Shown in pieces: positions 1 through 64,000 of a DNA stretch of 64,000 bases (position 1 is the stretch's first letter; the number at the start of each line of letters is the position of its first letter). This stretch comes from Chitinophaga pinensis (GTDB lineage: Bacteria; Bacteroidota; Bacteroidia; Bacteroidales; GCA-2748055), in contig CAMAZH010000007.1 of assembly GCA_945863035.1 (NCBI GenBank), positions 1-64,000 on the forward strand, given 5' to 3'. The notes under the pieces are model-generated. The model was given only the letters and a program-made list of their open reading frames with translations. It searched no databases and had not been told where the DNA came from. A program made the translations under genes and the position numbers.

Positions 1-1
1 C

Positions 2-238
2 AAAAACCAACTACTGCCACAGTGGGAAAAAATAAAAGACCAATTGGTACTGTTCAGGATCGAAGAGTTTGCTAACGATCTTTTTGAACTGTCCATGCGA
101 TTCAATTTCGTTTTTTTGACTAATTATGCAAATAAAATTATTAGTCAGCTGGAAATTATCGATTTAGAAGCCATAAATAAAAGCCTGAATGATTTCCCGC
201 AAATACTGGACAAAATCGACAACAAAATAAAAAAGTAA
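2..238 (+). CDS. C-terminal fragment of a (hybrid) sensor histidine kinase; 5' end outside window
   Basis: Frame is open back to base 2 (KNQLLPQWEKIKDQLVLFRIEEFANDLFEL...); C-terminus resembles hybrid kinase tails and is followed 5 bp later by a response regulator. Confidence 0.55.
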   Translation, partial: KNQLLPQWEKIKDQLVLFRIEEFANDLFELSMRFNFVFLTNYANKIISQLEIIDLEAINKSLNDFPQILDKIDNKIKK

Positions 239-243
239 AAGCA

Positions 244-726
244 ATGAACGAAAATATAAACATTCTTGTGGTGGATGACAATCAGGAAAACCTTAAGGTT
301 GTCAGTAATTTCCTCAAAGAAAAAAAATACAAAATTGCACTGGCAACTGATGGCGAAAGCGCCTTTAAAGTATTGGCAGACAACAAAATCGACCTGATAC
401 TATTGGATGTCATGATGCCTGGAATGGATGGATTTTCAGTGTGCCGGATACTGAAATCGAAAAACGAAACAAAGGAAATCCCAATAATCTTCCTAACCGC
501 TCTGAACGACACGGATGATATAGTCAAAGGATTCCAGATCGGTGGGGTTGACTATATCACCAAGCCCTTTCGAAAGGAGGAATTATATGCCAGAGTAAAT
601 AACCATATCCAGCTGAAGCTTGTTAGAGACACGTTGGTTGCCTGTGAGCTGAACACCCGAAAAACAAGGGACTATTTTATCAAGACACTGTATGAGCTGG
701 GGCAGATAATTGGTAAAAACAAGTAG
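244..726 (+). CDS. Response regulator, REC domain with short C-terminal extension
   Basis: NILVVDDNQENL, LILLDVMMPGMDG phosphoacceptor, FLTA and KPF motifs. Confidence 0.92.
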   Translation: MNENINILVVDDNQENLKVVSNFLKEKKYKIALATDGESAFKVLADNKIDLILLDVMMPGMDGFSVCRILKSKNETKEIPIIFLTALNDTDDIVKGFQIGGVDYITKPFRKEELYARVNNHIQLKLVRDTLVACELNTRKTRDYFIKTLYELGQIIGKNK

Positions 727-880
727 ATCAATAATATCTACTGCCCCATTAATTGCATAAAAAAACACAAGATGTGCTAATATATAAAACCATATATCAA
801 AACTTTACGAATGCAAGAAATAATTTCCCCGGCTATATTTATTAATTACAAACCAAGTTGTATTATGTTTTAACATCAGA

Positions 881-1591
881 TTAATTCATGGGCACATCCA
901 ATAGAAGAAGAAAAGCGTCAATATTTGTCTTTATGCTTATCTCATCACAGTCCCATATACCAATAGCATCGCGTCGTCCAAGCGTCTGACCTCCCGCTTC
1001 CACCTCTCCCCCGATAACAAAAAGATAAAGACCGTTACCTTTCCTGTTCATATGGTAAAGCAATTCGGTGCCCGAGGCGGGTTTCGAAAGGGAGATCCAG
1101 GCATCCTGGTTGATCCATAATTTTTTCTCGTTGGTTTCAGGGGAAACGAAATTGACAATATTATTGAAGAGTCTGGCTGGGTCGTATCGTAATTGCCCAT
1201 ACCGGGGTGTTATGTTTCGGGTTTTCGGGAAAACCCAGATTTGAAGAAGATTCCCTGCCTGATCGGGCAAAGGATTAAACTCAGAATGGGTTATGCCGGA
1301 TCCGGCCGACATGTTCTGCATCTCCCCGGCGGTTATTACCGAACCGTTGCCCATACTGTCCTTATGTTCAAGACTGCCTTCGAGCGGAATGGTGATAATT
1401 TCCATGTTGTCGTGCGGATGCGTTCCAAAACCCTCACCCGCTGCAATAATATCGTCGTTAAGAACCCTCAGGGTACCGAAATGAACTCTTTCGGGATTAT
1501 AGTAATTTGCAAAGCTAAAGGAATGGGCAGCTTTAAGCCAGCCATGATCGGCAAATCCCCGGGATGATGAGGGATGAAAAACAGTTTTCAT
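881..1591 (-). CDS. Pirin family protein (bicupin)
   Basis: HPHDNMEIITIPLEGSLEHKDSMGN and MSAGSGITHSEFNP metal-binding pirin motifs. Confidence 0.93.
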   Translation of the reverse strand: MKTVFHPSSSRGFADHGWLKAAHSFSFANYYNPERVHFGTLRVLNDDIIAAGEGFGTHPHDNMEIITIPLEGSLEHKDSMGNGSVITAGEMQNMSAGSGITHSEFNPLPDQAGNLLQIWVFPKTRNITPRYGQLRYDPARLFNNIVNFVSPETNEKKLWINQDAWISLSKPASGTELLYHMNRKGNGLYLFVIGGEVEAGGQTLGRRDAIGIWDCDEISIKTNIDAFLLLLDVPMN

Positions 1592-1664
1592 AAATTATTT
1601 CAAAGTTTTAAAATGATTGAAAAATATAAACACCTTAAAACCTTGAAGGTTCAAAGGCAGTTTT

Positions 1665-2714
1665 ATGAAGAAAATAAATATCTTCGTAATCTTAAAAACC
1701 ACTAACATGAAAAGACTACTCACTATCGCATTCGCGTTGATTGTGCTATTTCCAAACTGTACCCAAAAAGTCACAGAACCTGTTTCCGCCCACGAACAAT
1801 CCCGGAAACTCAGTCGGGGTGTGAATATTATTGGCTACGACGATGCACTGTGGAACGATTACACTACAGGTCGTTTTAAAGAAGACTATTTCAAAAAGAT
1901 TTTTGAAGCCGGCTTTTCGAATGTTCGCATCAACCTTCATCCCTTTTCGCATATGGATAGCAGCTATACCATAAATCCCAAATGGCTTGAAACGCTCGAT
2001 TGGGCAGTTGAAAACGCTGTAGCCGCCGATCTTATGGTAATCCTCGATATGCACGAATACAATGCCATGGCCGATGATCCCGAGGCAAAAAAAGAAATGT
2101 TCTTTTCGGTTTGGAGGCAACTTGCTCCCCGTTACAAAGACCAGCCCGACAATGTGCTTTTTGAACTGCTGAACGAGCCGAATCAGAAGCTAAGCGTGGA
2201 GCTTTGGAACACCTATCTGGCCGAGCTTATTCAAATCGTGCGGGAAACAAACCCAAACCGTACTCTGATTATCGGCCCCGGAAACTGGAACGGAATTGAA
2301 AGTCTCAGCAGCCTCGAGCTTCCTGCTGAGGATAAAAACATCATTGTAACCGTACATTTTTACCACCCTATGGCTTTCACGCATCAGGGCGCTCCCTGGG
2401 CTAAAGATTATAAAGACACCACAGGTGTAACATGGAATGGAAGCGACGAGGAAAAAGCTTTTATTGATGCTAAACTTCAGGTTGCTGCAGATTGGTCGGT
2501 AGCCAACGACAGACCCATATTTCTTGGAGAGTTTGGCGCTTACGATAAAGGAGACATGGAATCAAGGGCACTATATACTTCCTATGTGGCAAGAACTGCT
2601 GAAAGGATGAACTTTAGCTGGGCTTATTGGCAATTCGACAGCGATTTTATCGTTTACGACATCGACAACGAGAAATGGGTTGAGCCAATTTTAAGAGCTC
2701 TCATTGACAATTAG
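1665..2714 (+). CDS. Glycoside hydrolase family 5 (cellulase/endoglucanase-like) lipoprotein; start probably at 1707
   Basis: LLNEPNQ (acid/base) and FLGEFGAYDKG (nucleophile) motifs; MKRLLTIAFALIVLFPNC lipobox after second Met. Confidence 0.9.
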   Translation: MKKINIFVILKTTNMKRLLTIAFALIVLFPNCTQKVTEPVSAHEQSRKLSRGVNIIGYDDALWNDYTTGRFKEDYFKKIFEAGFSNVRINLHPFSHMDSSYTINPKWLETLDWAVENAVAADLMVILDMHEYNAMADDPEAKKEMFFSVWRQLAPRYKDQPDNVLFELLNEPNQKLSVELWNTYLAELIQIVRETNPNRTLIIGPGNWNGIESLSSLELPAEDKNIIVTVHFYHPMAFTHQGAPWAKDYKDTTGVTWNGSDEEKAFIDAKLQVAADWSVANDRPIFLGEFGAYDKGDMESRALYTSYVARTAERMNFSWAYWQFDSDFIVYDIDNEKWVEPILRALIDN

Positions 2715-2733
2715 CAGCCTAACTTTACCCGCA

Positions 2734-3912
2734 TCAGGCCAGAAAACGCCCTGACATCGAAAACACCTTCAAAAACGCCTCGTCAATAAGTGAAGAGTAC
2801 TCTTTCAGATTAACAGGAAAAGGATTTTCATGAATACTGGGGAATTTAAAGTCCATCATCTTTATGTTTTTGGCGGAGCAAGAGGTTCGGGACAACAACT
2901 CTACGGTTGGTTTGGACGGAATCACCAGGTCGTTAAGCAGCGGTATCGCAAGGATCCTGGATTTATATTTTTTCAGGGTCTTTTCACGGAAATTCCGAAA
3001 TCCGTCATAGGAGACCATCGAGCGGAAGGCTCTTCCCATGCCGGTATCTTCCAGAACGGTTCGCATGGATGAGTTATCACGGATATCCTCGTCCATCTCT
3101 TTCATGTAGTAATAATAGATTCGCTCAAAGGCTTTGTTGTCCATAATATACTTCGATATCCCGTTCATTTCCTGAAACAGTGATCCCCCGGCAAAAAAGA
3201 CGAACTTCGATTCGTCGAAAATATTATCGGGGTTGGCAATCATCAGGCATTCGGCCAAAAAAACGCCGATTGAATAGGAAAACACGTCGATTGAACTGTC
3301 CTTTTCAAAAATCTCGTGATTCCCGGCTTTTATGTCTTTGAGAAGAGCAGTAAGATCCAGGGCGCTCTGATAACCAGACAGGAAGAATCGCTGTGGCACA
3401 TCGGTAAGGCGCTGACTCAGCACAAAGTTCGCGATACTCAACTCTTTGATATCTGCGTATTGGGCGCTTCGCTTTTCTATGCCTGAGACCATTTCGTTGC
3501 GGTCGGTCCATTCGGGCAGACTTCTGTTCATATGGAATGAAATGGGGAACATCAGTACCGGCTTCCCTGTCGATTCGCAAAGGTATCGGGCCCAGGCGAG
3601 ATGTTTGAACCAACTTCTTTCATTCAAACCATGGAGCAAAAGGATTACCGAATTGTATTTTTTACCGGCTTGGGGCACAAACAGAGGGTACTTGAATTTG
3701 CGGTTCTCAGCGATTTGTCCATCTTCACTACCAGGAAAAAAACGGTTTTCCGGCTCGGAAGAATCGTATATCAGTCGAGGGGAAGAGAAGCCAAGATTGA
3801 ATATCGTGGTCTCTGAACCGGGAATATCGATGCGGTCTTTGTTTAAATCGAACAAATCTTTCAATAAATAAAACTGCTCACTTAACTTCATGGTTTCAAT
3901 AATTTCACGCAA
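2734..3912 (-). CDS. DUF6051-like alpha/beta hydrolase
   Basis: VILLLHGLNERSW oxyanion region, DVFSYSIGVFLAE nucleophile elbow; overall resemblance to DUF6051. Confidence 0.65.
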   Translation of the reverse strand: MREIIETMKLSEQFYLLKDLFDLNKDRIDIPGSETTIFNLGFSSPRLIYDSSEPENRFFPGSEDGQIAENRKFKYPLFVPQAGKKYNSVILLLHGLNERSWFKHLAWARYLCESTGKPVLMFPISFHMNRSLPEWTDRNEMVSGIEKRSAQYADIKELSIANFVLSQRLTDVPQRFFLSGYQSALDLTALLKDIKAGNHEIFEKDSSIDVFSYSIGVFLAECLMIANPDNIFDESKFVFFAGGSLFQEMNGISKYIMDNKAFERIYYYYMKEMDEDIRDNSSMRTVLEDTGMGRAFRSMVSYDGFRNFREKTLKKYKSRILAIPLLNDLVIPSKPTVELLSRTSCSAKNIKMMDFKFPSIHENPFPVNLKEYSSLIDEAFLKVFSMSGRFLA

Positions 3913-3962
3913 GTTAACTACTCTCCGGGGTAGGTGGCAAACAAAAGGGATTTCTCAGGCTC

Positions 3963-4018
3963 TCAGGGGACCAAATGAGACATTCAGGGGTGAAAATCCG
4001 CATTCAGGGGTGAAAATC
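3963..4018. promoter_or_regulatory. Three helically phased TCAGGGG boxes (candidate LytTR operator)
   Basis: TCAGGGG at 3963, 3984 and 4004; the last two lie in an exact 18-bp direct repeat CATTCAGGGGTGAAAATC (3981-3998, 4001-4018); sits between divergent genes, one encoding a LytTR protein. Confidence 0.5.
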
Positions 4019-4091
4019 GAAGGGCTTAAAACAGCCATATAGCCGGGAAATATTTTTCAGCATAGTAGGGATACGGTTTTTTTAGATATTT

Positions 4092-4967
4092 TTGCTTAGA
4101 AAGTTTCTGCTGATGCTGATTTGGGAAAAAAACATACCTACCTATCTTACGGGGAAAACAAACATTGTTCGGTTTGTTCTCTTTACTGCGGTCTTTGCCC
4201 TGGTATTCATTAATATTTATGCCCCTTTTGGAGTAGATACCTGGTACAATGTAACAGAGCTTGAGCTATTCTTTTACAGCAGTCTGGTTATTCTTCTGGG
4301 AATGCTGGTAATTGTTATCAGCAGGGTTCTTATGTGGCAGTTCAGCCGGAAAAAAGCATTACGTTATGGGGAATATGCCATCTGGATTTTTGGGGAAATT
4401 GTACTTATGGCACTCGCATACTCCCTGATTCAGAAGCATTTTCTTGAAGGCACAGCGGATTTTGCATCGGCATTCAAGAAATCACTTCAACTAACGGCAC
4501 TTGTGATCCTCCTGCCCTATGCAATATTGTGGCTTTACCTTTCTCTCCAGGAAAAAAGCCGGCTTTTGGAAAAATTCTCCCATGAACCTCCAAAAGAAAT
4601 TGTGCCCTCCGGAATGATACCGTTTCATGACGAGAAGAAGGTTTTGCGTATTTCCGTTAAAAGCGACGACCTGCTTTATCTCGAATCGGCTGACAATTAC
4701 GTTTTTATACACTATCTGGATCACAAGAAAGTTTCCCGGTTCATGGTCAGAAACAGTCTTAAGAAACTGGAACCGGATCTCGCAAAACGCGGTCTTGTGC
4801 GTTGTCACCGGTCTTTTATGGTCAATTTCGAGAAAGTTAAACTGATCAAAAAAGAAAAAGATGGGCTCAACATCGAGTTGGACTTGCCTGATAAACTTAC
4901 GGTTCCCGTCTCAAAAACATACATAGAGCATGTCATTCGCAAGTTTTCGGATAACAGCACTGTTTGA
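4092..4967 (+). CDS. Membrane-anchored LytTR-family DNA-binding regulator
   Basis: Four hydrophobic N-terminal segments, then LLYLESADNYVFIHY...FMVRNSLKKLE...LVRCHRSFMVN...VPVSKTYIE (LytTR). Confidence 0.92.
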   Translation: MLRKFLLMLIWEKNIPTYLTGKTNIVRFVLFTAVFALVFINIYAPFGVDTWYNVTELELFFYSSLVILLGMLVIVISRVLMWQFSRKKALRYGEYAIWIFGEIVLMALAYSLIQKHFLEGTADFASAFKKSLQLTALVILLPYAILWLYLSLQEKSRLLEKFSHEPPKEIVPSGMIPFHDEKKVLRISVKSDDLLYLESADNYVFIHYLDHKKVSRFMVRNSLKKLEPDLAKRGLVRCHRSFMVNFEKVKLIKKEKDGLNIELDLPDKLTVPVSKTYIEHVIRKFSDNSTV

Positions 4968-5010
4968 GTTTGACTTTTTGTTCCGGGTTGATATTGGAAG
5001 TCTTTTCTCT

Positions 5011-5040
5011 TTGAACATTCGCTTCCATACTCTACATTTG
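5011..5040 (+). promoter_or_regulatory. Bacteroidetes-type promoter TTG-N19-TACATTTG
   Basis: TTG at 5011-5013 and TACATTTG at 5033-5040, 34 bp upstream of the 5075 start. Confidence 0.55.
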
Positions 5041-5074
5041 ATTGACCAAAGTGTAATTCATAAAATATCAAGAT

Positions 5075-5632
5075 ATGAAACCTGATTCCCAAAGTAAAAG
5101 TTTCAAGAAAGTGACAGTAACCAGCCTGATGGTACTCATCGGTTTGTGTTTTTTGTCATCCTGCACAAACATCTACTACGAGAATCCTCAACCAGCAGGA
5201 CAGGAAAACATGGATGAATTCCCCAAAAAACTTTTAGGGACCTATGTGGATTATGAAGACGGGGACACTGTTATTGTTGTTTACTCTGACGGCTTCAGTT
5301 TGAACCTCAACGAGAACGACGTGAAAATCCCCCTGAGCGAAAAAACGGTCTTGCGTAAATACAAGGCATACTATTTCTTAAGTCTCCAGCAGGAAGAAAC
5401 CAATCTGTGGACTGTTTATATTGTTAAACCCGGAAAGAAGAAGACTTTGGATTTATACGATATCTCAACCGAAGAAGGGCCTATGGAGCAACTCAGGGCA
5501 ATAACAGAGGTGAAAGAATACGATCAGGATCAGGAGAAATCCTATACGATGTATATTAATCCGAATTTGGCCGAAATGGATCAGATCATTAAGTCCGGGT
5601 TGTTACAGCCTACGCAAAAGTTGAAGAAGTAA
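5075..5632 (+). CDS. Hypothetical lipoprotein
   Basis: Signal peptide and lipobox FLSSC; promoter-like box upstream. Confidence 0.75.
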   Translation: MKPDSQSKSFKKVTVTSLMVLIGLCFLSSCTNIYYENPQPAGQENMDEFPKKLLGTYVDYEDGDTVIVVYSDGFSLNLNENDVKIPLSEKTVLRKYKAYYFLSLQQEETNLWTVYIVKPGKKKTLDLYDISTEEGPMEQLRAITEVKEYDQDQEKSYTMYINPNLAEMDQIIKSGLLQPTQKLKK

Positions 5633-5654
5633 ATCGAAATTCAGAAAATCCCAA

Positions 5655-6095
5655 TTGCAACCGCGGCTGCAAAAAATCAAGAGAATGAATGTAAAAGTCC
5701 CTTTCGAATATGAATTCACCGTAACCGACGACTTGCTCGATGGCTACAATCATGTTAACAATGCCCGATACCTTGACCTTTATGAAAGAGCCCGGTGGGA
5801 AATTCTAGAGAAAAGCGGTCTAGGCAGGGAAACGGTGCACGAAAAAAGAATCGGGCCAGTGATTATTGAGGTTACAGTTCGTTTCAGTCTGGAATTGCTC
5901 CCGGGAGAAAGAATTAAAATATTCACCACGAGCAGAAGAAAGAACGAACTGGTATTGCTTTTCGAGCAAAAGATGGTTACATCCGGTGGTAAAACTGCCA
6001 GCAAGGCGCTTTTCACAACCGCACTTTTTGACCTTGAGACCCGGAAAATGGTCAGACCGGATGAGATTTGGATTAAAGCAATGGGGCTGGAATAG
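5655..6095 (+). CDS. Acyl-CoA thioesterase (hotdog/4HBT); start may be 5685
   Basis: DGYNHVNNARYLDLYERARWEILEKSGL motif typical of 4HBT proteins. Confidence 0.9.
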   Translation: MQPRLQKIKRMNVKVPFEYEFTVTDDLLDGYNHVNNARYLDLYERARWEILEKSGLGRETVHEKRIGPVIIEVTVRFSLELLPGERIKIFTTSRRKNELVLLFEQKMVTSGGKTASKALFTTALFDLETRKMVRPDEIWIKAMGLE

Positions 6096-6339
6096 GGATT
6101 ACTTATGAAAGTTCTGGTCTGCACAAGTTTACAATTCTGCCGCGAAGGTTTGAAATGTCTTTTTCCAACCCTTACTTATCAGGAGCGCCATCAATGAATT
6201 TGCCGCACATTACTTTGTATTTTCACGTCTTTGTACTCAGCAATAGGATTAATCGGGAATTGAATTATTTCGGTATTGGATTTGAACTTCAAAAAAAAAT
6301 AGCCTTACTTTACTTGCTATTTCAAACACATACCCTCAA

Positions 6340-7671
6340 ATGCGAAACATAAAGTTTGAATATAAAATAACTGCTGTTTATCTTATTCTGGGTGGGCTTT
6401 GGATATTGTTCTCGGATAACCTGCTATATTTGTTATTTAACGACAGAGAGGCATTAACCCAGATGCAAACCTACAAAGGCTGGTTTTATGTTGTAATTAC
6501 CGCCCTCCTGCTATACTCCCTGTTAAAAAAGCATCTTGTAAAACTCAGATCCGCCGAGCAAAAGGCAGTTGAAAACGACAGGCTCAAAACGGCTTTCATG
6601 CAGAATATCTCCCATGAGATCAGAACCCCTATGAACGGGATAATTGGGTTTGCGGGACTTCTAAAAAGTGAAACCTTAAGCGAGGAGCAAAAATCGCAAT
6701 ATCTTGATATCATCATAAAAAGTTCGGAACAGCTGCTGACTATTGTTAATGCTGTACTCGACATGTCTCTTATTGAATCGGGCACTTTATCCACACTCAA
6801 GAGCAATGTCAACCTTAACGAAATCATGGATGATGTTTACCAAGCCAATATTTCCCAAATTAATAGGGGTATTACTTTTTCTATTCGCAAGGGACTTAAA
6901 GACAAGGAAAGCAATATTACCACCGACAACATCAAAATCAGGCAGGTATTGCAAAACCTTTTAAGCAATGCCATCAAGTTTACAGAACAGGGAAGTATCG
7001 AATTGGGCTACAGCCTGAAGGGAAACGAATTGGAGTTTTATATAAAGGATACCGGCATTGGCATTGATTCGGATATGCATAATGAAATTTTCAATCGGTT
7101 TTTCCAAACCGAAAAAGGAATAGAGAAGTTGTATGAAGGAGTTGGCCTTGGCCTCGCAATTTGCAAAGGCAATATCGATCTGTTGAAGGGTAGGATCTGG
7201 CTGGAGTCCGAGCCGGGAAAAGGATCAACATTTTTCTTCACCATACCCTACATTCCAACAACCAACGAGGACGAGAACATCGATAAGAAGGACGAAAATG
7301 CTCAAAACATGAAAGAAACTTCGATACTGATTGTTGAAGATGAAGAGAGCAATTTTCTATACATTAAGGAATTGTTCGAAGGTACCGGGGTTGTAATTCT
7401 CCATGCCAAAAACGGAAAGGAAGCGGTTGACATGTGCCTGAATCACAATAATATAAATCTAATCCTGATGGATTTGAAAATGCCGGTAATGAACGGGTTT
7501 GAAGCCACAAAACTGATACGGGAGCTTTATCCGGGATTACCCATCGTTGCACAGTCGGCCTTCGCACTCGGAGAGGAAAGGGAAAAAGCCCTAAAAGCAG
7601 GATGTAATGAGTACATTTCAAAGCCCTTCAAAAAAGAAGAGCTAATGGCACTTTTAAATAGTTTAAATTAA
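6340..7671 (+). CDS. Hybrid sensor histidine kinase with C-terminal REC domain
   Basis: Two TM segments; H-box FMQNISHEIRTPMNGIIGF; N-box NLLSNAIKFT; DTGIGI; GLGLAI; REC domain ILIVEDEESN...LILMDLKMP. Confidence 0.95.
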   Translation: MRNIKFEYKITAVYLILGGLWILFSDNLLYLLFNDREALTQMQTYKGWFYVVITALLLYSLLKKHLVKLRSAEQKAVENDRLKTAFMQNISHEIRTPMNGIIGFAGLLKSETLSEEQKSQYLDIIIKSSEQLLTIVNAVLDMSLIESGTLSTLKSNVNLNEIMDDVYQANISQINRGITFSIRKGLKDKESNITTDNIKIRQVLQNLLSNAIKFTEQGSIELGYSLKGNELEFYIKDTGIGIDSDMHNEIFNRFFQTEKGIEKLYEGVGLGLAICKGNIDLLKGRIWLESEPGKGSTFFFTIPYIPTTNEDENIDKKDENAQNMKETSILIVEDEESNFLYIKELFEGTGVVILHAKNGKEAVDMCLNHNNINLILMDLKMPVMNGFEATKLIRELYPGLPIVAQSAFALGEEREKALKAGCNEYISKPFKKEELMALLNSLN

Positions 7672-7699
7672 CCAACTCAGGATTAGCGATTTATTTTTT

Positions 7700-9304
7700 A
7701 TGTCTCAGAAGCGAAAGATCCCCCACACATTTGTCATTGTATTTGCAATTATTGCAGTAGCTGCTGTATCTTCCTGGTTTGTGCAGGGAGGCGAATTCGA
7801 GAGAACTGTAAAAGTTCTCCCCGACGGAAGCACAAAGAATATTATTCTGGCCGATTCCTATAAAGCTGTTGAAAACCAGCCCCAGACCTGGCAGATTTTT
7901 TCGGCACTCTTTGAGGGATTTGTTGAGAAGGCTGATATTGTTGCTTTCATTTTACTTATCGGCGGGGCATTTTGGATAATGAACGCCACAAAGGCCATAG
8001 ATGCTGCTATATTCTCTTTTTTAAATTTCACCAAAAGTCTTGAAAAACGGATGCTGATCCGTAAAATCGGTGTCAACAACATCATCATGACGCTCATCAT
8101 GGTGCTTTTCAGTCTGTTTGGCTCCGTGTTTGGCATGAGTGAAGAGACCATTGCCTTTGTCATTATTTTTGTTCCGCTTTCCATAAGTATGGGATACGAT
8201 TCGATCGTGGGTGTTTCCTTGTGTTTTTTTGCTGCCGGTTTGGGTTTCGCGGGAGCAACACTGAATCCCTTCACAATTGGAATTGCACAGGGGCTTTCGG
8301 ATGTGCCTCTGTTTTCGGGAATAGAATACCGGTTTTTTTGTTGGATCGTGATAACCAGTCTGGGAATTTTCTTCATCCTGCGGTATGCCTCAAAAATAAA
8401 GAAAGACCCTACCCGATCGCTGGTTTACGAAGAAGACAAGGTTTGGCGCGACAAGGCCGCAGAAGAATCGCAAGGCATAGCTTACCAAACCCCTCGTTCG
8501 TCATGGATTACCTTCATTATGCTGATGGTGATCATGGGCCTTTTTTCTTTTTACCATCCCGTTTCGACGCTGAGCATGGGGCAATCGAGACTGATAATGC
8601 CGGTAATCCCGATTCTTACGGTGCTGTTTGCCGCTACAAGCATAATTGCCTTGCGCAAATCGGTGCATTTCTTTATCCTCAACATTTTCATCTTTACAAT
8701 TCTTTACCTCATTGTAGGGGTGATGGGTTATCAATGGTATATCCTGGAAATCGCAACCTTGTTTTTTGCTATGGGGATTTCCAGCGGAATTGCCATGAGC
8801 TACTCCCCCAACAAAATCACGGAGCTGTTTATTGCGGGGGCAAAGGATATTCTCTCAGCAGCCTTGGTTGTTGGACTGGCAGGCGGAATTATTGTGGTTC
8901 TTCAAAACGGAAAGGTGATCGACCCGATGCTTCACGGTATCGCCGATTCGATGAAAGATATCGGCAGGTTCGCATCCCTATCGATTATGTACGGCATACA
9001 AACTGCCATTAACCTTATTATGCCCTCCGGATCGGCTAAAGCGGCGCTCACCATGCCCATCATGGCACCGTTCTCCGATCTTATCAATGTGTCGCGACAA
9101 GCAACCATTATGGCCTACCAGTTTGGGGATGGATTTACCAACATGATCACCCCTACTTCGGCGGTGCTAATGGGCGTTTTGGGAGTAGCTAAAATCCCCT
9201 TTCAAAAATGGGTGAAATGGGTGTGGCCCATGATTCTGGCATTTTTCATCCTCGGCCTGCTTTTGCTTATTCCTACCGTTTTTATGGATTTAAACGGGTT
9301 TTAG
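7700..9304 (+). CDS. YfcC/DcuC-type membrane transporter
   Basis: Multi-TM; IPHTFVIVFAIIAVAAVSSWFVQGGEFER start and LIMPSGSAKAALTMPIMAPFSDL motif of the YfcC family. Confidence 0.88.
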   Translation: MSQKRKIPHTFVIVFAIIAVAAVSSWFVQGGEFERTVKVLPDGSTKNIILADSYKAVENQPQTWQIFSALFEGFVEKADIVAFILLIGGAFWIMNATKAIDAAIFSFLNFTKSLEKRMLIRKIGVNNIIMTLIMVLFSLFGSVFGMSEETIAFVIIFVPLSISMGYDSIVGVSLCFFAAGLGFAGATLNPFTIGIAQGLSDVPLFSGIEYRFFCWIVITSLGIFFILRYASKIKKDPTRSLVYEEDKVWRDKAAEESQGIAYQTPRSSWITFIMLMVIMGLFSFYHPVSTLSMGQSRLIMPVIPILTVLFAATSIIALRKSVHFFILNIFIFTILYLIVGVMGYQWYILEIATLFFAMGISSGIAMSYSPNKITELFIAGAKDILSAALVVGLAGGIIVVLQNGKVIDPMLHGIADSMKDIGRFASLSIMYGIQTAINLIMPSGSAKAALTMPIMAPFSDLINVSRQATIMAYQFGDGFTNMITPTSAVLMGVLGVAKIPFQKWVKWVWPMILAFFILGLLLLIPTVFMDLNGF

Positions 9305-9319
9305 GGGGATTGGGAAATC

Positions 9320-10123
9320 TCACTGTGTAACCGCCACTATATTGCTGATAATCCATCCGGAATTGGAGAAATCCCTGTTAAACTCCTCAACTGTGATCTC
9401 GTAACCGGGAAAGGTTATGAAATAAACCAGTTGTTCGATCGTCTTCACTTTCAACCTGTTTTCCGCCACCTCTGTAACAAAAAGCAGCGTAGGATCGGTG
9501 GCTAATCCCCGTGAAAGAAAATAAGCCGGATTCGATGTACCGTTAAGTTTATTGAGATTGATAAATCCGGTTTCATGACTGTTTGGTGCAATGAAATGAC
9601 TTGCCATACTGTCTGTTACTGAGGAAAAGCAATCGGTTACAACTTTGTTTATCGACCATTTGGCTGAACGGTCGGGAAGTACTTCGGGAAGCATTTCTAT
9701 ATCAACCAAATGTTCTTTTCCGGCAAATACAATTCTCACTTTTACCCAGGCTCTGACTTGCCCCTGATAGAGATTGATTTTCTGCGGATTCTCAGGAGCA
9801 ATCGCAAAATCTATGAACCTGTTGCACAAAAGTCTGTAACTGGAGTCGGCGGGATTATTGAGCCTGGAGTCTTCAGCATTAATAAGGAATTTCAGGTATC
9901 CGGCCCGAGGCACACGCTGTGAAAACTCATCTGTAATCAGTTGGCCTTTCCAATCGGATGTATAATTGAACCTGTCGATAAACTCGCCGAACTGCTTCAC
10001 CTTAAGGTAATATTCCGGGGGCGTTTCAATTTTGGACCCTGAGTTTAAACCCACCTGGGCTTTTAAGGAAATCAAACTGATGAGTAGCAGCAAAATTAAA
10101 AAAGCCTGTTTTGTACCCTTCAT
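9320..10123 (-). CDS. Hypothetical exported protein, last gene of the giant-adhesin operon
   Basis: Signal peptide (KQAFLILLLLISLISLKAQ); 2-bp gap to upstream gene. Confidence 0.75.
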   Translation of the reverse strand: MKGTKQAFLILLLLISLISLKAQVGLNSGSKIETPPEYYLKVKQFGEFIDRFNYTSDWKGQLITDEFSQRVPRAGYLKFLINAEDSRLNNPADSSYRLLCNRFIDFAIAPENPQKINLYQGQVRAWVKVRIVFAGKEHLVDIEMLPEVLPDRSAKWSINKVVTDCFSSVTDSMASHFIAPNSHETGFINLNKLNGTSNPAYFLSRGLATDPTLLFVTEVAENRLKVKTIEQLVYFITFPGYEITVEEFNRDFSNSGWIISNIVAVTQ

Positions 10124-10125
10124 CG

Positions 10126-10755
10126 CTATAATGCTTTTTTTGTTTCTGTGGCCTTAATATTTCCCAGGAAAACTCTCCATTTCTTCTCATTAAAGAACTT
10201 ATCCTCAACCAGGTCAATTACGATTTCTATTTCCTTTTTGGTAACATCTTTATAAACCAAATTATCACCTGTAAATCCGGTAAACTCCTGGATCACAGTT
10301 GCCGATGAGTAATATTTGCCATCCGGACCTTTAGTAAAACTTGAGATATACACCAGGTCGTAAAACTTGATAACAACAGCAGTATATGGCAACGATTTGA
10401 GTCTTGCCAGATATTTATCCATAGTTCTCGACTGTATGGTTACTGAACCATCAGGCATTAGTACCGAAGTCTGCATTTCAGCTCCCTTGAAAAAAAGCTT
10501 AAGAGCTTCTTTCTCGGCCATATTGCGCCTTTCGGCAGGTTGGTCCTTGCTGCCGATAGTGATTATATGCTGCTGAAACTCCTCAACCTTTTGTTTGGTT
10601 TGCTCCTTGAACACCTCGATGTCGGAATCGGAAAGGTTTATTTCATCGACAATTCTAGCCTCTTTGCTACTCATTGCAGTTTTCATGGGTTCCTGTGCGT
10701 AGGTGTTCAGAAGAAGCCCAAGGAATGCTGTACTGACTATATATTTGATATTCAT
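10126..10755 (-). CDS. Hypothetical exported protein resembling the N-terminal region of the 10775-12703 protein
   Basis: Signal peptide; ARIVDEINLSDSDIEVFKEQT resembles ARILAEVKSVDFSEKDMQIIKEQT in the neighbour. Confidence 0.75.
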   Translation of the reverse strand: MNIKYIVSTAFLGLLLNTYAQEPMKTAMSSKEARIVDEINLSDSDIEVFKEQTKQKVEEFQQHIITIGSKDQPAERRNMAEKEALKLFFKGAEMQTSVLMPDGSVTIQSRTMDKYLARLKSLPYTAVVIKFYDLVYISSFTKGPDGKYYSSATVIQEFTGFTGDNLVYKDVTKKEIEIVIDLVEDKFFNEKKWRVFLGNIKATETKKAL

Positions 10756-10774
10756 TTACTTGAATTTTCAGTGT

Positions 10775-12703
10775 TTAGAACTTGTACGTTATGCCAAACT
10801 TAATGCCATATTTTAAGAATCCAACCTTTTTTATTGGAGATATGTTACCAAAAGCGTCAATATACGCATCAGCAGCGGCCAGGCTATTCAAACTCCAGTA
10901 CACCTCCGGACCCACAAAGGCTGTTGTGAAATAATTAATCGGACAACTTACGCCAACGAAAGCTTTAGCAGCCAGATTATAAAAGGAGACTTCACTTTTT
11001 CCAGTATTGTTGATTCCCGTTCGGGGAATAAAGCCCATCTCGGGCCAGTCATAAATATCCTGACCCTCAGCTATGGTATATTGTTCATAGTACCCTGAGA
11101 TGCCTGAGTTACCGGTAGAAAGGTATTTTGAATTGATTTTGAATGAATTAATCAATCCGACCTCTCCATAGATTCCCCATTTCTCAGGATTGCTGTTACT
11201 GTGAAAAACGAAGGAAACCGGCAGTGAAACATAGTTAAAGGTAATAAGGGAATCAAATGCTGCGGTTAGTTTCTTTTGGTATAGGTCCAGATTAGGATCG
11301 TTTGTTTCATAGTCAGGATTGATGAAACTTCCCGTCAAATTTGAAGTTGCTGAGAATCGGTTGTAAGCTGCCCCGATTGAAAAGCCTGATCGGTTACGAA
11401 AATACCAAGTTGCATTTGCCTCAGCACTAAAAGAGTTTTTTCCTGCGACCGACCATTTAATAAGTGAACCATCGGTAAGGTTTGGATCGCTGTAGTTTAA
11501 AACTCCATACCCGACTGAAAATCCCAGATACATACCACTGCGCTTGAGAGAGGTAATGGCATTTTGAGGAAGTTCAACTTTTTCTTCGGCTGATGTCGGT
11601 TGATATAGGTTAACACCAAATTTATCGATACTGGAAAGCTTAAAATTCTGAAAAGTGTTTTCATCCTTTTGAAAGGAAACTTTAAAATCGTACTTGGAAT
11701 CGTCACGAAAAACAGTTTTGGATTGATACTTCCCCGAGAAAAATTTATTAATGTATCCATTGATATAGTAATTCTCATTTCCTTCGGGAATAACTTTGCC
11801 GAATTCGGCCGAGTCAATATTCATGCCTATGTTTTTAATACCTTCAGGATAGGAAGCCCTCAGATTTTTCTGATACTCTGAAATGCTTATCCACCTGTTT
11901 TGAGGATCAGGCTCAATGTCGTTTGCAACACTCATTGTTGAATCCTTGAACAAGCCCATAAAAGAGATACTGTAATAAGATTTGTCTTCGTTGGTTTCTT
12001 TTGGATCGGTAAGAAGATTGAGGAAGTTGATGTAATCGTTCAGGAGAAAACGGGTCTGCTCCTTTATTATCTGCATATCCTTTTCGGAGAAATCCACACT
12101 TTTCACTTCAGCCAAAATCCTGGAGTCGTTGGCAAGAGAAGTGTTTTTGCTACTTCGCACACCTGCGATTCTGTAGTTTTCGAAATCATTGTTTTGTCGA
12201 AAGAATGCAATGCGGTAAAGCAATTCTTCGGTCTGTTCGTTCTTTTGCTGATTAAGGTAGTTCCCATCGATTCTCTTGTCAGTCATAATGTCGACTGTAT
12301 AGATTTCATTTCCATGGGAAATAATGTTCCCTGCTTTTAGATTATCAAAGCCAAGGAAAATCTTCATTCCATCGGGATACCAGAGTAACATGTTAGCAAG
12401 GTAGGTTTCCATCTCGTATGCTTCGCTGAGCTTATGAGCGGGATCAAGATCGTTGTAAACAATAGCTTTGCGACTGACAAACAAGTCAGTTAGTTTTTGG
12501 CTTATCTTGGTCAGTTCAATCATGTCTGTCTCGTCGGCCAGCTGATTACTATAGAATTCGTAGTTCTTGAGCGTCTTAATTGCCTCATTGTAGATTACAG
12601 CTTTCTGCTTTTCGCTAAAATCCTGCGAAAAGGCAAAAAGCCCGGGAAGAAAAAGAATGGCTGCGAATACGATTCTAATTGAAATTATTATAGACTTGGT
12701 CAT
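10775..12703 (-). CDS. Outer-membrane beta-barrel protein with large N-terminal periplasmic region
   Basis: Signal peptide; C-terminal amphipathic strands (GMYLGFSVGYGVLNY...ATWYFRNRSGFSIGAAYNRF...FLKYGIKFGITYKF) ending in aromatic residue. Confidence 0.85.
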   Translation of the reverse strand: MTKSIIISIRIVFAAILFLPGLFAFSQDFSEKQKAVIYNEAIKTLKNYEFYSNQLADETDMIELTKISQKLTDLFVSRKAIVYNDLDPAHKLSEAYEMETYLANMLLWYPDGMKIFLGFDNLKAGNIISHGNEIYTVDIMTDKRIDGNYLNQQKNEQTEELLYRIAFFRQNNDFENYRIAGVRSSKNTSLANDSRILAEVKSVDFSEKDMQIIKEQTRFLLNDYINFLNLLTDPKETNEDKSYYSISFMGLFKDSTMSVANDIEPDPQNRWISISEYQKNLRASYPEGIKNIGMNIDSAEFGKVIPEGNENYYINGYINKFFSGKYQSKTVFRDDSKYDFKVSFQKDENTFQNFKLSSIDKFGVNLYQPTSAEEKVELPQNAITSLKRSGMYLGFSVGYGVLNYSDPNLTDGSLIKWSVAGKNSFSAEANATWYFRNRSGFSIGAAYNRFSATSNLTGSFINPDYETNDPNLDLYQKKLTAAFDSLITFNYVSLPVSFVFHSNSNPEKWGIYGEVGLINSFKINSKYLSTGNSGISGYYEQYTIAEGQDIYDWPEMGFIPRTGINNTGKSEVSFYNLAAKAFVGVSCPINYFTTAFVGPEVYWSLNSLAAADAYIDAFGNISPIKKVGFLKYGIKFGITYKF

Positions 12704-12721
12704 ATTTTTTGATATTGGCTG

Positions 12722-15700
12722 CTATTGTTTCAAAATTTTCTTGATTACGATTCCCTCTTCATAAAAAATCTTACAGAAATAAACTCCTGCCGGCATTGCG
12801 GACATATCAATGCCGAACCCGGCTGAATTCTCATAACGGTATCTGGCTACCAGATTGCCCATTGAATTTATAAGTTCCACATCCATAGTACCCGGTAGAA
12901 GAGTCTCGAGTTCTACCTTGACTTGACTTTCTGTAGGATTGGGATAAAGTGTAATGGTTTCGGAATCTACACCCGGATTCCCATTTTGACTTTTTGCAAT
13001 CGGGATTGTTATGATATCGCTGGGGGTAAAGCATTCACCGCCATCATTCACCTCCACGAAGTATTCGCCAAGGTTTTGTCGTGCAATATATTGACTGGTC
13101 ATAGCACCTGAAATAAGCTGATCGTTATAGTACCATCGGTATTCCCGGGCAGTGTTGTTATCACAAATCAAAATCCAAACATTTGGCCCACGAGCAAAGA
13201 TTTTGGGTTTTTCGGGACCCTGTTTGTTTTTAAGAATAAGCGTTTCTGAACTTGTACCGCAGTTTCCTGTTCCTGCTACAACTGTGTATTCACCTTCCGA
13301 AAGTCTTCCCTGATATGTTGGCTGTGTAGCCTGTTCAATTGCCACCCCGGATCGTTTCCACTGGTATGTATAATCCGGATTCAGATTAGTAACTATCAGT
13401 TCTACAATGGTTCCTGCACAAAACAGTGTATTGTTGGTTGCTTCCGCAATTTCCGGAACCGAGGGAGCATTTTTAACGCTTATGGTTTTTACAACGGAAG
13501 AAGCAGAACAGGCTTTTGTCGTTTTATTTGATATTTCCAACCTGTAATCGCCCGAAATGGTTTTAACCTTGAGAACATTTGTGGTCTCAGTGATATATTC
13601 ATTATCCCGAAGCCAGTGGTAGTCATAATTTGTATTGGGGAGGGCCGAATAAATAACACTATCGCCCAGACAAAATGAAGGAACACCGTATTCGAGCGAT
13701 ATGGTGGCATTTGGCCGGGTAGCAACAGTTACATTTCGGCTCATTTTCCCGACACAACCGTTATCCGAACTTACAGACAGGCTCATCAGGTAGGTATTTT
13801 GGGAACCATAAACATGGTTTACAGGTTCTTCAAGTGTTGATGTAAAACCATCTCCAAAATCCCAGCTCCAGCCTGTAATCACCACTCCTCCGCTCGTTGT
13901 CTGGTTATCGATACTTGCAGTGGTTCCCTCACAGACATCATCGGCAACGAAAAGCACGTTCGGACTGTCTTTAACAATAACACTTCCAAAGATAGTATCG
14001 CTTGCGGCTTTGCTGTCCGTGACAATTAATTTTACGGTATGTACACCGGAATTCACGAAAAGATGCGCAGGGTTTTTCAGGTTGCTGAGGGCTGAAGCAT
14101 CGCCAAAATCCCATTCCCAACCCACAATTTCATTAGAGGAGAGCGAATTCTCGGTAAACTGCGTAGCAATGCCGCGACAAACTGTATCTGCAGTAAAAAA
14201 GGCCTGAGTTGCTTTGGTACTGAAAGTTTTGGCTTCCGACCAAGCGCTTGCACTGTAGCCTCCATCGATTGCCTGCACCTGCCAGATATAAGTTCCTTCT
14301 TTAAGGTTCATTGTTACTGAATTATTCAAATGCAGGTTGCCCGGAGCCGCAATTAATCTTTTGCCGGTTTCGGACGACATTGAATTACCCAGCCAGGTTG
14401 TTGAGTCCAGGTTGCGATACCTAAAATTATAGCTCATAGCTTTTTCAGGGGTTTCATCGGTGGTTACTGCATCCCATTTAAGCTGTATGCCACCGGCTTT
14501 AATTGCTGTTGTTGGATTTAAGGGAGCCTCAGGTCTTCTGTTTACAGCATATGGACCTGCGTTGGCAAATATATTTCCCTGATAGAAAGCGCCTGTCATT
14601 TCATTTCCGTAGGTGTTGATCCTTCCTGTCAGGAGAAAATCCAAATCCCCATCGTTATCAATATCTCCAAAATCACTGGAACCATTAGTCACTCCTGTTA
14701 AACTGACTTCGGAGAATTCAGTGAAACTGCCATTTTTGTTATTCCTGTATAGTTTGGCAAAGGCATAATCGTTTTGAAGCCCGGAAGAAAGGATATCGGG
14801 ATAGCCATCGCTATCGTAATCCATCCACAACACATGACCGGAATATCCACCTTTAATGTTGCGTTGACTCTGATTTGAAAAAACACATGAGCCTTCATTT
14901 CGGAAAATATAAGAGGGCTCTGTATTTAGCTCAAAAGCAGATTGAGCCCCGATTATGTCCAAGTCACCATCTTTATCATAATCGCCAAGTCCGAATGAGC
15001 TGGTTGTAACGATAATCTCATCAGCAAACGAGAATGCACCGCTACCGTCATTCAGAAAAAATTTTAATCGACTTGTATCGCTGTAGCTAAAGTTAAATGA
15101 ATTTATTACCAGGTCAACCTTTCCATCGTTGTTGATATCGCCTTCCTTAGCATAGGTCCATCCAAAGGATAGGTCCAAACCGGTTGTCAAAGTTCCGGAG
15201 TTGACAAATTTTCCATTTCCCTGGTTCTTGAAAGTCTGGATAAAAGTTTTGTAAACCAGCAGCAAGTCTATATCCCCATCATTATCAACATCAGTTGAAA
15301 GGGAAGTGTTTGTATAACCGCCATCGCATGCAAGGCTGTCTGATTGGACGAAAGAACCATTCTGGTCATTCATCCATACTTGGGATTTGTAAAACCGGGT
15401 CCATACAAAATTTGAAGTGCTCCCGTCAATGGGCAACAGCACCTCGTATTGTCTGCGTGTCATTAAATCAAAATATCCATCATTATTTAAATCCGCACAA
15501 GCGTGAACCTCGAGAGGTTTTAATTTAAAATCAGCGGACTCATAGCCCCCCGGAATTCCCATAGAAGATAAGGTTGTATATTGAAAGTTGTGATTCCCTT
15601 TGTTAAGATACACAAAATCACCCGATGACAACAAATCCAGGTACCCGTCGGCATTCAAATCGACAAACCGATAAGTGTAACCCGGATCAATGTTTACAGT

Positions 15701-18700
15701 GGTTTTTCTACTGAAAACACCCGATGAAAAGCAACCCAGATTAGAGCCTGAAAAATCCTGATTGTATAACTGATTTTCGGATCCTCCCGTGTATTCCATC
15801 ACTTCGAACAAATACTCGTCACCAGGCAGCAAACCGCTTATATAGCAGCTGTCGGCACGGCCGTTGAAAACACAATACCATCCTGAAATTCCAATCTGGC
15901 TGCCAACCCCGTATTCCGCATCAGCGTAGTAGGATGTATTGTTAACCGGGCTTGCATTACCTTCAGTTCCCTTTTTACAAAACACAATACGCTGGCTTCC
16001 ATTTCCATTTTCCCAGCTTAGTTTGATGCTTCCGGATGTATTTAACAATCCGGCCTTTAGATTAATTGCCTGTATTGCCTCAAATTCAAAACTGTCGATT
16101 GCTGCAATTCCACCTGTAAATGCATTATCAACGGCCTGAACACTCCAATAGTATTTCCCGGGCGTTAAGCCTTTAATGGTAAAGCTGGAGTCAGAGCAAT
16201 TCCCGAGTCCGGCAATTTTTCGCAAGCCATCAGTAAAAGCCATACCTGACTTAACCTCACTTCCACCCAAACTTTTGCCAATGCTGACATTGTACGTGAC
16301 ACCCCTTGTATCCATACCGTTATCAGATAATCGGTCCCAGCTTAACCTGACATTTTTATTGTCGACAACAGCAGAAGCTAAACCGCCCGGTTTGGAAGGG
16401 ATTATTTTGCCTGTTAAAGAATGGAAAGAATACAAGCGGGCAAAATAATTGTACTGATTGAGGTATTGCGCCCCTGAAAGCATTAATTCCATTGTTCCGT
16501 TGGCATCGATGTCGGCCGCTGTCAGCGATCCCTGATAAAAATCAGGGAAGGAAATATCTGCTTGCAGGATATAGCTGCCAACACCATTATTGAAATATAC
16601 CCTTGAAGTATCCTCATTCAGCGCCATCCCACCAGCAATAATTATATCCGCAAAGCCGTCCCGGTTCAGGTCGGCCAATTCAACAGAGCAATTCTTGATA
16701 TAATGGAATATCTGATTCGTTTTGGAAAAGGTGCTATTCCGGTTATTATGATACAAACCGGCAATATTGCTCCAGCCATTCTGCATCCCACTAAGGAAAA
16801 GATCCAGATATCCATCATTGTCCTCATCAACCCACGATGCAGTGCTCTCATTTAATAATGGCAGCCCGGTGCCATCCAAAAGTGTAAATACAAAATCCCC
16901 ATCGTTCCTGTACAGGGCCGTGATATTCCCACCAGTGACCAAAATATCGATATTCCCGTCGTTATTGTAGTCGCCGCAAACCATATCTCCTGCCCCTGCT
17001 CCCGGCAAAGCAACTGTTGGTTCCGTGAAACTCCCGTTCCTGTTGTTTTTGTAGATTTTGGTATATGAACCGGAGGGATTGGTGCCACTGATTATGAGAT
17101 CCAGATCACCATCATTGTCGAAGTCAGCCCATTCGACTGCGCATTCCTTTAAACCTTTAAATGATGAACTTGTTAATTCCGAAAAAGTTCCATTCTTGTT
17201 ATTGCGAAAAACTTTCGTTATTTCCCCACTGCTGCTTAATCCGGAAATCAAGAGGTCAATACCTCCGTCATTGTCATAGTCGCCCCAGGCAACTGCTCCA
17301 TCTGAGACAGCAGTAATTCCGTGATCCTGAACCTCAGTGAACACATAGTTCCCATCGTTCCTGTATAGTTTGGTAACCGGAACATCATTTATTATTCCGG
17401 TAGAGATCAAATCCATATCCTTGTCGTTGTCATAATCTCCCCAGGCTTGGGCACTACGATATATTGCAGGTAGGTTGGCAACTTCCGAATAGTTTTTTGT
17501 TGTGGTCGTTAAAATGGATGTAGGAAGCGACTCTGAAAAATAAACCGATCCCGGACTATATTCCATTACCTGAAAAATATATTCAGAAACAAAATCAAGT
17601 CCTGTAACAGTAACACTGTCAGCAGTTCCGTTATAGATGCAGAACCATTTGTCTGATCCGATTTCGGAACCGGAGCCAAACACACTGTTGCCAGCATAGG
17701 CCAAACCGTCTGCTGGTATGGCAATGCCACTATTGCCTTTTTTACCAAATACGACACACGCAAGACCATTTCCACGCTTCCATTTCAGGCCGAGATTTAC
17801 CCCGCCTAAATTGCCAAGCCTTAACCCGGAAGCCTGAACTTTATTTGAATATTCAGAAATTATTTCAGCAGCAAAAGCACCTCCTGCAAAGCTGTTGTCA
17901 ACAGCTTGTACGCTCCAGTAGAAAGTTGCCGGAACCGGATTTTTAAAAACGAAAAATGCATCCGACAAACGATTGCCAAATCCAGGTAAATACCTTTTAC
18001 CGGATTCATTTGCCGCCGGCGTTACAATATTCGTAGCTCCGGGTGACGTTCCGATTCGCAAATTGTAGCTTAAACCGTTTTCAGGCGTGGCATCTCCTGG
18101 CACTCTGTTCCAACTGAAAACAGCAGTGGAATCGGTAAATGTAACGGCAAGGCCTGTAGGTGCAGAGGGCGCAGGATTCGGGATCCCATTGGAATTGATA
18201 AACATGAAAGACTGGAAATTGCCATTAATATAAAGGCTTGTCACATAATCAAGTTTGTCATCATTATTAAAATCGCCGGTACAAAAGGCATTAGAATTCA
18301 CATCAATGATTTTATCCGGCAATTCGGAAAAACTGTTATTTCCGTTGTTACGGTAAATTCTTGCTGACATATTTGAAAAATCGAATCCTATGTGGAGTAT
18401 GTCCATCAATCCATCAGAATCATAATCGCCCCATTTTGCTGATGCCCCAATCAATTTCGGCAAGACAATCCCTGTTTGCTCTTCGAACGAACCGGCACCG
18501 GTGTTCCGATAAACTTTTGCTATTTTGGTATCAGAAAGATCGCTGCCAACCAAGAGGATGTCCAAATCCCCGTCACTGTCATAATCGCCCCAAGATGCCG
18601 TCCCCCCAATACTTCCCGGCAGCGAAATACCTGAATTTACAAACTTATTATTGCCGTCGTTGCGAAAAATGCTTGTATAAGCAATGTTCCCTGTATTTCC

Positions 18701-20074
18701 TGCAAGCAGGATATCCAGATCCCCGTCGTTATCGTAATCGCCCCAGCCGCCGGAACTGGAGTATACTCCCTGAATCAGGATATCTGACAGCCAGGTAAAA
18801 GTATCATCCCCATTATTCCTATAAATTTTGGAATCAGGGTAATATCCTGAGCTTACTCCGCTTAGCAAAAGATCCAAATCCCCGTCGTTGTCAAAGTCGC
18901 CCCAGGAGGTTAGCCCGTTTTCAACGCCTTCAATCAAAGTGTTTGAAAGTTCAGTAAACACATTGCCACCATCGTTGCGGAATAACTTTGCAATTTTCTC
19001 TGAACCCAAGGACCCTGTTATAAAAATATCCAAGTCGTTATCATTATCAAAATCAACCCAATCCGATCTTGTAGCATTGTTTCCACCCGGCAACAGAATA
19101 TCTGTTTGCTCAGTAAAGCTGAGGTCTTTGTTGTTTTTGAATACTATTAGTTTTTCCGGGGTTTTTCCCAGAATATCCAAATAACCATCATTGTTATAAT
19201 CGCCCGTCGTAAGCCCAAACACATTGCCAGTGAGGGTTGGAATTGGAACTCTTGAAAACATATTACCTGCTTCATTTTTTATCCAGTTGGATATGGATGA
19301 GTTCAAATCGAAATTGGTAAGTGTTCCATTTTTGGCATTGGTTGTGGCATCCAGGAGTGCTGTTATTCCTGGATTTGCAGCTCCCGCGACACCCTGGTTA
19401 AACTTGTAATATGCATATAAGCCAATCTCATTTCCAATTAGATTTAATACTGAGCGGGAAACCACTTCCTCTTCGGTTAACGGTCGCGACCAGATACTTA
19501 CTTCATCCATAGCTGCATTCAAATAGCCATCATCAAGGGTATTACTCTTGCCCAGGTAACATTTCGTCCGCTCTGCATCTGCCGGAGGCCGGGCAAATCC
19601 GGAACTAATCAGTGCTCCGTTAACATAAATACATGCGTATGCATTATCAGTAATTGTTACTGCAATATGAGTCCAAACGTTAAGCGACAAGCAATTATCT
19701 GCCAGTAATGTCCCCTTTGCGGGAACATAATTATCCCGGTAGGCAGAAAGGCTTAAACCATTGGTGGTTCCATTTATGGAAAGCATTATATTTTGCAATG
19801 CAGTTCCGTTTCCGAAGTCGAATATCCGGGAATTATTATTAAAAGATCCTAGTTTTACCTTTGCCATGAAGGAAAATCCTGTTGAGAAATTCCCGACAGG
19901 AGATAGGTTGCCCAAATCAACATAGTCGTTGATTCCATCGAAGTTAAGGCAGTTATCCTGAGCTTTGGCTGTAGCTTGAAAAAGAAAAAAAGCGGATAGA
20001 ACAATTGCTCCAAAAATGATTTTTCCAGTAATGTTGAAAAGAGTTGAAAACACGTTATGGTATAGCTTTGACAT
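12722..20074 (-). CDS. Giant T9SS-exported protein: LamG, three 7-motif FG-GAP/VCBS blocks, Fn3-like and PKD domains, type A sorting domain
   Basis: N-terminal LamG-like domain (INDYVDLGN...VSIWSRPLTEEEV); 21 DxDxDGxxD-type motifs in three groups of seven; PKD motifs (GWEWDFGDAS, GWSWDFGDGF); C-terminal LYPNPTESQVKVELE...GVYFCKIFYEEGIVIKKILKQ. Confidence 0.93.
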   Translation of the reverse strand: MSKLYHNVFSTLFNITGKIIFGAIVLSAFFLFQATAKAQDNCLNFDGINDYVDLGNLSPVGNFSTGFSFMAKVKLGSFNNNSRIFDFGNGTALQNIMLSINGTTNGLSLSAYRDNYVPAKGTLLADNCLSLNVWTHIAVTITDNAYACIYVNGALISSGFARPPADAERTKCYLGKSNTLDDGYLNAAMDEVSIWSRPLTEEEVVSRSVLNLIGNEIGLYAYYKFNQGVAGAANPGITALLDATTNAKNGTLTNFDLNSSISNWIKNEAGNMFSRVPIPTLTGNVFGLTTGDYNNDGYLDILGKTPEKLIVFKNNKDLSFTEQTDILLPGGNNATRSDWVDFDNDNDLDIFITGSLGSEKIAKLFRNDGGNVFTELSNTLIEGVENGLTSWGDFDNDGDLDLLLSGVSSGYYPDSKIYRNNGDDTFTWLSDILIQGVYSSSGGWGDYDNDGDLDILLAGNTGNIAYTSIFRNDGNNKFVNSGISLPGSIGGTASWGDYDSDGDLDILLVGSDLSDTKIAKVYRNTGAGSFEEQTGIVLPKLIGASAKWGDYDSDGLMDILHIGFDFSNMSARIYRNNGNNSFSELPDKIIDVNSNAFCTGDFNNDDKLDYVTSLYINGNFQSFMFINSNGIPNPAPSAPTGLAVTFTDSTAVFSWNRVPGDATPENGLSYNLRIGTSPGATNIVTPAANESGKRYLPGFGNRLSDAFFVFKNPVPATFYWSVQAVDNSFAGGAFAAEIISEYSNKVQASGLRLGNLGGVNLGLKWKRGNGLACVVFGKKGNSGIAIPADGLAYAGNSVFGSGSEIGSDKWFCIYNGTADSVTVTGLDFVSEYIFQVMEYSPGSVYFSESLPTSILTTTTKNYSEVANLPAIYRSAQAWGDYDNDKDMDLISTGIINDVPVTKLYRNDGNYVFTEVQDHGITAVSDGAVAWGDYDNDGGIDLLISGLSSSGEITKVFRNNKNGTFSELTSSSFKGLKECAVEWADFDNDGDLDLIISGTNPSGSYTKIYKNNRNGSFTEPTVALPGAGAGDMVCGDYNNDGNIDILVTGGNITALYRNDGDFVFTLLDGTGLPLLNESTASWVDEDNDGYLDLFLSGMQNGWSNIAGLYHNNRNSTFSKTNQIFHYIKNCSVELADLNRDGFADIIIAGGMALNEDTSRVYFNNGVGSYILQADISFPDFYQGSLTAADIDANGTMELMLSGAQYLNQYNYFARLYSFHSLTGKIIPSKPGGLASAVVDNKNVRLSWDRLSDNGMDTRGVTYNVSIGKSLGGSEVKSGMAFTDGLRKIAGLGNCSDSSFTIKGLTPGKYYWSVQAVDNAFTGGIAAIDSFEFEAIQAINLKAGLLNTSGSIKLSWENGNGSQRIVFCKKGTEGNASPVNNTSYYADAEYGVGSQIGISGWYCVFNGRADSCYISGLLPGDEYLFEVMEYTGGSENQLYNQDFSGSNLGCFSSGVFSRKTTVNIDPGYTYRFVDLNADGYLDLLSSGDFVYLNKGNHNFQYTTLSSMGIPGGYESADFKLKPLEVHACADLNNDGYFDLMTRRQYEVLLPIDGSTSNFVWTRFYKSQVWMNDQNGSFVQSDSLACDGGYTNTSLSTDVDNDGDIDLLLVYKTFIQTFKNQGNGKFVNSGTLTTGLDLSFGWTYAKEGDINNDGKVDLVINSFNFSYSDTSRLKFFLNDGSGAFSFADEIIVTTSSFGLGDYDKDGDLDIIGAQSAFELNTEPSYIFRNEGSCVFSNQSQRNIKGGYSGHVLWMDYDSDGYPDILSSGLQNDYAFAKLYRNNKNGSFTEFSEVSLTGVTNGSSDFGDIDNDGDLDFLLTGRINTYGNEMTGAFYQGNIFANAGPYAVNRRPEAPLNPTTAIKAGGIQLKWDAVTTDETPEKAMSYNFRYRNLDSTTWLGNSMSSETGKRLIAAPGNLHLNNSVTMNLKEGTYIWQVQAIDGGYSASAWSEAKTFSTKATQAFFTADTVCRGIATQFTENSLSSNEIVGWEWDFGDASALSNLKNPAHLFVNSGVHTVKLIVTDSKAASDTIFGSVIVKDSPNVLFVADDVCEGTTASIDNQTTSGGVVITGWSWDFGDGFTSTLEEPVNHVYGSQNTYLMSLSVSSDNGCVGKMSRNVTVATRPNATISLEYGVPSFCLGDSVIYSALPNTNYDYHWLRDNEYITETTNVLKVKTISGDYRLEISNKTTKACSASSVVKTISVKNAPSVPEIAEATNNTLFCAGTIVELIVTNLNPDYTYQWKRSGVAIEQATQPTYQGRLSEGEYTVVAGTGNCGTSSETLILKNKQGPEKPKIFARGPNVWILICDNNTAREYRWYYNDQLISGAMTSQYIARQNLGEYFVEVNDGGECFTPSDIITIPIAKSQNGNPGVDSETITLYPNPTESQVKVELETLLPGTMDVELINSMGNLVARYRYENSAGFGIDMSAMPAGVYFCKIFYEEGIVIKKILKQ

Positions 20075-20200
20075 GGCAAGGAAAATGGTTTTAATTACAA
20101 AAATTCAGGGACCACAAATATAGATTCTTGCGAACAAGCCTTTTTGTCGATTAATACAAATGCATGTATGAATCAACAAAATGCAAAGCAGGTGAAATTT

Positions 20201-21364
20201 TCAGGATGCGACCTTTTTCCGCCAATAAAGAGGAGATTCGCCGGTGATCTGCTTAAACTGCCGGCTGAAATTAGCCTGCTCGGTATAGCCTACCAGCTCG
20301 GAAATTGCAGCAATGGTATAATCCGGATGATGCAACAAAAGCTGTTTTGCGTCTTCGATACGCAAACGGTTGATCCAGGAATTGAAGTTCATCCCTTCTT
20401 CCCGGTTAATGAAATTGGACAATGTTGTTCTGCCTATATTCAACTTTTTTGCAAGCTCTTCGATATTCACTCCCGACTTGCAATAATACTTTTGAAGTAC
20501 TATTTCCTTTTTATAATGCAACCAATCCGTCTTGATCAGGTGGCGAATGGGATATGCAACGGGCTCGCCTTGGGGAAGGTTGATGGCCGACTCGATAATT
20601 GTGAATACTTTGTTGTATTTAATGTACTCCTGAGCAAACGCGAAGTAGAATACAGTGAAAAGCAAAGTGAACGCCCAATCGAATTCAAGCGGGAAAAAAC
20701 CGGATACCAAGGCGGTAATACCCATCAACAAGGCTGAAAAAAATGCTACCCTCACCCAATTCAAACGTAACAGAACGACTTCGGAAAAGTAATTCAGCAG
20801 GCCTTCATCATAACGTCGGGTTTCCCATAAAAAAAGATAGGTGTAAAACACAAGCTGAAAAAAATAATATCCCAAAAACACCAACCTTACCCACAAAGTC
20901 GGATTCTCCATGCTTTGCGATATATGACGTAAAGATTCGATTTTGGGATCCCCATAGAAAACAAATGAAACAAAGTAGAGTAGTAATATTAAAAGGTAAG
21001 GCAGAATCAGCCGGATAATGTTCCAGGTTTTAAAAAACCCTGGGTTTATCAAAATGATAAGGGTAAAACAAAACAGCGACGCCTGAATTGACGATACAGA
21101 GAGCGTGAAGAAGCTAAAATACTGCTGGGAATTGTCTTTGATATTGAATACCAATAAGGCCAGGGTAAGAAAGCTCAGAGCCAGATAGGAAGTGGCAAGC
21201 ACTTTAAGTGAAATCCGGTAATTGTTTAGCCCCGGTTTATTTGGGGTGTTTAGCGACAAAAAAGAAATCCCCATAACAGCACAAACTACAGCAAAAAGGG
21301 AATTAGCTAAAAATTGAAAACTGGTGACCATATCTTCTAAAATCTCTGATGCCCGATTCAGCAT
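20201..21364 (-). CDS. AraC-family regulator with N-terminal membrane domain
   Basis: Several TM helices followed by NIEELAKKLNIGRTTLSNFINREEGMNFNSWINRLRIEDAKQLLLHHPDYTIAAISELVGYTEQANFSRQFKQITGESPLYWR (HTH_18). Confidence 0.93.
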   Translation of the reverse strand: MLNRASEILEDMVTSFQFLANSLFAVVCAVMGISFLSLNTPNKPGLNNYRISLKVLATSYLALSFLTLALLVFNIKDNSQQYFSFFTLSVSSIQASLFCFTLIILINPGFFKTWNIIRLILPYLLILLLYFVSFVFYGDPKIESLRHISQSMENPTLWVRLVFLGYYFFQLVFYTYLFLWETRRYDEGLLNYFSEVVLLRLNWVRVAFFSALLMGITALVSGFFPLEFDWAFTLLFTVFYFAFAQEYIKYNKVFTIIESAINLPQGEPVAYPIRHLIKTDWLHYKKEIVLQKYYCKSGVNIEELAKKLNIGRTTLSNFINREEGMNFNSWINRLRIEDAKQLLLHHPDYTIAAISELVGYTEQANFSRQFKQITGESPLYWRKKVAS

Positions 21365-21671
21365 CTCTACGATGCTAAGATAATCAAGTTATTTAAACGG
21401 CACAAGGCGGGGGAGATTCATTTTCCCGATAAATAAAACACTACCCGTCGCCCTCGCAGGCCAATATAAATCAGTCGATTAGCAGTTTCCCGAAAGGATC
21501 GGCAAGTACCTCATCATCATTAAGTCAACAGCCCTTCCGACAGTAAAGCCTTACCTGTTTTTGTCAATTTCACTATTGATATTGTTCGAATTGATAAAAT
21601 TCAGGGAAAAATAATGTCGTTATTTGTTACGGATAATGTTTTACCCGAATCTATCCTGAACAAGCATAATT

Positions 21672-23522
21672 ATGAAACATCTTCTCTCTATTAAACTGGC
21701 CTTATCCCTCTTGGCAGGCATGGTTCATACACTTCCTTCCTATGGTCAATCTGCAGTGAAACCTGAAGCATATGATTCCTACACCTCCGACAAAAGAACT
21801 GTACTGTTTTACGAAGAGTTTACCGACAATAAAAACAACTGGTTTCTCGGCATCAAAGAAAACGTGTGGTTCCAGAATCTTCAGGACGGCAGTTTGTTTT
21901 TTCAGTCCTTTGAGGATGTGCCCAAAGAAGATTTCAAAGAGGTGTATATCGATCAGGACAAAGACTTTGAAATCGAATTGAAAATCCGCCTCGACAAGGG
22001 TATTCAGAATAAGTTCAACGGCTTGCAGTGGGGGAAACAGGCCTCTGAAAGTAGGCAGTTCGACTTCTTTTTTAATGGACAGGGACAATATACCATTGAC
22101 AAGTTCACCGGGACATTCACCGATTTTGTGCCAGTCACATCCACCTCACTAATCAATAATTACACATACAATCTGCTCACAGTGAGGAAGGTTGGAGCAT
22201 CCTATTATTTTTTCCTAAATAAGCAGCTTGTGCACTCTATGCCCTTTGAGCCTCTTTTCGGAAACGGTGTTGGTTTCCAGGTAGCCGAAAAATCTGCGGT
22301 TCAGATCGATTATCTTATGGTTTGGCAATTGGCCTCGGGAAGCACAACCGGAAATCTCGATCTGAACATCAGGGATGAGAGCTTTTCCTCTGCTTCTGGT
22401 AAAATCACCGCTGGTGAAACCGTTCGCCTGAAATACACATTGGTGAATCCTTCAGGGGAAGACGCCAATAACATAAAACTGTTGTACACCCTTCCCCCGG
22501 ATATCATGTTGCTCGAAAGCCAAACCAATCTGCAACTCAAAGCGGGCGAGAGGATTGATCTGGAAATACTTTTTTATATTAACAAGGGTTTTCCCAACAA
22601 TGAATTTGACATTACCTTGAAGTCTGAAGGTGCTCATTTAGAGGGATATGAGGAAAGGAACTTTTTAGTTTCGCTCAACCAAAGTGTTCAGTCTGAAGAG
22701 TTGCAACAAGCAGCTGAATTTTCCCTGTACCGCGGGAGTAACGATCCGCTCAAGGGTCTTAACGCTTCCAAAGCAATCCAGGAGGTCACGGTTGGAAGGT
22801 ACTTCGCCCTGATCATTGGCATCGACAATTACTCCGGGGATTGGAACCCGCTCCGGAACGCGGTGAACGATGCAAAAGCGGTTGCCGCCCAACTGGCCGG
22901 CAGCTATGAGTTTCAGTCTATCCGAACTTTATACAACGAGCAGGCAACCCGGGCCAACATCCTGAGGGAATATGAATGGCTCATTGCAAATGTTGGCGCG
23001 AATGACAATCTGTTGATTTTCTATTCGGGCCACGGCGATTACAAAGAAGCCCTTCAACGAGGTTTCTGGGTACCGGCCGATGCAAAAACCAGCTCCATCG
23101 CCGAAATGATTTCAAATACCGACATACAGGCTTTCCTGAGCGGCATAAAGTCAAAACACACCTTCCTAATTGCCGACGCCTGTTTTAGCGGGGATATTTT
23201 CAGGGGAAAAACACTTACCATCCCGTATGAGAATTCCTTCAAATATTACAATCAAATCTATTCCAAAACCTCCCGCACCGCTTTAACATCCGGTGGCATT
23301 GAACCGGTAATGGACGGGGGAAAGGATGGGCATTCGGTGTTTACCTATTACCTGTTAAAATCCCTGAGCAGTAACCAAAACCAGTTCTTTGATGCAAGTC
23401 AGCTGTTCAACGATATTAAAATCGCGGTAGTCAACAATTCAAACCAGACTCCGGCTTACAGTCCAATAATTAATACCGGTGATGAAGGCGGACAATTCAT
23501 TTTTATAAAGAAACAACCCTGA
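21672..23522 (+). CDS. Secreted caspase-family (peptidase C14) protein with LamG-like and CARDB-like N-terminal domains
   Basis: Signal peptide; YFALIIGIDNYSGDWNPLRNAVNDAKAVA; catalytic His in LLIFYSGHGDY; catalytic Cys in FLIADACFSGDIF. Confidence 0.92.
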   Translation: MKHLLSIKLALSLLAGMVHTLPSYGQSAVKPEAYDSYTSDKRTVLFYEEFTDNKNNWFLGIKENVWFQNLQDGSLFFQSFEDVPKEDFKEVYIDQDKDFEIELKIRLDKGIQNKFNGLQWGKQASESRQFDFFFNGQGQYTIDKFTGTFTDFVPVTSTSLINNYTYNLLTVRKVGASYYFFLNKQLVHSMPFEPLFGNGVGFQVAEKSAVQIDYLMVWQLASGSTTGNLDLNIRDESFSSASGKITAGETVRLKYTLVNPSGEDANNIKLLYTLPPDIMLLESQTNLQLKAGERIDLEILFYINKGFPNNEFDITLKSEGAHLEGYEERNFLVSLNQSVQSEELQQAAEFSLYRGSNDPLKGLNASKAIQEVTVGRYFALIIGIDNYSGDWNPLRNAVNDAKAVAAQLAGSYEFQSIRTLYNEQATRANILREYEWLIANVGANDNLLIFYSGHGDYKEALQRGFWVPADAKTSSIAEMISNTDIQAFLSGIKSKHTFLIADACFSGDIFRGKTLTIPYENSFKYYNQIYSKTSRTALTSGGIEPVMDGGKDGHSVFTYYLLKSLSSNQNQFFDASQLFNDIKIAVVNNSNQTPAYSPIINTGDEGGQFIFIKKQP

Positions 23523-23529
23523 GAAAGCT

Positions 23530-26500
23530 GTGAAAAAGCAATTAGTACTGTCAACGATCCTGTTTGCATTGATATGCTCCTTCCATGTCAATAGCCAGAT
23601 ATACAATTTTACGAACTATAGTCTGGAACAGGGAATCCCTCAGTCCACAATTTTTTCGGTATACCACGACAGCCGTGGATATCTATGGATCGGTACGGAA
23701 AGCGGTGTAGCCCGTTTCAACGGTTATGCATTCACCATTTATGACAGGACATTAGGTTTGCCGGGAAACAATGCACGCAGTATCACAGAGGGACCCGATG
23801 GAAATATTTGGGTTGCAACCGATGCCGGCATTGGTATTTTCAATGGAAGGGAATGGAAAAAGATCGGTGCTGATGAGGGCCTGCAAGGCTCTGCTGTTAT
23901 TAAACTGGTTCCCGACCAACAAGGGCGGGTATGGGCAGCTACAAACGACGCCGGGGTAAATATTCTCAGCTACAAGGGTGACAGCCTTATCATTGAAAAC
24001 ATCAATAAGGATAAGGGTCTGTCTTCAAATTTTGTGCTGGATATCCTGCACGACTCTTCAGGGAAAACCTGGATTGCCATGATCGGTGGGTTAAATATCG
24101 TTACAATCGGCAACGCAATGCCTACGGTTTATAATTTAGGGGATTTCACCCTGCTCCCCAGCAACCTTATTTCCTGTATCGATGAAGACGCTCAGGGTAA
24201 CTTTTGGGTAGGCACCCTGAATGCCGGTGCTTTCAAACTGCATAAAACAGGGGATCAGTATCATGTCATCCCCTTTAACTATCAAAAAGGCATCGATGAT
24301 TCGCGCATTTGGGATGTTTTTTGCGACATGAACAATATCGTCTGGTTCGGTTCCAATGAAAACGGGCTATATCGTTGGGGAGATGGACACATGCTTAACA
24401 TATCCAGCAAAAACGGGCTTCCCGGAAATCTGGTCTTAAACGTTTCCCGCGACAGGAACTCAAACCTTTGGGTGGGTTCGATGAATGGGCTTTCCATGTT
24501 CAACGGGTTTCATTTTGTAAACTATACTTCAGCAGATGGGCTTCCCGGAACCCAGGTGCTTGCCGTAAAACCCGGGGCCGAAAACTCACTGTGGGTTGGG
24601 GGGGATGGAAAAGGACTTGCCAGGATATTCATTTCGCAGGACAAGCTTGAACCACGTTTCTTTTCTGTTGCCAACGGTTTTCGCAACAGCCAGGTCACGT
24701 CAATCGATTTCGACAAAAAAGGAAACCTGCTGGCCGGCACCAGAGGCGACGGACTTGCCATACTGCGTAACGGAACGTTCAGTTATCTTGCATCGCACGA
24801 CGGACTTGCCGACGACAACATAAACTGTGTATACTGGAACAAGGAAGAATCGGTTTACGTGGGCACCAACATGGGTTTCAATGAGATCAAATCGGATAAA
24901 ATACACACCATAAACGAAGATAACGGGCTGATTAACCCTGAAGTTCAAACAACAATTTCTGATTTGAACGGTGATATCTGGATGGGAACCATGGGTGGTT
25001 TAGCCCGGTTTCAGCACAAATCGGGTATTTACAGAGATTTTAACGAGGTCGAAGGCCTTTTCGACCTGCGCATCCACGCTTTGGCGGTAGACAGGCTCAA
25101 CCAACTCTATATCGGAACCAGCAATGGGATTTACCGCTACGATGAGGTGCACGACACCATCGTCTCGCTTCTGAACAGCAGCCTTAACGCTAAAACGGTA
25201 AACTCTCTCCTGTTTTTTAACGATACGATCCTTATTGCGGGAACAACAAGAGGCTTTAATAAAATTTACTTTGATCATACCCTTACTACTCCCATGCGGA
25301 TAAACTCGTATGACAAACTGAGCGGATTTGCCCTGAGTGAGACAAACCTGAATGCAATTTGCAAAGACTCCGAAAATCATGTGTGGTTTGGCACGGTAAA
25401 TGGGCTAACCTGCTACAAGCCGGAGCTGGAAGACACCCTATCGCGGGTCCCGGTGTTGCAGCTAACAGGGCTTCGCCTGGCATTTGAAGAAGTAGATTGG
25501 GTAGAAAAAGGCTTCATACTGCACAATTGGTTCAACGTACCAAAAGCCCTCACGCTAAAGCATTTCGATAACCATATTACATTTGATTTTGATGGGCTAT
25601 ACCTTAAGAATCCTGAAAGAGTTCGTTTCCGATATAAACTGGAACCCTACGAAACCGAATGGTCGCCTCCCGTTTCAGGCAGAAGCGCCACCTATCCCGG
25701 CTTGAATAACGGGAGGTACACCTTCAGTGTATGCGCGAGCATTGATGGAATCAACTGGTCGGAGCCGGCAAATTATACCTTCACGGTTGCGCCCCCCTTC
25801 TGGAAAACCCTTTGGTTCTACATACTCCTGACAGGGGGAATAATTGCAGGTCTTATTTTTTATATCCGGAGCCGTGAGAAGAAACTAATTCGTGAAAAGG
25901 AGCATCTGGAACAGCAAGTCACCCTCCGAACTGCAGAAGTAGTGGCTCAGAAAGAACAGATTCAGATTCAGCATAAGATAGTCTCGGATCAGAAACTTGA
26001 GATAACCTCGAGCATTACCTACGCCCGAAGAATACAACAAGCGGTATTGCCCGGACTGGATATCCTGGCTGAAAGTGCGGCCGACAGCTTTGTGCTGTAC
26101 AAACCCCGTGATATTGTCAGCGGAGACTTTTACTGGATCGGCAAAAGCGGAAACCGATTGATTGTAAGCGCTGCCGACTGTACCGGGCACGGTGTTCCTG
26201 GAGCCTTCATGAGCATGCTGGGCATCAGTTTCATGAACAAGATAATAAGAGAACAAAAGATTGATGCGCCTGAGGTGGTACTAAAGCATATGCGCGACAA
26301 TGTAATTAATTCCATGCATCAGGGAAACTTCGAAGGCACTACAAAGGATGGAATGGACATGGCTTTGTGCGCTGTGAACCTTGACACCCTCGAGATGACC
26401 TTTGCCGGAGCATACAACCCCGTAATAGTTATTTCACACAATCAGATTAGCGAACTTAAAGCCAACCGCATGCCGGTAGGGTTTCACCTTGTTATGGATG

Positions 26501-26769
26501 ACTTTGTATCTCAAAGCATTCAACTTGAAAAGGGAGATTGTATTTACCTGTTCTCTGATGGGTTCCAGGATCAGACCGGAGGGCCTGAAGGTCGAAAATT
26601 CATGCGGAAAAACCTGAGGGAATTGCTATTCTCTATCCATACCGAACCCTTTTCGGTGCAAAAACAGATATTGGAAAACACAATTGAAAATTGGCGACAT
26701 TCGCCGGATCCGACACGAGAAGATTCGGAACAGGTAGACGACATTATGGTTCTGGGCTTTTCGGTTTAG
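23530..26769 (+). CDS. Sensor phosphatase: two-component-regulator propeller repeats, Y_Y_Y domain, TM helix, PP2C/SpoIIE phosphatase
   Basis: 14 W-[IV]-G-T-like repeats; Y_Y_Y region; TM FWKTLWFYILLTGGIIAGLIFYI; SpoIIE motifs RRIQQAVLP, DIVSGDFYW, AADCTGHGVPGAFMSMLG, LFSDGFQDQTGG. Confidence 0.94.
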   Translation: MKKQLVLSTILFALICSFHVNSQIYNFTNYSLEQGIPQSTIFSVYHDSRGYLWIGTESGVARFNGYAFTIYDRTLGLPGNNARSITEGPDGNIWVATDAGIGIFNGREWKKIGADEGLQGSAVIKLVPDQQGRVWAATNDAGVNILSYKGDSLIIENINKDKGLSSNFVLDILHDSSGKTWIAMIGGLNIVTIGNAMPTVYNLGDFTLLPSNLISCIDEDAQGNFWVGTLNAGAFKLHKTGDQYHVIPFNYQKGIDDSRIWDVFCDMNNIVWFGSNENGLYRWGDGHMLNISSKNGLPGNLVLNVSRDRNSNLWVGSMNGLSMFNGFHFVNYTSADGLPGTQVLAVKPGAENSLWVGGDGKGLARIFISQDKLEPRFFSVANGFRNSQVTSIDFDKKGNLLAGTRGDGLAILRNGTFSYLASHDGLADDNINCVYWNKEESVYVGTNMGFNEIKSDKIHTINEDNGLINPEVQTTISDLNGDIWMGTMGGLARFQHKSGIYRDFNEVEGLFDLRIHALAVDRLNQLYIGTSNGIYRYDEVHDTIVSLLNSSLNAKTVNSLLFFNDTILIAGTTRGFNKIYFDHTLTTPMRINSYDKLSGFALSETNLNAICKDSENHVWFGTVNGLTCYKPELEDTLSRVPVLQLTGLRLAFEEVDWVEKGFILHNWFNVPKALTLKHFDNHITFDFDGLYLKNPERVRFRYKLEPYETEWSPPVSGRSATYPGLNNGRYTFSVCASIDGINWSEPANYTFTVAPPFWKTLWFYILLTGGIIAGLIFYIRSREKKLIREKEHLEQQVTLRTAEVVAQKEQIQIQHKIVSDQKLEITSSITYARRIQQAVLPGLDILAESAADSFVLYKPRDIVSGDFYWIGKSGNRLIVSAADCTGHGVPGAFMSMLGISFMNKIIREQKIDAPEVVLKHMRDNVINSMHQGNFEGTTKDGMDMALCAVNLDTLEMTFAGAYNPVIVISHNQISELKANRMPVGFHLVMDDFVSQSIQLEKGDCIYLFSDGFQDQTGGPEGRKFMRKNLRELLFSIHTEPFSVQKQILENTIENWRHSPDPTREDSEQVDDIMVLGFSV

Positions 26770-26924
26770 TTCAAAAACCCCAACACGAAAACACCATCAT
26801 TTCTACATAATTCAATTTCCAATGCCTCGTTAACTCTCAGCTAATTAATACAAATATTGACTTTATGATAATTAATTTATAAAACCGGATTCCAAAATAC
26901 GATTAATTATATATAACCATCTAG

Positions 26925-26943
26925 TTGCTGAATATTTTTCAGC
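26925..26943. terminator. Weak hairpin between convergent genes
   Basis: TGCTGAA-TATTT-TTCAGCA inverted repeat; no clear T-tract. Confidence 0.3.
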
Positions 26944-26968
26944 AGTTCTATTCCCAGTTAATGCGTTA

Positions 26969-29575
26969 TCAGTTTTCAAAATTGAAAGAAATCAGTAATT
27001 CTGAGCCCGATTTTATCATACACTCTGATTGTAAGTTTATCGTTAATATGTTTCCACTTTGTTTACTAGAAACGGATTGTTGAATGCCGTCAAGCAGAAC
27101 CATCACATTACTCCCTTTTTTATTATTAAGTGTTTCCAATTCAATTGCTTGTATTTGAACACTGCCATATTTAACCTGCAACCTACAATTTTGTCCGGAT
27201 TTGTTTTGAGTTTGGGAAAACAAACCCCAGGCAGAAGAAGTGGTAAAGAAAGACGCATGGTCTTCGGGTTTCCAAACTTGCTTAAAGCCAATGGTTTGTG
27301 CGGGGCCATCATACGAGAAACCTTGCAATGCCAATAGTGCAGACCAACTGCTTAAAGGCCTTGCATAATAATCGCCGCATTCATCTTCGCCGAATGGGCT
27401 ACCTGTGCCGAATACGGTGGCATTTGAAGCCAAGGTGACTTCGCCCTCGGCGCGCAGGCGGCCATCGTAGCGCTTGGAAATTTCCTCGAAGATTTCAAGT
27501 CCCTCCTTGACCATGCCGTGCTGGATCATGGTTGCGGCTGCGGCATATTCGAATCCGGTCATGGCTTCGCTGTAGTAATGGATACTATTTTTCGGCACCT
27601 CTCCGGGGTAAACGAACATCTGCCAGCCTGTGTCGCCGTAGCCGAGGAAGTCGCGGTAGGGGCGTTGGCTGCCATCGTCGGTAAAGCGGTTATTGCGATG
27701 GATGGCGGCGAGCCCGGAGAGGCTGCGTTCGAGCGGGTAGATGCGACCGAGGTCGAGTTGGTTGGCCCACCATTGGCCGAGCAGCATGTCGAGACCGCAG
27801 GCTTTTTCCATCAAGCGGGTGTCGGGGAGGTACTCAGGCTTGTCAATGTAGTACCCGAGTTCCTCGCTCCACAACTCCTGGTTCTGGTTTGTTGCCGCAG
27901 TATTCGAGAGCTTATCATAATCGGCGGCCAGTTCATCCTCCCCCATAAGAAGAGCCATCTTCGCGCTGGCCTTGAGGGCGGCAATATAGAGCGATCCGAT
28001 CCACGGCGAGGTTCCAGAAGAATTGCAGTCCAGAGTATTGTGATAACTCCCCGTTATCATGCCATCACGATCAGGGTCATGAGTGGAGATGGAGTACTCA
28101 ATGGCCTTTTTGGTCCGCGGCCAGGCTGCCATTAAGAAGTCATTGTTGTCCGACAAAAGATGTTCCCGGTAAACCCCCAATATTGTTCCAAAGTGACCGT
28201 CCAACGCGTTTAAAAGCTGACCGTCTCTGGCTGGAAGTAAACCCTCGCTTGTTTGGGTATTCAAATCTATGTCTCTTAAAACACGGCCTAACTCAGGGAA
28301 TAAGCGGGCATGACCCTGGGCATAGTGAATAACATGTTTGCAGTTGCCCAGCCATAATGGATTATTTGAAGTGCTCTCCCAAATTCCAAAGTAGCCATCT
28401 TTAGTCCAAAAACAAGTGGGCGACTTCAACACACTGATATTGGATGACATGCGATCCAATGCATAGCGTGGTATGGTCGACGAATACAATGTTTCATGGT
28501 ATAACCGCGTCGTTGAATCAAGGTATACAAAATTATCCAGAACATATTGGTCCACCTCAGCCGCATTGGCCCACCAGTTTTCGTAATAGCTGCCAGCCTC
28601 AGGAAAATACCATTCCGAATCGCTTCTGCCAAAAGTGCCCCCCGGAAAATGCCAGCATACTACAAAAGTGATCACTTTCTCTTCTTTTGGTTTAAGTGTG
28701 AATCCTGCAGAAAGCGCTCCATCGACCGTTGTACCGGAGTTTGGACTTAAAGCATTTTTATCTCCGGACAGTCTCCCATCGCTGGAAAAATCGCTGAATA
28801 AAGATGTTAAATCTTCCCAGGACGCTGTATAGCTAACCTCTTTTTCAAAAACAGACAGTTGCATGCTGCCACTGCTCCCTGTCATTTCTAAACTCGTTTT
28901 CTGCGGCCCAACGATGATCGTATTACTATTTTGTTCATATCCCCTGTTCATTCTGCTATTTGCACCCGCAATGGTATCGTAGCCGGTGAATCCAACTGCA
29001 TTTTGTTGTGTTGCCAGAAGATTCACTTCAACATTTTCCGAAGAGGTATTGATTACCTTGATCCGAAAGATTCCGCAAGGAATGGCTGAGTTTTTCAAAT
29101 CCATTGGAATTAAAGGGTTGTAAGCTTCCAAGATAACTTTTACAGGCAGTTCCCGGTCATGAAAGTGATACCACCCAAAAGGAAATTCCCCCTGAAAAGT
29201 AAGACTGTCCATTGCAGGAAAGGGTCCTTCAGATGATGTTTGAAGCATTTTTACAAGGGTGGCACCATTCGTTTTGGTACGAATGGCAAAAAAACTATTG
29301 GGTACAACTCCCGAGCCTTCCCTCTCCTCGAAATTATTGAAAATTTGCCACCTGTTGCGTTCAGCTTTCCCATTCATACGGATAAGGCTCCCTCCAACTG
29401 CACCTATCGGGAAGTCTAATCCGGTAAGGTATTTACCTTGGTATGTAACAGGTGGATCTTCAGTCATTTTTTTCTCAAAATAGCTAAGTTTTTTTGGGGA
29501 TTTGAATATCTGGCAACTTTGTGCAAGGAATAAGAACAGAAGCAAACTTAGTGTGAGAAAAAAATTGGTTTTCAT
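26969..29575 (-). CDS. GH116-like (glucosylceramidase/beta-glucosidase type) lipoprotein
   Basis: Lipobox AQSCQ; DFPIGAVGGSLIRMNGKAERNRWQIFNNFEEREGSGVVPNSFFAIR resembles the GH116 N-terminal domain; (alpha/alpha)6-type C-terminal half. Confidence 0.82.
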   Translation of the reverse strand: MKTNFFLTLSLLLFLFLAQSCQIFKSPKKLSYFEKKMTEDPPVTYQGKYLTGLDFPIGAVGGSLIRMNGKAERNRWQIFNNFEEREGSGVVPNSFFAIRTKTNGATLVKMLQTSSEGPFPAMDSLTFQGEFPFGWYHFHDRELPVKVILEAYNPLIPMDLKNSAIPCGIFRIKVINTSSENVEVNLLATQQNAVGFTGYDTIAGANSRMNRGYEQNSNTIIVGPQKTSLEMTGSSGSMQLSVFEKEVSYTASWEDLTSLFSDFSSDGRLSGDKNALSPNSGTTVDGALSAGFTLKPKEEKVITFVVCWHFPGGTFGRSDSEWYFPEAGSYYENWWANAAEVDQYVLDNFVYLDSTTRLYHETLYSSTIPRYALDRMSSNISVLKSPTCFWTKDGYFGIWESTSNNPLWLGNCKHVIHYAQGHARLFPELGRVLRDIDLNTQTSEGLLPARDGQLLNALDGHFGTILGVYREHLLSDNNDFLMAAWPRTKKAIEYSISTHDPDRDGMITGSYHNTLDCNSSGTSPWIGSLYIAALKASAKMALLMGEDELAADYDKLSNTAATNQNQELWSEELGYYIDKPEYLPDTRLMEKACGLDMLLGQWWANQLDLGRIYPLERSLSGLAAIHRNNRFTDDGSQRPYRDFLGYGDTGWQMFVYPGEVPKNSIHYYSEAMTGFEYAAAATMIQHGMVKEGLEIFEEISKRYDGRLRAEGEVTLASNATVFGTGSPFGEDECGDYYARPLSSWSALLALQGFSYDGPAQTIGFKQVWKPEDHASFFTTSSAWGLFSQTQNKSGQNCRLQVKYGSVQIQAIELETLNNKKGSNVMVLLDGIQQSVSSKQSGNILTINLQSECMIKSGSELLISFNFEN

Positions 29576-29842
29576 TTTTTTTGTAGTTTAAATGCCAATA
29601 AACGGTTAATAAATTATCATTATAATCGGTCAAGTCAAATTTGGTCATAAATTTCGGCCTGTATTTTACCCTTTTTGGCTTAAGTTTTATCTGTTTTGAT
29701 TTAAATTGTATTATAGAAAAATAAGCCCTGTTTGGGTCGAGATATTTACAATTGCCAACGAAATAATTGGGTTTAAAATATTTAGCCGGTCAAAAATGAT
29801 TTTTTTAATTAAACGTAAGAAATTTCGACTACAAATAGTCTT

Positions 29843-30166
29843 TTATTTTATGCATTTTACCGTCTGAATAGTATCCGGCCCCATCAATCCTGATGGCTCC
29901 AGGGTAATCTCATCAATTGCCCTGCATCCATCAATATCAGAAGTAGTTCCATTTTGAGATTTAACAAGCGTTTCAACACCCTTTTCAATAGAGTGCGTTA
30001 CAACGATGTTTGCAAAAGATAAGGGTTCACCTTCGTCATTGGTGATTCTTCCGCTAAGTGTATTTTGTCCAAAAGAAATAGCAAACGATGAGAATAGGAC
30101 AAAAAGGAATAATAGATAGGCAGGTAAAGTTTTAGTCATAGTGCTGATAATAGTTTTGTGCTGCAA
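29843..30166 (-). pseudogene. N-terminal remnant of a TonB-dependent receptor/CarboxypepD_reg-like protein
   Basis: Signal peptide then TLSGRITNDEGEPLSFANIVV...GTTSDIDG typical of SusC N-terminus, but stop follows 27 aa later with no plug or barrel. Confidence 0.55.
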
Positions 30167-30179
30167 AATTACATGAATT

Positions 30180-30191
30180 TGGGTCGACCCA
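30180..30191. promoter_or_regulatory. 12-bp palindrome TGGGTCGACCCA (operator candidate)
   Basis: Perfect palindrome in divergent intergenic region upstream of beta-mannosidase; half-site TGGGTCGA also at 29733-29740. Confidence 0.3.
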
Positions 30192-30320
30192 GGGTTTTAT
30201 ATTGTAACTAAAAATTTTTGCAGGGTAACATAAATCGTTTATGACAGGGTAAAGGGCAAAAAAATTTATACAAGCAATACAAAAAAAATTAACTTTATAG
30301 CAAAGTTTAACCCATCAGGC

Positions 30321-32807
30321 ATGGTATCACAAGAAATTCTCGAGAACTGGCTGTTCAGAAAAAAAGGCCAGGATCAATGGTTAAAAGCTTCGGTTCCCGG
30401 CTGCGTTCACACGGATTTGCTTGAGAACAAAATTATCCCCGACCCTTTCTTTGGAGCTAATGTTGAAGACTTACAGTGGATTGAAAAAGAAGACTGGGAA
30501 TATTGTTGTTTATTCAACGTTTCGCCCTACCTCTTCGACCACGACCAAATTGAAATTTGGTTTTACGGGGTTGATACCTATGCGGAGATTTTGCTTAACG
30601 GAAAGCCCATCATCACCACCAGCAATATGTTCCACCCTTGGTGCGCCGATGTAAAAGCACATCTTCATGAGGGAGAGAACACATTGGTTGTTCTGTTCTC
30701 ATCCCCCTATAAAAGAGGCCTTGAAAAATATAAAAAGCAACCTTTCCCGCTTCCGGCCAACAACGATAAAGCTGAAGTTAAAGTCAGCCCCTTCAGCCGC
30801 AAGGCAGCCTATCATTATGGTTGGGACTGGAGTCCAAGGCTGCTTACCAGCGGCTTTTGGAAAAACATTGAGCTTATTGCCTGGAACAAACTCAAAATAA
30901 GAGATTTTTACATTCTTCAGCAAAGCCAGAGCCCGGATTATGCCAGCCTGGTCTGCGAACTCGAGCTCGAGGTCCATTCGGCCGGCGAGTACATCTTTGC
31001 CGTTTATATCGATGAAAATATTATCTCAACCGGAAAGCTGAGGCTCGTGAAAGGGGTCAACAAATTCAGCCACCCCTTTGGCATTCACAACCCCAAACTC
31101 TGGTATCCCAGAGGATATGGGAATCCGGATGTGTACAAAATAACAATCGACATTAAGGACGACGACAACATTATCGATACCCGCCAAACCACCACCGGAA
31201 TTAGAAAAGTGGAACTTATAACGTCCGGTCCCGGTAGCGATGCGGGATTTCATTTCAGGGTAAACGGTATCGATGTGTATGCAAGAGGGGCAAATATTGT
31301 CCCGATGGACTTTTTCCTCCCCCGTGTAAAGAAAGCAGACTATAAAACGCTTATTGAAAACGCCGTTTCGGTGAATATGAATATGCTGCGGGTTTGGGGA
31401 GGGGGCGTTTATGAAAACGACTCATTTTACAACCTATGTAACAAGGAAGGTATTATGGTATGGCAGGATTTTATGTTTGCCTGCATGATGTATCCATCAG
31501 ACAATGATTTCCTTGCCTCAGTCCAGACCGAAGTGGAATACAACATCAAGAGACTCAGGAATCACCCCTCGGTTGTTTTGTGGTGCGGGAACAACGAAGT
31601 ACTCGAAGGAGCGCATTTCTGGGGATGGAAAGAGGCGTTGGGCAAGGATTTCGATGAGGCCATGGAATCCTATAACCGAATTTTTTACGAGCTTATTCCG
31701 GAAACCCTTACCGCTTTGGATTCGACCCGACCGTACTGGCCATCCTCACCCTCATCTTCATATAAGGGAGCACCGAGCCTTTCTTCCGGCGATTATCATT
31801 TCTGGGACATCATTAAACAGCCGCTCCCCCTTCGGTCGTACGAAGACAATGTCGGGAGATTTATGTCGGAGTTTGGCTTTAAGTCGTACCCCGAGTTAAG
31901 CACAGTTTGCAGCTATGCTGAGGAAAAAGATCAGGACATCCGCTCCCGTGTACTAGAATTGCATCAGGGATGGGAAAACGGCGCAGATTTGGTTGAAAGG
32001 CATGTTTTGGAACTGTTTGGGAAGCCCGATAACTTCAATGATTTTCTGTACCTCTCCCAAAATACCCAGGCGCAGGCCATTAAAATTGCTGTTGAGGCTC
32101 AGCGACGGTCAAAACCCTATTGCATGGGGTCGCTTTTCTGGCAACTAAACGACTGCTGGCCCTGCGCAAGCTGGTCGGCCATTGATTATGCCGGAAATTG
32201 GAAAGCCTTGATGTATGAGCTTAAGCATCTGTTTGCAGATGTTATTGTATCGCCAGTTATTAAAGGCGACACCATTGAGATTTATGTTGTGTCGGATAAG
32301 CCAAAACCCCTTAACCTGAGAGCCAGTTTGAAGATTATTGATTTTGAGGGAACCGAATACTACGCCAAAGATACCGACTACCAGACGATCGGATCGGCTT
32401 CGGAAATGATATTTTCGATTCCGCTGAGCAAGATGGATCTCTCCCAGCTTAAGAACCAACTCGTTCTGGTTGCGGAAATTTTTTCCGAGAAAAAGAGGCT
32501 CGACCGCAACCTTATGTATTTCGCTAATCCCAGGGAATTGTTATTAAAACCGGCCAAACCGGAAATATCCATTGGCGAATCGGGAAACACAAGCATGATC
32601 ATCATCAAATCGACAGTGCTTATGAAGAATGTTTTTCTCGAAAGTCATGATAAGGAAGGTTTCTTCAGCGACAATTATTTTGATTTGCTTCCCGGAGAGA
32701 CGAAGACTGTGATTTTCCATTCCGAGCTTCCCTTTGCCTCTGAGAACAACTTTTCCATTCGCTGTTTGAATTGCAGGGATTCAACCCGGCTTGCCGAGCA
32801 GGTCTAA
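30321..32807 (+). CDS. Beta-mannosidase, GH2 family
   Basis: WCGNNEVLEG (acid/base) and FMSEFGFKSYPEL (nucleophile); jelly-roll N-terminus WLKASVPGCVHTDLL; no signal peptide. Confidence 0.95.
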   Translation: MVSQEILENWLFRKKGQDQWLKASVPGCVHTDLLENKIIPDPFFGANVEDLQWIEKEDWEYCCLFNVSPYLFDHDQIEIWFYGVDTYAEILLNGKPIITTSNMFHPWCADVKAHLHEGENTLVVLFSSPYKRGLEKYKKQPFPLPANNDKAEVKVSPFSRKAAYHYGWDWSPRLLTSGFWKNIELIAWNKLKIRDFYILQQSQSPDYASLVCELELEVHSAGEYIFAVYIDENIISTGKLRLVKGVNKFSHPFGIHNPKLWYPRGYGNPDVYKITIDIKDDDNIIDTRQTTTGIRKVELITSGPGSDAGFHFRVNGIDVYARGANIVPMDFFLPRVKKADYKTLIENAVSVNMNMLRVWGGGVYENDSFYNLCNKEGIMVWQDFMFACMMYPSDNDFLASVQTEVEYNIKRLRNHPSVVLWCGNNEVLEGAHFWGWKEALGKDFDEAMESYNRIFYELIPETLTALDSTRPYWPSSPSSSYKGAPSLSSGDYHFWDIIKQPLPLRSYEDNVGRFMSEFGFKSYPELSTVCSYAEEKDQDIRSRVLELHQGWENGADLVERHVLELFGKPDNFNDFLYLSQNTQAQAIKIAVEAQRRSKPYCMGSLFWQLNDCWPCASWSAIDYAGNWKALMYELKHLFADVIVSPVIKGDTIEIYVVSDKPKPLNLRASLKIIDFEGTEYYAKDTDYQTIGSASEMIFSIPLSKMDLSQLKNQLVLVAEIFSEKKRLDRNLMYFANPRELLLKPAKPEISIGESGNTSMIIIKSTVLMKNVFLESHDKEGFFSDNYFDLLPGETKTVIFHSELPFASENNFSIRCLNCRDSTRLAEQV

Positions 32808-33007
32808 GGCAAACTGGCCGGGAAAAGATATTACCCTGCCAATGGCCACGGCTTGTAACTTTGTGTCTTTTTTGATGGATTATTATCAGGATTTTTTATC
32901 TTTGAAACCGTCTTGGCTTGTTTCTGAATTCAAAACGGGGTTTCCTTTCCAGTTGCTTCCATTTTACTTTTCAAGCCTAAGCCAGGAATCTTTCAAATTC
33001 ATATATT

Positions 33008-33514
33008 ATGTTCAAAGAAAAATCTGCAGGTCCCTTACCTTGTGAGGGCTATAGCAATGCCCAGCTAAGCATGCTGGTAATTTTGCGTCTGGCAATTGGC
33101 TGGCATTTCCTTTACGAAGGCATCAGCAAGATACTCAACCCGAACTGGTCGTCGATTGGTTTTTTGCTCGACTCGAAAGGGCTTTTCTCAGGGATGTTCC
33201 ATTCTATGGCTGCGAATCCCGATTTGGTGAATTCAATTGATTTTCTCAATGCCTGGGGATTGGCTGCAATTGGTCTGGGATTAATTACCGGACTGCTTAC
33301 ACAAATTGCCACCCTTGCCGGAATGGTGCTTCTGGCATTTTACTATTTATCGCATCCTCCGCTGATAACCAGCGAATATGCAATTCCCAGCGAGGGAAGC
33401 TATCTGTGGGTCAACAAAAACCTTATAGAGTTTTTCGCCCTTTGGGTATTGTTTTTATTCCCCAGTGGGAATCGCATTGGTTTAGACCGGTTTATCTTTA
33501 ACAGGAAAAAATAG
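33008..33514 (+). CDS. DoxX family membrane protein
   Basis: LRLAIGWHFLYEGISKILNPNW typical of DoxX family; four TM segments. Confidence 0.88.
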   Translation: MFKEKSAGPLPCEGYSNAQLSMLVILRLAIGWHFLYEGISKILNPNWSSIGFLLDSKGLFSGMFHSMAANPDLVNSIDFLNAWGLAAIGLGLITGLLTQIATLAGMVLLAFYYLSHPPLITSEYAIPSEGSYLWVNKNLIEFFALWVLFLFPSGNRIGLDRFIFNRKK

Positions 33515-33536
33515 TTACAGGAAAAAGTTTACCATA

Positions 33537-35168
33537 ATGAACAAAAATAAAACAACCCCGAACGCGGAAAAAGAAGACAATAGCTCAAAAATCGGAAGAA
33601 GAGATGTACTAAAAGGCCTGGCAACCCTTCCCCTTTTGGGCGCTTTTGCCTATGGCGTTTATAAAAAAAAGAATTATGACCGCATCGCAAACAGCAAGCT
33701 AAGACAGGCTGTGGATTTGAGTGCGGAGTCGCCTGTTGTTTTCCAGACACAGCAAAAGGATCCTCATATACGAATAGGGATTATCGGATATGGCATTCGC
33801 GGACCGCAATTGTTAAAAGCCGCAGGCTTTGCCATGCCTTCTGAACTCGATAAATGGAAAGAGAGTTCGCTTAAAAACCCTTCCGATCACCGGCTCGAGG
33901 ACTTCAAAGCTCAGGAAAACCTCAATATTTCGATTACAGCCGTTTGCGATCTGTTCGACGTTAATGCGGAACGGGCCTTATCTGCAGCCGCAAATGTTGG
34001 CAGGGACGGAAGCGATGGGAATTTTGTGCAGACTGCCAAAAGGTACAAAACCTATCAGGAATTGCTTTCTTCGGGTGAGGTAGATGCTGTGATAATTGCC
34101 ACCCCCGACCATTGGCATACCGACATATCCATTGCCGCAGCTCTGAAAGGCATTCATGTTTATGTTGAAAAAGGCATGACCCGAACGGTTGAAGAAGCGT
34201 TTCGTTTGAGAGAAACCGTTAAAAAAAGCAACATTGTTTTCCAACTTGGACACCAGGGCCGGCAGACCGAATCGCATATGAAAGCCCGCGAAGCCATGGA
34301 AAAAAACATCATCGGCAAGGTTGGTCTGATTGAGGTTTGCACCAATCGCAACTCTCCTAACGGTGCATGGGTTTACGATATTCATCCGGATGGCAACCCA
34401 CAAACAATCGACTGGGAACAGTTTGAATTCCCCTGTGAAACAAAACACCCCTTTAGCCCCGAGCGCTTTTTCCGTTGGAGGTGTTGGTGGGATTATGGTA
34501 CAGGTCTCGGGGGAGATTTACTGACTCACGAATTCGATGCCATCAACCAGATTATGAGCCTGGGAATACCGCATTCCGCCGTAAGCTCCGGAGGAGTTTA
34601 TTTTTATAAGAACAAAGAGGCTGGTCACTATGTGAATGAAGTGAGGAATGTTCCGGATATATGGCAGGTTGCCCTGGAATACCCCACCCGCGATTTGACG
34701 CTTCTTTACAGTGCCTCTCTGGCAAGCAACAAGGAAAGGGGGAAAATGATCATGGGACATGACGGCTATATGGAACTAAGCGATGCACTTACCATCTATG
34801 CCGACCGGGAATCGACCCTCTACAAAGAAAAAATCGAGGCGAAAATCATCAAACCCGAACTGCCCATATACACGTATATCCCCGGCAGAAGCACTGTGGA
34901 TGCCATTACCTCCCCCACCGAAAAGTACTTTGCAAGTCGCGGACTCCTGTATACCTATCGTGGAGGGAAAAGGGTCGACACAACCCACCTTCATATTAAG
35001 GAATGGATTGACTGTATAAGAGAAAGTATTGCACAGGATAAACTGATACAGCCCAGCTGCAATATCGACCAGGGATTTGAGGAGGCAATCACCGCCCATA
35101 TGGCAACAATATCCTATCTGGAAGACAGAAAGGTGTTCTGGGATGCCGACAAAGAATCCGTGGTTTAA
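33537..35168 (+). CDS. Gfo/Idh/MocA family oxidoreductase, probable Tat substrate
   Basis: GRRDVLKGLATLPLLGAFA Tat-like signal; IRIGIIGYGIRGPQLL Rossmann motif; AVIIATPDHWHTDI and HVYVEKGMTRTVEEA. Confidence 0.94.
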   Translation: MNKNKTTPNAEKEDNSSKIGRRDVLKGLATLPLLGAFAYGVYKKKNYDRIANSKLRQAVDLSAESPVVFQTQQKDPHIRIGIIGYGIRGPQLLKAAGFAMPSELDKWKESSLKNPSDHRLEDFKAQENLNISITAVCDLFDVNAERALSAAANVGRDGSDGNFVQTAKRYKTYQELLSSGEVDAVIIATPDHWHTDISIAAALKGIHVYVEKGMTRTVEEAFRLRETVKKSNIVFQLGHQGRQTESHMKAREAMEKNIIGKVGLIEVCTNRNSPNGAWVYDIHPDGNPQTIDWEQFEFPCETKHPFSPERFFRWRCWWDYGTGLGGDLLTHEFDAINQIMSLGIPHSAVSSGGVYFYKNKEAGHYVNEVRNVPDIWQVALEYPTRDLTLLYSASLASNKERGKMIMGHDGYMELSDALTIYADRESTLYKEKIEAKIIKPELPIYTYIPGRSTVDAITSPTEKYFASRGLLYTYRGGKRVDTTHLHIKEWIDCIRESIAQDKLIQPSCNIDQGFEEAITAHMATISYLEDRKVFWDADKESVV

Positions 35169-35245
35169 TTTTTTTAACAAAAAAAAAGGGCGGAAAATGA
35201 ACAACTAAGCATTTAAATTGTAATTTCGTTTCAAAATATTTTCTA

Positions 35246-35638
35246 ATGCATCAAGAAATCAAAGAAAAGCTGAAAGGTAAAACCATTCTTGTTGTCGAAG
35301 ATGATCAGATCAGTGCCGAATATCTTAAGGAAGTTTTCGAGGAAAAAGGTGTTCATCTGATTTTTGCAAATAGTGGTGAGGATGCAATAAAGATGGTTAT
35401 TAGCAACCCTCAGATTGAAGTTGTTTTAATGGATATCCGATTACCCGGAATCAACGGTTACAAAGCAACTGAGGAGATTAAAAAGATACGCAAGGATCTG
35501 CCTGTGATAGCCCAAACCGCTTACGCCTTGGATGGTGATCACTCCAAAGCCCTGGCAGCAGGCTGCGTAGCCTATATATCAAAACCTATTGGCTATAACG
35601 AGCTGTTAAGCCTGATTCTTAAGGTGCTTTACCCCTGA
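35246..35638 (+). CDS. Stand-alone response regulator (REC only)
   Basis: ILVVEDDQIS, VLMDIRLPGINGY, AQTAYAL, ISKPI motifs. Confidence 0.93.
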   Translation: MHQEIKEKLKGKTILVVEDDQISAEYLKEVFEEKGVHLIFANSGEDAIKMVISNPQIEVVLMDIRLPGINGYKATEEIKKIRKDLPVIAQTAYALDGDHSKALAAGCVAYISKPIGYNELLSLILKVLYP

Positions 35639-35926
35639 TACGCTGCCAATCCCCGGCAAAAAGATTAAAAAAGATCGAATTATTTAGAATGAATGAAAAT
35701 AAGCCTATTTTTGTAGCTTAACCATTTTTTCAAACCATGTTCCTACTGAAAATGTCAGTTTCTGTGCCTGTGATGGCAATCGCCCTGTCGTGCTGCAAAT
35801 TACCATGGCAAGTATTGATAAGAAAGACCTCGAGTGCAGTCTTGTGCCAATGCCTGTAAACAATACAATGTGAAGCCCTGTGGCAGAGAATACTTACCTG
35901 TTTTATTAACATCAGCAAATATACCA

Positions 35927-36868
35927 ATGATAAAAATTGTCTTCCTGGATGCGAAAACGGTTGGAGAGGTGCCCAACTTCAGGGTACTTGAAAAACAGGG
36001 CACGCTCACAATTTACGAAAAGACCGAGCCTGCCGATATTATTGGCCGCTGTTTGGGTCAGGATGTTATTATTACCAGCAAAGTGCTTCTGAGCCGTGCG
36101 ATCATGAGCCAGCTGCCCGACCTGAAGCTGATCTGCGTGGCGGCAACAGGCTTGAACAACATAGACCTGGACGCTGCCGAGCAGCTGAAAATACAAGTGA
36201 AAAATGTTGCCGGTTACTCTACCGAATCGGTAGCCCAGCTGAGCTTTGCAATGCTTTTATACCTTGTGAACCGAATTCAGTATTACGATGCCTTTGTAAA
36301 ATCGGGAGCCTATGCCAAAAGCGACATATTCACCCACTTCGGACCTCCTTTTTGGGAATTGAATGGCAAGCGACTGGGAATTATAGGTCTGGGCAACATT
36401 GGGCGGAGAGTTGCGCAGATAGCACAGAGCTTTGGCATGGAGGTCGTTTTCTTTTCAACCACGGGAAGGAATAACAATATTAATTACAAACGTTTTGACC
36501 TCGATACCTTGCTAAGCACTTCGGATGTGATAAGTATACATTCACCTCTTAACGATCAGACCCGGGGACTCATTAACTACGAAAAAATACGACTGATGCG
36601 CCCTTGCGCCATTCTTCTGAATACCGGTCGCGGTGGAATTATCGACGAAAGCGATCTCGCACGTGCCCTCAATGAGAACCTTATCGGCGGAGCAGGTATC
36701 GATGTGCTTGAGCAGGAGCCTCCTTCGGCTGACAACCCTTTGTTCAAAATCCAGAACCGTGACAAACTTCTGATTACTCCCCATATCGCATGGACCAGCA
36801 TTGAGGCAAGGCAACGGTTAATCGACAAATTGGCAAGGAACATTGAGGAATTCAGGAAATCAATTTGA
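35927..36868 (+). CDS. D-2-hydroxyacid dehydrogenase (glycerate dehydrogenase-like); ORF extends to 35834, start at 35927 preferred
   Basis: LGIIGLGNIGRRVAQIAQSFGM, LLNTGRGGIIDESDLARAL, DVLEQEPP, TPHIAWTSIEARQRL. Confidence 0.95.
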   Translation: MIKIVFLDAKTVGEVPNFRVLEKQGTLTIYEKTEPADIIGRCLGQDVIITSKVLLSRAIMSQLPDLKLICVAATGLNNIDLDAAEQLKIQVKNVAGYSTESVAQLSFAMLLYLVNRIQYYDAFVKSGAYAKSDIFTHFGPPFWELNGKRLGIIGLGNIGRRVAQIAQSFGMEVVFFSTTGRNNNINYKRFDLDTLLSTSDVISIHSPLNDQTRGLINYEKIRLMRPCAILLNTGRGGIIDESDLARALNENLIGGAGIDVLEQEPPSADNPLFKIQNRDKLLITPHIAWTSIEARQRLIDKLARNIEEFRKSI

Positions 36869-37097
36869 AAATTAGTTAATTGGTTAATTTGAAAATGAGA
36901 TAATTGGTTAATTTGAAAATTGGTTAATTTGAAAAATGGTCAATTAGTTAATTTGAAAATGAGATAATTGGTTAATTTGAAAATTGGTCAATTAGTTAAT
37001 TTGAAAATGTGCTAATTGGTTAATTTTCAAATTATCACATTTTCAAATTACCACATTTTCAAATTGCCTCATTTTCAAATTAACTAATTTTCAAATC
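36864..37097. repeat. Imperfect tandem repeat with orientation switch filling a convergent intergenic region
   Basis: Seven AATTTGAAAA-centred units, then five ATTTTCAAAT-centred units; orientation flips near 37021; starts at one stop codon and ends just before the other. Confidence 0.9.
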
Positions 37098-37103
37098 AAA
37101 TAA

Positions 37104-37865
37104 TTACATGGGCAGAATACGTATATTTCTGAACCAAACATCATTTCCATGATCCTGAAGTCCGAAATATCCTTCACGGTATTTACCGAAATTCGGGAAA
37201 TCCTTGAATTTGCTGGCTGCAACCATGGCATCCCAATCGGAGGTTCCAAGATGGTATTCAACAACAACTTCCCCGTTCATTTTATGAATTACAGTGCCTT
37301 GATAGACCATTAACTCAACTGTGTTCCATTCGCCAGCGGGCTTTGTGTTTTGAGGCACTGCCGGGATCAGATCATAAAGGGATCCTGCCTGACGGTTACC
37401 GTCTTTTCCCAAAAATGAATCAGGGTGTTTGAGGTTATCGAGTACCTGCATTTCTGTGGCTGATTTCCAGATAGGATCTTCGTTAATAAGTGCGCCGTAA
37501 AAAATACCGCTGTTTCCGCCTTCGGAAATCTTCCACTCGAGTTGAAGTCTGAAATCTTTAAATGGCTTGTTGTAAACGATGTCTCCACCGCCACCGCCAG
37601 CTTCACCTTGTCCTGAGCCCTGGCATTTGAGAGCACCTTCCTCAATTACCCAACCCTGTGCGGGAAAGGCTTCTTTTCCATAGCCAATCCAGCCTTCGGT
37701 ACTGGTACCATCGAACAAAGCTATCCAACCTTCTTCAGCAGGTGGAGCTGTTTCTGTTTGCTCTGCGGCGGCAGTAGCATCAGTCTTTGCTTTGCAGGAT
37801 ACCATTAGCATTCCCGCAAAAAGAACAATAGTTAGAATTGAAAATACTGATTTCAAGTTTTTCAT
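37104..37865 (-). CDS. DUF1080 / 3-keto-disaccharide hydrolase-domain lipoprotein
   Basis: Lipobox MLMVSCKA; EEGWIALFDGTSTEGWIGYG, LEWKISEGGNSGIFY, WNTVELMVYQGTVIHKMNGE, YFGLQDHGNDVWFRNIRI. Confidence 0.94.
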   Translation of the reverse strand: MKNLKSVFSILTIVLFAGMLMVSCKAKTDATAAAEQTETAPPAEEGWIALFDGTSTEGWIGYGKEAFPAQGWVIEEGALKCQGSGQGEAGGGGGDIVYNKPFKDFRLQLEWKISEGGNSGIFYGALINEDPIWKSATEMQVLDNLKHPDSFLGKDGNRQAGSLYDLIPAVPQNTKPAGEWNTVELMVYQGTVIHKMNGEVVVEYHLGTSDWDAMVAASKFKDFPNFGKYREGYFGLQDHGNDVWFRNIRILPM

Positions 37866-38023
37866 GAGATTAAAAAGTTTGTTAATTAATAAATGTAATC
37901 GTGGTTATAGTCCGTAAATTTCAAAAAAAGAATCATAAAAACCAAGCCGCAAACCAAATGAAACCGTATTTTCGTGATAATAAACCATCAGCATGTCCGT
38001 TTGAAATATAAAATTCCCCCGTT

Positions 38024-39406
38024 ATGATTAACAAACTGTTCTCCCAGGTTCTTCTTGCACTGATTGTCTTTTCTGCTGATTGTTTGGCGCAGGACTCCGA
38101 CTCCCTCTTAAAGAAGGCCGAGTTTTATTACCTGAATGAGGAGTATCAGCTTGCAATTCCCCGGTTTACAGAATATATTAACCAGTTCCCCAAGGATTTC
38201 AGGGGATGGCAAACACGCGGAAACTGCTATCGCGAAACAGGGCAAACCATTCTTGCAATTAAAGATTACACTGCCGCCCTTGAATTGAAAAAAAATGACC
38301 CCGGATTGATATACTCTCTGGCAGATGCCTACGACAAAGCCTCGCTGCCGGATTCGTCGTTGCTTTATTACAAGAAGTATGTAAGACTAGAACCCAATCG
38401 CACAGAGGGTCTGACAAAACTCTGTCTGTTGTATATGTACAGTTTTCCGGAGCTCAGCGATTCAGCGATTCACTATGCGGGAAAAGCTGTTAAAAGTGAG
38501 CCGGGAAATCCCATGAACTACAACTATCTTGCCCTGGCCTATTACTCGGCCGACCAATACAAAAGTGCTCTGGAATCGGCACAACGTGGGTTGGCGCTAG
38601 ACAGCAGCATTTCGATACTTAACCGGACAGCGGGAATCGTCAGTTTCTTTCTTCGCGACTACTCCGCTGCCATCAGGTATTTCGATTCCGCCATCGCATC
38701 AAACCCGGAAGAATATATCGTTCTGGATTACAAAATACAAAGCATGCTATTGAAGAACACAAATCCGGAACAAATTAGCTTTCCCGCAGGCGGCTCTATC
38801 TCGTTGGTTGGAATTTCCTCAGAGAATCTTCACAAATCGGAATCCCGGGTTTTCAACAAAAAAAGCAATTACCATTTCGACAAGCTGCTGGAAAAATTTC
38901 GCTCCGCCCCTCTTGGCATGAGCCTTGACGAATTTTTCATGCTTTATATCGGGGCATCCCTGCAGCCAGAATATGCACAAACCTCAAAGCAAACAACGGA
39001 ATCCCCCGGAAAAAATATAAAAAACGATGCTCACACCCTGGAGGAAATGCTTTATGGGAACCCTTACGATTTCCCTCAATATCTTGCCCTGGCGGATTTG
39101 TACCTGGAGCTGGGCGATTATGGGAAATACCTCGAAAACCGTTACAAATATTATGGATTTCTGGAGAGTATTAAGGCGGCCGGGGATGGGCACTCAACAG
39201 AAAAAGCGTATATCGTGACCGACAAGAGCCATGAGTCGAATATCCTTTGGAGCCTGGGCTACAGCGTTAAAAAACAAACTGTTGTGAAAGTCGGAAAACA
39301 GCACTTCGACATCCTGAGTGTTATGGATGAGAACGGTGAGGAAACTCTGGTATATTTCAATATCGATAAGCCTTACGAGGCTATGCTGAAGAAAGGCAAG
39401 AATTAA
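38024..39406 (+). CDS. TPR-repeat exported protein with DUF4919-like C-terminal domain
   Basis: Signal peptide; successive TPR motifs; C-terminal NPYDFPQYLALADLYLELGDYGKYL...AYIVTDKSHESNILWSLGY. Confidence 0.78.
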   Translation: MINKLFSQVLLALIVFSADCLAQDSDSLLKKAEFYYLNEEYQLAIPRFTEYINQFPKDFRGWQTRGNCYRETGQTILAIKDYTAALELKKNDPGLIYSLADAYDKASLPDSSLLYYKKYVRLEPNRTEGLTKLCLLYMYSFPELSDSAIHYAGKAVKSEPGNPMNYNYLALAYYSADQYKSALESAQRGLALDSSISILNRTAGIVSFFLRDYSAAIRYFDSAIASNPEEYIVLDYKIQSMLLKNTNPEQISFPAGGSISLVGISSENLHKSESRVFNKKSNYHFDKLLEKFRSAPLGMSLDEFFMLYIGASLQPEYAQTSKQTTESPGKNIKNDAHTLEEMLYGNPYDFPQYLALADLYLELGDYGKYLENRYKYYGFLESIKAAGDGHSTEKAYIVTDKSHESNILWSLGYSVKKQTVVKVGKQHFDILSVMDENGEETLVYFNIDKPYEAMLKKGKN

Positions 39407-39441
39407 GAGTGCAAAAAACTTTCAACTTTATCATTTTTTCT

Positions 39442-39449
39442 TACCTTTG
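39442..39449 (+). promoter_or_regulatory. Candidate -7 box TACCTTTG upstream of tRNA-Arg
   Basis: Matches Bacteroidetes TAnnTTTG consensus, 118 bp upstream of tRNA; -33 element not clear. Confidence 0.4.
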
Positions 39450-39566
39450 CAGCCGAATTTAATGGAAATTAAACCGAAACGCTTGTGAGTTTTGCTAAAT
39501 GCGGCAAGCTTTTCCATTCGATCCCTTTCTCTTCTACCGCCTATGACAGAGAATAGATGACATTTT

Positions 39567-39640
39567 GGTTCCGTAGCTCAGTTGGACAGAGCAACAGCCT
39601 TCTAAGCTGTGGGTCCCGCGTTCGAATCGCGGCGGAATCA
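39567..39640 (+). tRNA. tRNA-Arg (anticodon TCT); CCA not encoded
   Basis: Cloverleaf: GGTTCCG/CGGAATC acceptor (one G-T pair), GCTC/GAGC D-stem, ACAGC-CTTCTAA-GCTGT anticodon arm, CCGCG-TTCGAAT-CGCGG T-arm. Confidence 0.96.
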
Positions 39641-39652
39641 CGAAAAACCTCA

Positions 39653-39683
39653 AATCCTGCAAACATCTGCAGGATTTTTTTTT
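39653..39683 (+). terminator. Rho-independent terminator after tRNA-Arg
   Basis: AATCCTGCA-AACATC-TGCAGGATT stem-loop followed by T-tract. Confidence 0.85.
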
Positions 39684-39718
39684 GCCACGATTAGAGCTCT
39701 TAAGTTTTCCGTCTCTTC

Positions 39719-39778
39719 TACCACAGAGTTACACGTTGTTTCTTTTTTTACCACTGAGTTACTTTTTTTACCACAGAG
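39719..39778. repeat. Three copies of TACCAC[AT]GAG; last two preceded by T7
   Basis: Copies at 39719, 39749 and 39769; resembles dispersed ACTCTGTGGTA-type repeats seen in Bacteroidetes intergenic DNA. Confidence 0.6.
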
Positions 39779-39856
39779 CCTCTTGCCTTTTCATCCCCTG
39801 ATGAACAAAATACCGCCAAGAACAGTTTACATTACAATTCAATAATCCCTTCGGCC

Positions 39857-40990
39857 ATGTCTAACCGTTTCATTCATATCCTTATACTTTTTTTGCTTAT
39901 CTCAGCGGCTTGCATAGACAGTTCCCAAAAAAACGCTCAGTACCAAACCACGGCTAAAGACAGCCTGTCGTGTTGCATCTCCCCGTCGGACGCGTCAAAA
40001 TACGCCCTGATGATGCAACAGAGCGCTTCCAATGCGGCTGAAGTTCCCCAAGGAATGGTTTTAATTCCCGGAGGGGTTTTCAGCATGGGAGGACGGGATA
40101 AGAAATTCGCACGTCCCGACGAATTCCCGGTTCATAAAGTAAGTGTGAAAAGCTTTTATATGGATGAGCATGAGGTAACCAACAAGCAATTTGCAGAGTT
40201 CGTTAATGCAACAGGTTATGTAACCCTGGCAGAAATTGATCCTGATTGGGAAGAAATAAAAAAATCGCTGCCTCCGGGTACTCCAAAACCTCCGGCAGGA
40301 GTTCTTGTTGCCGGTTCGATGGAATTCAATCCGCCCGATCATCCGATTCCTCTCGACAACCATATGGCCTGGTGGAAATGGACTGTAGGAGCATCCTGGA
40401 AAACACCGGAGGGACCGGGCAGCAGCATTGAAGGAAAAGAAGAGTATCCGGTGGTACACATTAGCTGGGTTGATGCAAAAGCTTATGCCGACTGGGCAGG
40501 AAAAAGATTGCCAACCGAAGCTGAGTGGGAATACGCCGCCCGGGCAGGCAACGACGACTTTGTTTACCCCTGGGGAAATGAAGGTGTTGACAAGGGTGCA
40601 CCCAAAGCAAATACCTGGCAGGGAAACTTCCCAAACTACAATTCCAACAAGGACGGATTTTATTCCTCGGCACCTGTAAAAAGCTACCCACCTAACAACC
40701 TGGGCTTGTACGATATGGCGGGGAATGTATGGGAATGGTGCAGCGATTGGTTTCACTACGATTATTACTCCACATTCAGTCCGGACGAAATTGCCTATGA
40801 CCCTCAGGGGCCGGATCGAAGTTACGACCCAATGGAACCCATGGCACAGAAGAAAGTAATGCGGGGAGGCTCCTATCTGTGCAACGATTCATATTGTGCA
40901 GGTTACCGAGCTGCCGCAAGGATGAAATCAACTCCCGACTCAGCCACTCCGCATTGCGGATTCCGTTGTGTCAGGGATTTTGTTGAATAA
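39857..40990 (+). CDS. Formylglycine-generating enzyme (SUMF1 family), predicted lipoprotein
   Basis: Lipobox LISAACIDS; MVLIPGGVFSMGG; GKRLPTEAEWEYAARAG; GNVWEWCSDW; RGGSYLCNDSYCAGYRAAAR...HCGFRC with catalytic-type C-x4-C. Confidence 0.93.
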   Translation: MSNRFIHILILFLLISAACIDSSQKNAQYQTTAKDSLSCCISPSDASKYALMMQQSASNAAEVPQGMVLIPGGVFSMGGRDKKFARPDEFPVHKVSVKSFYMDEHEVTNKQFAEFVNATGYVTLAEIDPDWEEIKKSLPPGTPKPPAGVLVAGSMEFNPPDHPIPLDNHMAWWKWTVGASWKTPEGPGSSIEGKEEYPVVHISWVDAKAYADWAGKRLPTEAEWEYAARAGNDDFVYPWGNEGVDKGAPKANTWQGNFPNYNSNKDGFYSSAPVKSYPPNNLGLYDMAGNVWEWCSDWFHYDYYSTFSPDEIAYDPQGPDRSYDPMEPMAQKKVMRGGSYLCNDSYCAGYRAAARMKSTPDSATPHCGFRCVRDFVE

Positions 40991-42302
40991 AATTGCTGTA
41001 CCAATATCCCGATTCCTTGATAATTCTTTTTTGGGTGGGATAGTCAATGTAAACCAATCCAAACCTCGGCTTATACCCCTCAGCCCATTCGAAATTATCG
41101 GTAAAACTCCACACGAAATACCCGTTTACCTTAACCCCATCTTTTTTGGCGCGAAAAACCTGCTGAATATGCTGGTCTAAATAATGTATTCGTTTTCCAT
41201 CCTCAATTTTGTTGTTACTCAGGACATCCGGGAAAGCCGCACCGTTCTCCGTTACAATAATCTCTTTGAAACTCTTGTATTTACTAAACTTCACCAACAT
41301 CTCATAAATTCCCTCGGGATAAACCTCCCAATTCATATCGGTAGTTTCGACCCCTCTTGATTCGGCAGAAACAATACGTGCCCACAGCAAAGGAATAAAG
41401 GGGGATCGGGAAACCAGTTCGCGGGTATAGTTCTGCACCCCAATAAAATCCATATCAAAGGCCAGTTTTTGCTCATCTCCATCTTTGATATAAGGTTCGA
41501 GCCGCCGAAGCAATTTAAGATCTTTCACCGGATAGCCCAGGCCTGCAAGGGGTTCAACAAAAAGTCGGTTCAGAAGGGCATCTATTCGTTGAGCAGCGGC
41601 GATATCTTTAGAAGATTGGCTATAAGGCATAATATGCGAGGAGGAGAAAGTTGTACCGACCTTACAGTCCTCAACCATTGATCGAACTACCCGGCCTCCT
41701 TCTGCCTGACACATGGCAGCATGATGGGCAGCAGAAAGAAAACTCTTTAGTCCTTTCCGGCCCGGAGCATGCCGGCCCAGAAAGTATCCGACACCAGTAA
41801 AAACCATAGGCTCATTTAATACCATCCATCGTTTTACCCTATCTCCAAAATAAATTGTACAGACCTCTACATAGTCGGCAAACCATTTGATAATTTCCCG
41901 ATTGTTCCATCCCCCTTTCTTTTCGAGCTCGTATGGCAGATCCCAGTGATACAAGGTCACCCAGGGTTCAATGCCAAGTTCCAGGCAGAAATCTATTACG
42001 CGGTTGTAAAAATCAATACCATCGGGATTAATGGCCCCGGTTCCGTTAGGAATAATGCGGCTCCAGGAAATGGAAAACCTGTAGTTGGGAATTTTAAGCC
42101 GCGCCATTATAGATATGTCATGAGTATAATGATGGAAATAATCGCAGGCTGTATCTCCGTTTTGGTCCAGATGGATTTTCCCTTTAGTGTTGGCGAAAAC
42201 ATCCCAGATTGACTTACCTTTTCCTTCCACATCGCACCCACCTTCAATCTGGTAGGCAGCCGAGGATACCCCCCATTTGAAATCCTGTTCAAGATTGCTC
42301 AT
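40971..42302 (-). CDS. GH1 family beta-glucosidase-type glycosidase
   Basis: FKWGVSSAAYQIEGG, MVLNEPMVFT, IVTENGAAFPD, GYFVWSFTDNFEWAEGY; no signal peptide. Confidence 0.95.
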   Translation of the reverse strand: MSNLEQDFKWGVSSAAYQIEGGCDVEGKGKSIWDVFANTKGKIHLDQNGDTACDYFHHYTHDISIMARLKIPNYRFSISWSRIIPNGTGAINPDGIDFYNRVIDFCLELGIEPWVTLYHWDLPYELEKKGGWNNREIIKWFADYVEVCTIYFGDRVKRWMVLNEPMVFTGVGYFLGRHAPGRKGLKSFLSAAHHAAMCQAEGGRVVRSMVEDCKVGTTFSSSHIMPYSQSSKDIAAAQRIDALLNRLFVEPLAGLGYPVKDLKLLRRLEPYIKDGDEQKLAFDMDFIGVQNYTRELVSRSPFIPLLWARIVSAESRGVETTDMNWEVYPEGIYEMLVKFSKYKSFKEIIVTENGAAFPDVLSNNKIEDGKRIHYLDQHIQQVFRAKKDGVKVNGYFVWSFTDNFEWAEGYKPRFGLVYIDYPTQKRIIKESGYWYSNFIQQNP

Positions 42303-42319
42303 TAAAAATTGATTTTTGC

Positions 42320-43402
42320 CTAGAGCTGTTTTGAAATTTTTTTGATGACCTTGTTTCTGAATTTTCTGAGTGAACGGGGAATGCTACCCTGCTTTGGTTC
42401 TCCGGGATTTATTTCGGCCAGGTGATCGTCAAGTAGTTTATTAAGGATCTCTTCCGTTTGGTCGGGAAAATCGGCCTTAATAATCTGTCCTTCTGAAATC
42501 CAGTTTTTAATCCTGTCAAGGTTCTCCTCCTTCAGACTCTTCATAACAGGAACTCCCATTTGCTTCAGGGCAGCAGCATTGCATTGTTGCTCGTATTGAC
42601 CTTTCATGGGAATAACCATTAACTTTTTGCCCATAAAGAGTGCTTCGGCAGGTGTTTCAAAGCCTGCACCACAGAGAATCCCTTCGGAGGTTGCCATGCT
42701 TTCAATAAATGCTTCATTGTCAATAGGAAAAACAAGGATATTATCTTCGCTGTAGCTCTTTTTGCTGTGTTTTGTAAAAACCTGCCAACGGGTGTCTTTA
42801 CATTGCTTCAGAACTTTAATTATCCTTTTATCGTGGTAAGCAGGAAGGTATACTACGTAATGGCCCTTATTCTCAATAACCTGATCTCGTATCTGCTTTC
42901 GGATAACCGGAGGGAAAATATTCCGGTCATAAGCTTTGAAATGAAAGCCATAATGAACGGTTGCCGGAGCATAGTTCATCAGGATGGCTCGCCCCAGCAT
43001 ATCTGTTTTTTTGGGCTGAGGGGCATTCTCATTCAAAACGGCCGACTGGTGGCTTAAGGCAATGCATTTCAGATTCTTAAAATTGCAAGCCCAAGCCGAA
43101 ACCGGTTCAAAGTCATTTATTATAAGATCGTAATTCTCAACCGGAAGCGAGTTAATCTCTGAAAACAAGCCCTTGAGGTTGCTTTTCCGATAGGTTTCAA
43201 GAAAATCGACTCCTCCTTTCTCCCCAAAAATAAAACTCAAACCTTTAAATTTATAACTAATATGAAAGGGTAACTCAACATCTGCCTGGGTGCCACTTAC
43301 CAAAATGTCAACTGTGTGGTTCTTTTGCAACAATGGAATAATATCCCTTGCCCGACTCAGGTGCCCGTTGCCGGTTCCCTGCACTGCATATAGGATCTTC
43401 AT
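42320..43402 (-). CDS. MurG/GT28-like glycosyltransferase family protein
   Basis: ILYAVQGTGNGHLSRARDIIPLL N-terminus and GILCGAGFETPAEALFMGKKLMVIPMKGQYEQQCNAAALKQMG acceptor/donor motif. Confidence 0.88.
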   Translation of the reverse strand: MKILYAVQGTGNGHLSRARDIIPLLQKNHTVDILVSGTQADVELPFHISYKFKGLSFIFGEKGGVDFLETYRKSNLKGLFSEINSLPVENYDLIINDFEPVSAWACNFKNLKCIALSHQSAVLNENAPQPKKTDMLGRAILMNYAPATVHYGFHFKAYDRNIFPPVIRKQIRDQVIENKGHYVVYLPAYHDKRIIKVLKQCKDTRWQVFTKHSKKSYSEDNILVFPIDNEAFIESMATSEGILCGAGFETPAEALFMGKKLMVIPMKGQYEQQCNAAALKQMGVPVMKSLKEENLDRIKNWISEGQIIKADFPDQTEEILNKLLDDHLAEINPGEPKQGSIPRSLRKFRNKVIKKISKQL

Positions 43403-44256
43403 CTTTTCATGCTATTAAATTCCAGCAGCATATTATCAAAAAGTTGGGAATTGTTAAGATCGACTTCATCCTCATCTTTCTGAAACTTCATTTTCAGTTT
43501 GTCGCTCTCTTTGAATTTAAAAATTTTCCATTTCCCCTTTGAGTATTCAAGAGCCGATAAACTTTCCACCCAATCGCCCGAATTCAGATAGGTAATCTTT
43601 CCCTGCTCATTCGATATGGTTCTGATTTCGGGATGGTGAATATGTCCGCAAACAACATAATCGAAATTATTGCTGATTCCAATATCAGCTGCCGTTTGCT
43701 CGAAATCGTTGATGAAGGAGACCGCAAGCTTAACGCTATCCTTTATCTTTTTTGACAGCGACAATTTGCCTTTTCTGAAGATCTTTTCAGATACAAAATT
43801 AAAAAGGCGGTTGATTAGGATCAAGGTATCATAACCTATGGCACCCATTCGGGCCAGCCATTTTGAGTGCTGCATGGTTACATCAAACACATCCCCATGA
43901 AAAACCCATGCCTTTTTACCCTCTGGCAGGTCGAGCACCAGTTTGTTTACGATATGGAGAGAACCCATCTTCAAGCCTTCAAACTTACGGAGCATCTCAT
44001 CGTGGTTACCGGTTACATAATAGGTGGTAACTCCTTTTCCCATCCAACTGAACAGATGTTTCACCACTTTCATGTGGCTTTTAGGCCAGTATTTCTTGCT
44101 GAATTGCCAGATATCAATAATATCCCCGTTAAGAATAACCATTTTTGGTTTGACTCCCTTTAAATATTGGAGCAGCTCTTTTGCATGGCATCCGTATGTG
44201 CCGAGGTGGATATCCGAAAGAACCAGTATATCCAGCTTTCGTCTGTTTTTTCTCAT
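43399..44256 (-). CDS. UDP-2,3-diacylglucosamine diphosphatase-like metallophosphoesterase (LpxH type)
   Basis: VLSDIHLGTYG, LNGDIIDIW, TGNHDEML, FHGDVFD, CGHIHHPEI. Confidence 0.88.
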   Translation of the reverse strand: MRKNRRKLDILVLSDIHLGTYGCHAKELLQYLKGVKPKMVILNGDIIDIWQFSKKYWPKSHMKVVKHLFSWMGKGVTTYYVTGNHDEMLRKFEGLKMGSLHIVNKLVLDLPEGKKAWVFHGDVFDVTMQHSKWLARMGAIGYDTLILINRLFNFVSEKIFRKGKLSLSKKIKDSVKLAVSFINDFEQTAADIGISNNFDYVVCGHIHHPEIRTISNEQGKITYLNSGDWVESLSALEYSKGKWKIFKFKESDKLKMKFQKDEDEVDLNNSQLFDNMLLEFNSMKR

Positions 44257-44622
44257 TCTGACGAATTAATGTTTTAGGGTTGGGTAGAAATCCACGAAAA
44301 GAGATACAAGCAAAAATGAAACATAAACTTCTGTCCGGCAGAGGAATTTTGCGAATCCATTTTTTAGGAGAGAAAACTTTCTGGAGTGCTTACCCTTTCT
44401 GAAAAAGTATGCTTTCTTAAATTGATGAGGATGATTCGATGTCATAATAATAAGTTTTCCAAAACTACCCCCATCTTATAAACTGAACATGAACCAGGTG
44501 TTACTAAATTGTTAATCCTCAAAGTAATGGGTTCGCGGCTAAATTTGTTGGTAAATCAATTGAGATATCCTTTCAGGTATTTTCAAAATGCGTAAATTTG
44601 AATACCAAAATCCCGGACTTGC

Positions 44623-46092
44623 ATGAATCTCACCTTTGACAATGTATTGCTAATAGGTTCATTGCTTTTGTTTGTCAGTTTGTTGGCAAGCCGAAGTGCA
44701 AAGTTTGGCATCCCGGCCCTTCTGTTGTTTCTCCTTGTGGGAATGCTGGCAGGTTCTGAAGGTCTGGGAGGGATTAATTTTTACGACCCTGCAATTGCAA
44801 AGTTCATCGGCTCGGTTGCTTTGAGTTTCATCCTTTTTTCCGGAGGACTCGAAACCCGTTGGACGGATATCAAACCTGTTCTATGGCAAGGTATAGCCTT
44901 GTCAACTCTAGGCGTGTTAATCACAGCTCTGACAATCGGTCTGCTGGTTACTACTTTCACTGATTTTTCTCTTCTCGAGGGATTATTACTGGGCGCCATT
45001 GTGTCGTCAACCGATGCGGCGGCTGTTTTCTCCATATTGCGCTCCAAGAGCATCGGGTTAAAAGGGAGAATAAGGCCCATCCTGGAGTTGGAAAGCGGAA
45101 GCAACGACCCCATGGCTTATTTCCTAACCATCGTGTTCACCTATTTGCTTGTGAACAAAGATGCCAGCTATGCTTCCCTTATACCCATGTTTTTTACCCA
45201 AATGGCCTTGGGTGGAATCATCGGCTATGTAATGGGTGTTGTAATGCACCGTGCAATCAACTGGATAAAACTTGAATTCGAAGGCTTGTATTCGGTTCTC
45301 CTGCTCACATTTGTTTTCTTTATTTTTTCGTTCACCGAATTTATTGGAGGAAATGCTTTTCTGGCTGTTTACATCTCAGCTTGTGTTCTGGGCAACCGCG
45401 ATTTCATTCACAAAAAGAGCTTGATCAAACATTTTGACGGAAACGCATGGATGATGCAGATAATACTATTTGTAACCCTTGGGCTTTTGGTTTTCCCCAG
45501 TCAGATCATTCCTCAAATAGGTTTGGGAATTTTGATTTCCCTGCTGCTGATTTTTGTTGCCAGGCCGATAAGCGTATTCATATCTCTGGCGTTTTTCAAA
45601 TTGGGAGCCCGCAAGAAATTCTTTATCTCATGGGTGGGACTGAGGGGTGCCGTGCCGATTGTGCTTGCCACCTTCCCCCTTACCGCGGGAATCGATAAGG
45701 CAAACACCATTTTCAACCTTGTGTTTTTCATTTCCCTTACCTCTGTGTTGATCCAGGGAACAAGCCTGCCCATGGTAGCCCGTTGGCTTAAACTGATTGT
45801 ACCTGTAAGCTTGAAAAAACAATCTGTGCTGGATCTGGAACTTGCCTGGAAAACCAAATCCATTTTCCGAACGGTCCATATCGATTCGGATTTTAGCTGT
45901 GTCGGCAAATCCATTGTTGATTTGGGCTTGCCAAACTCCATTATCATTGCATTGATCGAAAGAAATAACAAGTTTTTCATTTCCGACGGATCAACCAAAC
46001 TGATGAAAGGCGACAGCCTTTATATTATGGCCGATGATGTGAATGCAATTGAAAAACTGTACACTTGTATTGGGAAGCATGTTGAAGTATGA
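44623..46092 (+). CDS. K+/H+ antiporter, CvrA/NhaP2-type CPA1 with TrkA-C-like tail
   Basis: Multi-TM; SSTDAAAVFSILRSKSIGLKGRIRPILELESGSNDPMAYFLT; VGLRGAVPIVLATFPLTAGI; C-terminal regulatory tail. Confidence 0.93.
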   Translation: MNLTFDNVLLIGSLLLFVSLLASRSAKFGIPALLLFLLVGMLAGSEGLGGINFYDPAIAKFIGSVALSFILFSGGLETRWTDIKPVLWQGIALSTLGVLITALTIGLLVTTFTDFSLLEGLLLGAIVSSTDAAAVFSILRSKSIGLKGRIRPILELESGSNDPMAYFLTIVFTYLLVNKDASYASLIPMFFTQMALGGIIGYVMGVVMHRAINWIKLEFEGLYSVLLLTFVFFIFSFTEFIGGNAFLAVYISACVLGNRDFIHKKSLIKHFDGNAWMMQIILFVTLGLLVFPSQIIPQIGLGILISLLLIFVARPISVFISLAFFKLGARKKFFISWVGLRGAVPIVLATFPLTAGIDKANTIFNLVFFISLTSVLIQGTSLPMVARWLKLIVPVSLKKQSVLDLELAWKTKSIFRTVHIDSDFSCVGKSIVDLGLPNSIIIALIERNNKFFISDGSTKLMKGDSLYIMADDVNAIEKLYTCIGKHVEV

Positions 46093-46116
46093 GTTATACC
46101 AATTTAAAAAAAAACG

Positions 46117-46665
46117 ATGACTGGAAAATCTTGTATAATTATCACCGGGGCGTTTTTAGCTACCTCGCTTTTTACCGGGTGCATCGAGGATACCCCTTCA
46201 CCAATAACTGTTCCAAGCCATACGGAATTTGATGCGAGCAACTTCCTTTTAAAGGAGAACAACAGCATCAAAAAGGTTCGCGGACAGGTTTTGTATTTAC
46301 CAATCTATTCCAACGTACCTTATTTTGAACACGACAAAAGCTATGATCTGAGCGCCTTTATAGCAATTCATAATACCGATCTGTTTAATACCATGAAAAT
46401 CACAAAGGTTCTCTTCTTTGATAATGATGGTAAACTTGTGGCCGATTACCTCGAAAAGGAGACCATTCTTTTACCCTTGGCGGCAACAAATTATTTTGTC
46501 CCGGAAAAAGATAACAGCGGTACCGGAGCTAATTTTATTGTAGAATGGGTTTCCGACTCATTGATAAATGAACCTTTAATAGAATCTGTAATGGTTGGTT
46601 TGAAGTTTAATCAGGGCGTATCCTTTTTAAGTAGCGGAAGAATCATGAGGGAGATTACCAACTGA
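46117..46665 (+). CDS. DUF3124-like lipoprotein
   Basis: Lipobox ATSLFTGC; VRGQVLYLPIYSNVPYFEHDKSYDLSAFIAIHNTD pattern. Confidence 0.8.
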   Translation: MTGKSCIIITGAFLATSLFTGCIEDTPSPITVPSHTEFDASNFLLKENNSIKKVRGQVLYLPIYSNVPYFEHDKSYDLSAFIAIHNTDLFNTMKITKVLFFDNDGKLVADYLEKETILLPLAATNYFVPEKDNSGTGANFIVEWVSDSLINEPLIESVMVGLKFNQGVSFLSSGRIMREITN

Positions 46666-46878
46666 TCGACACTGCACCGATTCATCAAAATCATTGTTGG
46701 TTTTGTAAGGACTCACAAAGGAGTTGAATGGGTAAGAATTTATTTTATAATATGAAAAAATTGGCATTCTGAAATTTGACAAGCAACACAAATCAATTTG
46801 GAACATTTGATTCTTTAAGTGTTTTCCAAACTTGTACCAAATATTTTACACATAAGAAAACCGGTTATAAGCTCGAAA

Positions 46879-48945
46879 ATGATTAAACGGAAACGGATAC
46901 ATTTTACCCATGCTGTTTTTATGTTGTACGGGTATGCAAAATCAAGAATTCTTGAACAATTGCGATCCGTTTCATTTATAATTATTTACTTGATTTTTTT
47001 TCAGGTTGTTATTCTAAGAGTTCCATTGGCTAATGCTTTTGGCACCGCTGGGGGTATCTCTCTGGTGATTTTCGGACTTGCATTCTTTTTGGAAGGACTG
47101 ATACTAGGTTTAATGCCTTTGGGAGAGAGGGTTGGCGTCAAACTGCCCAACAAGGTTGGCATTATACTTATTGCCTTATTCGGGCTCCTGCTGGGTTTTG
47201 GCGCAACTTATGCTGAACCTGCCATAAGTGCATTGCGAACCGCCGGCTCCACAGTAACGGCATGGGATTCCCCTCTTTTGTTCATGTTATTGGAGCGTAA
47301 TGCCGATATGCTTGTTTTTTCAGTTGGGATTGGTGTGGGTGTGGCTGTTGCGTTGGGAATGTTCAGGTTTTACTACAACTGGTCGATCAAACCCATTATT
47401 CTTATCCTGATTCCAATGCTCTTGGTTATAACCGTTGCAGTAAGTCTCAACGAGAATACATCAAAACTGATAGGTCTGGCTTGGGATTGCGGCGCAGTTA
47501 CAACGGGTGCAGTAACCGTTCCATTGGTTCTGGCTTTGGGAATTGGTGTATCCAGAGCGTCCAATAAAGGAAAGGGTTCAAGCGGAGGATTTGGAATAAT
47601 TCTCCTTGCATCTGCCTTTCCGGTTCTCAGCGTGCTAATATTGGGTATCGTTCTAAATTTCAGCACCCCTTTGCCTACCTCGGAAAGCGAATTCTTCTCT
47701 CATGCTTCCCGGGAAAAAAGCCTGTTGCTATTTGATAATGAAGAGCATCTTTTAAAACATGCCTTTACTCATGGCAGCGAAGATGGTCGCAGGGCATACT
47801 TTTCAGACAGTGCAGCATATGCAAAGGCAATAAATTCACTACAGGACAGTTCCTCTGCAAGGCTTGCTCTCCTGGGGAATATGCCGATTTCAAAATGGAT
47901 AATTCAAAGAGCCTCCGAACATGAGCGCGATGTCCTGGCTACAGTTAATCTGTCCAAAATTGAAAATTCCGATTCCTTGTCTTTTGGAAAAACCCTTCTG
48001 CAAGAATCCTCCAATGGCCTTCGGGCAGTTATCCCTTTAACCCTTTTGCTTCTGCTGGTCCTCATCGTTTTTCTGAAAGAGAAACTCAGGTATAAAGATG
48101 AGATTGCCCTAGGCATTTTCTTTACCCTGATTGGAATGACACTGCTGACTTCAGGTATTCGGCTTGGGTTAGCCTCACTGGGAAGCGAAGTTGGTGCCCA
48201 GCTCCCACGTGCATTTGCAAGTGAGGAGAAATTTGCCAACCGAATGGTTATCAATAATTTTGACACTTTGATTCTTTATAAAGGGATATCAGCTGACGGG
48301 ACACAAAGAGCCTTTTTCAACATGATAGAGAATGATGAGATAACCCGCATTGAATTCAAGGAGGATCAGTATGATCCGAAAATGCTGAGCTACGAACATA
48401 TAATTAACTCAAAACCCTTATTTGGCAGCAGGCTTACTGCGCTGGGCATTGCACTTGTTCTGTTTTTCGCCTTTGGTATGGGCTACGGGGCCACTCTTGC
48501 GGAACCCGCATTAAATGCCCTTGGAATGACGGTTGAAGGCTTGACGGTTGGGACCATAAAACGGACTCAGATTGTGCAGGTAGTCTCGGTAGGGGTTGGC
48601 ATCGGAATCGCCCTGGGCCTGTCGAGGATCTTATTCGATTTTCCACTTTTATGGCTTATCGTCCCATCCTACCTTCTCCTTATTCCACTAACAATTTGGA
48701 GCGAGGAAGAATTCACAGCCATTGCATGGGATAGTGGCGGAGTAACCACCGGACCGGTTACTGTTCCTTTGGTTTTGGCAATGGGACTTAGTATCGGGGG
48801 TGAATTAAACATCGTTGACGGTTTTGGAGTTCTCGCCTTGGCTTCGGCGCTTCCCATCATCACCGTGCTTTTGTTTGGCTTATACACCCGCTCAAATCAG
48901 AGACGTTCTATTCAGAAAAGAATAAAGGCAGATGCAAATGGCTAA
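46879..48945 (+). CDS. DUF1538 integral membrane protein (two homologous halves); ORF extends to 46819
   Basis: Multi-TM; duplicated motifs GATYAEPAISAL/GATLAEPALNAL and AWDCGAVTTGAVTVPLVLALG/AWDSGGVTTGPVTVPLVLAMG. Confidence 0.9.
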   Translation: MIKRKRIHFTHAVFMLYGYAKSRILEQLRSVSFIIIYLIFFQVVILRVPLANAFGTAGGISLVIFGLAFFLEGLILGLMPLGERVGVKLPNKVGIILIALFGLLLGFGATYAEPAISALRTAGSTVTAWDSPLLFMLLERNADMLVFSVGIGVGVAVALGMFRFYYNWSIKPIILILIPMLLVITVAVSLNENTSKLIGLAWDCGAVTTGAVTVPLVLALGIGVSRASNKGKGSSGGFGIILLASAFPVLSVLILGIVLNFSTPLPTSESEFFSHASREKSLLLFDNEEHLLKHAFTHGSEDGRRAYFSDSAAYAKAINSLQDSSSARLALLGNMPISKWIIQRASEHERDVLATVNLSKIENSDSLSFGKTLLQESSNGLRAVIPLTLLLLLVLIVFLKEKLRYKDEIALGIFFTLIGMTLLTSGIRLGLASLGSEVGAQLPRAFASEEKFANRMVINNFDTLILYKGISADGTQRAFFNMIENDEITRIEFKEDQYDPKMLSYEHIINSKPLFGSRLTALGIALVLFFAFGMGYGATLAEPALNALGMTVEGLTVGTIKRTQIVQVVSVGVGIGIALGLSRILFDFPLLWLIVPSYLLLIPLTIWSEEEFTAIAWDSGGVTTGPVTVPLVLAMGLSIGGELNIVDGFGVLALASALPIITVLLFGLYTRSNQRRSIQKRIKADANG

Positions 48946-50143
48946 CGAAAAACGAAACATAAACAAGGTTTTTTCCCCATCAAGAACCGTTTGGAGAACG
49001 CAGATGGAAAAAGGCATTTTCACTCCTCACAGAGTTAGCCGGATAACCTGCATCATAAACCAGCTTCTAAACGATAATATTATTCGTTTCCTCGAACAGC
49101 TAGGTGTAATAGTGTATTCGGAAAGCGGCAGAAGTGTTCGGGAAATCGTGAAACCCCGGCCCTTTGGTCTGCCATGAGAAATAATTCGCCTCCAAGATTC
49201 ACCCGTAAACGTTCTGCGTTTTACTGTTCCCAGAGAAACATCAAAAAAAGTAATTGAAGCGATAATTGATGTGGCAGAACTTCATATTCCGGGCCGCGGA
49301 ACAGTATTCTCACAGGATCTAATGGAGTTCACAAAAGTACCCCCTGTTATTAATCCTGAGGCATTATCATCAATAAAGACAACGGATCATAAAGAAAAAA
49401 TTCTTCATAATCTTGCCTATGTAATTTGCGTACTTTCGATTCCTGGAAGCAGCGAAAACCTTGCGAAAATAGCACTTGACCTTGGTATTTGTGTGCCCTT
49501 CGTCACAATTGGAACAGGAAATCACACACGCGACCAACTCGGGCTCATACGAATTACCATATCCCCCGAGAAAGAAATTGTGCACCTTGTAATGCCGGAG
49601 CACGACTCCGACAGTATAGTCAGGCTGCTCATCGAGCAGGGACGACTCGACCGGCCAGGCAGAGGGTTTATATATAACACCCCTGTTACCATGGGGCTCT
49701 TGGATACCCGACTGAAAATCGGAAAACAGAAGTATGCTGCCAGTCTGGAACAAATAATCGCAGCGATCGACCAACTCAAATCAGGAACCAGTTGGAGAAA
49801 AAGACTGGATACCGAAAGCAAGAACCGTTTCACGGGGAAATCAATCCTGCCACAGGATAATTGCGAAGTATCCATTATTTCCGACGAAGACAGGATCGAC
49901 ATCCTGAGAGAGGCATGCCTGAAAGTTGGAGCTACCGGTGCAACAACCTCAAGATTGTCGCCCCATGTCTCAGGAAATGGCAAGGAAGTCGCATCTGCCA
50001 TGATTCGCAGCGCCATAAGCGTGCCTGCTGAACTTACCAACAGCGTAGTGGACGAACTGCTTAAAATCAGCACGATAAAGGATCATGAAACCGATAGGAT
50101 ACATGTATTGGATTCGCCTTCAGCCTACGTGCACCCAATTTAA
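48938..50143 (+). pseudogene. P-II-like nitrogen regulator with three P-II-like domains, interrupted by in-frame TGA at 49175-49177
   Basis: Track ORFs 48932-49177 and 49271-50143 share a frame; the intervening bases translate as EIIRLQDSPVNVLRFTVPRETSKKVIEAIIDVAELHIPGRGTVFSQD with no other stop. Confidence 0.85.
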
Positions 50144-50191
50144 TTGTTGCAAACTGATATGAATCAAATCAGCATTTAACATATAAATAAC

Positions 50192-50220
50192 TTGTTCCTT
50201 ACCATTCTTTTTTATATTTG
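50192..50220 (+). promoter_or_regulatory. Bacteroidetes-type promoter TTG-N18-TATATTTG
   Basis: TTG 50192-50194 and TATATTTG 50213-50220, upstream of 50265 ORF. Confidence 0.6.
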
Positions 50221-50264
50221 CAAATACCAAAGAATTTAAATAAGACCCAACGGCTATTTTAAAG

Positions 50265-50987
50265 ATGCTGAAAATACTTAAACCTAATGTTATGATGAAG
50301 CTCAAAACAATAGTACCGGCAATTGCTATTCTACTCGGCTCTACAAACATAATTGCGCAGACGACGGGCACCTTCAAAGACACAAGAGATGGCCGAACCT
50401 ATAAAACCGTCGTGATAGGAACCCAAACCTGGACTGCCGAAAACCTTAATGCTTCAACCTTTAACAATGGCGACCCGATACCTGAAGCCAAAACCGAGGA
50501 AGAGTGGAAAAAAGCAGGAATTGAAGGGACCCCGGCCTGGTGTCATTTCGATAACGATGCCTCCAACGGACCAAGCTTTGGCAAGCTCTACAATTGGTAC
50601 GCAGTGAACGACCCTAGAGGAATCGTACCCAAAGGCTGGCATGTTCCAACTGATACTGAGTGGACCATTTTCACAAATTTTTTATCAGGGGAGAGCACTT
50701 CAAAGAAAAAAAAGGCTCAAAAAACAACTATCAACGAGAAATCGGACAATGGCATTAAAAAATCCGGCTTCCTGGGTCTGCCAGGAGGCTATCGCGATGA
50801 GGAAGGCCTCTTCCACGATTATGGCTACGACGGGGGTTGGTGGAGCTCCACGGAAAGCGATCGCAACGATGCCTGGGGCCGAGGCCTGTATTACCTTTAT
50901 GGCAATGTTTTCCGGTACGACTTTTCAGCCCAATACTGCTATTACAGCAAATCCAATGGACTTTCAATACGTTGTCTTAAGGACTAG
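50265..50987 (+). CDS. FISUMP (Fibrobacter succinogenes major paralogous) domain protein
   Basis: FKDTRDGRTYKTVVIGTQTWTAENLN...GKLYNWYAVNDPRGIVPKGWHVPTDTEWTIFTNFL...GGWWSSTE...GLSIRCLKD. Confidence 0.95.
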   Translation: MLKILKPNVMMKLKTIVPAIAILLGSTNIIAQTTGTFKDTRDGRTYKTVVIGTQTWTAENLNASTFNNGDPIPEAKTEEEWKKAGIEGTPAWCHFDNDASNGPSFGKLYNWYAVNDPRGIVPKGWHVPTDTEWTIFTNFLSGESTSKKKKAQKTTINEKSDNGIKKSGFLGLPGGYRDEEGLFHDYGYDGGWWSSTESDRNDAWGRGLYYLYGNVFRYDFSAQYCYYSKSNGLSIRCLKD

Positions 50988-51094
50988 TTCTTTGATTAAA
51001 ATCAAATGAATTAAAACCCGATTTTATTTGTTTTTGCTGCTGAAAAATTTGTAATTTTACTATTACCAATTCTTTTTTACAAAATATTTCAATC

Positions 51095-52675
51095 ATGAAT
51101 CATTTGTGGGGTTTAACAATTCTTTGTTTTTTCCTTATTCTAGCCTCCTGCCAACAGGATGATCTTGACAAACCGGTCCCACCGGATAACAAGCCAATTG
51201 AGGATAAAGTCTACGATCTGAATGGTAGCGCTCAAAAGGGCCCCTTTATCAACGGAAGCGATATAAATATCTTTGAACTGGACAGCCTCTTGATTCCAAC
51301 AGGCAGAACCTTCCAGGTAAGCACCGACGACAAAGGGTATTTTGAACTGAAGGGCATCAAACTCATTTCCCCCTTTGTGAAGCTAACTGCCGATGGATTT
51401 TACTTCAATGAAGTGTCGGGAACCCTATCCAATGAAAGGATGAGTTTGAAAGCAATTGTGGATCTTACTTACCAGGAAAACATTAACGTCAATGTGCTTA
51501 CGAACCTGGAATTTGTCAGAGTGCAATACCTTATTGGTGCTGAGGGCTTATCCCTGCAGGAAGCGAAAACCCAATCGCAAAAAGAAATCCTTGGAGTTTT
51601 CAATTTGGATAGCCTTAGCATCAGAAACCCGGAATCGCTGAACATTGTTGAACCCGGTGAGGGTGATGCGGCGCTTCTCGCTGTATCGGCAATTTTGCAG
51701 GCAAACCGCACTACAGCCGAGTTAAGCAAATTGCAGGCTGAAATAATTCAGGATATGAAAGTGGACGGAGTTCTAAACGATACAGTAATTCAAAGTTCGC
51801 TTATCAGCCAGACAACCACATTAAATCTTGAAAAGGTCAGGCAAAACCTGAGCTTGAAATATAATGAATTAGGGATTTCTCTTGCACACATAAATGATTT
51901 TGATAAATATATTAATCTTTTCATTTCAAATTCCAAATATAAAGCCTCCTCTCCTTTTGAATATCCCGAAAGCACAGAGAACGGAGTGAACTTTCTGCCA
52001 CTTGAACGGGTTGAAATCAATCCGGGGCAGGATTATGGGTTTGCCGTAAAAATGCCTACTCTCGGAGAGGTGAAAATAAAAATCAAACGAACGGAAGGTA
52101 ACGGCTATTGGTATTATCAGCCCATGAGAGCTTATGGATGGAAGGTTAGTGAGTTTAACCATTCGAATATTGAACAAACCTTCACTTCAACCCTCAACGG
52201 AGTAACAATTGATCTCCCGATATCCTTTTCTGAATCCGGAGTTGCTATAGTTGAGTATTATTACAACGGCTCTGAAACTCCTTTTGTAACAAAACAAATT
52301 AGTTGGGGAGGCACTATAGGAGTTGATTTTCAAGTTTTTGACATACAAGAGGGGTATTGGAATTTGCTTTCCTTACCTACTGGCACAGAAATTAATAATG
52401 ATAGTATTTATTACTTAAGTTTGGGTTCTTCGAGAAACTTTAACCTTAGTTTTAAATTGCATTTCCCTGATAGTGTTACCGTTGAAGTACTCGGTGGGTA
52501 TCGCGACTACTCGTATATAATATCCCAAGGCCAGATTGAAGTAATTTTAAAAGGAGAATCAGGCATCTCGGAAATATTTCTGCAATTCTACGGAGAAGGA
52601 ACCATAGATTTGGAGAGTAATTTGCAACTTACTGAGAACTCATGGCTTCAAAAGACTTTTTATTTGAGAGAATAG
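51095..52675 (+). CDS. Hypothetical surface lipoprotein with carboxypeptidase-regulatory-like N-terminal region
   Basis: Lipobox LILASC; LNGSAQKGPFINGSDINIFELDSLLIPTGRTFQVSTDDKGYFELKG. Confidence 0.8.
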   Translation: MNHLWGLTILCFFLILASCQQDDLDKPVPPDNKPIEDKVYDLNGSAQKGPFINGSDINIFELDSLLIPTGRTFQVSTDDKGYFELKGIKLISPFVKLTADGFYFNEVSGTLSNERMSLKAIVDLTYQENINVNVLTNLEFVRVQYLIGAEGLSLQEAKTQSQKEILGVFNLDSLSIRNPESLNIVEPGEGDAALLAVSAILQANRTTAELSKLQAEIIQDMKVDGVLNDTVIQSSLISQTTTLNLEKVRQNLSLKYNELGISLAHINDFDKYINLFISNSKYKASSPFEYPESTENGVNFLPLERVEINPGQDYGFAVKMPTLGEVKIKIKRTEGNGYWYYQPMRAYGWKVSEFNHSNIEQTFTSTLNGVTIDLPISFSESGVAIVEYYYNGSETPFVTKQISWGGTIGVDFQVFDIQEGYWNLLSLPTGTEINNDSIYYLSLGSSRNFNLSFKLHFPDSVTVEVLGGYRDYSYIISQGQIEVILKGESGISEIFLQFYGEGTIDLESNLQLTENSWLQKTFYLRE

Positions 52676-52765
52676 GCTCTACAGGTCTGTTTTGCTATTA
52701 TACAACATTCCCTATAGGGTGCAATCCCATGAACTTTTTGCTGATTTTTGTAAAAAAAAATAACC

Positions 52766-54538
52766 ATGGGAAAAACTTTTGTCGAGAAGATACTTGATGC
52801 GCCCGAAGGGGCAATCGTATTTCGCAAACCAGACATCCTGCTTACTCACGATAACACCGCCAGCATCAACAAAACCTTTCAGCAGATGAAAGGGCAAAAT
52901 GTGCTGCATCCTGAACAGCTTCTGATTGTTCTGGATCACAATGCTCCCCCCACCAATGCCAAGCTGGCTAACGATTACCAGGCAATACGCGACTTCGTTG
53001 CAAAACAGGGAATCAAAAACTTTTACGATGCAGGTCGTGGTATTTGCCACCAGATCATGTCGTATCACGCCAAACCCGCAATGATTATTGTAGGCAGCGA
53101 CAGCCATACCTGCACCGCCGGAGCTTTTAACGCCCTCGCGGCGGGAATTGACCGTACAGAATCGGCCGGGATCTGGCGGCGGGGCGAAACCTGGTTCAGG
53201 GTTCCCGAGTCGATGAAAATAAACCTTACAGGAAAACTCAAAGCCGGGGTTTACGCAAAAGATCTCTCCTTATGGATCATTGGAATGCTGGGTGCCGATG
53301 GTGCCAACTATATGTCTATTGAGTTTCATGGCGAGGGAGTTGCCTCCCTCGAGATATCCGACCGGATGACGCTTGCCAACCTTGCATCTGAAATGGGAGC
53401 AAAAAATGCGGTCTTCCCCCCCGATGAAGTGCTGGCTGCTTTTTATGGGCGAAAGAAAGTCGATGGAATATGGGCAGATGCGGATGCGATTTACACCAAA
53501 GAATTCAACATCGATCTTGACTCGGTTTACCCACTTGTTGCAGCTCCCCACAATGTGGAGAACGTTCACTCTGTAAAGGAGGTAGAGGGCACACCGGTTC
53601 AGCAGGGACTTATTGGAACCTGCACCAATGGCAGGATTGAGGATCTGCGGATTGCAGCTGAGATCCTTGCCGATAAACCCGTTAAGGCCGGCTTTCAGCT
53701 AAATGTGATCCCGGCTTCCAAGGAAGTTTATCTGCAGGCTCTGAAGGAGGGTATTATTGAAACGCTGATGAATGCCGGAGCCAATGTACTGAGCTCGTCA
53801 TGCGGGCCCTGTTTGGGCACGGGACAGGGCATTCCTGCCGACGGACAAACCGTAATTTCAACGGCAAACCGCAACTTCCTGGGTCGCATGGGAAACGAAA
53901 AGTCTTCGATTTACCTGGCATCGCCCGCAACTGTGGCCTGGTCGGCCGTGATGGGAAAAATTACCGATCCCCGATTGGAAGGCTGCTCGGAGGTTTTCCC
54001 CTATACCCGCGAAGAGGCCCAGACTTTGAGTATCTCAGCTGACGACAATCGAAAAACCAACAAAGTATGGAACTACAAGGATGCCGATAACATGAACACC
54101 GATCAGATGTTCGCCGGAAACCTCACCTATAATGTTTTAAGTTCCGACGGCTCGGCCATCATGCCTCATCTTTTCATGGGATTTGATCCGAATTTCACGA
54201 AAAATGTGGAAGCAGGCGACATCATCATCGCTGGCGAGAATTTCGGCTGCGGCAGTTCGCGCGAGCATCCTTCTGTTGGACTTGCTTATGCCGGCGTCAA
54301 GGCGATAATCGTTAAATCGGTGAACCGTATCTTTTATCGTTCGTCAATCAATCAGGGATTGGCTCTGATCGTTTTTCCGGAGGCAGTTGACGCATACAAT
54401 TCGGGCGACAACGTGGAAATTGATTTCATGGGAGGCAAAATCACCATTGCCGACAAGTCCTATACTTTTGAACCCCTGCCGGATAAGCTAATGGAGATTA
54501 TCTCGAAAAAGGGGCTTGTGAACTGGATTGCGGGATAA
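52766..54538 (+). CDS. Fused LeuC-LeuD-type hydro-lyase (aconitase superfamily), substrate unknown
   Basis: VGSDSHTCTAGAFNALA, IGTCTNGRIEDLRIAAEIL, SSSCGPCLGTGQG Fe-S ligands; swivel domain GENFGCGSSREHPSVGLAYAGV. Confidence 0.92.
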   Translation: MGKTFVEKILDAPEGAIVFRKPDILLTHDNTASINKTFQQMKGQNVLHPEQLLIVLDHNAPPTNAKLANDYQAIRDFVAKQGIKNFYDAGRGICHQIMSYHAKPAMIIVGSDSHTCTAGAFNALAAGIDRTESAGIWRRGETWFRVPESMKINLTGKLKAGVYAKDLSLWIIGMLGADGANYMSIEFHGEGVASLEISDRMTLANLASEMGAKNAVFPPDEVLAAFYGRKKVDGIWADADAIYTKEFNIDLDSVYPLVAAPHNVENVHSVKEVEGTPVQQGLIGTCTNGRIEDLRIAAEILADKPVKAGFQLNVIPASKEVYLQALKEGIIETLMNAGANVLSSSCGPCLGTGQGIPADGQTVISTANRNFLGRMGNEKSSIYLASPATVAWSAVMGKITDPRLEGCSEVFPYTREEAQTLSISADDNRKTNKVWNYKDADNMNTDQMFAGNLTYNVLSSDGSAIMPHLFMGFDPNFTKNVEAGDIIIAGENFGCGSSREHPSVGLAYAGVKAIIVKSVNRIFYRSSINQGLALIVFPEAVDAYNSGDNVEIDFMGGKITIADKSYTFEPLPDKLMEIISKKGLVNWIAG

Positions 54539-54655
54539 GCCAGATGTTGGGATGCAACAATTGATGTCAGGGAAGAGAAAATTGATGGGTGGGAAATTGT
54601 TTCCAACCGCGAAAAACAATATTTTAGCCAAAAAGAACAAACAATCCCTTCTACA

Positions 54656-56065
54656 ATGAGCTCATTTAATCCAATTCCGAAAAGCATACTTGCGGCTCTT
54701 CCCTTTTGCGCCCTGAACATGGCTAGCACGGCACAAAGCACAGCCCCCAACATTGTCTTTATTCTCACCGACGATATGGGATGGAAAGACCTTGGATGCT
54801 ACGGGAACCCTTTCAACGAAACACCAAACATCGATAAGCTCGCAAAAGAAGGGATCCGGTTCACCCAAGCCTATGCTGCCTGTCCGGTTTGCTCCCCTAC
54901 ACGAGCATCGATTCTCACCGGGAAATACCCCGCAAGGCTACAGCTCACCAATTTCCTGGGAGGCATGCGTACCGATGATAACTCGCCTGTGCTGCCTGCC
55001 GGGTATAAACCTTATTTGGAAGCACAAGAAACAACGATTCCCGAGCTGCTCAAACAGAAGGGCTATTCAACCGGAATGGTCGGGAAATGGCATGTGGGCG
55101 ACCATGATTCGATAGCCCCATGGAACCAGGGATTTGATTATTGTCGCTTAATCGGCAAAAACGGACTGGATTATTACAACTATTCGATTTTCATGGATTC
55201 GTACCAAAATGAATTCACCGATCAGGGAAGCGAATACATGACCGACAAGTTGACCCAATATGGCGTGGACTTTATCAATCAGAACGCTGAAAAGCCATTT
55301 TTCCTCTACCTTGCCTATTCCGCTCCCCATGTTTTGATCGTTCCCAGAGGCGATAAACTCCGCAAGTATCTCATCAAATATGGTACTTCCAAGGAGAAAT
55401 ACAACCCTTATTACGCTGCGGTGATGGAAAGCATCGACGACGGGGTGGGTATGATTGTCCAAACTCTCCGCGAGCAGGGATTGCTCGAAAACACCCTGAT
55501 TGTTTTCACATCCGACAACGGGGGTTTGGGACTCGATGAGCTGGGCCCCACTCCCACTTCAATCGCTCCCCTCCGAAAATGGAAAGGACATATTTACGAG
55601 GGAGGAACGCGCGTTCCCGCAATATTCAGCTGGCCGGCAAAATTAACGAAGGACAGGGTATCGGAGCAGTATTTCAGCAGTATCGACTACCTTCCAACAT
55701 TCTGTGAGTTAACGAGCATCTCGGAATTACCATCAACGGTCGACGGTCAAAGCATTTTACCCTTGCTCGTCAATCCTGAAAAGCAGGAAACACAAACCCG
55801 GCCTCTTTTTTGGCACTATCCTCATTTCTCTAACCAGCTGGGCCGACCGGCAGGTTCGGTTCGCGTGGGCGACTACAAACTTGTTGAGAACTATGAAACC
55901 GGGGCTTTAGAGTTATTTAACCTTAAGGACGACATTTCTGAGTCGAAGGATCTTTCGAAAAAGATGAGACAAAAAACCAGCGACATGCATCTTCTCCTGA
56001 GCAATTGGAGAAAAGAGGTACATGCACAGATGCCTTCACCAAATCCTCTTTTCCAAGCTAAATAA
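54656..56065 (+). CDS. Sulfatase (Cys-type, CSPTR)
   Basis: PNIVFILTDDMGWKDLGCYGN; CPVCSPTRASILTGKYP; GMVGKWHVGDHD; FTSDNGG. Confidence 0.95.
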   Translation: MSSFNPIPKSILAALPFCALNMASTAQSTAPNIVFILTDDMGWKDLGCYGNPFNETPNIDKLAKEGIRFTQAYAACPVCSPTRASILTGKYPARLQLTNFLGGMRTDDNSPVLPAGYKPYLEAQETTIPELLKQKGYSTGMVGKWHVGDHDSIAPWNQGFDYCRLIGKNGLDYYNYSIFMDSYQNEFTDQGSEYMTDKLTQYGVDFINQNAEKPFFLYLAYSAPHVLIVPRGDKLRKYLIKYGTSKEKYNPYYAAVMESIDDGVGMIVQTLREQGLLENTLIVFTSDNGGLGLDELGPTPTSIAPLRKWKGHIYEGGTRVPAIFSWPAKLTKDRVSEQYFSSIDYLPTFCELTSISELPSTVDGQSILPLLVNPEKQETQTRPLFWHYPHFSNQLGRPAGSVRVGDYKLVENYETGALELFNLKDDISESKDLSKKMRQKTSDMHLLLSNWRKEVHAQMPSPNPLFQAK

Positions 56066-56126
56066 AAGTAAAAGAGAACCTAACTATTTCCTCCTCTCAA
56101 ACTGTGTGTTTTGTATAAAAAAGATT

Positions 56127-56162
56127 GGCCTTTTGCGGTAATGAAGTTTACTGCAAAAGGCC
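56127..56162. terminator. Strong bidirectional terminator between convergent sulfatase and asnA
   Basis: GGCCTTTTGC-GGTAA-TGAAG-TTTACT-GCAAAAGGCC hairpin with A-tract on left and T-rich run on right. Confidence 0.88.
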
Positions 56163-56199
56163 ATTATAGTTTTTCGCCGGGGAATAGCTGAAATCCGGA

Positions 56200-57234
56200 T
56201 TATATCAGCAGTATCCCGCTTTTTCGGCAATGCGCCACCATTTCTCCCGGCCATACCGAACTTTGGATTTCGCCGATATGGGCTTTACGAAGGAAAAACA
56301 TGCACATGCGCGATTGACCGATACCTCCGCCAATTGACTCGGGAAGCTCTCCGTTAAGAAGTCTGCGATGAAACTGGAGTGCACTCCTGTGCTCCTGTCC
56401 GCGAAGTTGCAACTGAAGTTCCATTGCCGCCTTGTCGACCCTGATTCCCATGGAGGAAACCTCAAAAGCTAGTTTAAGAATCGGGTTCCATAAAATAATA
56501 TCGCCGTTCAGACCTTTATATCCATTTACTGTTGGGGTTGTCCAGTCATCATAATCCGGGGCACGACCGTCATGAGGTTTGCCGTCGGCCATTTCTCCCC
56601 CGATACCAATCACAAAAACCGCCCCATATTGTTCGGCCACCTTATCCTCGCGCTGCTTGGGCGTCAATTCGGGATACATTGCCAAAAGCTCCTCGGCATG
56701 AAAGAAGGTAATGTTCTCAGGGAGCAGAGGCTCAATTTGAGGATAACGCTCATAGATTACAAACTCGGTTCGTACCATGGAACTGTAAACGCGCCTGACG
56801 ATTTCCTTCAGATAATCGAGGTTCCTGTCTTCCTTTGAAATAACCTTTTCCCAATCCCATTGATCCACATATACTGAGTGCAGGTTATCGAGTTCCTCAT
56901 CCGGACGCAAAGCGTTCATATCGGTATAAATACCGTGATTCATGCGGATTTCATAATCACAGAGCATCATTCGCTTCCATTTGGCAAGCGATTGGACTAC
57001 TTCGGCCGTGGCATTGCCAAGATCTAGAATCGGAAACGATACCGGTCGCTCGATGCCGTTGAGGTCATCGTTGATGCCGGTACCCTTCATAACGAATAAA
57101 GGTGCTGTAACCCTTCGCAGCTTGAGATCAGAGGAAAGCGAGGATTCGAAAAAATCCTTAACCTCTTTGATAGCCATTTCGGTTTGCTTCAAATCGAGCA
57201 ATGACTTATATCCTTCGGGAATAATCAGTTTCAT
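56200..57234 (-). CDS. asnA: Aspartate-ammonia ligase
   Basis: YKSLLDLKQTEMAIKEVKDFFE; VSFPILDLGNATAEVVQSLAKWKRMML; LHSVYVDQWDWEKVI; GGIGQSRMCMFFLRKAHIGEIQSSVWP. Confidence 0.96.
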   Translation of the reverse strand: MKLIIPEGYKSLLDLKQTEMAIKEVKDFFESSLSSDLKLRRVTAPLFVMKGTGINDDLNGIERPVSFPILDLGNATAEVVQSLAKWKRMMLCDYEIRMNHGIYTDMNALRPDEELDNLHSVYVDQWDWEKVISKEDRNLDYLKEIVRRVYSSMVRTEFVIYERYPQIEPLLPENITFFHAEELLAMYPELTPKQREDKVAEQYGAVFVIGIGGEMADGKPHDGRAPDYDDWTTPTVNGYKGLNGDIILWNPILKLAFEVSSMGIRVDKAAMELQLQLRGQEHRSALQFHRRLLNGELPESIGGGIGQSRMCMFFLRKAHIGEIQSSVWPGEMVAHCRKSGILLI

Positions 57235-57368
57235 AGTTTACTTAATTTTAATATTATACCTATTTCTCCTTGCAACTCTCTGCTAATCATTTTTTTAGTA
57301 TACTCAATATCAATTATATAAAAATCATTGTGTAAAACACATTAAGAATTTATTAGTAAAACTTTGCG

Positions 57369-57384
57369 TCCCGATAAATCGGGA
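57369..57384. repeat. Short palindrome TCCCGAT-AA-ATCGGGA
   Basis: 7-bp perfect inverted repeat with 2-nt spacer in intergenic DNA. Confidence 0.6.
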
Positions 57385-57450
57385 TTGCGTGAAAAAAATT
57401 GTCCTAATGGAGCTTGCGGCAAAAAAATAATACCAACGCAGCCGGAAAAG

Positions 57451-59262
57451 CTAAAAAAGACCATCATTCCTATAAATCTCCATTTGCACCTCAGAGAATT
57501 TCTCTCCTGCTACGCGTATGTTTTTAGTTAAATTAATTACGGTTCCATTTAAAAAATCGACCTCGATTTCATTACCGGCATCGAGTTTGAGGTCTTTGAT
57601 ATTTTCACACACCACGATTGGGAAAGCGGCGTTGATGGCATTTCTTTCATAGATGGCACCGAACGATTCTGCAACAAGACACTGGATTCCAAGAGCCCCA
57701 AAGCAGTCTACCGCCTGCTGCCGTGAACTGCCCGACCCGAAATTCTTGCCTGTCACTACAATATCCCCTTTTGTGGCTTTTTTTGAGAAGTCCTCATATC
57801 CCTTGAGGTTATCGAAGGTATACTGAGCCATTTCCTCAGGTTTGGTTATGGTGAGGTAGCGGTTATGGAAGATCATATCTGTATCGATATTGTCGATGCT
57901 TATATTCCAGGCTTTTCCCTTCACAACGACAGGCTTATCGGAAACCGGCTTATCAGATTTTGTCAGATTGCTTACTCCTTCCGATTTCACGGGCGGTGGG
58001 AATAAAGCAGGCTCGTCGGGAATCTGATCCGGGGTGGTGATGTATCCGGCTACTGCCGAAGCAGCAGCGATTGCCGGGGACGCCAGGTACACCTCCCCTT
58101 TACCCTGCTTACCCGTAAAATTCCGGTTGCCTGTACTCACAGTAATCTCTCCCTGACCGTTTTGCCCAACCTGTCCGGCAGCGCATCCCGCACATCCCGC
58201 GTTGGAAACCAAAGCGCCTGCATCCTTAAAGACATCAAGTAAGCCTTCGTCAAGACATCTGCGCCAAACAAGATCGGTTGAGGGAACAATTTTCAGCACC
58301 ACACCGGGGGCAACCTTCCTACCCCTGAGTATCTCAGCGGTTGCCCGCATATCTTCAATCCTCCCGTTGGTGCAACTCCCTATAAATGCAGAATCGATTT
58401 TTATTTTTCTCACACTGTCAACATCCACAGCATCATGAGGTTTGCCCGGACGTGCGACCATGGTTTTAAAGGCAGTCGCATCGATTTCGTGATGCTGCAG
58501 ATAGCGGGCATCGTCATCAGCGAATACAGGGGGGATCTTACGGCCGGTCCGTGCTTCGCAATACGTCTGGACGATTCGGTTAGGGGTGAAAAGAATGATG
58601 ATCGCCCCCATCTCGGTAGCCATGGAAGAGATGGTGATTCGATCGTCAAGACCAAGTGAATCGACTGCATCCCCATATATTTCGATGCTGTAACCCAACA
58701 TACTGTTTGCCCCGAACTGCGACAGGAGGTTAAGAACAATGTCTTTTGCATTTATCCCTTTGGGAAACTTGCCTTTTAAAAAGAAACGCACACTCTCAGG
58801 AACTTTGAACCATACCTTGCCTTTTGCCCAGGCTGCGGCAATGTCGATATCGCCCATCCCCTGCCCAAATGCCCCCACTGCTCCCAGGATATTGGCATGC
58901 GAATCGGTCGAAACAGCCGTGGAGCCCGGATATGCCAGGCCTTCCTCAATGAGAATATGCGTGCCGATTCCCTTGTCTATGTCATATACCTTTATACCAT
59001 GCTTCCGCGCAAAAAGCCTGCAAAGCTGCTGGTTTACAGCATATTTCTGATCCGAACCGGTGGGATTGCAATCGAAGGTGAAAAATGTTTTCGAGGGATC
59101 CTCAACCCCAAGATGAAAGTCATCAATGTTTTTAACCACATTGGCTCCCCCGAAATCGCGGGCAACACGGGCATCAATAACAACATCAATAATCTCTCCC
59201 GGCATTACCAATTCCTTTCCGCAATGGCCGGCAAGAATTTTCTCAACTATTGTCATTCCCAT
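57451..59262 (-). CDS. Second fused LeuC-LeuD-type hydro-lyase (aconitase superfamily), substrate unknown
   Basis: VSTDSHANILGAVGAFGQGMG, IGSCTNGRIEDMRATAEIL, SNAGCAGCAAGQ; swivel domain GKNFGSGSSRQQAVDCFGALG. Confidence 0.92.
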   Translation of the reverse strand: MGMTIVEKILAGHCGKELVMPGEIIDVVIDARVARDFGGANVVKNIDDFHLGVEDPSKTFFTFDCNPTGSDQKYAVNQQLCRLFARKHGIKVYDIDKGIGTHILIEEGLAYPGSTAVSTDSHANILGAVGAFGQGMGDIDIAAAWAKGKVWFKVPESVRFFLKGKFPKGINAKDIVLNLLSQFGANSMLGYSIEIYGDAVDSLGLDDRITISSMATEMGAIIILFTPNRIVQTYCEARTGRKIPPVFADDDARYLQHHEIDATAFKTMVARPGKPHDAVDVDSVRKIKIDSAFIGSCTNGRIEDMRATAEILRGRKVAPGVVLKIVPSTDLVWRRCLDEGLLDVFKDAGALVSNAGCAGCAAGQVGQNGQGEITVSTGNRNFTGKQGKGEVYLASPAIAAASAVAGYITTPDQIPDEPALFPPPVKSEGVSNLTKSDKPVSDKPVVVKGKAWNISIDNIDTDMIFHNRYLTITKPEEMAQYTFDNLKGYEDFSKKATKGDIVVTGKNFGSGSSRQQAVDCFGALGIQCLVAESFGAIYERNAINAAFPIVVCENIKDLKLDAGNEIEVDFLNGTVINLTKNIRVAGEKFSEVQMEIYRNDGLF

Positions 59263-59528
59263 ACTCGAAAACTTGTATTTGTAAGAATTTCTCGTTAATA
59301 AGTTTCAAATATAAAGGAAAAGCATTGGTTTTTTTATGCTTTTAAAAATATTTTACTTCTTGCACGATAAAACAGAATTGTTAAGCGACGTAACAAAATT
59401 CACTGCAGATTGAAAAATCCGAACCCTAAGTGATTTTGCAGCAATATCCAAATTTTATCCGGCGCTTGATTAATTTCCTGATTATGGTTTTTAGCTGGAG
59501 AACACTGAATTCCAACTTCCATTGATCC

Positions 59529-61793
59529 TTACCTCTCAATAAACAATTTCCCTCTCAGAAGGCCGGATTTGGATTGAGCCGAAACAATGTATAATCCCTT
59601 TTCAAGCGCTTGACTGACCTGAATATGAACGCTTGCTGATCCGGATTTGCTCATGGGTTCGTTGAGAGAGAAAACGTTTTTGCCTGACAGGTCGCAGATA
59701 TCGATCCTGACGGGCTCAAAAGCATCCATCCCACTCAGGTTAAGGGTGAAATTACCTTCGGCACTTGGATTGGGGTAAATATTCATTTTGCTTGCATACA
59801 AGGGATCAACCGAAGTTGAAATGGCTGTAAATTTTATCCAGTTTATATTAATGCTTTTACCTGTAATGGCAAGCCGTATCGTTTGGTCTCCCGCTGTAAG
59901 AACTGCGGTTTTGGACAAGGTAACCCAGTCTTGCCAACCGGTTGAACCGCTGGTTAAAGCGAAGGAGGCCAGAGAAGCGGTCCCTTTTTTCAAGCTGAAA
60001 GCACCCGTTGTATATAAACTGGCAACCCTTACTTCAATCAGGTATTGGCCGGCGGTTGGAACATTTACGGTATAATCGAGCCAATCGCCCGGGTCGCAAT
60101 AGCCAACGTTTTGCCCTCCGCCAACATCGGTAGTGTTCTCAAGCTGAATACCAAACATCTCGTCATAAGCCTCGGCCTGAATGGTTGCAGGAATAGGCAC
60201 ATAGGTATAAATTTTCTCGACGGTAACAGTAACACCCGTTGAAAAGCCCACGCCGCCCTGCTCGTCAAAAGCCCTTGCGGCAAGCAGGTACGTCCCGGGA
60301 AGAGCCGGTGTCCAGGAAAAGTTGTAGGGCGCCTCGGTTGATCTGCCAATAAGTGCGCCGTTCGCTGTAAATTCAATCTTGGTAACGTTTCCGTTATCGG
60401 CGGCTTCAGCCGAAAGATTTATTGAGGATTTTAAGGCAATCGTAAGTTCCGTTGTCGGATCGGTTAGTGAAACCGTTGGAACCGGGTCGCCGGTAAAATG
60501 TTCCACCAAAGGCTCTCCGCGCAAATCGGCATCAACAGAAGTATAGGTATAACGTTTAGTCATTACCCCGGCGGTATCGAAAATCAGCATCTGAGTGGCA
60601 TGCTTGGCAATGTTTCCGGTTAGCTCAACGTTTAAGGATGCGCTCGCCTTAATCTGCAGGGTATTGGTCTGCACAAAACCTCCGTCGTCCAGACGAAGTG
60701 TGTAATTATAAGCGGTGGTTTTGCTTTTGTTAAGAATCATAACAGCAACACCTGTAGTATCGGCCATGGGAATAACAACCACACTGCTCTGATTGTCGGT
60801 GGCTGCAACATAATTTTTCTTCATGTTCTGCCCCAGCATTAAGGAATGGTAATAGTTGGAACGCCCCTTATAATCCTTATCAAAAAGGCTCAAATCGGTG
60901 CCTGCCCTTTCCGTCTGACCTTCAAGCATGCTCCAGGCATTCATGGCAAAAGCACCCTTGCGCATGCCCAGACCATAGATTTCGGCATACAGCTGTCCGG
61001 TATGAAACGACCAAACATCCTGGTCATCACTCGTGTTCAGGTCGTTATCATAGGAAGAATTGAATTCGGTGAGTCCCCAAGATAACTTTTTCCCCTCGGG
61101 GCGCAGAGCGTTTACCGTATTGAATTTTGTTAAAAGGTTGTTGACATCCGATTCCAGACTGGTAATCTCCGTGAACATGTATTTATGAAAAGTAACCACA
61201 TCAATATAATAATGGCCGGCTTCATCTTTTCCGGTAATATCAGCATATCCCCCAATGAGAGGAGTCATATAGGCTGTATTCTGGTACCAGGATGTTTCCG
61301 GTCCCATGACAATAATGGTGGAGTCGACCGATTTCAAAGCAGAAGATATTCGCTTGATATAAACGGCCACTGCATTTGCGTCTCCGAAACTGTTGCTTGC
61401 AAGATCGGGTTCATTGCTGATGTTCCACAACTTCACATTTTTCCCACTGGTGATATTGATGTAGGTTATCATATCAACAGCCTGTTGTGCAGTAAATGTA
61501 TGGGGAACCTGAAGTATCGGTTCGGCTTTTGCCAGGCGGATACCGTCGATTAGATTAATATACTTTGCCCAGTTTGTTCCGTAACCTTCAGCGGCATTTC
61601 CCCCGATTCGTATGCTTTGGAATTTGGCCAGTGCCATGTCATCCCAGATATTGTTCAAACTCGGGCCATCGTACCAGGCATTGTTTCCAATCAGGTATGG
61701 GCTGATTTCCTGAGCTTTCACGGCAATAAACAGCGACAAAGCAAATATTGAAATTGCTACCCGGCCTACCATTCGTATAAGTGTAGCTTTCAT
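59529..61793 (-). CDS. Clan GH-A-type glycosidase with Ig-like, CBM6-like and T9SS sorting domains; ORF extends to 61862
   Basis: WNISNEPDLAS and WGLTEFNSSYDND candidate catalytic motifs; TIQAEAYDEMFGIQLENTTDVGGGQNVGYCDPGDWLDYTVNVP (CBM6-like); C-terminal IYPNPSAEGNFTLNLSG. Confidence 0.87.
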   Translation of the reverse strand: MKATLIRMVGRVAISIFALSLFIAVKAQEISPYLIGNNAWYDGPSLNNIWDDMALAKFQSIRIGGNAAEGYGTNWAKYINLIDGIRLAKAEPILQVPHTFTAQQAVDMITYINITSGKNVKLWNISNEPDLASNSFGDANAVAVYIKRISSALKSVDSTIIVMGPETSWYQNTAYMTPLIGGYADITGKDEAGHYYIDVVTFHKYMFTEITSLESDVNNLLTKFNTVNALRPEGKKLSWGLTEFNSSYDNDLNTSDDQDVWSFHTGQLYAEIYGLGMRKGAFAMNAWSMLEGQTERAGTDLSLFDKDYKGRSNYYHSLMLGQNMKKNYVAATDNQSSVVVIPMADTTGVAVMILNKSKTTAYNYTLRLDDGGFVQTNTLQIKASASLNVELTGNIAKHATQMLIFDTAGVMTKRYTYTSVDADLRGEPLVEHFTGDPVPTVSLTDPTTELTIALKSSINLSAEAADNGNVTKIEFTANGALIGRSTEAPYNFSWTPALPGTYLLAARAFDEQGGVGFSTGVTVTVEKIYTYVPIPATIQAEAYDEMFGIQLENTTDVGGGQNVGYCDPGDWLDYTVNVPTAGQYLIEVRVASLYTTGAFSLKKGTASLASFALTSGSTGWQDWVTLSKTAVLTAGDQTIRLAITGKSININWIKFTAISTSVDPLYASKMNIYPNPSAEGNFTLNLSGMDAFEPVRIDICDLSGKNVFSLNEPMSKSGSASVHIQVSQALEKGLYIVSAQSKSGLLRGKLFIER

Positions 61794-61803
61794 AAATGTT
61801 GGT

Positions 61804-62751
61804 TTATTTGAAGTTTGCCCCTGCCAAACGGAGATCATCAAGCATTTCCGGGACCAGAACAAAAGGATCGTACGGCCGTCCTTTTATCACAAGGGTTTCA
61901 ACCGGCAAGTAACCCCTGTAGCCTGTCTTTTCAAGAATTTCTATCAGCCGGGGAAAATCGGTGCGGATACCACTTCCCAGGCCAAAAACGCTTTCCTTTA
62001 CCTGCCAGTTAATGGCATAGGGCACAACGGCTTCGATATCCATGTAGGGATCCTCGGTTTTGAAATTGCCGGTATCAACAATCAAACCGACCCATTCCGA
62101 GTCGACCGCTTTGACAATTTTAATGCACTGGTCGGCTGTTTGAAGCATATCACCATGATTCTGGATGCCAACCATAACGCCGTGCTGTTGGGCAAAAACA
62201 GCGCATTCCTTGTAGCACTCCACCATCCATCCTGCAACTTCGTCCCAGTTGTTCTCATACCCTGGGGGAACAGCTCCTGCGAACAGCCTGATCACCGGAG
62301 CTCCAAGTTTCGCCGCCACCACGATCCACTTTTTCGCAAGCTCCACATCCGCAGCGCGCACAGCCGGGTCGGGAGAAGCGAAATTATTGCGTATACCCGT
62401 GCCGCTTAGTTCTATTCCCAAAAGGAATGCCTGACGCTTGAAGTCAAAGATGTATTCATCGCTGGGAACTTCGGGATAACCCGGGAAATAGTAACCCGTC
62501 GCATCAAGAGCGCCGATGTTTTCCTTAGCGCACCAGTCGAGAAGGTCGAAGAGGGTGAAAGAACTACCGTTGGGGGCTTGGGCCTTTCCGGTTAATAAAT
62601 TATTGAATGAGTATGCATTCAGAGAAAGTTTCAGGTGGGCCTCGCCCGTTCGTTTGATTTCATTTTGGGCGCGAAGAGGATTGCTGTTCAGCAAGGTTAA
62701 ACACAAGGGCAACAAAACTATTAAGAATGCTTTTAATCGTTTTTCTTTCAT
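61804..62751 (-). CDS. Exported sugar phosphate isomerase/epimerase-like TIM barrel
   Basis: Signal peptide; LKLSLNAYSFNNLL, NIGALDATGYYFPGYP, VGIQNHGDMLQTADQ, VGLIVDTGNF, YLPVETLV. Confidence 0.9.
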   Translation of the reverse strand: MKEKRLKAFLIVLLPLCLTLLNSNPLRAQNEIKRTGEAHLKLSLNAYSFNNLLTGKAQAPNGSSFTLFDLLDWCAKENIGALDATGYYFPGYPEVPSDEYIFDFKRQAFLLGIELSGTGIRNNFASPDPAVRAADVELAKKWIVVAAKLGAPVIRLFAGAVPPGYENNWDEVAGWMVECYKECAVFAQQHGVMVGIQNHGDMLQTADQCIKIVKAVDSEWVGLIVDTGNFKTEDPYMDIEAVVPYAINWQVKESVFGLGSGIRTDFPRLIEILEKTGYRGYLPVETLVIKGRPYDPFVLVPEMLDDLRLAGANFK

Positions 62752-62876
62752 GATGATTGCTTTTTAATTTACTAATAGTTTTTCTTCTACAATGAAAAGG
62801 AGCTGAGAGCGACACAAGTCCCTCCTCTGTTTAACTTTTTACCCGGGGGATTTTGGATTACAATTCGCACCAATGT

Positions 62877-64000
62877 CTAAAAAATGCCATTGCTTACAAA
62901 TGCAATCTTTTTTGAATCGGGCGACCAGCTGGGTACATTTATGGTTCCCTGTCCACCGTAAAGGTATCCGATAACCTTTGGCACGCCCCCTTCAATGGGC
63001 ATCAGGCGCAAATAAACTCTTTGGTAGAAGGGATGGCTGTTGGCAGGAACCTCTTTTGGGAACGACACAAAAACCAGCCACTTATTGTCGGGCGAAACAT
63101 GCGGAAACCAGTCATTCAGCTCATCAAAGGTCAATTGAACCTGGTTCTTCCCATCTGCATCCATACGCCATACCTGCATGGTTCCCGTGCGGGTGGAGCA
63201 GAAATAGATATATTTCCCGTCGGGTGAATATTCCGAGCCGTCGTCCAACCCTGTTGTTTTGGTTAGCTGTATCTCTTTCCCTCCGTCCTTGCTGATTTTA
63301 TAGATATCATAATCCCCGTTGCGTTCGGCTGTGTAGATCAGAAACTGGTTGTCGGGCGACCAGCCGTGCAGGTATGAAGGGCTTTTATCGGTAATCCTTT
63401 TGGGCACTCCCCCGGTTACCGGAACGGTGTAGATTACCGATTGTCCGTTTGTTTCCTCGGGATGGTGACTTATGCCCATAATGCTTCCATCAAAGGTAAG
63501 GACATGGTCATTGTTGTTTTTGTTTGCAAAATCGGTATTCAGAACAGAGGATTCCCTGCTTGCAATATCAAAATTATAAAGTTTGCCGTCGGAGTTGTAG
63601 ATCAGGGTTTTGCCGTCGGGTGTCCAGTTCGGGGCCTGCCAGGAGCCTTCCGACCCCGCAAGTATCTGACATTTGCCCGATTCCACATCCATTACCTCCA
63701 GAAGACTTCCAATATAGCTTTGGTACTGCACCAGATCGTCAGGAACCGTGTTGAACACCCGGGTGTTGGTAAAACTAACCTGTTCTGAATAGTTATTGTT
63801 GTGGGAGCAAACAAACAAACCCGCCAGCAGGTCGGATCCCAGATCCAGGTTTTCAATTTCCTGAACCTGATATACCTCTCCAAAATGCGCTACCGACATG
63901 GTATAGGTATTTCCTTTCTTTTCGAGCTGAAGGACATCGGGTCCGGAGATTTCAAATTTGATTTCTTCCATGTCTTCTCCGGCATTCCGGCGGTACTGAA
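62877..64000 (-). CDS. TolB/WD40-like (PD40) propeller protein, 5' end outside window
   Basis: Repeats APNWTPDGKTLIYNSDGKLY, HGWSPDNQFLIYTAERNGDYDIYKI, SEYSPDGKYIYFCSTRTGTMQVW, HVSPDNKWLVFVS, VPSWSPDSKKIAFVS; frame open to the window edge. Confidence 0.9.
   Translation of the reverse strand, partial: QYRRNAGEDMEEIKFEISGPDVLQLEKKGNTYTMSVAHFGEVYQVQEIENLDLGSDLLAGLFVCSHNNNYSEQVSFTNTRVFNTVPDDLVQYQSYIGSLLEVMDVESGKCQILAGSEGSWQAPNWTPDGKTLIYNSDGKLYNFDIASRESSVLNTDFANKNNNDHVLTFDGSIMGISHHPEETNGQSVIYTVPVTGGVPKRITDKSPSYLHGWSPDNQFLIYTAERNGDYDIYKISKDGGKEIQLTKTTGLDDGSEYSPDGKYIYFCSTRTGTMQVWRMDADGKNQVQLTFDELNDWFPHVSPDNKWLVFVSFPKEVPANSHPFYQRVYLRLMPIEGGVPKVIGYLYGGQGTINVPSWSPDSKKIAFVSNGIF

Follow-up and report, generated by a model that had tools for sequence, protein, structure and literature searches.

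A single TGA at an invariant glycine codon interrupts a gene for a triple P-II-like protein that adjoins a fused DUF1538 transporter gene

A single in-frame TGA, at a position where every orthologue carries glycine, interrupts an otherwise intact gene for a protein with three tandem P-II-like domains, and we give a slight preference to its being a recent nonsense mutation or strain variant. The gene lies on the plus strand at 48938-50143 of the window (the whole 64-kb stretch of DNA that was analysed), with an alternative ATG at 48932, and its start at 48938 overlaps the stop of the preceding gene (46819-48945), which encodes a fused DUF1538 transporter. At 49169-49183 the sequence reads CTG CCA TGA GAA ATA, which places the TGA in frame at 49175-49177 on the plus strand (...KPRPFGLP*EIIRLQ...), with G as the base directly 3' of it. 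The frame is otherwise open and comprises 401 codons if the TGA, codon 80, is counted as a residue. It is followed by 321 sense codons, from 49178 up to the TAA at 50141-50143, an open stretch with a chance of about 2e-6 at the stop frequency of the window, and the read-through translation shares about 50-72% identity with full-length relatives. Homology to longer proteins throughout, together with the 321-codon open stretch, therefore indicates one gene split by one codon, and the claim of an earlier note on this DNA, that an in-frame TGA breaks an otherwise intact frame running to 50143, is borne out by sequence and translation alike.

The orthologue set was obtained by a scan of genome contigs and by searches of relatives and of the order, and comprised 17 distinct orthologues from other Bacteroidota genomes, L013 being counted as a duplicate of L008. 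Each of the 17 is encoded by one continuous ORF of about 400 aa with no internal stop, and the residue aligned with the TGA (the invariant G80) is Gly in all of them, with TGA in none. Its codon is GGC, GGT, GGA or GGG in all 14 orthologues for which codons were read; L011, L019 and L022 were read as protein only. The earlier guess of a conserved glycine at the stop site has thus proved right, whereas conservation of the TGA itself, taken there as the sign of regulated readthrough, is found in 0 of the 17. Within the family, either gene of the locus is present only in this genome and in G008; a relative of the same genus, G001, lacks both the DUF1538 gene and the triple P-II-like gene, and the search for a second genome of the same species carrying the gene found none. 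In this assembly the gene is single copy, with no second intact copy, and no match to it was found in plasmids or viral contigs.

The part of the gene downstream of the TGA still evolves like a working protein, and purifying selection is intact on both sides of the stop. Downstream, 90 of the 93 residues invariant in 14 orthologues are kept, compared with 22 of 23 upstream in the same number of orthologues, and the differences from the nearest relatives fall mainly at third codon positions on either side. On a fixed tree, the terminal branch of this gene measures 0.26 substitutions per site downstream vs 0.35 upstream, representing 4.8% and 6.4% of tree length, respectively. When neutral substitution was simulated, a further stop arose at a median divergence of about 2% (2.3%) and, in 95% of runs, by about 10%. 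Since there is neither decay nor rate acceleration downstream, the stop must be young, absent from the cells or bypassed, and an old pseudogene is rejected on the same grounds.

The label 'P-II-like' given by the earlier note is correct but incomplete, because the protein has three tandem domains of this kind and its gene is paired with that of a fused DUF1538 (UmpAB-like) transporter. An AlphaFold2 model in which the TGA position was read as Gly (mean pLDDT 61, a modest confidence) shows three successive beta-alpha-beta-beta-alpha-beta units, and the top Foldseek matches of this model are GlnK/PII proteins with a target TM of up to 0.65, the best PDB match being C. glutamicum GlnK (6yc6). Domain 1 (residues ~28-134; 49019-49339, plus strand) is assigned by its predicted secondary structure, by the Foldseek matches to GlnK/PII and by an HMM match to single-domain P-II. 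Domain 2 (residues ~154-262; 49397-49723, plus strand) lies in a low-confidence region of the model and is assigned by profile matches to domain 1 (E 2.3e-6) and to single-domain P-II (E 4e-5), and domain 3 (residues ~305-398; 49850-50131, plus strand) by a Pfam P-II match (1.7e-5) and its beta-alpha-beta-beta-alpha-beta order. Searched as the full read-through protein, the sequence reaches 25.5 bits against Pfam P-II (PF00543; gathering score 25) in domain 3 only; all three domains also match single-domain P-II proteins of related loci, at least weakly. The stop falls between beta2 (59-72) and beta3 (81-98) of domain 1, in the T-loop region, a part of the model with low confidence (residues 67-86). 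The 5' ORF (48938-49177, plus strand) accordingly encodes a 79-residue product with beta1-alpha1-beta2 and part of the domain 1 T-loop only; half of domain 1 is absent from it, and domains 2 and 3 entirely.

According to the reading we slightly prefer, a single point change would have turned the invariant Gly codon of this regulator gene into TGA and, if real, would be a recent nonsense mutation, either fixed or one variant among others in the population that was sampled. RF2-type termination would then release a chain of 79 residues that ends within the T-loop region of domain 1; the resulting fragment would be unable to fold into even one P-II unit and presumably inactive, and the antiporter, if it is indeed controlled by this protein, would be left without its regulator. 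As in a recent nonsense pseudogene, the stop is unique to this lineage and the orthologues are intact. A base-calling or assembly error, with a living population that carries the intact gene and a TGA that is simply a wrong consensus base, is also a strong contender, of a probability somewhat short of even. It accords with an assembly that is fragmented (241 contigs, 92.5% complete) and probably derived from a metagenome, and with a substitution, a single G-to-T change from a Gly codon, that is one among 133 single-base changes able to create a stop in this gene. The remainder of the gene is free of decay, which fits a nonsense mutation and an error equally. The gene is, moreover, kept in every sampled genome of the order with the fused transporter as well as in G008. 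This suggests a needed gene whose true loss selection would oppose, and it tilts the balance towards a consensus error. Against an error stands the lack of any sign of a high error rate, as no other interrupted gene, that is, no other stop visibly splitting one gene, was recognised in the window; other same-frame pairs of long frames (e.g., at 54536 and 12722) look, partly by inference from the ORF lists, like gene boundaries or chance antisense frames. A literature search on stop codons in metagenome assemblies found nothing. Placing a recent nonsense mutation closely above a consensus error is a judgement. Both fit among the options that the earlier note had listed, whereas readthrough and a split protein, also on that list, are not supported; these two readings and a recoding of TGA hold jointly only a small share of the probability.

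TGA is an ordinary terminator in this genome. Of the 39 ORFs in the window that reach 150 aa or more, 11 end in TGA, and most TGA-ended frames meet another in-frame stop within ~30 codons. RF1 is present, and no RF2 (prfB) gene turned up in the assembly, which is 92.5% complete; because RF2 occurs in G001 and in most genomes of the family, with sporadic absences in other assemblies too, its absence here is best read as, and probably is, an assembly gap. Programmed readthrough of the TGA as Gly, Trp or another residue, yielding a regulated mixture of 79-aa and 401-aa products, would agree with the intact downstream coding sequence and with the missing RF2, but we consider it very improbable given that TGA stands at this site in 0/17 orthologues, that no SelB scores above the cut-off, that RF2 is present in genomes of the family including G001, and that TGA serves as a normal terminator here. 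In a folding test of 49169-49248, the RNA following the stop proved no more structured than its shuffles (fold z = +1.13), and an RNA readthrough element was rejected. A selenoprotein was likewise rejected, since the best SelB match in the assembly, below the cut-off, is a 395-aa frame resembling EF-Tu, and the relatives have Gly, not Sec or Cys, at the site.

Even less probable is a functional split, in which the 5' fragment and a 290-aa protein restarted at GTG would act together or apart. The GTG that the earlier note proposed for such a restart does exist in frame (codon 112; 49271-49273, plus strand), and its product would retain domains 2 and 3 whole while lacking most of domain 1. It is at best a doubtful start, however, lying 94 bases beyond the stop, a long way for termination-reinitiation, at a position where relatives show no conserved Val or Met; in addition, 49178-49270 would stay untranslated, yet this stretch encodes residues 81-111 with R94, F95 and R99, which are invariant in all orthologues and kept here. 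The least probable reading, in which TGA would have become a sense codon in this lineage (for Gly, as in code 25), could appeal to the missing RF2 and the aligned glycine, but a TGA-recoded genome is disfavoured by the common use of TGA as a terminator in the window, usually with another in-frame stop soon after, and by RF2 in same-genus G001 and other family genomes, sporadic lack of an RF2 match in several relatives being expected of incomplete assemblies. The stop should not be cited as readthrough. It is in itself an ordinary finding and matters little, being a sign either that the gene was lost recently or that a base is wrong.

The gene family matters somewhat more than its stop. The preceding gene (46819-48945, plus strand) is intact and its product meets the Pfam cut-off for DUF1538 (PF07556, 4.9e-105), with a UmpA-like N-terminal and a UmpB-like C-terminal half; against NCBIfam UmpA (1.3e-65, 221 of 490 bits) and UmpB (1.3e-42, 146 of 500 bits) it stays below both equivalog cut-offs. 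Across 393 genomes of the order, the long fused DUF1538 gene has a triple P-II-like gene beside it in 11 out of 11 genomes, and the remaining four genomes with strong DUF1538 matches carry two tandem DUF1538 genes. Such split pairs are followed directly by a gene for a 115-aa single-domain P-II protein in all three loci read (L036, L037 and L039). The strict pairing of fused DUF1538 and triple P-II-like genes implies a working relationship, and the P-II-like protein probably regulates the antiporter. In a further proposal, to which we give an even chance, the family represents a pseudo-trimeric P-II regulator on a single chain, which emerged together with the fusion of UmpA and UmpB and replaced the single-domain P-II encoded after split umpA-umpB. 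The pairing deserves a separate look: if a three-domain P-II is tied to a fused antiporter, it would become possible to study how sodium/proton exchange is controlled by P-II-type signalling, and whether a covalent P-II trimer permits three different binding sites. Literature on tandem P-II proteins, or on UmpAB together with P-II, did not turn up in the library that was searched.

Two further observations concern the surroundings of these loci. A second sodium/hydrogen exchanger gene (Na_H_Exchanger and TrkA_C) lies upstream of the DUF1538 gene at 44623-46092, with only a DUF3124 gene (46117-46665) between the two. In another genome, the region adjoining the L010 gene (G073:C54:4778-6702) has its DUF1538 matches in pieces, in different open frames of 504, 606 and 211 aa, suggesting a frameshift.

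Compared with ordinary bacterial single-nonsense pseudogenes, the interrupted gene shares the one substitution to a stop in an otherwise conserved frame and differs in showing no further decay, so that the stop, if real, would be very recent. With the P-II signal proteins (GlnB/GlnK, PF00543) the family would have in common the predicted beta-alpha-beta-beta-alpha-beta fold, and it has in common a gene adjoining a transporter gene; whereas classical P-II assembles as a trimer from 110-residue chains, here three divergent domains are joined in one chain of ~400 aa with an extra N-terminal segment and linkers. The transporter, in turn, resembles UmpAB, the DUF1538 Na+(Li+,K+)/H+ antiporter of Halomonas zhaodongensis, described in a paper that does not mention P-II (PMC5484666), but unlike in Halomonas both halves are contained here in a single 708-aa protein.
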